DNA from: Tissierellia bacterium
Lineage (GTDB): Bacteria > Bacillota > Clostridia > Tissierellales > Sedimentibacteraceae
Length of the DNA: 34,977 nucleotides
Assembly (NCBI GenBank): GCA_012843025.1
Contig: DURT01000006.1
Location: forward strand, 1 to 34,977
Reading direction: 5' to 3'
The notes under the pieces are model-generated. The model made no database searches, had not been told where the DNA came from, and saw only the letters and a list, made by a program, of their open reading frames with translations. This document shows positions 1-34,977 of this stretch, piece by piece. Made by a program: the position numbers and the translations under genes. How positions within the stretch are numbered: the first letter of the stretch is position 1; the number at the start of each line of letters is the position of its first letter.

Positions 1-983
1 AATATGGTTTCGTTGATTATGCTGGTGCCCTCTGCCTTTGACAACATGGCCATGAATTGAGCCTGCATATCTGTGGGGAATCCAGGATAGGGGAGGGTTT
101 TTATATCTAAAGCTTTTATAGTATCTCCTGCAATTACCCTTACTTTATCATCATATTCTTCCACACTGGCTCCCGCCTCTCTTAATTTGGCTATCACTGG
201 CTGTAAATGGCTGGGAACTACATTTTCAACCGTTACATCTCCTCCTGTGGCCGCTGCAGCCACCATGTAAGTTCCGGCTTCAATTCTGTCGGGTATTACT
301 GTATGTTCTGTACCGTGGAGTTTTTTTACTCCCTTGATACGAATAGTCTTGGTTCCTGCTCCTACTATATTGCCCCCCATTGAATTAATGAAGTTGGCTA
401 AATCTACTATTTCTGGTTCTTCCGCAGCATTTTCCAAAATTGTTTCCCCTTCAGCCAAGGTTGCCGCCATAATTATATTTTCCGTTGCTCCTACACTTGG
501 AAAATCAAGGTATATGTCTCTTCCTGTTAATTTCTCGGAAGTTGCATTTACATAACCTTTTTCTGATTCTATTTCTGAACCTAAATATCGAAATCCTTTT
601 AAATGTAAGTCAATAGGTCTTGTCCCTATTGCACACCCACCAGGCATATATACTTTTGCATGATTACACCTTGTCAATAAAGGACCCATTACCAAAAAAG
701 AGGCTCTCATTTGGCTTATTAATTCATAGGTCGCTTCACATGTTGTTATGTTGGCAGCTTTAATTCTTAGAGTATTACTTCCTTCTTTTTTAACTTCAGC
801 ACCTAAAGCTTCCAAAAGCTTGCACATTACTTTAACGTCCTGCAAATCAGGAATATCGTGAATAATACATTCTTCTTCACATAAAAGGGTGGCCGCCAAT
901 ATGGGCAAGATAGAATTCTTGGCTCCGCCAACCTTAATTGTTCCTTTTAACTTGGGACTTTTTCTAACAATTATTCTTTCCAT
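1..983 (-). CDS. murA: UDP-N-acetylglucosamine 1-carboxyvinyltransferase, partial (C-terminus off window)
   Basis: Catalyses the first committed step of peptidoglycan precursor synthesis in the cytoplasm: transfer of enolpyruvate from PEP to UDP-GlcNAc. Translation of the minus strand begins MERIIVRKSPKLKG and continues with the family's GGAKNSILPILAA substrate loop (about residues 19-31). PGGCAIGTRPIDLH carries the catalytic cysteine that fosfomycin alkylates. About 327 residues are visible against roughly 420 for the family, so some 90 C-terminal residues lie beyond base 1. The ATG at 983-981 is preceded by AAGGAG with five-base spacing, which fixes the start. Clostridia often carry two MurA paralogues; which one this is cannot be decided here. 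Family call is very secure. Confidence 0.96.
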   Translation of the reverse strand, partial: MERIIVRKSPKLKGTIKVGGAKNSILPILAATLLCEEECIIHDIPDLQDVKVMCKLLEALGAEVKKEGSNTLRIKAANITTCEATYELISQMRASFLVMGPLLTRCNHAKVYMPGGCAIGTRPIDLHLKGFRYLGSEIESEKGYVNATSEKLTGRDIYLDFPSVGATENIIMAATLAEGETILENAAEEPEIVDLANFINSMGGNIVGAGTKTIRIKGVKKLHGTEHTVIPDRIEAGTYMVAAAATGGDVTVENVVPSHLQPVIAKLREAGASVEEYDDKVRVIAGDTIKALDIKTLPYPGFPTDMQAQFMAMLSKAEGTSIINETI

Positions 984-1106
984 TTTTCTCCTTAGATCTA
1001 TGTAATATTGAAATTCCGTAATTCATAATAACTTAGTATATCATATCATCTATTACTGGTTTTTTCAATTGAAAAAATTTCTTAAATTTTGTTTAAGATT
1101 GTTGAT

Positions 1107-1144
1107 AAAAAAATGTTGAGAGGTATACAAATACATCTCAACAT
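1107..1144 (-). terminator. Rho-independent terminator after the yjiH-like gene
   Basis: Perfect 9-bp arms ATGTTGAGA (1113-1121) and TCTCAACAT (1136-1144). Read on the minus strand, the hairpin is followed by a run of about six T at 1112-1107. It lies 40 bases past the stop of the gene ending at 1184 and separates that operon from murA. Confidence 0.85.
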
Positions 1145-1183
1145 CTACTATAATCAAGAATTTTAGAATAGTCCTGCCCCTAT

Positions 1184-2563
1184 TTAGAAAGTAACTAGCA
1201 GATTTGTAAGCAGCGTTACTAACGGAATTGCAATAATTGTTCTTTCAAGGAAAACAACAAACAAGTGTCCAACATTTACCGGAACCCTTGATTTTATTAC
1301 AATCAGTCCAACCTCTGTCATATAAATAATCTGAAGGAGTGTTGCTGCTCCCATTATGAACCTGGTTCTCTCGATTGGGAAGTTGGCCAGCATCAGGGGC
1401 GGTATATACATGTCAGCAAAGCCTACTAAGGCAGTGGGGGCCACTTCCTTAGCACCTTCTATTCCAAGTAGGTTTAAATACCATTCAAAAGGAACTGATA
1501 TAATATTAAATACTGGTGTAAACTCCACTAAAATCAACACTATAGTTCCCCAAGCCATAACAATGGGAATTAAGTCCAAGAACATGCTGGAATAAACATG
1601 AAGTCCTGATTTCAACACATCGTTAATCGATGCAGTCTTAGCTCTTTTTCCTGCTAAATTTACTGCCCATTGCATTTTTGAAAATCCTTCAGGTATATCT
1701 TCATTAATTTGTTTGCCTGAAATTTCATCGTAAGTATCAGGTAATTTAGATAAAGGAGGTATTCTAGGCAAAATGGCAGCTAATATAATACCACCTAAGA
1801 GGCAAATTATATAAAAGATAGTAAACTTATGGTCCACACCTATAAGCTTTGCAATTACAAAAGAGAATGGTATAGACACAAAAGAAAAGTTCATTGAAAT
1901 TGTTGCAGCTTCCCTGGCACTATAAAATCCTTTTTCATATTGGCCTGTTGTTAATATTGCAGCAGCATTAGATGTCCCCAGCCATGAAGTTACCAGGTCA
2001 ATGGCTGAACGTCCCGGAACAGTAAAAAGTGGTCGTACCAGATCCCTTACTAAAACACCTACAAATTCCATAATTCCAAAATCTGTTAACAAAGGCATTA
2101 AAAATGCAATACAAAGCACAACAGATATTAGGGTAGAGGATACGTCCAGCATTGCCCCACCAGTAGCCCCGGATATTACTGCTTCAGGACCAATATTAAA
2201 ATATACCATGTAAACTATAAGCAAGCCAATAAATCTGCTGACTAGGTAGATGGGTGCCGGTGAAAACAACTTATTCATTCTCTCATTATTCTGTATAAAT
2301 GACGGTTTGAAAATCATGTTTATTATAGTCATTATTGATGAGAATGTAATAAAGACCAATACTAATAAGTTTGCAAGATTTATACTTTCAAGCTTTAGCA
2401 AAGAGGATACCCAATCAATAACAATACCTATGGGGATGGTAAATGTTGTTCCATAGGGAATGGGAACCAAGAAAAGAAATGCTCCTATTACTGATGCAGC
2501 AACAAATTTATAAATATCCTTCTTATTTATTGGTTCTATATCTAGGTTTTTTTCCTTATCCAT
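1184..2563 (-). CDS. YjiH family membrane protein (Gate / nucleoside-recognition domain)
   Basis: A 459-residue polytopic inner-membrane protein with about ten hydrophobic segments (first at about residues 18-50). The family has Gate-domain sequence. Recognisable features are the N-terminal FLFLVPIPYG segment, the central TSWLGTSNAAAILTTGQY stretch and the Gate-like C-terminal half. No YjiH member has a firmly assigned substrate that I know of; small-molecule transport is inferred from topology. It is the last gene of a minus-strand set downstream of a 2-hydroxyacid dehydrogenase and an aminotransferase, 53 bases after the latter. This context suggests movement of an amino acid, oxoacid or hydroxyacid. 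The start is supported by GGAGG at the expected distance. A terminator follows. Family call is good; function is open. Confidence 0.85.
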   Translation of the reverse strand: MDKEKNLDIEPINKKDIYKFVAASVIGAFLFLVPIPYGTTFTIPIGIVIDWVSSLLKLESINLANLLVLVFITFSSIMTIINMIFKPSFIQNNERMNKLFSPAPIYLVSRFIGLLIVYMVYFNIGPEAVISGATGGAMLDVSSTLISVVLCIAFLMPLLTDFGIMEFVGVLVRDLVRPLFTVPGRSAIDLVTSWLGTSNAAAILTTGQYEKGFYSAREAATISMNFSFVSIPFSFVIAKLIGVDHKFTIFYIICLLGGIILAAILPRIPPLSKLPDTYDEISGKQINEDIPEGFSKMQWAVNLAGKRAKTASINDVLKSGLHVYSSMFLDLIPIVMAWGTIVLILVEFTPVFNIISVPFEWYLNLLGIEGAKEVAPTALVGFADMYIPPLMLANFPIERTRFIMGAATLLQIIYMTEVGLIVIKSRVPVNVGHLFVVFLERTIIAIPLVTLLTNLLVTF

Positions 2564-2616
2564 AACTAACCTCCAAATTATATAGTAAGTAATATACTAT
2601 TTTTCATTTTGCAGCC

Positions 2617-3774
2617 TTAAAATTTAATTTTTTCAATTCTGTCGAAAGCTTCTTTTAACTTTTCCACATCAACAGTACATGCTATTCGAATATAACCTTC
2701 CCCACATGCTCCAAAGGCATTGCCAGGCAGAGTCACCACATGGGCTTCTTTTAAAATTAAATCTGCTGCTTCTTCGCTTGTAAGGCCAGTCTCTTTAATA
2801 TTCATAAACAGATAGAAACTACCTTTTGGCGGATAAATGACCGAGAGTTTTGGTATCTTATTGATTCTTTCAGCAGCATAAAACATTCTTTTCCTGAATT
2901 CTTCAATCATAGGTGGCTGAATTTCATGACGATTTCTCAGAGCATGAATTGCTGCCCTTTGAGAAATTGATGGTGCTGTAAAAACAACATTCTCATTAAT
3001 TTGCTGAATAACATTAATAATGTAATCTGGTGCAATAATATTGCCTATCCTCCAGCCAGTCATAGCAAAATTCTTTGAAAAAGAATTAATAGTTATTGTT
3101 CTGTCCTTCATATTAGGGAGACTGGCAAAGGGTACGAAGGTATTCTGATAGCTGAAAGAAGTATAAATGTCATCTGCAATAACAATTAAATTATACTTTT
3201 CTGCTATTGCTGCAATTTTTTCCATCACTTCAACTGTCAGGCAATTACCTGTAGGATTGCTTGGTGAATTAATTATTAGTGCTTTTGTCCGTTCTGTTAT
3301 ACAGCTTTCAAGTCTCTCAATATTAATTTGAAAGTCTTCCTCTTCATAAGTGGGCAGTTCAATAGGAATACCCCTGGCTAATTCCACTTGTTGAGGGTAG
3401 GGTGTAAAATAGGGTGCCTGTAGAATCACTTCATCTCCATCATCTATTATTGCTTCTAAGGCCAGGTACATTCCATGGCATGCAGATGTACAAACAAAGA
3501 CTTCCTCATCTTTTATATTCATCTTGTATTCTTCTTTGTAATAATTAATTATTTCCTGCCGTAGTTCAGGATCACCGCGAAAATCAGTATACTTTGTATG
3601 TCCTGCCTTAGCATCGTTAAAAGCATTATCGATAATTATATTATGTGTAATTACATCTGGGTCACCTAAACTTAGATTAATAACATCATCAAAAGATTTT
3701 GCAATTACATCGGATTGACCCATGGCAGTGCTCTTATCCTTCCAATATCTCTTAGCTATAAATTGATGTTTCAT
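2617..3774 (-). CDS. PLP-dependent aminotransferase, class I/II
   Basis: A cytoplasmic fold-type I aminotransferase of 385 residues that interconverts an amino acid and its 2-oxoacid. Seen in the sequence: NSPSNPTGN (the Asn contacting PLP, about residue 173), ADDIY (Asp about 201, Tyr about 204), the Schiff-base lysine in SFSKNFAMTGWRIGN (Lys about 234) and a C-terminal YIRIAC arginine for the substrate carboxylate. An upstream in-frame ATG at 3786 exists, but GGAGG lies inside those four extra codons and is five bases from the ATG at 3774, so I chose 3774. The gene sits 16 bases after the 2-hydroxyacid dehydrogenase stop, so the two are very probably co-transcribed. That pairing (amino acid to 2-oxoacid to 2-hydroxyacid) fits the reductive side of amino-acid fermentation. 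Substrate specificity cannot be read from sequence; branched-chain, aromatic or aspartate-type are all possible. Confidence 0.93.
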   Translation of the reverse strand: MKHQFIAKRYWKDKSTAMGQSDVIAKSFDDVINLSLGDPDVITHNIIIDNAFNDAKAGHTKYTDFRGDPELRQEIINYYKEEYKMNIKDEEVFVCTSACHGMYLALEAIIDDGDEVILQAPYFTPYPQQVELARGIPIELPTYEEEDFQINIERLESCITERTKALIINSPSNPTGNCLTVEVMEKIAAIAEKYNLIVIADDIYTSFSYQNTFVPFASLPNMKDRTITINSFSKNFAMTGWRIGNIIAPDYIINVIQQINENVVFTAPSISQRAAIHALRNRHEIQPPMIEEFRKRMFYAAERINKIPKLSVIYPPKGSFYLFMNIKETGLTSEEAADLILKEAHVVTLPGNAFGACGEGYIRIACTVDVEKLKEAFDRIEKIKF

Positions 3775-3790
3775 TTCTTCCTCCATTTCC

Positions 3791-4813
3791 TTATGATAGT
3801 TTTGCTTTAGTCTTGCCTTTTACTTCCTTGTTAACCAAGTATTTAGGTGTAATACCTCTTCCGATTACATCTCCTACTTGTTCTGCAGCTTTTATCCTGC
3901 ATTCTTTTAGGGACTCTTCTGAATAATAGGCTATATGGGGAGTAATAATGACATTATTTAGATCATACAAGGGACTTTCAAATTCATTTTCATCATGAAT
4001 AACATCCACCCCTGCTGAGTCTAATATGCCCTCTTTTAAAGCTATATATAAATCTTCTTCTTTAACAATTCCACCCCTGGAAGTGTTTATTAAAATACCC
4101 CCTTCTGGCATTTTCTTAATAAGCTCTATATCAATCATTCCTTCAGTATTGGGTGTTAAGGGTGTATGAATAGATATAATATTGCAGTTTGAAAATAGTT
4201 CATCCAAAGTCAAGGCTCTTTTAACACCACAACTTTCAAAGACAGCATCATCTAAATAAGGATCAAAGGCCATGATCTTCATTCCAAAGCCGGCCATCAG
4301 TTCAGCCACTCGTTTTGCAATGTTACCGAAAGATACCAAACCGAAGGTCCTTCCCTGTAGACGGTGAATCTTACCGTACTTATAAATATCATCTATACCC
4401 CATATTTTCTCTCTTGATATACGATTGAAAGTAGATACTCTTCGCACACAAGACAGTGCTAAAGTTACTGTATGGGTAGCAACTTCCTCGACACAATAAT
4501 CTGGAACATTGGTAACACAAATACCTTCATCTGTTGCAGCGTTTAGGTCAATAGTGTTTGTTCCAATTGTCTGGGTAGCTATAATTTTGCATTTTTTCAT
4601 CTTCTTTAGGGTCTTTCTATCAAAATTAGTATAAACGGTAATTACACCATCAGCCTCTAATAATTCCTTTTCAACAGTAGCGGAATCTTTTGCCGGGATA
4701 TATTTAACCCTTAAAGTAGGTGCTTTCCCTTGAAGGGACTGAGATATAATGTCTCTCTCAAGTTGAACATCCTCACCTTCGTCATTAATAACTAGTATTT
4801 TAATATCTTCCAT
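3791..4813 (-). CDS. D-isomer-specific 2-hydroxyacid dehydrogenase, CtBP-like
   Basis: A 340-residue NAD-dependent dehydrogenase predicted to interconvert a 2-oxoacid and a (R)-2-hydroxyacid in the cytoplasm. The catalytic triad is intact: Arg246 in NTSRGG, Glu275 in DVIHDENE and His293 in TPHIAYYSEES. Asp184 (MAFDPY) is positioned to bind the NAD ribose. The dinucleotide loop is unusual: SFGNIA at 161-166 replaces the usual GxGxxG, so the first and third glycines are Ser and Ala. The overall pattern is closest to the bacterial C-terminal-binding-protein subgroup. AGGAGG stands five bases before the ATG. It is the first gene of a minus-strand set with an aminotransferase and a YjiH protein, and is divergent from an exported flavin reductase. 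Phosphoglycerate dehydrogenase is less likely: there is no ACT domain and no serine gene nearby. Confidence 0.9.
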   Translation of the reverse strand: MEDIKILVINDEGEDVQLERDIISQSLQGKAPTLRVKYIPAKDSATVEKELLEADGVITVYTNFDRKTLKKMKKCKIIATQTIGTNTIDLNAATDEGICVTNVPDYCVEEVATHTVTLALSCVRRVSTFNRISREKIWGIDDIYKYGKIHRLQGRTFGLVSFGNIAKRVAELMAGFGMKIMAFDPYLDDAVFESCGVKRALTLDELFSNCNIISIHTPLTPNTEGMIDIELIKKMPEGGILINTSRGGIVKEEDLYIALKEGILDSAGVDVIHDENEFESPLYDLNNVIITPHIAYYSEESLKECRIKAAEQVGDVIGRGITPKYLVNKEVKGKTKAKLS

Positions 4814-4967
4814 ATGTCCTCCTGTTTCTTATACGTGCAAAGTAATTTTAGTCAAATTTATGCCATCACACTTTATTAAGACTTATACTGCTTTCATAAA
4901 TAAATAATATCAACATATCCAAGGGCATCACTATATTTTCTCAAAATAATTATACAATTTTCAGTAT

Positions 4968-4995
4968 ATTATATCACCGATTTGTTCGAAGTCAA
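4968..4995 (-). promoter_or_regulatory. Candidate sigma-A promoter for the dehydrogenase-aminotransferase-YjiH genes
   Basis: On the minus strand TTGACT (4995-4990) and TATAAT (4973-4968) are separated by 16 bases. Transcription would start near 4961, leaving a leader of about 150 bases before the ATG at 4813. This is motif evidence only, in AT-rich DNA. Confidence 0.5.
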
Positions 4996-5093
4996 ATAAA
5001 ATTTTTATCAATTTCAAGATTAGTTTGTTTTCTTATTAGTATGCCTCTTTCAATCTATGCATAAAAATAAAAATAGTGCATTTTAAATAATAC

Positions 5094-5112
5094 CTATTAG
5101 ATTATCTAATAG
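5094..5112. promoter_or_regulatory. 19-bp perfect palindrome, candidate operator
   Basis: CTATTAGATTATCTAATAG has two perfect 9-bp arms (CTATTAGAT and ATCTAATAG) around a single T. It lies about 27 bases upstream of the -35 box of the flavin-reductase promoter, a typical activator position, and between the two divergent units. The form is compatible with a dimeric regulator such as the LysR type (T-N11-A); the regulator is not identified. Confidence 0.5.
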
Positions 5113-5138
5113 CTTTCTTAATTGTATAAATTGTTTAA

Positions 5139-5167
5139 TTGACATCAAAGATTCGACATGTTATAAT
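5139..5167 (+). promoter_or_regulatory. Consensus sigma-A promoter with extended -10, upstream of the flavin reductase
   Basis: TTGACA (5139-5144), a 17-base spacer and TATAAT (5162-5167) match consensus exactly. A TG at 5159-5160 makes an extended -10. The predicted start is near 5174, giving a leader of about 107 bases that contains the 5193-5233 hairpin. It is the strongest promoter seen in the window. Confidence 0.8.
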
Positions 5168-5192
5168 AACTTTCGCTAACCGTAATCGCTTT

Positions 5193-5233
5193 CCTGTCTA
5201 TTATTGTTAAAAAAATAATTTTTTTTAGACAGG
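5193..5233 (+). promoter_or_regulatory. Leader hairpin in the flavin-reductase 5' UTR
   Basis: CCTGTCTA (5193-5200) pairs perfectly with TAGACAGG (5226-5233); the interior A-run and T-run can extend pairing inward. It lies wholly between the predicted transcription start and the ribosome site at 5271-5275. No clean U-run follows, so it is not an obvious terminator; RNA stabilisation or regulation is inference. It matches no riboswitch consensus that I recognise. Confidence 0.45.
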
Positions 5234-5280
5234 TTAAGCCGCTTTAGTTTTTAAATCTACTAAAATTGAGAGGAGCTAGG

Positions 5281-7140
5281 ATGAAAAGAGAAAAATTGCT
5301 AAAAAGATTAATTGCGTTAGTATTAATTATTGTTATGACTTTAAGTTTTGCGGGCTGTCAGCAGTCCCAGGAAGTGCAGGACCCCCAGGAAAATGGACAA
5401 GAAACTGAAGAAGGAATATACACACCTGGTACTTATACAGGTGTAGGTAAAGGAATAAATGGTAATGTTGCTGTTTCGGTAACTGTAGATGCTAATAATA
5501 TTGTCGAAATAACAGTGACAGAACATAATGAAACTCCAGGAATTTCAGATGCGGCAATAGATGAAGTTCCTAAAAAGATAATTGAAACTCAGTCTGTTGA
5601 TGTAGATGGTGTATCGGGAGCCACAATGACCTCAGACGCTATAAAAGAAGCAGTTCAGTCAGCCCTTAATCAGGCAATGGGTATAGATGAAGGAACTGAA
5701 ACTGATGAAGTTGAAATGGCATTTACAGAGCCAGATGTAATAGTTGTTGGAGCAGGCTTTGCCGGTGTAAACGCAGCTATAGAAGCAGCTGATTTAGGTG
5801 CCAAAGTAATGTTATTTGAGCAGAACAGCATAATTGGAGGCTCCATTAATTATGCAGGTGGAACACTGTCAGGAGCAGGTACCAAGATGCAGAAAGATGC
5901 AGGTGTAGAAGACACCCCTGAATTATTCTACGAAGACATCAAACGTTTGGGCGGAGATATTTTTATACCTGAATTAACTAGAAAGCACGTTGAGAAATCT
6001 GCTGAAGCAGTTGATTGGATCGATTCTTTGGGAGCGGATTTTGGGGATAGGCTGCCAAAACAACCTGCAACATATGAGTCCTTCGGAATACCTCGTGAGC
6101 ACAGAGTAGAGAGAGGAACTGTATATTTAGAAACAGTAAGACCCCTTCTTGAGAAGCATGTAGAAGACGGTAATGTAGTCTTACTACTTGAAACCCAGGT
6201 AGTGGATATTATTATAGAAGATGGCGCTGTAACTGGTGTTGTGGCAAAAACAAAGGATGGAAAAGAAGCTGAATACAAGGCTAAAGCAACTATATTGGCA
6301 ACAGGTGGATACGGACACAACGAAGAGTGGATCAATCGCTACAACTTTAAGAACGTTCTTACCAGTGCACCTGCCCATGCAAGTGGTTCAGGATATGAAT
6401 TTGCTGAAAAGGCTGGAGCAGTATTCTCCAACATGGAATACCTTCCTGCATATCCTGGAGGGGTACCGGTTTCAGATACAGGCTTTATACAAAGTGTAAC
6501 TGCTAAAACTTCAAAATATCCGGGAGTTATATGGGTTAATCTGGACGGAAAAAGGATGATTGATGAAATAGACAGCACACCTGGTCCAATACAAAACACT
6601 TGGGCTACAGCTCCTGAAAACATAGTCTACATAGTATTTGATGAAACAGTAAGACAGGAAAATGAACCTATTTTAACAGTAAGTTCTAAATTAGATGAAG
6701 GCTGGACAAGATTTGAAGAAGAAATAGAAAAGGGCGAAGTAATTTTCAAAGCTGACACTATTGAGGAATTAGCAGAATTAGCTGGTATAAATCCAGAAGC
6801 TTTAAAAGAAACAGTAGAGGAATATAACAGTTATGTAGATTTAGGTGAAGATAAAGAGTTTGGCAGAACAAGCTCACTACAGAAAATTGAAAATGGCCCC
6901 TACTATGCAGTTAAAACTGTTCCCTATGTATTGCTTACCAAGGGAGGCCCTCTCATGAATGATAAGGCACAGATACTTAATGCTGATGGAGAACCGATCC
7001 CCGGACTATATCAGTGTGGAGAGCTTATAGGAGGTGCCAATATAGGTGGAGCTGCTTCTATAGGTGGATTAGCCAATACAATCTGCGTTGTATGGGGTAA
7101 AATAGCAGCCCAAAGTGCAGTAGAGTTTAGTCTTAAATAA
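5281..7140 (+). CDS. Exported FMN-binding / FAD-dependent reductase lipoprotein (fumarate-reductase-like flavoprotein)
   Basis: A 619-residue lipoprotein predicted to act outside the membrane. After a basic start and hydrophobic stretch, LSFAGC gives a lipobox with Cys26. Residues about 47-130 form an FMN_bind domain with the SGAT flavinylation motif at 112-115, where ApbE-type enzymes attach FMN covalently. Residues about 151-615 form a fumarate reductase/urocanate reductase-type FAD domain: dinucleotide site VVGAGFAGVNAA (154-165), then TGGYGHNEEW, and the C-terminal GLYQCGELIGG. The substrate arginine usual near the C-terminus (NRLGG in fumarate reductases) is absent; the sequence there is AASIGG, so the acceptor is probably not fumarate. 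The ATG at 5281 has AGGAG five bases upstream; a TTG at 5266 would place that site inside the gene. It is monocistronic with its own promoter and terminator. Likely role: reducing an unsaturated organic acid with electrons passed through FMN. Confidence 0.88.
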   Translation: MKREKLLKRLIALVLIIVMTLSFAGCQQSQEVQDPQENGQETEEGIYTPGTYTGVGKGINGNVAVSVTVDANNIVEITVTEHNETPGISDAAIDEVPKKIIETQSVDVDGVSGATMTSDAIKEAVQSALNQAMGIDEGTETDEVEMAFTEPDVIVVGAGFAGVNAAIEAADLGAKVMLFEQNSIIGGSINYAGGTLSGAGTKMQKDAGVEDTPELFYEDIKRLGGDIFIPELTRKHVEKSAEAVDWIDSLGADFGDRLPKQPATYESFGIPREHRVERGTVYLETVRPLLEKHVEDGNVVLLLETQVVDIIIEDGAVTGVVAKTKDGKEAEYKAKATILATGGYGHNEEWINRYNFKNVLTSAPAHASGSGYEFAEKAGAVFSNMEYLPAYPGGVPVSDTGFIQSVTAKTSKYPGVIWVNLDGKRMIDEIDSTPGPIQNTWATAPENIVYIVFDETVRQENEPILTVSSKLDEGWTRFEEEIEKGEVIFKADTIEELAELAGINPEALKETVEEYNSYVDLGEDKEFGRTSSLQKIENGPYYAVKTVPYVLLTKGGPLMNDKAQILNADGEPIPGLYQCGELIGGANIGGAASIGGLANTICVVWGKIAAQSAVEFSLK

Positions 7141-7150
7141 TATTTAGATA

Positions 7151-7182
7151 GCGGTTAAGCAATATGCTTAACCGCTTTTTTT
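7151..7182 (+). terminator. Terminator of the flavin reductase gene
   Basis: GCGGTTAAGCA (7151-7161) and TGCTTAACCGC (7165-7175) form a perfect 11-bp stem with an ATA loop, followed by seven T. It starts 11 bases after the stop codon. Confidence 0.93.
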
Positions 7183-7188
7183 AAATTA

Positions 7189-7260
7189 AAAAAGAAAAAG
7201 CGTATTTTAAAATAAAGGGGGACGTTATATTTATTTAAATGGTATACGCTTTTTCTTTTT
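7189..7260 (-). terminator. Long inverted repeat, terminator of the two-component operon
   Basis: Perfect 17-bp arms at 7189-7205 and 7244-7260 (AAAAAGAAAAAGCGTAT and its complement) flank a 38-base loop. On the minus strand the repeat ends in T-rich sequence 37 bases after the histidine kinase stop. It is symmetric, so it could stop transcription from either side. The long loop makes it less typical than its neighbour. Confidence 0.6.
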
Positions 7261-7297
7261 CATAGTATGTGACAAATTTAATTTTTTATACAAAATT

Positions 7298-9388
7298 TTA
7301 GAAAGATTTTAAAAGAATTTCTGCTTTAAATAAGTCTCCGTCGATACTTATATCCAAGATACCTCCCTGTACCTCCATTAAACTTTTAGCAATGGCAAGA
7401 CCTAAGCCGCTGCCTTCAGAACTTCTTGATTCATCGCCTCTTTTGAATCTTTCCATCAGTTCGTCCACGGGAATATTCAGTTCACAGGCGGAAATATTCT
7501 TGAAACTTATGGAAACTGTATCTTCTTTTTGAGAAATTTCAATATATACCCTGGATTCCTTAAGGGCATATTTTAATATATTTGATAGTAAATTTTCCAT
7601 TACCCTGCTCAGAAGGTTGCCATCTGCTTTGGCATAAATTTTATCACTCTGGGCTATTACTTTAAATATTAATTTTGATTCCTGAATTTTTTCGTCTAAT
7701 TCACCTAAGAGCTGCTCAACTAAAGAGTTAACATGAACTCTTTCAAACTGAACCTGTATATTTCCGCTGGTTGCTTTGGCAGCTTCGAATAAATCTTCCG
7801 TCAAAATTTTAAGGCGGTGGGTTTTTCGCTCAAGTATGTCTAAGTACTTCGAAGCATTTTCTGAATTCAGCCCTTCCCTTTTCAGTAAGTCAACGTAAGA
7901 AACTATTGAAGTAAGGGGGGTTTTAATGTCGTGGGAAACGTTGGTTATTAATTCTGTCTTCATTTTTTCACTTTTAACTTCATTTTCAACAGCTATTTTA
8001 AGTCCAGAAGTTATTTCGTTTATATCTTCAGAAAGTTGCCGGAATTCACCCTTTCCCTTCAATTGTATTTTGAAATCATAGTCTCCGCTTTTAGCTATCT
8101 TAAGTCCTTCCTGTATCCTCTGAAAGTCTGCTACTTTATTGTAGGCAATGTAGATGGATGTGGCTAAAATCACCAAGATTAAGAAAGGCTTATCAGCAAA
8201 ATAAACGGAAGTTCCCACAAGAAGAATTACTCCTCCAATTACCTTGTACATAAGAGGGCCAGAGGATATAACTTTTGCAATTGTAGAAATTGTCCTTGAG
8301 AGTAAGTAGTATAAAAGTGAATTCTTAAAAAGAGTACCTTTTTTAAGATGTCTTATCAGGGAAAGTAATAATATGAGAATTAGTGACGATATAATTGCAG
8401 TTAATACAACTACTGCCAATCGCATTAGATTTTCACTAGTGTATCTTATATCTAATATAGTGTAGAATTCCTTTCTACACATGGTTATTATTCCAAAAAT
8501 AACAAGAATGTTTAAATCTGTATAGAGCTTATCAAAGGGAACTAGCTTGACTTCCGTGCTGTCAGGAGTTCTTCCTGTAACAGATATAAGTAAAGATAAG
8601 CAGGTGATGGAAATTATCAGGCAAAATCCTATTATGGCAGTATTGGTTATCAATATTTTCCTGTCACTATTCCACTTTTCTGCTCTTAAGGCAAGACTTT
8701 CATATTCAATAGCGGCATAGATTTTTGTGTTTTTATAGCCTCCGTCTGTTTCTAATTTTTCTATTAATACATCAGAAAAAGTACTACTGCCGTTTTCCGG
8801 GTAAAGGGTAACCCCCTTTTCGTCTATTACAACATAGGCATTTCTTAGTAAATAGTAGTCTTTGTCTGGATTGTTTGTATTGGTTATTTCATTAGTTCCA
8901 TCGGTGGCATAGTAAATAAATCCTTGAGGGGCATTTAATTCATTTATGATTTTTTCATAATTTGCTAAATCAGCATTAATTATACTTGATTTTATTTCTT
9001 CGATTTCAAGGTGTTTTTCTTCATAAAACTTTTCTCTGATTTCTCTTGTATCTTCGTAATTGTTTTCTGCCAAGTAATTGTTATAGAGATTTGTCAGCTG
9101 CCAATTATCTTCGATTTGTAAATCTTCTACCGTTCCTCCCCCTAGAATGTAATCTCTATTTTTATATACCCTCATTACAAACTCTAAGCGGTTTGCCGCC
9201 TGGGTCAGACTGTTACTTAGAGTATTGCTGTCCATGTAGCTTTTTACGGTAATACTTTCATAATTTTTTACCTGTAAAAATATATTTAAGGCTGAAGAAA
9301 CGGCAATAAGAAGAAAAACTATCAGCAGAATAAAAGCTGATAATTTCGTAATTCTTTTTCTTTTATATATCTTCCACTTTGTAGCCAA
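7298..9388 (-). CDS. Membrane sensor histidine kinase
   Basis: A 696-residue sensor kinase. TM1 lies at about 14-37, followed by an extracytoplasmic region of about 205 residues (38-244) with no family I recognise. A cluster of further hydrophobic segments follows (about 245-270, 291-303, 322-346, 383-416), then a HAMP-like linker at 425-475. The HisKA H-box NVSHDIKTPLTS has phospho-acceptor His486, and the HATPase has N-box NLLSN (599-603) and G-box GSGLGLAIAK (659-668). The DxGxG motif is not recognisable, as in many VanS-like clostridial kinases. The start is uncertain: the TTG at 9388 overlaps the response regulator end by 26 bases, with GGGGAG immediately before it and no better in-frame start nearby. 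The overlap implies translational coupling. The stimulus is unknown. Confidence 0.92.
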   Translation of the reverse strand: MATKWKIYKRKRITKLSAFILLIVFLLIAVSSALNIFLQVKNYESITVKSYMDSNTLSNSLTQAANRLEFVMRVYKNRDYILGGGTVEDLQIEDNWQLTNLYNNYLAENNYEDTREIREKFYEEKHLEIEEIKSSIINADLANYEKIINELNAPQGFIYYATDGTNEITNTNNPDKDYYLLRNAYVVIDEKGVTLYPENGSSTFSDVLIEKLETDGGYKNTKIYAAIEYESLALRAEKWNSDRKILITNTAIIGFCLIISITCLSLLISVTGRTPDSTEVKLVPFDKLYTDLNILVIFGIITMCRKEFYTILDIRYTSENLMRLAVVVLTAIISSLILILLLSLIRHLKKGTLFKNSLLYYLLSRTISTIAKVISSGPLMYKVIGGVILLVGTSVYFADKPFLILVILATSIYIAYNKVADFQRIQEGLKIAKSGDYDFKIQLKGKGEFRQLSEDINEITSGLKIAVENEVKSEKMKTELITNVSHDIKTPLTSIVSYVDLLKREGLNSENASKYLDILERKTHRLKILTEDLFEAAKATSGNIQVQFERVHVNSLVEQLLGELDEKIQESKLIFKVIAQSDKIYAKADGNLLSRVMENLLSNILKYALKESRVYIEISQKEDTVSISFKNISACELNIPVDELMERFKRGDESRSSEGSGLGLAIAKSLMEVQGGILDISIDGDLFKAEILLKSF

Positions 9389-10055
9389 CTCCCCACACCA
9401 CCTTAAGGTACTTAGGATTCTTAGGATCTATTTCTATTTTTTCTCTTATTCTTCTTATATGAACAGCCACTGTATTTTCCGGATTGAAGGAGGGTTCCTT
9501 CCATACATTTTCATATATTTCATCAATGGAATAGACAATTCCCTTGTTTTTGGTTAAAAACAGCAGTATTTTATATTCTACTGGTGTAAGTTTTACTAGT
9601 TCGCCGTCAACAGTTACTTCTTTTCTTTCGTCATCTATGGCTAAACTTCCTGTTGTATAGTAGTCAGCCTTGGAATTATCTGAAGCTCCTCCCAATGTGG
9701 TATATCTTCTAAGCTGAGATTTAACCCTTGCTATAAGCTCAAGGGGATTAAAGGGTTTAGTTATATAGTCGTCTGCCCCCATGTTGAGCCCTAAGACTAT
9801 GTCTGTATCTTCGGATTTTGCAGAAAGCATTATAACGGGAATATTTTCGATTTCCCTTATTTTTGTCATAGCCATTAGGCCGTCCATTTCAGGCATCATT
9901 ATATCCATTATTATCAAATGAACTTCGTTATTTTCCACTGCTTCAATTGCTTCTTTGCCAGAGTAGCACTTAAATATATTGTATCCTTCACTTTTTAAGT
10001 AAGCTTCTATGGCATCAACAATTTCTTTATCATCGTCACATACTAATATATTCAT
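9363..10055 (-). CDS. OmpR/PhoB-family response regulator
   Basis: A 230-residue DNA-binding response regulator, partner of the overlapping kinase. The receiver domain (1-115) has the acidic pair DDD at 7-9, phospho-acceptor Asp51 in MDIMMPEMDG, Ser78 and Lys100 in ITKPF. The C-terminal winged helix (about 130-228) ends in VWGVGYKVE, typical of VanR/PhoB-type effectors. AGGAGGG precedes the ATG, and a TATAAT lies 25-30 bases upstream on the minus strand without a convincing -35. Targets are not known. The upstream GH26 gene and downstream genes are candidates, but a terminator separates it from the GH26 gene. Confidence 0.95.
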   Translation of the reverse strand: MNILVCDDDKEIVDAIEAYLKSEGYNIFKCYSGKEAIEAVENNEVHLIIMDIMMPEMDGLMAMTKIREIENIPVIMLSAKSEDTDIVLGLNMGADDYITKPFNPLELIARVKSQLRRYTTLGGASDNSKADYYTTGSLAIDDERKEVTVDGELVKLTPVEYKILLFLTKNKGIVYSIDEIYENVWKEPSFNPENTVAVHIRRIREKIEIDPKNPKYLKVVWGVGYKVEDI

Positions 10056-10107
10056 ATCTTTCCCTCCTATAGCTGAATTATTATATCATTGAATCCTTAA
10101 AGTTAAA

Positions 10108-10140
10108 TTAAAAACAAAGTGGGGATACCCCCACCTTGTT
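10108..10140 (-). terminator. Terminator of the GH26-like gene
   Basis: GTGGGG (10119-10124) pairs with CCCCAC (10129-10134). The stem is extended by AACAA/TTGTT across one mismatch, and a T-run follows on the minus strand. The hairpin overlaps the stop codon of the gene ending at 10139. Confidence 0.8.
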
Positions 10141-11647
10141 ATTTATATTGTTGAAGACCCTGTCTTACTGCATTGATAACAGATTCTTCCAAATCTATCT
10201 TGTAATCTCTTGATACAACTTTCTCTCCTGAAGACCAGTCGTAGTCCTGGCCGTTCCACAGTACGGCTATTTTTATTCTGTCGTATTTTCCAATTATGTT
10301 AAACATATCCTCATACCACAATTCCTTATTGCCTCCTGCGGAAGCACAGCTAAATTCCGTAATCATCATGGGATGGGTAAATCTTTCTATATAGTCATAA
10401 TAAAAATGGTCATAGGCCTGGGAAAAACTTCTCCAGATTTCTCCCCTATAGTAGTTTCCAGTGTTGTAGGCAGTTAGTCCCACCACATCTACATACTGGT
10501 TTCCCGGGTAATAACATAAATAGTTATTGTAGGAGAAATCAGGAAATGATTTTTCGTTAGGATTCCATACCCATATTAAATTGTCCACACCATGTTCCTG
10601 AAATTTATTATATATATATCTCCAGCAATCTATGAACAAGTCCGTATCCTTGCCTACCAAGTGGGAACAGTACCACACCCACTCGCCGTTCATTTCGTTA
10701 TTTGGTCTGAAGAGTACGGGATAATCATATTTATTGAAGGCTTTTGCCAAATTATCCAAGTATTCATCGTACTTTCCTTCTAATATATCCAAGGTTATAT
10801 CCCTTTCTTCACCATCTATTATGTCAGTTGTATAGAGGGTGTATTCTACAACTTTTCCCATTTCTTTTGCAGTGTTCATTTGGTCAGTCTTAAAGGGAAG
10901 GGAAAAATTGTTGTACATTAAAGTTACAGGAAAATTATAGTCTAATTTTTGTTCTAATTGTTGCAACCTGTAAGGGTATTTAGGGTATGTAGGTTCAAAT
11001 ATTCCAAAGGCGGTTCTTTCCCTGTTTATAAAGTATTCGTCATAGAAAGCCCTGGTCTTTTCATCGAAATTCTTTATTTCGGGACTGAATACCACATCCT
11101 TTTTCAGGGTACCAGACTTTTCTATAAATTTAAACTCTGGCATTATTTTCTGTATGTATATAGGTCTTGAAGATTTCATAAATACGGTAACTACTTCATT
11201 TCTGCTGCGTACAAAGGCAATAGTAGCATAGTAATTCCTGTCCGGCTCATCTGTCTTTACCTTTCTTCTTTCAAACAGTGTTATCCTACCTAAGAGATTA
11301 CCGAAATAATGATTGTATTCATTAGTAATTTTAAATTCCGGGTTTCGTAAAATTCCTCTGTTTCCGTAGTTAAGATATGTAAGATATGAGTTTATAGTAT
11401 TGTAAAAATTATCATATAATACTTCAACTACTATATCTTCTGATTCGAAGCGGCTTTTTACACTTACTATATCTTCATTAAGGTGTAAATTATCAGACAG
11501 TACTATTTCATATCCATAGGGACGGTTTGTATACTTTTGATATCCAGGGTAATGCTGAACTAATTGGGTACTACTGTCCTCCATTGCCCGGGCAATAGGC
11601 ATAGTAAGTAATAGTATTAGAATTAATGCAATAAGTCCTTTTTTCAT
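10139..11647 (-). CDS. Secreted glycoside hydrolase, GH26 (beta-mannanase-like)
   Basis: A 502-residue exported protein with a signal peptide (MKKGLIALILILLLTMPIARA, cleavage near residue 21). Residues about 25-195 form a domain I cannot assign. Residues about 205-500 resemble a GH26 catalytic TIM barrel. The proposed acid/base is Glu318 in RPNNEMNGEWVWY and the nucleophile is Glu431 in MMITEFSCAS; WVWNPNE (about 359-365) and ALYN-like LTAYNTGNYY are also family-like. GH26 enzymes retain configuration and act on beta-1,4-mannan or mixed-linkage glucans; the exact substrate here is open. AAGGAG precedes the ATG and a TATAAT lies just upstream on the minus strand. It has its own terminator, so it is a single-gene unit upstream of the two-component pair. 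A role in remodelling the cell's own surface glycan is an alternative to feeding. Confidence 0.85.
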   Translation of the reverse strand: MKKGLIALILILLLTMPIARAMEDSSTQLVQHYPGYQKYTNRPYGYEIVLSDNLHLNEDIVSVKSRFESEDIVVEVLYDNFYNTINSYLTYLNYGNRGILRNPEFKITNEYNHYFGNLLGRITLFERRKVKTDEPDRNYYATIAFVRSRNEVVTVFMKSSRPIYIQKIMPEFKFIEKSGTLKKDVVFSPEIKNFDEKTRAFYDEYFINRERTAFGIFEPTYPKYPYRLQQLEQKLDYNFPVTLMYNNFSLPFKTDQMNTAKEMGKVVEYTLYTTDIIDGEERDITLDILEGKYDEYLDNLAKAFNKYDYPVLFRPNNEMNGEWVWYCSHLVGKDTDLFIDCWRYIYNKFQEHGVDNLIWVWNPNEKSFPDFSYNNYLCYYPGNQYVDVVGLTAYNTGNYYRGEIWRSFSQAYDHFYYDYIERFTHPMMITEFSCASAGGNKELWYEDMFNIIGKYDRIKIAVLWNGQDYDWSSGEKVVSRDYKIDLEESVINAVRQGLQQYK

Positions 11648-11769
11648 CCTTGTCTCCTTACATTATAATTTTGCAATTACCTAATAAGTTTACCAGTTCA
11701 AACTAGCTAAGTCAATTAATAACAGTGTTTACAGTAACATAAAGTTAAAAATAAGACGTGAAATTCTGA

Positions 11770-11798
11770 TTGTTAATAGGAAGGGGATGTGCTATAAT
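11770..11798 (+). promoter_or_regulatory. Promoter of the Gate-domain gene pair
   Basis: TTGTTA (11770-11775), a 17-base spacer and TATAAT (11793-11798), preceded by TGC at 11790-11792 (extended -10). The predicted start near 11805 is just upstream of AAGGAGG at 11808-11814. This rules out the longer frame opening at 11787, which would lie inside the promoter. Confidence 0.7.
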
Positions 11799-11819
11799 TC
11801 ATTTGGCAAGGAGGATTGT

Positions 11820-12242
11820 ATGATAACTACAGATACTTTTAAAAGAGGATTTAAAAACGGCATTGTTACAATGATAGAACTATCCAAGATCTTAATACCT
11901 GTATATATTGCCGTTCAATTGCTTTCCATTTCAGGAATTATAAATATTATCGCCAAGTTTTTCCACCCGGCTATGTCTTTGTTTGGATTGCCTGGGGAAG
12001 CTTCCTTGGTAATTCTTTTGGGATATTTTTTAGGTACATATGCTGCATTAGGTGCTATGGCGGCCTTTGAGCTTTCTGCTGTCCAGGTAACGACAATAGC
12101 AATTATGATTTCCATAGCCCACAGCTTATTCACAGAGTCAGCAGTGGTCAGGAAATTAGGGCTAAGCACTACTGCAAGTATAGTTGCAAGGCTGTTTTTT
12201 TCAGTTCTGATGGGTTTCTTACATTTTAGAATATTCGGGTGA
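11820..12242 (+). CDS. Gate-domain (nucleoside recognition) membrane protein, SpmA-like half
   Basis: A 140-residue membrane protein with three to four hydrophobic segments and a Gate-type domain. Recognisable stretches are IVTMIELSKILIPVYIAVQL and AHSLFTESAVV, the latter matching the Gate consensus H-x3-E. The start is ATG 11820, five bases after AAGGAGG. Gate domains occur in spore maturation proteins SpmA/SpmB, in YjiH and in nucleoside transporters; SpmA itself is longer (about 195 residues). The next gene starts four bases after this stop and encodes a second Gate protein, so the two probably form a heteromer. Function is unknown; naming it spmA would overreach. No sporulation-sigma promoter was seen: the promoter is sigma-A-like. 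Confidence 0.82.
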   Translation: MITTDTFKRGFKNGIVTMIELSKILIPVYIAVQLLSISGIINIIAKFFHPAMSLFGLPGEASLVILLGYFLGTYAALGAMAAFELSAVQVTTIAIMISIAHSLFTESAVVRKLGLSTTASIVARLFFSVLMGFLHFRIFG

Positions 12243-12246
12243 TATT

Positions 12247-12702
12247 ATGAATGCTGTAATTGATTTACTTATAAATTTATTAAGTTTTTTATGGAATATT
12301 GCAAAGCTACTTATTCCAATAATGGTAATAATAGAAATATTTAAAGATACCAAGTTAATAGATAAAATAACTAGTATATTCAGGCCTGTTACTAATTTCT
12401 TTACTTTGAGCGAAAAGGCAGGAGTAGCTCTATTGTTTGGAATGTTTTTCGGCCTTACCATAGGAGCAGGAGCTATACTACAAAGTGTTAAAGATTACGA
12501 TGTGGACAAAAGAAGTGTTTTTTTGGTAATTATGTTCGTATCCCTCTGTCATGCCGTGTTCGAAGATTCATTTATTATGGCTGCCGTAGGGGCAAATATT
12601 GCACAATTGCTGTTAGCCCGCTTTGGTGCTGCCATCTTGTTAACCTTCCTATTGTCAAGGTTTATTAAGAAAACTGATGATTCTTTGAAAATTAACGAAT
12701 GA
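12247..12702 (+). CDS. Gate-domain (nucleoside recognition) membrane protein, SpmB-like half
   Basis: A 151-residue membrane protein, second of the pair. Hydrophobic helices lie at about 5-30, 62-80, 95-115 and 122-142. The Gate signature is visible in LWNIAKLLIPIMVIIEIF near the start and in SLCHAVFEDSFI, parallel to AHSLFTESAVV in its partner. It begins four bases after the upstream stop, with GGGTGAT as a weak ribosome site, consistent with coupling. The paired arrangement and similar size suggest duplication followed by divergence. Substrate or role is unknown; a spore-maturation-type or small-molecule export function is inference from the family only. Confidence 0.82.
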   Translation: MNAVIDLLINLLSFLWNIAKLLIPIMVIIEIFKDTKLIDKITSIFRPVTNFFTLSEKAGVALLFGMFFGLTIGAGAILQSVKDYDVDKRSVFLVIMFVSLCHAVFEDSFIMAAVGANIAQLLLARFGAAILLTFLLSRFIKKTDDSLKINE

Positions 12703-12714
12703 TTATATAGCGAA

Positions 12715-12760
12715 AAACAGGGACATATCCTAAGGCCTACCTTAAGATGTGTCCCTTTTA
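12715..12760. terminator. Bidirectional terminator between the Gate pair and hisS
   Basis: An imperfect long stem from GGGACATATC (12720-12729) to ATGTGTCCC (12747-12755), with an inner CTAAGG/CCTTAAG pairing. TTTT follows on the plus strand and TTTTT follows on the minus strand beyond 12720. The convergent genes end at 12702 and 12771. Confidence 0.75.
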
Positions 12761-12770
12761 AAGTTTATAA

Positions 12771-14021
12771 TTATGACAGTTCTTTCAGTTCTGTTTCTTC
12801 TCCCTCGTAAATGGCAAATTTATTGTATCCGAAGCTTTTAAATTGATTAAGCTGTTTTCCTAATTTTTTGGCCCTTTCGTATAAGGTTACAGTGTAGCCT
12901 AAATCTCTTATTTCATCGGCTTTTAACATAACATCTATATACTTGTCTTCTTGTTTAAATAATAGAACTACTTTTTCCCGGTCAGGAACTTTGAAGTTTT
13001 CCTCCATAAGCTGGTTAACTAATCTTTCGAAACCTATGGAAAAACCGATGGCTGGAATTTTTTCTCCTATGAAATTCCCTACCATTTCATCGTATCGTCC
13101 CCCTCCAGCAATGGAGTAACCTAAGTCTTTATAGGAAATTTCAAAGATTGAACCAGTATAGTATCCCATACCTCTTACCAAAGTAAAATCAAATACAACA
13201 TCGTACTTCCCTTTGGCATATATGTTAGAGTCCTCAAGGATTCCTTTAACTTCCATAACTATTTCCTGTGGAACACCGTATTCTTCTAGGGATTCTATAC
13301 CTTTTATATTTATGTCTTTTAAGGCATGGATTAATTTTTCAACGGCGGAGCTGCTATATCCCTTACTCAATAATTCTTTGTTTACGCCCTCCATACGGAT
13401 TTTGTCTAATTTATCTACGATTATGCAAACTCCCTCAAATTCTTCTTCCGTAAATCCGCAGTTTAAAATTACTGATTTCAGCACTCTTCTGTCGTTAAAT
13501 CTAACCACAAAGTCTGTTACATTAAGTGCAGTAAGAGCTTTAGCGGTGGTGGCAATAAGTTCTAATTCTGCTGCCTTGGTAGGGTCTCCTATTATGTCTA
13601 TATCGCACTGTTTAAAACTTCTGTACCTCCCCTTTTGTGCTCTTTCAGCCCTGAATACATTGCCTACCTGGAGAGCTTTAAATACGCCAGGCAAATTATT
13701 TCGGTTATTACAATAAAAACGGCTGAGAGGAACTGTAAGGTCGTATCTTAAACCTAAGTCCACAAGGTCGTCCTCAGTGATACCTTCCCTGGTTAGGTCT
13801 AATTTTTCTCCCCTTTTCAAAATTTTGAAAATAAGTTTTAAGTTTTCCCCTCCCTGACTGCCTACTAGATTTTCTATATTTTCAACAACGGGAGTTTCAA
13901 TAAGTTCAAATCCGCTTTGCTTGTATGTATCGATGATTACTCCTTCCACATAGTCCCTGATTTCCTTTTCTCGTGGAGTTATATCTCTCATCCCTTTTGC
14001 AGGGTTTAAATTTACTTTCAT
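12771..14021 (-). CDS. hisS: Histidine--tRNA ligase (divergent, short C-terminus)
   Basis: A 416-residue class II synthetase predicted to charge tRNA-His. Motif 2 is visible as NVFRAERAQKGRYRSFKQCD (121-140), the substrate motif as LVRGMGYYTGSIFE (281-294, Arg283) and motif 3 as AIGFSIGFERL (324-334). The histidine motif is usually RGLDYY; here Asp is Gly. The C-terminal anticodon domain begins at about 348 and stops at YEGEETELKELS, apparently about 15-25 residues short of usual HisRS proteins, while a longer insertion at about 62-90 resembles the eukaryote-like bacterial subgroup. HisZ, the ATP-phosphoribosyltransferase subunit, is less likely because motif 2 and the carboxyl domain are kept and no his genes are nearby. 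AAGGAGG precedes the ATG. No T-box was found; a hairpin abuts the ribosome site. Confidence 0.86.
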   Translation of the reverse strand: MKVNLNPAKGMRDITPREKEIRDYVEGVIIDTYKQSGFELIETPVVENIENLVGSQGGENLKLIFKILKRGEKLDLTREGITEDDLVDLGLRYDLTVPLSRFYCNNRNNLPGVFKALQVGNVFRAERAQKGRYRSFKQCDIDIIGDPTKAAELELIATTAKALTALNVTDFVVRFNDRRVLKSVILNCGFTEEEFEGVCIIVDKLDKIRMEGVNKELLSKGYSSSAVEKLIHALKDINIKGIESLEEYGVPQEIVMEVKGILEDSNIYAKGKYDVVFDFTLVRGMGYYTGSIFEISYKDLGYSIAGGGRYDEMVGNFIGEKIPAIGFSIGFERLVNQLMEENFKVPDREKVVLLFKQEDKYIDVMLKADEIRDLGYTVTLYERAKKLGKQLNQFKSFGYNKFAIYEGEETELKELS

Positions 14022-14033
14022 CCTTCCTCCTTC

Positions 14034-14060
14034 CCGACCACGGAACCGTCCCCTGGTCGG
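14034..14060 (-). promoter_or_regulatory. Hairpin abutting the hisS ribosome binding site
   Basis: CCGACCA (14034-14040) pairs with TGGTCGG (14054-14060); the 13-base loop contains the small palindrome CGGAACCG. The stem ends about two bases from the AAGGAGG of hisS (14026-14032). It could tune translation, or be a copy of a dispersed palindromic element; it lacks T-box features. Confidence 0.45.
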
Positions 14061-14083
14061 TCTGTTCTTGTTTATTTTAATTT

Positions 14084-14112
14084 ATGTTACCAAATTATTA
14101 TTAATATTTCAA
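14084..14112 (-). promoter_or_regulatory. Candidate hisS promoter
   Basis: On the minus strand TTGAAA (14112-14107), a 17-base spacer and TAACAT (14089-14084). The spacing is right but the -10 matches only four of six bases. Confidence 0.38.
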
Positions 14113-14130
14113 TGACTAAATATTATAATT

Positions 14131-14154
14131 CTAGCCACGGTAGTCCGTGGCTAG
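14131..14154 (-). terminator. Hairpin after the DUF1659-DUF2922 pair
   Basis: CTAGCCACGG (14131-14140) and CCGTGGCTAG (14145-14154) form a perfect 10-bp stem with a TAGT loop, six bases past the stop at 14160. Downstream sequence on the minus strand is AT-rich but lacks a clean T-run, so termination is likely but not certain. Confidence 0.65.
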
Positions 14155-14159
14155 TAAGT

Positions 14160-14372
14160 TTAGATTAAAACTTCTTCTGTTGTAGTTATTATTGCGGCAG
14201 ATTTTATTTCTGTCAAATCGCCCCTGCTGGTATTAAATATATTGGCTGCAATAATTGCTTCCATAACTCCTCTTACTTCTTGCTCCGACAGGTCTTCCTT
14301 AGGCTGGTCAATAGTCATGGAAGAAGTAGTGCCTTCAGCAGTGAGAAAAGACATTACTAATTTTCTGGTCAC
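14160..14372 (-). CDS. DUF2922 family small protein
   Basis: A 70-residue cytoplasmic-looking protein matching the DUF2922 pattern: N-terminal KLVMSF strand, a central EQEVRGVMEAIIAANIF helix and a C-terminal KSAAIITTTEEVLI strand. Members are widespread in Firmicutes and commonly sit beside a DUF1659 gene, as here (the partner ends 42 bases upstream). The function of both families is unknown. The ATG is preceded by GAAAGAGGTGATATA, giving a ribosome site. A hairpin follows the stop. It has no signal peptide or cysteine. Confidence 0.8.
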   Translation of the reverse strand: MTRKLVMSFLTAEGTTSSMTIDQPKEDLSEQEVRGVMEAIIAANIFNTSRGDLTEIKSAAIITTTEEVLI

Positions 14373-14414
14373 TATATCACCTCTTTCTTTTGATAATTAG
14401 TAATAAATATACTA

Positions 14415-14642
14415 TTAAACTTCATTGATCAGTTCATATTCGTCATATCTTACTATACCGGCTAATTCATAAGTTTGGAGTTCTGAAATAGCTACACCAA
14501 TATTGTAAAGATCTTCATTGTTTGCAGAAGCCTTTACATTGGAAAAGGTCTTGCTCTTAAGGATAGCCTTGTTGTTATCGTCCAGCCCTGCATTTAGAAG
14601 GATCTTGAACTTAGAGTCTAATTGATTAGTTATAACTGCCAT
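14415..14642 (-). CDS. DUF1659 family small protein
   Basis: A 75-residue protein with the DUF1659 layout: N-terminal LDSKFKILLNAGLD strand-rich part, then KSKTFSNVKASANNEDLYNIG, then a C-terminal helix leading to the LAGIVRYDEYELINE end. AGGAGGTGAG precedes the ATG at a standard distance. It is first in a two-gene unit with the DUF2922 gene. It is transcribed away from the methyltransferase gene at 14756, with 113 bases between the two starts. Function unknown. I see no catalytic or metal-binding motif, and suggest no role. Confidence 0.8.
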   Translation of the reverse strand: MAVITNQLDSKFKILLNAGLDDNNKAILKSKTFSNVKASANNEDLYNIGVAISELQTYELAGIVRYDEYELINEV

Positions 14643-14755
14643 AATCTCACCTCCTGTTGTGTTCTATATCTATATAGGAGTTTTTGGACGAATGTATTGC
14701 TTAAAATTTAAAATTATGTTAATATAAACATAAAGATAAAAAGTCAGAGGCATCT

Positions 14756-16570
14756 ATGTATAAGTCGCTGGTAAAAGAAATAAAAACCTTAATCGGTAAT
14801 ATACCTTGCTACGACTATATCAGTAAAGTCAGATATGTGATTTTTCTATTATGTCAAAACCTCTATTCACTAAAATTCAACAAATACATATCTATTAACA
14901 ATGTGCATATTTTTAAAGAATATAATCAATTCGACCTTCAAAATGATGAAATCCGGGAAAAAATCTCTATATTATCAAAGGAATATACTGAATTTTTACT
15001 TGCAGATTTTACCCCGGCTTACCTTTATGAAAACTTGCTAACCGCTAAGGAAAAGAAATCTTTAGGTCAAGTATATACTCCACAAAAAATAATAAAAAAA
15101 ATGATTAATGAGGTATTCCAAATAATAAATTTTCATGAGAATATAAGGATTTTAGACCCTGCATGCGGAGGGGGCTACTTCCTTACGGAGTTATATAATT
15201 ATATCAGTAATAACCACCCAGAAATCGAAAAGCGTCACATTGTGGAAAATATGCTCTATGGTACAGATGTAGATGACTTTTCCATATTTTTAAGCAAGGC
15301 AGGTTTGATTTTTCAAAGTGGCATACATGATTTAAAGTTTAATATTTACAAGATGGATTTTCTTACTTCTCCTCCCTTAGGAGAATTTCACCTAGTAATT
15401 GGTAACCCTCCCTACATTGGTCATAAAAATACCAGTAGAGAATACAAAAAAGTACTTTATGAAAACTACAAGGAAGTATACTATGACAAGGCTGATATTT
15501 CCTATTGCTTCTTTAAGAGGGGGAAGGAATTATTAAATTCCGAAGGTATTATTTCCTTTATAACTTCCCGTTATTTTATGGAAGCTCTTTACGGGGACCG
15601 ATTGAGGAAGTTTATAAAAGAAAATTTAAATATCCTATCATTAGTTGATTACAATGGAAAAAGCCCTTTCAAGCATGCCATGGTAAGCCCTGCCATAATA
15701 ACTTTATCTGTAAAATGGAACAATTGCTACTTTAAATACGTCAAAAAGAAAAGTGCAGGAGTGGAGGTTTACGAATATAGCCAGAAAAAACTTAAAGACT
15801 CCGGTTGGATAATACTGAAGGATGAGGATGAAAAGCTCTTTGAGCGCATTGACAGTATTTCGAACACTTATATTAAGGATATATGCACTATTAAACAGGG
15901 GATTATTACAGGTTATGATAAAGCTTTCATTGTAGATGAGGAAACTATCGAAAAATACAAAATAGAGAGTTTTCTTCTTAGAAAATGGATTAAAAACAGC
16001 AACATATCAAGGAATTCCATCAAATATAATAATTTGTACTTAATTTATTCGGATATTATAGAGGATGAGAGAGATTTTCCCAATGCAATTAAGTATTTAT
16101 CTCAATATAAGGCTAGGCTGAAAAGCAGAAGAGAGTGCCGGTCAGGAATTCGGGAGTGGTATAAGCTGCAATGGGGCAGAATAATATCTGACTTTGAAAA
16201 TCCTAAAATAATTTTTCCCTACAAATCAAAAAATAATAATTTCTACTACGATAAAAGCGGGTATTTTTGCAGCGCTGACATTTACCTGATGAATAATTTT
16301 TCAGAAAATATTACACTTGATTATTTAATTTCATATTTAAATTCTTCCATATTTGAATTTTATTTAAAATGTCAAAGCAAAAAAGTAGGAAAGGATTTAT
16401 ATGAATATTATCCAAATAAATTGAATAATTTGAAAATTTATATACCTCAGATAGACATCCAACAGAAATTTTCTGGATTAGGAAAATTTAGCATTGAAAT
16501 ATTGCTTGAAAAGATGTTTAATGTAAATGAGAAGGAGGTAAATATTATTAAGAATTATATAAGAGGGTGA
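14756..16570 (+). CDS. Orphan adenine-N6 DNA methyltransferase, CamA-like (Eco57I/TaqI type)
   Basis: A 604-residue DNA methyltransferase using S-adenosylmethionine to methylate adenine N6. In order: N-terminal helical extension (1-100), GQVYTPQKII (104-113, motif X region), SAM-binding DPACGGG (134-140, motif I), catalytic NPPY (217-220, motif IV), and a TaqI-C-type target-recognition domain (about 375-570). No PD-(D/E)XK nuclease motif is apparent and no nuclease gene is adjacent, so this is an orphan rather than a working restriction system. From memory, several blocks match C. difficile CamA (about 577 residues, CAAAAA-specific): NPPYIGHK with a following KADISYCFFK, QGIITGYDKAFI (381-392), RREC.SGIR.WY.LQWGR (458-475) and a YYPNK near 552. 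CamA lacks most of the N-terminal extension. AGAGG precedes the ATG. The SLH gene follows after nine bases. Target sequence is not proven. Confidence 0.9.
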   Translation: MYKSLVKEIKTLIGNIPCYDYISKVRYVIFLLCQNLYSLKFNKYISINNVHIFKEYNQFDLQNDEIREKISILSKEYTEFLLADFTPAYLYENLLTAKEKKSLGQVYTPQKIIKKMINEVFQIINFHENIRILDPACGGGYFLTELYNYISNNHPEIEKRHIVENMLYGTDVDDFSIFLSKAGLIFQSGIHDLKFNIYKMDFLTSPPLGEFHLVIGNPPYIGHKNTSREYKKVLYENYKEVYYDKADISYCFFKRGKELLNSEGIISFITSRYFMEALYGDRLRKFIKENLNILSLVDYNGKSPFKHAMVSPAIITLSVKWNNCYFKYVKKKSAGVEVYEYSQKKLKDSGWIILKDEDEKLFERIDSISNTYIKDICTIKQGIITGYDKAFIVDEETIEKYKIESFLLRKWIKNSNISRNSIKYNNLYLIYSDIIEDERDFPNAIKYLSQYKARLKSRRECRSGIREWYKLQWGRIISDFENPKIIFPYKSKNNNFYYDKSGYFCSADIYLMNNFSENITLDYLISYLNSSIFEFYLKCQSKKVGKDLYEYYPNKLNNLKIYIPQIDIQQKFSGLGKFSIEILLEKMFNVNEKEVNIIKNYIRG

Positions 16571-16579
16571 TGACGCAAA

Positions 16580-18202
16580 TTGAGGAAAATTAAAAAGCTA
16601 TCATTATTAGTTGCTATTATTATTGTGTTGTCCATTCAACCGGCTGCAGGAAGAACCGTATACTATGATACTTTCAATCACTGGGCGGAAAGTGACATTG
16701 ACTTTGCATCTAACGCTCTTAAGGTTTTCAGGGGTTACGGCGATTTCACATTCAGGCCAGAAAACAACATAACCAGAGCTGAATTTATAACTATATTGGC
16801 AAGAACCGCCTACAGTCAAAACCAAATGAGGGAAGTATATGTAAGCGATATGTCTTACCAGGATATGTCAAACAAACATTGGTCTTATACTTTTGTTATT
16901 TCCATGTATGAGCATCTTAAAACTAACAATTTTACTTTACAGGATATATTTCCCGGAAACAATTTTTATCCTGACAAGGCTATTACCCGGGAGGAAGCAG
17001 CAGCTTTAATAGGTGCTTTCTGCAAAAATGCAATTTATGACAATCCTCTCCCTTTTATCGATATCTCCACAAGTAACAAATTTTATAATGAAATTAATAG
17101 ACTTAATAATGCAGGAATCATTGTGGGATATGAGGACAATACTTTTCGAGGAAAATCCCCTATTACAAGAGCTGAATCAGCAGCTTTAATAAGGAGGGTT
17201 TATAACGATATAAAAACCAGCGACAGTAGTCAGTATTTAACTAAATTATTGTTTCTGCCCATACGTGGGGAAGATATTTATTCATATTTCGGCAATTATA
17301 ATTTTAATAATCTAAGTGCAAATGACAGAAAGTATATTAAGGCTAAGGATACCTTGGAATATGTTTCTTTCGGCGGTTATATATTCCCCGAAGATTCACA
17401 TCTCTACGACTTAAATGCTGTTAATACAATGGAAGATCTGCGGTCACAGGGATACTACAATGTAGCGGGAACCAATTATTACTTACTCTTGTTCGGAAGC
17501 CACTCCGATGAAGCAAAATCAAATTTTGCCAATGAGTTATTAACAGATGTTATAGGAAGAAATGACTTAAATGATGCAGAGATGATGCAAGTTTTCACCG
17601 CCGTAAGTAAGTATACAGTAAATGAGAACCTGTACATGGGAGCTTTAGAAAAATGGAACAGCATGACTAACAGCGACAATGCCAAAGCAAATATTATGTT
17701 TTTCAGATATGCTTACTATATTAGGAATAATAACAAGGATATGTTAAGAAGGCTTATATATGAGGACCTAAAAAAGGCCAACAACATACCTGAGCTGTTA
17801 AATCTTAACTTTAGTTTAAGTGCCGATCCCACAGGAATTGACTTTAGGAATTATAATTTTGGAAACTACAGTTTTTCATTGTACAAGGATACCACCCTGT
17901 ACAGATACTTACTAACTAGTACTCTGCCCTTCCGTCAAGCAAGGGTTGTGGAACTGTCAAGTATACTAATGGTGGAGAAAAGAAATAAACCTGCAGTAAG
18001 TATGACAAATTATGAAAATATATTCAGTCAATATTCCGTAAACAGACTTTATGTTCTTAATTTCATAGGAGAAAAGGAACGAGCCTTTGTTGAAGGAATG
18101 AACGATTATACAATAATCAAGACCTTTGACTTATACAGGAAGAATCCTAACTTTTATGATGATACTTACACAGGAATATTAAAAAAGTTAAAATTCACAT
18201 AA
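16580..18202 (+). CDS. Surface protein with three SLH domains
   Basis: A 540-residue exported protein. The signal peptide (MRKIKKLSLLVAIIIVLSIQ) ends near residue 24. Three S-layer homology domains follow: about 30-78 (ITRAEFITILAR), 95-148 (ITREEAAALIGAF) and 158-208 (ITRAESAALIRRVY). SLH domains bind pyruvylated secondary cell-wall polymers and anchor proteins to the surface. Residues 210-540 have no family I recognise; they are mostly polar with many Tyr and Asn. The start is TTG at 16580; the GAGGGTG overlapping the methyltransferase stop serves as ribosome site, and the nearby ATG at 16570 is out of frame. With only nine bases between genes, co-transcription with the methyltransferase is likely. 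A strong terminator follows. Confidence 0.88.
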   Translation: MRKIKKLSLLVAIIIVLSIQPAAGRTVYYDTFNHWAESDIDFASNALKVFRGYGDFTFRPENNITRAEFITILARTAYSQNQMREVYVSDMSYQDMSNKHWSYTFVISMYEHLKTNNFTLQDIFPGNNFYPDKAITREEAAALIGAFCKNAIYDNPLPFIDISTSNKFYNEINRLNNAGIIVGYEDNTFRGKSPITRAESAALIRRVYNDIKTSDSSQYLTKLLFLPIRGEDIYSYFGNYNFNNLSANDRKYIKAKDTLEYVSFGGYIFPEDSHLYDLNAVNTMEDLRSQGYYNVAGTNYYLLLFGSHSDEAKSNFANELLTDVIGRNDLNDAEMMQVFTAVSKYTVNENLYMGALEKWNSMTNSDNAKANIMFFRYAYYIRNNNKDMLRRLIYEDLKKANNIPELLNLNFSLSADPTGIDFRNYNFGNYSFSLYKDTTLYRYLLTSTLPFRQARVVELSSILMVEKRNKPAVSMTNYENIFSQYSVNRLYVLNFIGEKERAFVEGMNDYTIIKTFDLYRKNPNFYDDTYTGILKKLKFT

Positions 18203-18225
18203 ACCGCAGGGAAATCCCTGCGGTT
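18202..18225. terminator. Shared bidirectional terminator
   Basis: AACCGCAGGGA (18202-18212) and TCCCTGCGGTT (18215-18225) form a perfect 11-bp inverted repeat around AA. Plus strand continues AATTTT. The minus-strand side overlaps the pepT stop codon. It closes both convergent genes. Confidence 0.85.
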
Positions 18226-19441
18226 AATTTTGTGCATAGAGTTTAACAATTTCAATAAGCAGTTCCACTACTTTTTCCATGGACTGGATGGGGATGTATT
18301 CGTACCTACCGTGGAAATTGTGGCCACCGGTACATAAGTTGGGACAGGGCAAGCCCATGTAGGATAATCTTGCTCCGTCAGTTCCTCCCCTTATGGGAAC
18401 TAGGACAGGCTGTATACCTATGTTCTTCATAGCTTTTTTAGCATTTTCAATTATGTGCATGTGAGGAAGTATTTTTTCTTTCATGTTGTAGTAGGAATCT
18501 TTAATTTCAATTTCCACTGTTCCTTCGCCGTATTTGTCATTTAAATAATCTGCAATTTTTAAGAATCTTTCTTTCTTAATGTTGAATTTTTCCATGCTGT
18601 GGTCACGAATTATATATTCTAATATTGTTTTCTCCACATTTCCAGACATTTGATGCAGCAGGCTGAATCCTTCATAACCTTCCGTATTTTCTGGAGTTTC
18701 ATATACGGGCAACATATGGTGAAATTCCATTCCTATAGTTAAAGAGTTTTTCATTTTGTTTTTAGCTGTTCCCGGATGGATGTTAACTCCATTAACAGTT
18801 ACTTTTGCACTGGCAGCATTGAAATTTTCGTATTCTATTTCTCCTAATTCTCCTCCATCTACCGTATATGCAAAATCCGCCCCAAATTCTTCAACCTTGA
18901 ATAAATCTGCTCCCCTGCCTACTTCCTCATCAGGGGTGAAAGCTATCTTTATTGTTCCGTGTTTTACTTGGGGATTGTTTAAAAAGTATTCTGCCATGGT
19001 AAGTATTTCTGCAATACCAGCTTTGTTGTCGGCACCTAAAAGAGTTGTACCATCTGTTACAATTAAGTCTTGACCCTTGTATTTAAGCAGGTGTTCGAAC
19101 ATTTCTGTATTCATTATAATATTTTTATCTTTGTTTAACAGAATATCTCCACCGTCATAATTATATATTATTTGGGGATTTACATTGTTTCCTGGCATAT
19201 CTGGAGATGTGTCCATGTGGGCAATAAAACCAATGGTAGGAGCTTCTGTATTTGCCGGTATGGTACCATAAACGTATCCGTTTTCATCCATAGAGGCATC
19301 CTCTATTCCCATGGATTTCATTTCTTCCACCAATAGTTTTCCTAAATTTTTTTGTTTTTCACTGCTGGGAATTGTCTCTGCATCAGGTATGGATTGGGTA
19401 TCAATTTTTACATAGTTTAAGAATCTTTCATGTACTTTCAT
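18224..19441 (-). CDS. pepT: Peptidase T (tripeptide aminopeptidase)
   Basis: A 405-residue M20-family zinc aminopeptidase that removes the N-terminal residue of tripeptides in the cytoplasm, feeding amino acids from imported peptides. The dinuclear zinc ligands and catalytic residues are present: His75 in AHMDTSPD (with Asp77), Asp138 in GADNKAG, Glu172/Glu173 in TPDEEVGRG, Asp195 in TVDGGELGE and the late His in GGHNFHG. Length and order match PepT throughout. The ATG has GAGAGGA upstream, and a good promoter stands at 19479-19507. It is monocistronic. Proteolytic, amino-acid-fermenting clostridia commonly carry it, which fits the aminotransferase genes in this window. Confidence 0.95.
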
Positions 19442-19478
19442 CTTATCCTCTCAGTTTAGATATTATTTCATAGTAGTA

Positions 19479-19507
19479 ATTATATATTACATATTTTCTA
19501 TTATCAA
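19479..19507 (-). promoter_or_regulatory. pepT promoter
   Basis: On the minus strand TTGATA (19507-19502), 17 bases, TATAAT (19484-19479). The predicted start near 19472 gives a leader of about 30 bases. Confidence 0.7.
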
Positions 19508-19587
19508 TACTTATAGATTTATAGTGATCCCTGTAATAAGAATTCCACCTAACTAGGTGCCGGGAACTTTAGTTAATACAATCAGGG

Positions 19588-19625
19588 CAAAACAAAAAAC
19601 CTGTATAAAACAGGTTTTTGTTTTG
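19588..19625 (-). terminator. Terminator of the cysteine-rich gene
   Basis: CAAAACAAAAAACCTGT (19588-19604) pairs with ACAGGTTTTTGTTTTG (19610-19625) with one bulge. On the minus strand the stem end is T-rich. It lies 15 bases after the stop at 19640. Confidence 0.88.
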
Positions 19626-19639
19626 GGTATCAGTAATTA

Positions 19640-20602
19640 TTAGTCTTCAGCTGAAGTGCATCTTGGACGGCAGCCTCCCCCTGCTCCCCCTACGGAGTTT
19701 TCATCAATCTGGTTGGGGAACAATCTTGGGAATGTAGGACAAATAGCCGCTTGTTCAGGTGCTAGCTGTACAAATCCTGTGGAAAGAACACATAATTGAA
19801 CCGGAACAACTATTTTCTTTTCGCAGGAGATGCAAAGTGAGATAATAAGATTTACGGATAATACTCCTGTCCTGGGGTCAATAGCAAAGTCCCTTTGTAT
19901 GCTGTTTGTTGCAAGTCTTACATCACATGAAAGGTTGCAGAATTCAGTAAATCTTGGCAAGAATGCGGTATCAAATACCGAAGGTACACAAATTTCAAAG
20001 AAATTAGTCAATACCAATGGATTGCATTCTGGCGCAATTTCTACAACTGCCGATAATGTAATTATACTTTCATTTGTGGAGTTACATGGTGAAACAACTA
20101 AATCCATTTCAATTTCCACACATCCGGATATTTCAATGGTTTGAGTTCCGAATACTGGAGTACCAAGCTCTTCATCATCACAGAAAGATGTATCTGTATA
20201 TATTAGCTTTTGACTTAAGGTTCCATCTGGTCCAACAACTTTATAGTCGCAACCTTCCTCTGTTTTTACAAATTGACCACCAGACAAAGTAGTCTTGGGA
20301 TTAATCTTTAAATTACATTCATCCTCTATATTATCAGGATTGAAGAATTTTTTGCATCTTATATCCGCTATTCTTATAATATTTGTTCCGCATCCGATGG
20401 GCGGTTCAAAGCAAGTATCAGGAGCTGTTTTAAGTCCTTGCAAATTAAATAAAACTGCATCATAAACTTTTTGTACGTAAATGGGCTCCGTTACTACATT
20501 TCTTAGTGTACCATCCCAATCACAACCGGATTGCCCTGTACAGCATCTATCTGCAACACCACCAGTTCCCAGAACTGCATCATTCTTTTTTGAGTGTTTC
20601 AT
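19640..20602 (-). CDS. Cysteine-rich protein of unknown function, spore-coat-like
   Basis: A 320-residue protein with 21 cysteines (about 6.6%), no signal peptide and no transmembrane helix. Near the N-terminus are adjacent Cys-Cys (20-21) and CDWDGTLRN, then TEPIYVQKVYDAVLFNLQGLK; the C-terminus is Gly-rich and ends with CRPRC. Beta-rich hydrophobic segments with evenly spaced Cys fill the middle. I do not recognise a named family. High cysteine content in a cytoplasmically made clostridial protein recalls spore coat or exosporium proteins that cross-link by disulfides, and the leader has a weak sigma-E-like sequence, but both are inference. GAGGAGG lies ten bases before the ATG. Monocistronic, with its own terminator. 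Confidence 0.78.
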   Translation of the reverse strand: MKHSKKNDAVLGTGGVADRCCTGQSGCDWDGTLRNVVTEPIYVQKVYDAVLFNLQGLKTAPDTCFEPPIGCGTNIIRIADIRCKKFFNPDNIEDECNLKINPKTTLSGGQFVKTEEGCDYKVVGPDGTLSQKLIYTDTSFCDDEELGTPVFGTQTIEISGCVEIEMDLVVSPCNSTNESIITLSAVVEIAPECNPLVLTNFFEICVPSVFDTAFLPRFTEFCNLSCDVRLATNSIQRDFAIDPRTGVLSVNLIISLCISCEKKIVVPVQLCVLSTGFVQLAPEQAAICPTFPRLFPNQIDENSVGGAGGGCRPRCTSAED

Positions 20603-20654
20603 GCTGGTATAACCTCCTCATTATTTACTGTTACTTTACTTCAATATATTCTAA

Positions 20655-20681
20655 ATTGTATTAGTTGTTACACACATATAT
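20655..20681 (-). promoter_or_regulatory. Weak sigma-E-like promoter candidate for the cysteine-rich gene
   Basis: On the minus strand ATATAT (20681-20676), a 13-base spacer and AATACAAT (20662-20655), one base from the sporulation sigma-E -10 consensus CATACAAT. AT-rich context makes a chance match plausible. No consensus sigma-A pair was found for this gene. Confidence 0.3.
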
Positions 20682-20731
20682 ATTAAAAATATTGATATAG
20701 TTCTCCTCCGGCAGGAGTTTCATATACTATA

Positions 20732-20760
20732 TTGATTTTTTATCCGGGGTATTGTAAAGT
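20732..20760 (+). promoter_or_regulatory. Candidate promoter of the cyclophilin gene
   Basis: TTGATT (20732-20737), 17 bases, TAAAGT (20755-20760). The predicted start is about 24 bases before the ATG. A small CTCCT/AGGAG hairpin (20703-20717) sits upstream; the rest of 20603-20790 shows nothing else. Confidence 0.4.
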
Positions 20761-20790
20761 AGATTAAAGAATAATTATTGAGGAGGAAAA

Positions 20791-21306
20791 ATGAATCCGG
20801 TTGTAACTTTTGAATTTGAAAACGGTGATATAATCAAAGCCGAATTGTATCCCCAGACAGCTCCAAATACTGTCAAAAACTTTATTTCATTAATAAATAA
20901 GAAATTTTATGATGGGAAGATTTTTCACAGGGTTATTAAAGACTTTATGATTCAGGGAGGATGTCCTTACGGAAACGGAATGGGAGGCCCCGGATATTCA
21001 ATAAAAGGTGAATTCAGCGGAAATGGTTTTAAAAATGATTTAAAACATGAGGCTGGTGTACTGTCCATGGCAAGAGCCATGTCTCCCGACTCTGCCGGTT
21101 CTCAGTTTTTTATAATGCATAAAGCTTCTCCCCATCTTGACGGCCAATATGCTGCCTTTGGAAAAGTAATCGAAGGTATGGATGTAGTAAATAAAATAGC
21201 TGAAACAAAGACAGACTACATGGATAAACCTCTCAAAGAAGTTAAGCTTCACAAGGTGACGGTGGAAACTTTTGGAGAAGTATACGAAGAACCAGAAATT
21301 GTATAG
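20791..21306 (+). CDS. Peptidyl-prolyl cis-trans isomerase, cyclophilin type
   Basis: A 171-residue cytoplasmic cyclophilin that speeds cis-trans isomerisation of X-Pro bonds. The cyclophilin core is complete: FHRVIKDFMIQGGCPYGNG (catalytic Arg in FHR, then the FMIQGG strand), GVLSMARAM, SAGSQFFIMHKASPHLDGQY and AAFGKVIEGMDVV. There is no signal peptide or lipobox, unlike the exported PrsA-type foldases. Length is typical of short bacterial PpiB. GAGGAGG precedes the ATG by five bases. It is a single-gene unit with a strong terminator. The tail (residues 158-171) is acidic and not conserved. Confidence 0.95.
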   Translation: MNPVVTFEFENGDIIKAELYPQTAPNTVKNFISLINKKFYDGKIFHRVIKDFMIQGGCPYGNGMGGPGYSIKGEFSGNGFKNDLKHEAGVLSMARAMSPDSAGSQFFIMHKASPHLDGQYAAFGKVIEGMDVVNKIAETKTDYMDKPLKEVKLHKVTVETFGEVYEEPEIV

Positions 21307-21321
21307 ATTAATTTGTAAAAG

Positions 21322-21363
21322 AAAGGGTAAGAGGGGTCGAACTGACCCTTCTTACCCTTTAAT
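21322..21363 (+). terminator. Terminator of the cyclophilin gene
   Basis: A 17-base arm at 21322-21338 (AAAGGGTAAGAGGGGTC) pairs with 21344-21360, with one G-T mismatch and a five-base loop. The stem ends in TTT. It begins 15 bases after the stop. Confidence 0.85.
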
Positions 21364-21376
21364 AGTGGTTTCTAGT

Positions 21377-21406
21377 TTCGGTCGGAAAAATAGGGTTAGG
21401 GCATCT
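21377..21406. repeat. 30-bp direct repeat, copy 1
   Basis: Identical over 30 bases to 21495-21524; begins TTCGGTCGGAAAAATAG and ends TTAGGGCATCT. It looks like the right half of the hairpin found in full at copy 2. Confidence 0.9.
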
Positions 21407-21420
21407 CGCAGTTTCGTTCA

Positions 21421-21511
21421 CCAATTTCTTTGCTCCCTTTGGTCGCAGAAATTGGGAACTCATTGCAAATGACCTACCGCTATTTTTCTCTCCCTTCGGT
21501 CGGAAAAATAG
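21421..21511. repeat. Two hairpins with a shared loop motif
   Basis: Hairpin A has arms CCAATTTCT (21421-21429) and AGAAATTGG (21447-21455). Hairpin B has arms CTATTTTTC (21480-21488) and GAAAAATAG (21503-21511). Both loops contain CTCCCTT(C/T)GGTCG. The shared loop but different stems suggests related mobile or dispersed palindromic units. Confidence 0.75.
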
Positions 21512-21524
21512 GGTTAGGGCATCT
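21495..21524. repeat. 30-bp direct repeat, copy 2
   Basis: Second perfect copy, 118 bases after the first. Its last base is the final base of the LUD gene stop codon. With only two copies this is not a CRISPR array. Confidence 0.9.
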
Positions 21525-22159
21525 TAAAAACCTAAATTTTCACCAACTAATATTACTTTGATTTTATTTTTAGGTTTGCAGAATCTTGTTACTAAGATTT
21601 GACCGCATAAGGTATCATCAGTAGTGCATTCTGTACATATTCCTGTATAATGGCATGGAGTTTTGGAATTAGTCCTGAAAGAGTTTGGTATAGTTGCATC
21701 AAGTCTTATTTTCTTCACAGCATCGTCTAATTCTCTTACTACCTTGTTCATTCCTGCGATTACAATAACGCTGTCGGGACCATAGCAGAAAGCAGCCACT
21801 CGATTACCGTTACCATCAATATTTACTAGTTCTCCATCCATAGTGATTGCATTGGTGCTGGTAAGAAAGACATCCGCTGTTAAAGCTAATTTCATTGTTT
21901 TTACTTTTTCTGCCGGGTCTGATACCTTGTCTCTGTCTATTACCTTAATGCCTTTTTCTTCTAAAAGCTTCTTAATTCCTACTTGGTCAATAGTGGTAGA
22001 GCCTCCCCATCCAACAGAATCTCCTTCTTTAATCATGGACATAGCTTTTTCTACTGCTTCTTCCACTGTTTCACAATAGTAGCCTTCCATATTTCTTTTC
22101 TGAAGGTTTTTTATTATTGTTGCACTCTTAACTTTATAACTTTCTTTTAAAAAGTCCAT
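21524..22159 (-). CDS. LUD domain protein (LutC/DUF162 family)
   Basis: A 211-residue cytoplasmic protein of the lactate utilisation (LUD) superfamily. Typical stretches are KEGDSVGWGGSTTIDQVG, TADVFLTSTNAITMDGELVN (about 94-113), the GNGNRVAAFCYGP turn, and a conserved C-terminal Cys block (CHYTGICTECTTDDTLCG, about 168-185). LutC acts with LutA and LutB in lactate oxidation to pyruvate, but those partners are not in the window, and stand-alone LUD proteins of this size are common in clostridia with no established reaction. GGGAGG precedes the ATG and a good promoter lies at 22194-22222. The 3' end runs into the 30-bp repeat cluster. Confidence 0.9.
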   Translation of the reverse strand: MDFLKESYKVKSATIIKNLQKRNMEGYYCETVEEAVEKAMSMIKEGDSVGWGGSTTIDQVGIKKLLEEKGIKVIDRDKVSDPAEKVKTMKLALTADVFLTSTNAITMDGELVNIDGNGNRVAAFCYGPDSVIVIAGMNKVVRELDDAVKKIRLDATIPNSFRTNSKTPCHYTGICTECTTDDTLCGQILVTRFCKPKNKIKVILVGENLGF

Positions 22160-22193
22160 AACTAACTACCTCCCAGGTATATTCTTGTCCATA

Positions 22194-22222
22194 ATTATAT
22201 AATAATTTAACTAATGTTTCAA
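22194..22222 (-). promoter_or_regulatory. LUD gene promoter
   Basis: On the minus strand TTGAAA (22222-22217), 17 bases, TATAAT (22199-22194). The predicted start near 22187 is 28 bases before the ATG. Confidence 0.7.
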
Positions 22223-22254
22223 CGAAGAAATTTACTAGTCTTAGGGTACAGGTT

Positions 22255-22288
22255 ATAAAAAACAAAAACCTGTTGCCAGGTTCTTGTT
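22255..22288 (-). terminator. Terminator of the SDR gene
   Basis: AACAAAAACCTG (22261-22272) pairs with CAGGTTCTTGTT (22277-22288) with one mismatch and a TTGC loop; a T-run follows on the minus strand at 22260-22255. It is five bases past the stop. Confidence 0.85.
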
Positions 22289-22292
22289 TGTA

Positions 22293-23057
22293 TTAATATG
22301 CTCTCCAGCCTCCATCAACTGCTATGCACTGACCATTGACATATGATGCATCATCGCTTGCCAGGAATACTGCTACTGTAGCAATTTCGCTGCCTTTTCC
22401 AAAGCGTGGGTTCAGTACCATTCCTATTCCAGTTCTCTGGGCTCCTTCCTGATTTATGTCCTTCATAAATTCGCCTGTTCCTATTTCTGTTTCAATTCCA
22501 CCAGGGCATATTGCATTACATCTAATATTTTTCAAAGCATACATAAAGGCAGTATTCTTAGTTAATCCTACTACAGCATGCTTGCTTGCCGTATATGTAG
22601 CACCGGCAACACCGCCGTAGAGTCCTCCTACAGAAGCAACGTTGATAATTACGCCACCGCCTGATTCTTCGAAATGTTTTACAGCCTTGCGCATGGAATA
22701 TACTACTGATTTTACATTAATGTCAAAAACTTTATCAAACATTTCATCCTTTATGTCACCAACTGCACTCATATCGTCCATAATACCTGCATTGTTTACT
22801 AAAATGTCCAATTTGCCAAACTGTTTAATAGCTTCATCAATCATTCCTTCAACTTTTTCTTTGTCAGTTACATCAGCTGCATAAGCTATAACTTTACCTT
22901 CAAAATCTTTTGTGTCTTCTACTAATTGGTTCAATCTTTCAATACGGCGGGCAACGGCTACCACGTTAGCTCCTTCTTTTGCAAAATAATATGCAATATC
23001 CCTACCCATACCGGAACTTGCTCCAGTAACTACTGCAGTTTTTCCTTTCAGTTTCAT
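22293..23057 (-). CDS. Short-chain dehydrogenase/reductase
   Basis: A 254-residue classical SDR using NAD(P)(H). Seen: the TGASSGMG cofactor loop (about 12-19), NNAG (about 85-88), catalytic Ser in NVASVGG (about 138), and YTASK with the Tyr-Lys pair (about 152-156), ending in the SYVNGQCIAVDGGW tail. ARR after the second strand suggests NADP preference. Start: a TTG at 23084 is in frame, but AAGGAGG lies inside that extension, five bases before the ATG at 23057, which I prefer. Glucose dehydrogenase and 3-oxoacyl-ACP reductase (FabG) are the usual annotations for this pattern; no fatty-acid genes are nearby, so the substrate is left open. Monocistronic. Confidence 0.92.
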   Translation of the reverse strand: MKLKGKTAVVTGASSGMGRDIAYYFAKEGANVVAVARRIERLNQLVEDTKDFEGKVIAYAADVTDKEKVEGMIDEAIKQFGKLDILVNNAGIMDDMSAVGDIKDEMFDKVFDINVKSVVYSMRKAVKHFEESGGGVIINVASVGGLYGGVAGATYTASKHAVVGLTKNTAFMYALKNIRCNAICPGGIETEIGTGEFMKDINQEGAQRTGIGMVLNPRFGKGSEIATVAVFLASDDASYVNGQCIAVDGGWRAY

Positions 23058-23176
23058 AAATTCCTCCTTAAAAATATTAATCAAAATATTAATACCCTGT
23101 TCGATAAATTTTAAACACTAAAAATAAGGAATTTATAAATATTTGTTTATTTATTTTTGCAGGTACCCCATATGGA

Positions 23177-24232
23177 CTAGTTTTTTCTTTTTTCTATAAG
23201 GCGCATTTCTATGGATTCTTCTATTATTGTTTTTATTAAAACTACTATAGGAACACCTATAATCATTCCAGGAATTCCAAAGAGATTTCCTCCTAAGGTT
23301 ACACTGACAATAATCCAAAAGGGACTGACTCCCACATGGCTTCCTACTATCTTAGGGTCAAGGAAGTTAGCGTCTATTTGCTGCACAATGATTATAATTA
23401 AAATAGCAGTTAAAGCCTTGGGCGGATCTAATAGAAATGATACTACAACTACTGGCAGGGAACCGATTATTGGACCGAAATAAGGAATTATATTAAAAAA
23501 TCCGATTAAAGCTCCCATTAGTGGTGCATAGGGCACCTTTGCCACATAGAAAGCTATAACACAAATTATTCCCACAAGGGTAGAGTCTAATATTTTACCG
23601 TTTATATAACTCTTAAATATTTTATTTCCCTGTGAAAAGCCCTTTAATATATTTCTTGCTCTCTTTTCTTCAAAATAGGCGTGAATTAACTTCCTCCCTC
23701 CCAAAAGCAAATCTTCTTTTTCAACCAGCATATATATGCTGATTATAAAGCTGATTACCATGGTAAACATGCCAGAGCCCAAATTTGAAATTAAGGACAT
23801 AAGCCTATGGTACATATATAACAATATCTTATTTAATATGTTTCTAACACTTACCCCTGCATACAGTATGTAGTCAGTAATATATTCAACATATTCATTG
23901 TCGATTTTGTCTCTTATACCTCTTATTATTTCTTCAACGTCAATATTTCCTTCCATTATAAAGGAGGTTATATTATTTATATTTTCAGCTATTTGAGGTA
24001 AAATCTTGTAAATTAAAACACCGACAATTCCTATTAATATTAAACAGGATAGAAATATTCCCTGTACCCTTCTAACCCTTAATTTGCGGACAAAAAACAT
24101 TACCAGGGGGTCTAAAAGGTAGGCAATTATTAAGCCATATATTAAAGGTTTGCAGGAAGTAAAAATCCGGTTGAAAACTCCGGGATTAAATACTATTAAT
24201 AAAATTATCAAAAGCCCTAGTAATAAGGGCAA
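23177..24232 (-). CDS. AI-2E family transporter (PF01594-type membrane protein)
   Basis: A 351-residue membrane protein with about seven to eight helices. Typical family stretches are LIYGLIIAYLLDPLVMFFVRKL near the start, IGFFNIIPYFGPIIGSLPVVVV (about 240-260) and DPKIVGSHVGVSPFWIIVSV (about 295-315). The family name comes from E. coli TqsA; other members move Na+/H+ or unknown solutes, so AI-2 transport should not be assumed. The coordinates use the first conventional start, TTG 24232, which has no ribosome site. An in-frame ATA at 24265 has GGAGG six bases upstream and would add a natural 11-residue cytoplasmic head (DKYKSIFRNY after the initiator), so the true start may be a non-standard AUA. 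It lies immediately downstream of pyk. Confidence 0.88.
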   Translation of the reverse strand: MPLLLGLLIILLIVFNPGVFNRIFTSCKPLIYGLIIAYLLDPLVMFFVRKLRVRRVQGIFLSCLILIGIVGVLIYKILPQIAENINNITSFIMEGNIDVEEIIRGIRDKIDNEYVEYITDYILYAGVSVRNILNKILLYMYHRLMSLISNLGSGMFTMVISFIISIYMLVEKEDLLLGGRKLIHAYFEEKRARNILKGFSQGNKIFKSYINGKILDSTLVGIICVIAFYVAKVPYAPLMGALIGFFNIIPYFGPIIGSLPVVVVSFLLDPPKALTAILIIIIVQQIDANFLDPKIVGSHVGVSPFWIIVSVTLGGNLFGIPGMIIGVPIVVLIKTIIEESIEMRLIEKRKN

Positions 24233-24277
24233 GTAATTTCTGAAAATACTTTTATACTTATCTATGGTTATCCTCCC

Positions 24278-26044
24278 TTACTTAATATTTGCCTGTCCTC
24301 TGTAGACTACACCTAATTTGCCGTTAACTGTAAGGAGCTCTCCTGTTTTAATTTTTTTAGTACAGTCTTCTGCTCCCACTACCACTTCTTTGCCTAAGTT
24401 TAATCCTGCAATAATTGCATGGGATGTCAATCCTCCCTCTTCTACAATTATAGCTGAGGCTTTTTCCATATATCCTACAACTTCCTTATAGGTGGATCTC
24501 ATTACCAAAATATCCCCTTCTTTGAATTTATCTTTAAGGTCTTTTTCATTTTTGGCAACTACTGCTCTTCCCATTACGGTACCTTTGCCCACTCCTACTT
24601 TTTTATAGAGGAGTTCACTTACAATATGTACCTTTAACATATTTGTGGCTCCAGACACTCCTACAGGAATGCCGGCTGTAATAATGGTTAAATCTCCTTT
24701 TTTCACATAGTTAAGTTCTAATGCTTTTTCAACAGATCTTTCCACTATATCATCTGTAGAGTAAAGCTGTTCTATCTTAATTGGATATACTCCCCAAAAC
24801 AGAGCTAACTTCCTCATAACCACTTCTTTTTGAGTGGCTGCAATAATTGGAGCTATAGGTCTGAATTTGGAAACAGCAGCTGCTGTATAACCTGAAGATG
24901 TAGCTGAAATAATTGCCGAGGCTTTCAGGTCTAAGCAAGATTTACAGGTAGCATAGCTAATTGAATCTGTAACAGTGGGGCTATGGGTAAATCTTTTTTC
25001 CCTTAGTATTTCTTCATAATTTAGTGATTTTTCAATCATAACTGCTATTCTGGCCATAGTTTCCACAGCTTCAAGGGGGTAATTACCTGAAGCAGTTTCT
25101 CCAGATAGCATTATGGCATCTGTTCCTTCGAAGATGGCGGTAGCTACATCAGAAACTTCCGCACGGGTAGGTCTTGGATTTCTAATCATGGAATCCAACA
25201 TTTGGGTGGCAGTTATTACTGGTTTTCCTGCTTCATTGCATTTTTTAATAAGAGTTTTCTGTACGAGGGGAACTTCTTCCGCTGGTATTTCCACCCCTAA
25301 ATCTCCTCTGGCAATCATTATCCCATCGGAAACTTCGATTATTTCATTTATATTTTCCACTCCCTGTCTGTTTTCTATTTTGGAAATTATCATAATATGA
25401 CCGGCATTTTCTTCTTCCAAAATTCTTCTGATGGAAATTACATCCTCTCCTCTTCTTATAAAGGAAGCGGCTATATAATCTATACCCTCTTCTATTCCAA
25501 ACTTAATATCGCTAATATCCTTATCGGTCAGAGCAGGTAAGTTTATTTGGGCATCTGGTATATTAATACCTTTTTTATTTTTAATTATTCCTCCGTTTTT
25601 AACTAGGCATTTTAAATCCCTTTCATGGATTACCTCTATAACTTCCAAACTTATAAGTCCATCATCAAGTAAAATTGTATCTCCTGCTTTAACATCCTTT
25701 GCTATATCTTCGTAAGTAACACTTGCTATTTTTTCGTTTCCCAATACATCCTTGGGCGTAAGTATAAATTCCTGGCCTTTAATCAGTTCTGCCTGGCCAT
25801 TTTCAAAGTCCCTTAACCTTATTTCAGGACCCTTAGTGTCTAACATTATGGCGGTAGAAGTACAAAGTTCTTTCCTTACTTTTTTAATTATATCTATTTT
25901 TTCCTTGTGTTCTTCATGGGTTCCGTGGGAGAAGTTAAGTCTTGCTACATTCATTCCCCCTAATATTAGTTTTCTAATTATTTCTTCATTCCCTGAAGCG
26001 GGACCGATTGTACATACAATCTTTGTTTTTCTCATGTTTAGCAT
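24278..26044 (-). CDS. pyk: Pyruvate kinase with C-terminal PEP-utiliser-like domain
   Basis: A 588-residue cytoplasmic enzyme converting PEP and ADP to pyruvate and ATP. Present are KIVCTIGPAS and ARLNFSHG near the start, LDTKGPEIRL, the metal/PEP segment around SKIENRQGVENI and IMIARGDLGVEIP, and KPVITATQMLDSM. After the usual catalytic and allosteric domains (to about 475) there is an extra module of about 110 residues with the EEGGLTSHAII motif (about 535-545), as in Bacillus-type pyruvate kinases; its role there is debated. AAGGAG five bases before the ATG supports the start. It lies 46 bases after pfkA in a minus-strand set with dnaE. Confidence 0.97.
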   Translation of the reverse strand: MLNMRKTKIVCTIGPASGNEEIIRKLILGGMNVARLNFSHGTHEEHKEKIDIIKKVRKELCTSTAIMLDTKGPEIRLRDFENGQAELIKGQEFILTPKDVLGNEKIASVTYEDIAKDVKAGDTILLDDGLISLEVIEVIHERDLKCLVKNGGIIKNKKGINIPDAQINLPALTDKDISDIKFGIEEGIDYIAASFIRRGEDVISIRRILEEENAGHIMIISKIENRQGVENINEIIEVSDGIMIARGDLGVEIPAEEVPLVQKTLIKKCNEAGKPVITATQMLDSMIRNPRPTRAEVSDVATAIFEGTDAIMLSGETASGNYPLEAVETMARIAVMIEKSLNYEEILREKRFTHSPTVTDSISYATCKSCLDLKASAIISATSSGYTAAAVSKFRPIAPIIAATQKEVVMRKLALFWGVYPIKIEQLYSTDDIVERSVEKALELNYVKKGDLTIITAGIPVGVSGATNMLKVHIVSELLYKKVGVGKGTVMGRAVVAKNEKDLKDKFKEGDILVMRSTYKEVVGYMEKASAIIVEEGGLTSHAIIAGLNLGKEVVVGAEDCTKKIKTGELLTVNGKLGVVYRGQANIK

Positions 26045-26090
26045 ATTATCTCCTTTCTTTATGAGATTCTTCCCTACGCTAAATAAAATG

Positions 26091-27050
26091 TTAAATAGAC
26101 AATATTTTTGTTAATTCATAAATGGTTTTATCGAAGGTTTTTTCTATGGAAAGGGCTTCTTCTAAATCCATGTCAAATATTCCAGTTTCCGTAACTCCCA
26201 CAACTCTTTTTCTTTGGTTGTTACTTAGTAATTTAACTGCCATGGCACCCATCTGGCTCCCTATTAATCGGTCATAGGCAGATGGTGTTCCTCCTCGCTG
26301 GGTATACCCTAATACGGAATACCTTGTAATTATTCCCGTCTTTTCCTCTATCTCTTTTGATATTTCCTTGGCATCTGCTGCGCCTTCTGCGAGAATAATT
26401 ATGCTGTGTTTCTTGCCCCTGGTTCTTCCCTGCATAATTTTGTCGCATACTTCATCTATATTATATTCAATTTCAGGTATTATAACCATTTCCGCCCCTC
26501 CTGCAAGTCCTGCATAAAGGGCTATATCTCCGCAGTTTCTGCCCATTACTTCGATAACATTGGTTCTGCCGTGGGAAGAAGATGTATCTCTTATTTTTTC
26601 AACTGATTCTAGGACAGTGGAAAGGGCTGTAAAAAAACCCAAAGTATACTTTGTATAGGCCAAATCATTGTCTATGGTTCCGGGAATGGAAACTGTGGGA
26701 ATCCCTGCTTTTTCTAATTCCAAGGACCCTCTGAAGGAACCATCCCCTCCTATTACCACCAAACCCTCTATTCCCAGATACTTCATATTCCTCAATGCTT
26801 TTTTAAGCCCTTCTTCTTCCATAAATTCCTTGCTTCTTGCACTTCCTAAGACGGTTCCTCCCCGGTGGATAATATCTGCTACAGAGGAAAGATTCATTTC
26901 CGTATAATCCCCTTCCACCAGTCCTTTAAAACCGTTGTGAATTCCTACAATACTTATATGATGATAAATTCCATACCTTACGACTGCCCTTATGGCAGCA
27001 TTCATGCCTGGTGCATCACCACCGCTAGTAAGTACCCCTATTTTTTTCAT
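26091..27050 (-). CDS. pfkA: ATP-dependent 6-phosphofructokinase
   Basis: A 319-residue glycolytic enzyme phosphorylating fructose 6-phosphate at C1 with ATP. Seen: [15 protein letters not shown] (ATP loop, about 8-22), GGDGSFRG (about 102-109), the catalytic PGTIDNDLA (Asp127-like), DTSSSHGR, and [12 protein letters not shown] with the substrate Arg. The Gly-Gly-Asp-Gly motif indicates ATP rather than pyrophosphate dependence. Length equals E. coli and Bacillus PfkA. GGGAGG precedes the ATG. It is 19 bases after dnaE and 46 before pyk, the order often seen in Firmicutes, so the two irreversible glycolytic kinases are probably co-transcribed. Confidence 0.97.
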
Positions 27051-27069
27051 ATTGGCCTCCCCTGCTGAT

Positions 27070-30000
27070 TTATTTTATTACAATATTTTTTTCTCCAATC
27101 AATTCAATAAGACCTTGTTTTAATCTCTTATCCTCTATATTTACCCTGTTTTTACCTGATAAAACTAAATTTGTTCTATCTTTTTCGTTGTATACTATCA
27201 AGGTGTTGTCCCCCTTGTGCTTATTTATAAGGGAAAACAGCTCCCTTTTGATATTTTTATACTGTTCCATATCTTTAACTTTTATATATACTTTCTTTGG
27301 CTGAATTGGAGGCAGTATTTCTTCTTCCTTTTTAAGTTCCTTAATTCTGTTAATAAGAAGCTTGGCGGACTCCTCCTCGCTAGTATCCAAGGTTCCTTCT
27401 ACCAGTACAATACTGTCTTCCTGCAAAATATCCTTATAATTATCATATACTTTAGGAAAAACAATTCCCTCCACAGTACCGTAGAGATCTTCCAAGGTTA
27501 TAAAGGCCATCATATTGTTATTCTTAGTTATTTTATTTTGCTTTTTAATAATTATACCACCTATTATAACTCGGCTGCCGTCCCTTAGTTTCCAATTATC
27601 CTCATGAGTATTCCTTAATTCGGCGATTTCATTTGTATTTGTGGTTGCATATTTCTCCAACACTTCCTCATACTCGGAAAGGGGATGTCCGCTTAAATAG
27701 ACTCCCAATATTTCTTTTTCCATGGACAGAATTGTTTTTCTGTTATATTCAGGCAAGTCAGGAATTTCTTCATTAATGGCAACATCTTCTTGCAAGGTGT
27801 CAAAAAGAGAAAATTGACCTTCTATATTTTTTTTCTTATGAGAAATAATGGAGTCAATGGTTTTTTCATAAATTGCCATGAGCTGGGAACGTCTTACCTT
27901 GAAAGAGTCAAAGGCTCCGCATTTAATAAGAGATTCCACCTGTCTTTTATTTAAAACCGTAGTATCAACCTTTGTGCAAAAATCAGTAAAACTTATAAAT
28001 TTCCCCTTCGTTTCACGTATGGATACTATGGTCGAAATTACGTTGGCTCCCACATTTTTTACGGCGGCCAAACCGAAGCGTATTTTTCCCTTTTCCACTG
28101 TAAATTTAGCAAAACTTTCATTTATATCTGGAGGAAGTATTTCAATACCCAATCTTTTACATTCCCTTATGTAAAGGGATACCGAATCGGAGCTTCCCAT
28201 TATGCTAGAAAGAAGGGCTGCCATAAATTCTACAGGATAGTAGCATTTAAGCCATGCCGTTTCATAAGCTAAGGCTGCATAGGCTACGGAGTGTGCCTTG
28301 GGAAAGGCATAGTTGGCAAATTCCACCATTAAATCGTATATTGCATTGGCTGTTTTTTCATCTACACCGTTGTTTACAGCACCTGTAATTTCTACTTCCC
28401 CCCTTTCGGACTTTTTACCATATATGAAGTTTTGTCTTTCTTCCAACATAACATCCATTTTTTTCTTGCCCATAGCACGGCGCAAGAGGTCGGAGCGTCC
28501 CATAGTAAATCCGCCTATATCTCTTACTATTTGCATTACCTGCTCCTGATAAACCATACAGCCGTAGGTTACATTTAATATGGGCTCTAATTTAGGATGT
28601 AAGTAGGTAATACTTTCGGGATTAAGCTTATTTTTAATATAAACGGGTATTTGTCCCATGGGGCCTGGTCGGTACAAGGCATTGGCCGCTGACAAGTTTT
28701 CGAATTCCGTAGGTTTTAATTCAGTTAAAACAGCCCTCATGCCGGAACTTTCAAACTGAAATATTCCTAAGGTATCCCCATTGGCAAAGAGCTTATATAC
28801 ATTTTCATCATCGTATTGACAGTTGCTGAAATCTATTTTAATATTGTGATTTTCTTCAATTAATTCAATGGCATCCCGAATTACCGTAAGGGTACGAAGA
28901 CCTAGGAAGTCCATTTTCAGAAGGCCTAATTCTTCCAGTTCAATCATGTTGAACTGGGTAGTTATAACATCTTTGTTCCTTGAAAGGGGAACGTAGTTGG
29001 TAACATCTTCCTTGGAAATAAGTACTCCTGCAGCATGGGTGGAAGAGTGTCTTGGCAAACCTTCCACCTTTAGGGCCAAATCAATTAGCTCCCTTACTTT
29101 TGGTTCGCTGTCGTAAAGGTCACTCAACTCCTTATTTATTTCCAAGGCAGCTTTTATAGTCATCCCCAAGGTCATGGGGATTTTTTTAGCTATGAAATCA
29201 ACTTCTCCGTAGGACATGTTAAGGGCCCTGCCAACGTCCCTTATGGCACCTCTTGCTGCCATGGTTCCGAAAGTAATAATTTGTGCTACCTTTTCCTTGC
29301 CGTACTTTCTTTTTACATAATCGATTACTTCTTCCCTTCGTTCGTAACAAAAATCAACATCAATATCTGGCATACTTACACGCTCGGGATTTAAGAATCT
29401 TTCAAAAATCAAATTATATTTCAATGGATCAATATTGGTAATTTTCATAGAGTAAGCTACCAGGCTTCCTGCGGCTGAGCCTCTGCCAGGTCCTACCATA
29501 ATGTTATTATCTTTGGCATATTTAATAAAATCCCACACTATAAGGAAGTAATCTACATATCCCATTTGTTCTATTATGTTTATTTCATAATTTAGTCTTT
29601 CCAATATTTCGGGAGTAACTTTTTTATATCTTTCCTTCAGTCCTTCCATACATATTTTTCTGAAATATTCTGATTTATTATAACCTGAGGGGATTTCAAA
29701 TTCTGGAAGGTGTACTGTGTTAAAATCTAATTCCACATTACATCTTTCAGCAATTTCCGCAGTGTTTTGTAACACTTCCTCCGGAAAAAGATCTGCCATT
29801 TCCTCATAGGATTTTAGATAAAATTCCTGGGAAGGGAACTTCATCCTGTCCTCATCGGTAATGGTTTTCTGGGTTTGAATACACAGAAGAATATCGTGGA
29901 AGTAGGCATCTTCCTTATTTATATAGTGAACATCATTGGTAGCAATAAGCTTTATTCCCGTTTCTTTACTTATTTTAGTCAATAATGAATTGACGGTTTG

Positions 30001-30552
30001 CTGTTCCTCTATACCGTGGTCCTGCATTTCTAAAAAGAAATTATTTTCCCCAAAGATATCTTTGTACAGCAAGGCAGTTTTTAAGGCCTTTTCATAATTA
30101 TTTTCCAATAAGTAAGATTGCACTTCCCCTGCCAAACAGGCGCTGGTGGCAATAATTCCCTTGCTATATTTTCTCAATATATCGTGGTCTAATCGGGGCT
30201 TGTAATAGTAACCCTCCACGAAACCAATGGAACAAAGTTTTATTAAGTTTTGCCAGCCTTCTTGATTTTCAGCAAGCAGGACTAAGTGGTACTGGTTTTT
30301 ATCTTTTACAGGATCCTTGTCCGTCATTTTACGACTAGCAACATATGCCTCAAAACCTAAAATTGGTTTAATGCCCTCTTTTTTCGCCTGTTTGAAAAAC
30401 TCCACCACTCCGTACATACTGCCATGATCTGTAATAGCCAAGGAATCCATGTTTAATTCCTTGGCTCTCTTAACTAACTCTTTAATTCTACAAGCACCAT
30501 CAAGCAGGCTGAATTCTGTATGTAAGTGTAAATGAGTAAATTTCTTAGTCAT
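27070..30552 (-). CDS. dnaE: DNA polymerase III subunit alpha
   Basis: An 1160-residue C-family replicative polymerase, DnaE type (not PolC: no internal exonuclease insertion). The PHP domain starts at once ([13 protein letters not shown], about 7-19) and keeps the metal-binding histidines. The palm has [11 protein letters not shown] (about 354-364) and the catalytic aspartates in MPDIDVDF (Asp396, Asp398). A helix-hairpin-helix and an OB-fold (about 980-1070) follow. Start: a TTG at 30564 is in frame but contains the GGAGG ribosome site, which is five bases before ATG 30552, so I use 30552. A hairpin directly precedes that ribosome site. Firmicutes usually have PolC as main polymerase, with DnaE extending primers. 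Confidence 0.97.
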
Positions 30553-30563
30553 CTTTTCCTCCA

Positions 30564-30591
30564 AACCGCCAGGAAACCACTGGTTACGGTT
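30564..30591 (-). promoter_or_regulatory. Hairpin just upstream of the dnaE ribosome site
   Basis: AACCG/CGGTT (30564-30568 and 30587-30591) and CCAG/CTGG (30569-30572 and 30580-30583) form a bulged stem ending one base from GGAGG (30558-30562). No T-run follows, so it does not look like a terminator. It fills the gap after the upstream chromate-transporter stop. Confidence 0.35.
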
Positions 30592-30592
30592 A

Positions 30593-31162
30593 TCAGAATA
30601 TTCCGTATATTATAATACCAACAAGGCCAGTTCCAATCATGACTAATATAGGGTCAGTCTTATATTTTCTAAGAATGAATAATCCTAAAGCCACCATAAT
30701 GATTGAAGGTATATTTATATCTAGTAGTTGGATATTATTTAAAGTTGTTTCTTCATTAAAGATTGCAAGCAAAAGAATGGATAAACCTGCTGAAGCTATC
30801 AATGATACCACTGCAGGTCTTAGTCCTTTTAAAATTCCCTGTATTGATGAAAGATTTTTATATTTGAAATAAAAATATGCCAGTGTCAATACTATAATAC
30901 AAGAGGGAGTAATACATCCCACTGTTGCAATAATTGCTCCCGGAAGTCCCGCAACCTTGGTTCCCACAAAGGTTGAAGCATTAAGAGCAATAGGCCCGGG
31001 AGTCATTTGAGATATGGTTAATAAGTCTGCAAATTCTGCCATGGTAAGCCAGTCATGAACTTTCGTAACCTGGTTTTCTATTAAGGGTAAAGCTGCATAT
31101 CCGCCACCGATACTGAATAATCCTATTTGAAAAAAGCTCCAGAATATTTCTAAGTATATCAT
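30593..31162 (-). CDS. Chromate transporter family protein (half-size, second of pair)
   Basis: A 189-residue membrane protein with one CHR domain: FFQIGLFSIGGGYAALPLIE near the start and TPGPIALNASTFVG at about 54-67, then four to five helices. Half-size CHR proteins work in pairs, one for each half of the full-length chromate ion pump. Its ATG overlaps the partner's stop by four bases (ATGA), showing coupling. Chromate resistance is the best-studied role of the family, but many anaerobes carry such pairs with no proven substrate, so another oxyanion is possible. It ends 41 bases before dnaE. Confidence 0.92.
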   Translation of the reverse strand: MIYLEIFWSFFQIGLFSIGGGYAALPLIENQVTKVHDWLTMAEFADLLTISQMTPGPIALNASTFVGTKVAGLPGAIIATVGCITPSCIIVLTLAYFYFKYKNLSSIQGILKGLRPAVVSLIASAGLSILLLAIFNEETTLNNIQLLDINIPSIIMVALGLFILRKYKTDPILVMIGTGLVGIIIYGIF

Positions 31163-31728
31163 TCTGCTCCACCTGCCTTTTTAAAGTAATTGTAATAAAA
31201 TCCTCCGAAAGCACCACTTAATACTATTATTAAGGCAGCATTTACATCAATTATTACAGCAGCTATAAATGCAACTATCATTATTGCCAGTGAGATAAGG
31301 TTCTTACTTTTAATAATATTGTCGGTCATTTTAATAATTACATCCAATATTACCGCTGCTACCCCTGCTCTCATTCCTAAAAGAAGAGCGTTCACAATGG
31401 TATTTTCTTTAAAAGCTGTATAAAATTTTGCTATAATAGTAATTATTATTAAAGGAGGTAGAACTGTTCCAATAGTTGTAAGTAAGGCTCCAAATAATCC
31501 TGCCAGTCTATAGCCTACCATAATGGAAGTATTTACGGCTATAGGTCCTGGAGCAGATTGACATATGGCTACTAAGTTGAGCATCTCCTCCTCATCTATC
31601 CATTTCAGTTCTTCCACAAACTTTTTTCTCATAAGAGGAACTATTACGTATCCTCCACCTATGGTAAAAGCACTTAATGAAAAAGTAGAAATAAATAGTG
31701 TCCAGTAAAACTTCAAGTTCTTTTCCAA
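31159..31728 (-). CDS. Chromate transporter family protein (half-size, first of pair)
   Basis: A 189-residue partner of the preceding CHR protein, with the same motifs: FTIGGGYVIVPLMR and APGPIAVNTSIMVGYR, then hydrophobic helices. Start: the frame opens at TTG 31764, but that codon has no properly spaced ribosome site. TTG 31728 has GAGGAG eight bases upstream and gives MEKNLKFYW, the usual head for this family, so I chose it. The 89-base gap to the cardiolipin synthase stop contains an imperfect GC-rich inverted sequence (about 31801-31830) that may or may not terminate. The similarity between the two halves suggests an old tandem duplication. Confidence 0.9.
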   Translation of the reverse strand: MEKNLKFYWTLFISTFSLSAFTIGGGYVIVPLMRKKFVEELKWIDEEEMLNLVAICQSAPGPIAVNTSIMVGYRLAGLFGALLTTIGTVLPPLIIITIIAKFYTAFKENTIVNALLLGMRAGVAAVILDVIIKMTDNIIKSKNLISLAIMIVAFIAAVIIDVNAALIIVLSGAFGGFYYNYFKKAGGAE

Positions 31729-31816
31729 TTTGTTTTCTCCTCGATGTAATCTTTTTATTTCCAAACCTCTATGCGGTTCCCTTTAGTTATTATTACTAAC
31801 TCCGGTCCCCCATGGT

Positions 31817-33349
31817 TTACATTAGGGGAGCGAAGATTTTGAATATACCTCTTCCTATTTTTTTAATTTTAGGTGTATTTTTAATATCTTCCATAGTTAC
31901 TTCCTTACTTATTTTATAAGCATTTAGGGTACTTTCTTTTACCTTCTGAACACTTTCCGTATTGTACATCCATACACCACATTCAAAGTGTAGGTAAAGA
32001 CTTCTGTAATCCAAGTTAATTGTTCCAACCACCGCATAAGTATCGTCCACTACAAAGGTTTTACCGTGGTTAAAGCCAGGAGTATATTGATAAATAGTTA
32101 CTCCGGCATCCAGCAGTTCTTCATAATTAGATTGAGTTACTGCAAATGCATACCACTTATCTGGTATATGAGGAGTCAAAATTCTTACATCCACTCCTCT
32201 CTTAGAAGCTAAAGCCAAAGCAACCATCATTTTATTATCTGCAATTAAATAAGGGGTTTCAATATAAATATATTCTTTAGCTTGATTAATTAAATTTAAA
32301 TAAACTGTTTCACATACATGTTCGTCGTCTAGGGGACTGTCATCAAAGGGCTGTACATATCCATGACATTCTTCACTGTGGTCGTAGTCCAAGGGTTTAA
32401 ATTGGTAATAGTCTTCATCAGTTTTCCTGAGATAACTCCACATGGACAAAAACATTACCGTTAAGCTCCATACAGCATCTCCCTTGATTTCCAGCATATT
32501 GTCTCTCCAGTGTCCGAATTTTTCAACGGCATTTATGTATTCATCTGCTAAGTTTATCCCGCCTGTATAAGCTGTCTTACCATCTATCACTACTATTTTC
32601 CGGTGGTTTCTGTTGTTTAAGCGGAAGGACAGTATGGGTAGGAAGGGATTAAAAACACAGCACTTTATTCCATAAGACTCCAAAATCTTATTATATTTAT
32701 AGGGCAGCTTTGTAACGCAGCCAAAATCATCATATATAATTCGTACATCTACACCTTCTTTTACTTTTTCCTTTAAAATATCTAATATGGTATTCCACAT
32801 AGTCCCTTCTTCTATAATAAAAAATTCAAGAAAAATATATTTTTCGGCTTTTTTTAATTCTTCTGTCAAGTGTTTGAAAAATTCCTCTCCCGAGGAAAGA
32901 AATTTTGTGGGCGAATTGTCATAGACGGGACAATTAGAATAGTTTTCGATATATTTAGCCTGGTTATATGCAGTAATACTTTCCCTTTGAAGATTATTCA
33001 GGGTGATGTGGTGCTGGTGCAGACTTTCCTTCATTTTATCGCTTATGGAATGCATTTTCTTCCTCATTCGGTCAGAGAGCCCTGCTCCTCCAAACATTAA
33101 GTAAAACAACCCTCCAAAAACAGGAAAAACCATAATAGGAATTATCCAGGCTATTTTATAGGTAGGGTCGCTTCGTTTATTTAATATAAATAATACCACC
33201 AGAACACTTATGACCATTAAAATGGTGTCAAATAAAACAAAATAATTGGTAAACCTCCATACCATTAAGGCCAGGGTAACTATTTGAGCTATAATTGCTA
33301 ATGAAACTAAGGTTACTCTACTTAATAAAAAGCTGATAATCTTTCCCAT
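31817..33349 (-). CDS. cls: Cardiolipin synthase (phospholipase D family)
   Basis: A 510-residue membrane enzyme joining two phosphatidylglycerol molecules into cardiolipin and glycerol. It has two N-terminal transmembrane helices (about 8-30 and 35-57) and a third hydrophobic stretch (67-87), then two PLD active sites: His249/Lys251/Asp256 in NHRKIVVID and His428/Lys430/Asp435 in NHGKTFVVDD. Length matches ClsA-type enzymes. AAGGAAG precedes the ATG. Clostridia and Bacillus often carry more than one paralogue. It sits alone between a CstA gene (its terminator at 33445-33469) and the chromate pair. Confidence 0.95.
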   Translation of the reverse strand: MGKIISFLLSRVTLVSLAIIAQIVTLALMVWRFTNYFVLFDTILMVISVLVVLFILNKRSDPTYKIAWIIPIMVFPVFGGLFYLMFGGAGLSDRMRKKMHSISDKMKESLHQHHITLNNLQRESITAYNQAKYIENYSNCPVYDNSPTKFLSSGEEFFKHLTEELKKAEKYIFLEFFIIEEGTMWNTILDILKEKVKEGVDVRIIYDDFGCVTKLPYKYNKILESYGIKCCVFNPFLPILSFRLNNRNHRKIVVIDGKTAYTGGINLADEYINAVEKFGHWRDNMLEIKGDAVWSLTVMFLSMWSYLRKTDEDYYQFKPLDYDHSEECHGYVQPFDDSPLDDEHVCETVYLNLINQAKEYIYIETPYLIADNKMMVALALASKRGVDVRILTPHIPDKWYAFAVTQSNYEELLDAGVTIYQYTPGFNHGKTFVVDDTYAVVGTINLDYRSLYLHFECGVWMYNTESVQKVKESTLNAYKISKEVTMEDIKNTPKIKKIGRGIFKIFAPLM

Positions 33350-33444
33350 AATTCTTCCTTTTTCTGAGGTGCTTAAGTAAATTGTATCAAATATTATACT
33401 ATTTGTAAATGAGTTTTCATTGGTATACAGAAGATTGGAGCATA

Positions 33445-33469
33445 CAAAAAAGGCTGCCTCTTGGCAGCC
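33445..33469 (-). terminator. Terminator of cstA
   Basis: GGCTGCC (33452-33458) and GGCAGCC (33463-33469) form a perfect 7-bp GC-rich stem with a TCTT loop. On the minus strand it is followed by six T. It is 14 bases past the stop. Confidence 0.92.
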
Positions 33470-33482
33470 CCTATGAGTTCTC

Positions 33483-34970
33483 TTATGACAGAACGTCTTG
33501 TAATATGTGCTCTCTTTCTTTTGTTGCTCTCAATCTTACGAACCAAATATATCCTACACATAAAACAGCAGCAACTATATAGGATAGGGTGTAGCTGTTT
33601 GGATCCATTCCAAGTCTTGACTCCAACCCAAATCCAATAGGTGCGTGTAAGATGAAACTTAAAGTTATAAAGAAGTAGAATGTACCTGGTATTAAGGAAA
33701 CAAGATAGTTCTTTCCGTTTATATACAAATAAATTGATATTGTAGCCAAAGCAAATGTTCCAACGAACTGGTTGGTAAATGCAAAGTATCTCCACAAGAT
33801 ATTGAATCCTGCAGGATTAGTTTTTGCAATATATAGAATTATAGCTGCAGGTATAAAGAATGCGATACTTAAGCTAACTCTCTTTGCAGCATGGCTTTGG
33901 TCTATGTTAAACTGTTCTGCAACCATCAGACGAAGTCCTCTGAAGGCTGTATCTCCTGATGTAATTGGAAGTACTATAACTCCAACTATCGCAAAGATAG
34001 CTCCTATATTTCCTAAGAAATCTCTTGAAATATGACCAACCATCAAGGTTGCACCTGTAGACATATCTGTTCCCTTGTTGAAAAGTATCATGGCACCGCC
34101 TGCCCAGCACATTGCTATAAACCCTTCTATAAGCATCATATTGAAGAAAGTGGTTTTTCCTTCTTTTTCACTTGCAACTGTCCTTGCTATTAGAGTATTC
34201 TGAGTGGCATGGAATCCTGACAATATACCACAGGCTACCGTAATAAAGAATACTGGGATAAAGGGCAGTCCTCCTATATGCTGTGCAAAGGGGTTGCTGG
34301 CAAAGGATAGGTTAGTTAAATACTGTCCACCACCAAACAATATTCCAAAGAATATACCAACTGCTGAAATAATAAGGAAAGCACCGAATATAGGATAAAC
34401 TCTTCCTATAATAGCGTCAATTGGGAATATGGTTGCTACTACATAGTATAAGAAAATTGCCAAATAAACAATCCAGGTTGTGGGGTTTGTTGGAACTGGT
34501 TGCTGGCCAATTAATTCAGAAACAATAAGGTCTCCTGGTGTATAAACGAAAACAACACCTACTAATAACATCAATATCCAAACAATTACATTGTATAAAC
34601 CGAACACTTTATCGCCTAAATATTTCCTAATAAGTCTGGGCATCTGAGCTCCGCCATTACGCATGGAGATCATTCCGGAAAAATAATCGTGCATTGAACC
34701 TGCAAGAACACAGCCTATGGGTATAGTTATGAATGCGATGGGGCCGAATAGTATTCCTTGTATTGGTCCTAAAATTGGGCCTGTACCTGCAATGTTCAAT
34801 AAGTTAATTAATGAGTTCTTCCATTTTTTCATTGCAACGAAGTCTACTCCGTCTGCTTTAGTAATTGCCGGAGTTTCTCTGTCATCGGGTCCGAAAACTT
34901 TTTCGCAATAGTTTCCGTATAAATATCCGCCGACGACTAGAATTAACATTCCAATCATAAAGGTAAGCAT
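33483..34970 (-). CDS. cstA: Carbon starvation protein A family transporter
   Basis: A 495-residue polytopic membrane protein of the CstA family, linked to peptide or pyruvate uptake when carbon is scarce in other bacteria. Characteristic pieces: GPDDRETPA near residue 30, NLLNIAGTGPILGPIQGILFGP (about 57-78), HDYFSGMISMRNGGAQMP, and about a dozen helices. It is the shorter form of the family; E. coli CstA has about 700 residues. MLTFMIGMLILVVGG is a plausible natural start, but only seven bases (ATTTATT) remain upstream, so the ribosome site and promoter are outside the window and a longer start cannot be excluded. In this proteolytic-looking genome, peptide or pyruvate use would fit with PepT. 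Confidence 0.92.
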   Translation of the reverse strand: MLTFMIGMLILVVGGYLYGNYCEKVFGPDDRETPAITKADGVDFVAMKKWKNSLINLLNIAGTGPILGPIQGILFGPIAFITIPIGCVLAGSMHDYFSGMISMRNGGAQMPRLIRKYLGDKVFGLYNVIVWILMLLVGVVFVYTPGDLIVSELIGQQPVPTNPTTWIVYLAIFLYYVVATIFPIDAIIGRVYPIFGAFLIISAVGIFFGILFGGGQYLTNLSFASNPFAQHIGGLPFIPVFFITVACGILSGFHATQNTLIARTVASEKEGKTTFFNMMLIEGFIAMCWAGGAMILFNKGTDMSTGATLMVGHISRDFLGNIGAIFAIVGVIVLPITSGDTAFRGLRLMVAEQFNIDQSHAAKRVSLSIAFFIPAAIILYIAKTNPAGFNILWRYFAFTNQFVGTFALATISIYLYINGKNYLVSLIPGTFYFFITLSFILHAPIGFGLESRLGMDPNSYTLSYIVAAVLCVGYIWFVRLRATKEREHILQDVLS

Positions 34971-34977
34971 AATAAAT

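Follow-up and report, generated by a model that had tools for sequence, protein, structure and literature searches.

The gene at positions 14,756 to 16,570 of the window, by which we mean the whole stretch of 34,977 nucleotides analysed here, is confidently identified as a genuine orphan methyltransferase gene of the CamA family, and is thus a member of a known family. In the literature CamA counts as specific to Clostridioides difficile, or as rare beyond it (PMC8187626; PMC13395437, 2026). CamA-type enzymes are not confined to that species, and the family is broader than the literature says; this lack of C. difficile specificity outweighs the single-gene finding. The solid part of the case consists of membership in the family, catalytic and recognition residues that are intact, the absence of a nearby nuclease, vertical conservation and purifying selection. 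It is also highly probable that the enzyme makes a CAAAAA or CAAAAAR mark, with a role that is probably epigenetic rather than one in restriction.

The methyltransferase and its place in the CamA family

The open reading frame is complete, with an ATG start and AGAGG five bases upstream, and the gene is present as a single copy in the 2.2-Mb genome. Its product is divided as follows:

14756..16570, + strand: CamA-family gamma-class N6-adenine DNA methyltransferase without a nuclease, 604 aa (phmmer, Pfam, base-contact residues)
14756..15010, + strand: N-terminal extension, residues 1–85, not in CamA and without a Pfam domain
15068..15700, + strand: catalytic domain with YTP (107–109), motif I DPACGGG, motif IV NPPY (217–220) and post-NPPY HK (223–224), from the CamA alignment
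15896..16423, + strand: target-recognition domain, its base-contact residues aligned to CamA

Pfam assigns Eco57I (PF07669, E 6e-27), a TaqI-like C-terminal domain (PF12950, E 3.5e-12) and N6_Mtase to the protein. Together with the CamA alignment this bears out the SAM motif I DPACGGG, the catalytic NPPY and the TaqI-like domain proposed in the first-pass annotation, which was made from the sequence alone. The best phmmer match among all PDB sequences is C. difficile CamA (E 5e-83, 283 bits), and the next enzyme is M.BseCI (2.5e-26, 96 bits). Over CamA residues 10–559 the two proteins are identical at 200 of 504 aligned positions (40%), and the blocks that the first-pass annotation had named as matching CamA, namely YIGHK, KADISYCFF, QGIITGYDKAFI and RREC-SGIR-WY-LQWGR, all fall in register. 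M.BseCI (ATCGAT; PDB 7qw5) is likewise a gamma-class adenine methyltransferase with a TaqI-like recognition domain, but it is a far weaker match and lacks the QW-R / RREC block. With CamA itself (CD2758; PDB 7lni, 8cxz) the window protein shares the gamma-class fold, already covered by the CamA crystal structures, as well as domain order, NPPY and orphan status; it differs in 76 extra N-terminal residues and in the replacements Y30 to V, S62 to A, S514 to G and I517 to L.

The residues of CamA that touch the bases are listed from its DNA-bound structure (PMC8187626), and 13 of these 15 contacts are identical in the window protein (CamA H171, K172, Q346, I349, R425, Q438, W439, R441, Y455, K456, S472, A473 and Y521). 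Within the recognition domain the identical window residues are Q381, I384, R459, Q472, W473, R475, Y489, K490, S506, A507 and Y552, while in the catalytic domain N217, Y220, H223, K224, F252 and F305 correspond to CamA N165, Y168, H171, K172, F200 and F253, so that the catalytic N165, Y168 and F253 are retained. The two changed contacts, S514 (G545) and I517 (L548), are changed in the same way in the Acetobacterium woodii enzyme and touch only the rearranged fifth pair (A5:T6); the contacts to base pairs 1–4 are all identical. At the place of CamA Y30, which stacks on the flipped target adenine, the window protein has V106, and most family members likewise have V. The strength of the PDB match excludes chance resemblance, as do orthologues in 21 of the 24 other species of the genus and a dN/dS of about 0.11–0.13 at near-saturated dS, which indicates purifying selection.

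About 75 extra residues had been noted before the YTP motif, and the offset proves to be 76 (Y107 against CamA Y31). CamA-family members of the host families f8–f13, f17 and f18 have N-termini homologous to the extension (hhalign 98%, E 5e-14), while homology to the N-termini of f71, f58 or f5 members, which include the A. woodii-type and f58 proteins, was undetectable by hhalign. Since it is also absent from CamA, the extension is, on sequence comparison, a lineage feature common to related families of the order and not unique to the window protein. A degraded nuclease was rejected as its origin, since it has no Pfam domain and its only homologues are the N-termini of other family members.

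With CamA as query, 24 of the 92 genera in the window's order give matches at E 1e-60 or better, spread over 57 of 249 genomes. In a class sample of 391 genomes 58 match at 1e-20, about 47 of them resembling the CamA family in our count from the match table. Across an alignment of 60-odd family members, the residues that contact bases hardly vary. Among 20 other gamma-class proteins from the same genomes, one (L173) is a family member with 13 of the 15 contacts, four of a sister clade keep 8–9, and the remaining fifteen keep 0–4. The sister clade (L166, L167, L168 and L169) consists of methyltransferases of 686–794 aa of the EKQVRQWRQRSAGLY type, and its target site is probably related to that of CamA but not the same.

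Maximum likelihood recovers the CamA family as one clade (SH-aLRT 97), with the sequences clustered by host family (19 label changes, minimum 18). For the 46-row set in which L173 was counted as a paralogue, an AU test rejected a single clade, because L173 belongs inside the family clade. CamA lies in a sub-clade with families f75, f5 and f39 and the window protein in another, so the claim is one of family membership and not of strict one-to-one orthology. The proposal of a CamA-type enzyme is therefore upheld by alignment, DNA-interface residues, tree and neighbourhood, with orthology narrowed to family membership. The further suggestion, made on condition of orthology, that CamA-type epigenetic control would extend to another clostridial lineage needs qualifying: the family is widespread in Clostridia, and the window's lineage is no isolated case.

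Gene neighbourhood and sporulation

Three features flank the methyltransferase gene:

11787..12702, + strand: spmA- and spmB-like spore maturation genes, named from sequence, in the genus syntenic block
14415..14642, − strand: DUF1659 small protein (PF07872, E 1e-22), the divergent upstream neighbour, conserved in the genus
16580..18202, + strand: SLH-domain protein of 540 aa, the partner gene, 9 bp downstream of the methyltransferase

The block conserved across the genus comprises spmA-spmB, a HisS/HisZ-like gene, DUF2922-DUF1659, the methyltransferase, the SLH protein, pepT and others. The pairing of methyltransferase and SLH protein extends to nine families of the order (loci L112–L129 and L149), and these SLH proteins have part of their C-terminal domain in common. 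Only one well-assembled species of the genus (G003) has no methyltransferase gene, and the SLH gene is missing from it too, a single case. A PLP-enzyme-like gene of about 441 aa, which in relatives stands between the HisS/HisZ-like gene and DUF2922-DUF1659, is missing in the window (14022–14755). In several families a protein with an RNase H-like exonuclease domain (PF13482) is encoded upstream of the methyltransferase, mostly divergently (L115–L119, L126–L128, L149).

The window enzyme might be a sporulation regulator like C. difficile CamA, acting through methylation of the spoIIE promoter, although we consider this unlikely. The window genome does encode spore proteins, with SpoIVA fragments as well as the spmA/B-like genes, and all five loci of family f58, from five genera, have the CamA-family gene upstream of spoIIAA-spoIIAB-sigF (directly in L135, L146, L147 and L148, and one gene away in L145); spoIIAA, spoIIAB and sigF all score above NCBIfam cut-offs in the f58 locus tested. 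In one f5 locus the CamA-family gene follows spoIVA, and sporulation-gene neighbours other than those of f58 may be due to chance. Within the order the family also co-occurs with SpoIVA (present/absent 48/9 in carriers against 43/149 in other genomes, odds ratio 18.5, p 3e-17), but this association is confounded by descent and is absent across the class (33/14 against 248/96, odds ratio 0.91, p 0.86). A general link between family and sporulation, strong in the order and vanishing across the class, was accordingly not adopted.

The promoter evidence points the same way. The spoIIE upstream regions of 16 species of the window's genus hold 11 CAAAAA sites against 14.5 expected, with no enrichment, whereas a Clostridioides relative used as positive control has 4 against 0.86 expected, matching the published enrichment. 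CamA-type sporulation control thus finds no support in this indirect test of its one testable published target, since the genus does not conserve the motif cluster of the spoIIE promoter; the window gene also has neighbours other than those of the CamA gene. The sporulation role therefore looks lineage-specific, the more so as the enzyme also occurs in genomes that lack SpoIVA, among them that of A. woodii. The SpoIIE proteins of the window's genus (L188–L203) are short and divergent, with frames of about 514–560 aa against 770–818 in others, and score below the TIGR02865 cut-off.

Restriction-modification as an alternative origin

A solitary methyltransferase could also be the modification half of a Type II or Type IIG relic whose nuclease lies elsewhere or has been lost, its methylation being a leftover of defence and not a regulator. 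PADLOC labels the window protein MTase_II, with weaker REase_MTase_IIG matches, and nuclease-fused relatives act on a similar motif, the C. carboxidivorans enzyme CcaP7ORF7120P being a Type II restriction and modification fusion that methylates CRAAAAR (PMC10745947, where the similarity of motifs is remarked on). Such Type IIG fusions resemble the window enzyme in their methyltransferase domain as well as in their motif, but they carry the fused nuclease that it lacks: it is 604 aa in all, and its 85-residue N-terminus contains no nuclease domain. Proteins of IIG length (1059–1102 aa) from related genomes fall outside the supported clade that holds the window protein and keep at most 4 of the 15 contacts, contrary to the grouping with restriction-linked enzymes against which the earlier proposal had been set.

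The absence of a nuclease noted at first reading agrees with the present results, as Pfam detects no such domain in the protein, no nuclease gene was recognised among the open reading frames of the 35-kb window, and no nuclease family recurs among the neighbour clusters of the 60 neighbourhoods examined. The gene is moreover kept in place across the genus and next to the same partner gene across families, unlike mobile restriction-modification systems, and we regard a defence relic as very improbable. A mobile-element or phage origin was rejected, since searches of plasmid and phage collections at E 1e-30 gave no relative and the window contains no tRNA.

Given that the gene is solitary, has no nuclease nearby and is inherited vertically within a conserved chromosomal block, the most likely job of the enzyme would be the marking of the host genome in a way that affects gene expression, that is, epigenetic regulation and not restriction. 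A regulatory role of the window enzyme is accordingly no more than plausible.

The predicted mark and its distribution in Clostridia

The closest guide to the target is the A. woodii enzyme Awo_c14460, which gave CAAAAA(m6A)R when cloned in E. coli (PMC6700114). One genome in our set (G336) encodes an RnfC that agrees with PDB chain 9eri_C, from a paper on A. woodii Rnf, at every one of 432 residues, and this letter-for-letter identity identifies the genome as A. woodii. It has a single CamA-family gene, 41.6% along the chromosome (1.68 of 4.04 Mb), and from the expected place of tag c14460 we infer that this gene is Awo_c14460. The window protein is identical to the enzyme of this genome at all 15 base contacts, and shares with it NPPY and the lack of a fused nuclease. 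The two differ in the N-terminus, where the A. woodii enzyme has an unrelated extension of about 131 residues before YTP, and in their surroundings, the A. woodii gene adjoining a rarA-like gene in a genome without SpoIVA. On the strength of the shared contact residues the window enzyme is predicted to methylate CAAAAA or CAAAAAR, the exact motif and activity in vivo being part of the prediction.

By analogy with CamA, the TaqI-like recognition domain would use the residues with which CamA reads the C and the A-tract, and the enzyme would flip out the last adenine of the asymmetric CAAAAA site, whose likeliest full form is CAAAAAR. A methyl group would then be moved from SAM to N6 of the flipped adenine, with NPPY as the catalytic motif; base flipping and N6 methylation are both taken over from the CamA mechanism. 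A gamma-class relative resembling CamA in fold only, and reading a different sequence, is a quite unlikely alternative: identity to CamA is just 40% overall, G545 and L548 differ, and the sister clade with its 8–9 shared contacts presumably reads another site, but the contacts to base pairs 1–4 are unchanged and the complete contact string is that of an enzyme with CAAAAAR specificity.

Methylation of CAAAAAR has been reported in C. pasteurianum, where it was ascribed to a lone methyltransferase (PMC5027557) and 97% of sites are methylated (PMC4690370), and also in C. ljungdahlii (PMC6507227), C. acetobutylicum (PMC10865971) and E. limosum (PMC9503626). Our literature search found no paper uniting the CAAAAAR enzymes with CamA as one protein family. 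A CAAAAA-type mark is probably a widespread clostridial feature, and these scattered reports become one family. We would give somewhat less than even chances to the broader reading that CamA represents one local form of an ancient clostridial system, passed on by vertical descent, for the epigenetic marking of CAAAAA(R), in which the recognition surface has stayed nearly invariant while targets and partners have changed. If so, the changing partners would be the sigF operon in one family, the SLH envelope protein in the window's order and spoIIE in C. difficile. Specificity to C. difficile is part of the appeal of CamA as a drug target, and that argument loses force now that many other Clostridia prove to have the same residues for reading DNA; in exchange, comparative systems are gained for testing the ancestral role of the mark. 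Within the window (1–34977), counted on both strands, CAAAAA occurs 41 times where dinucleotide shuffles give about 61, and CAAAAAR 18 times where they give 35, counts in which codon constraints are uncontrolled.
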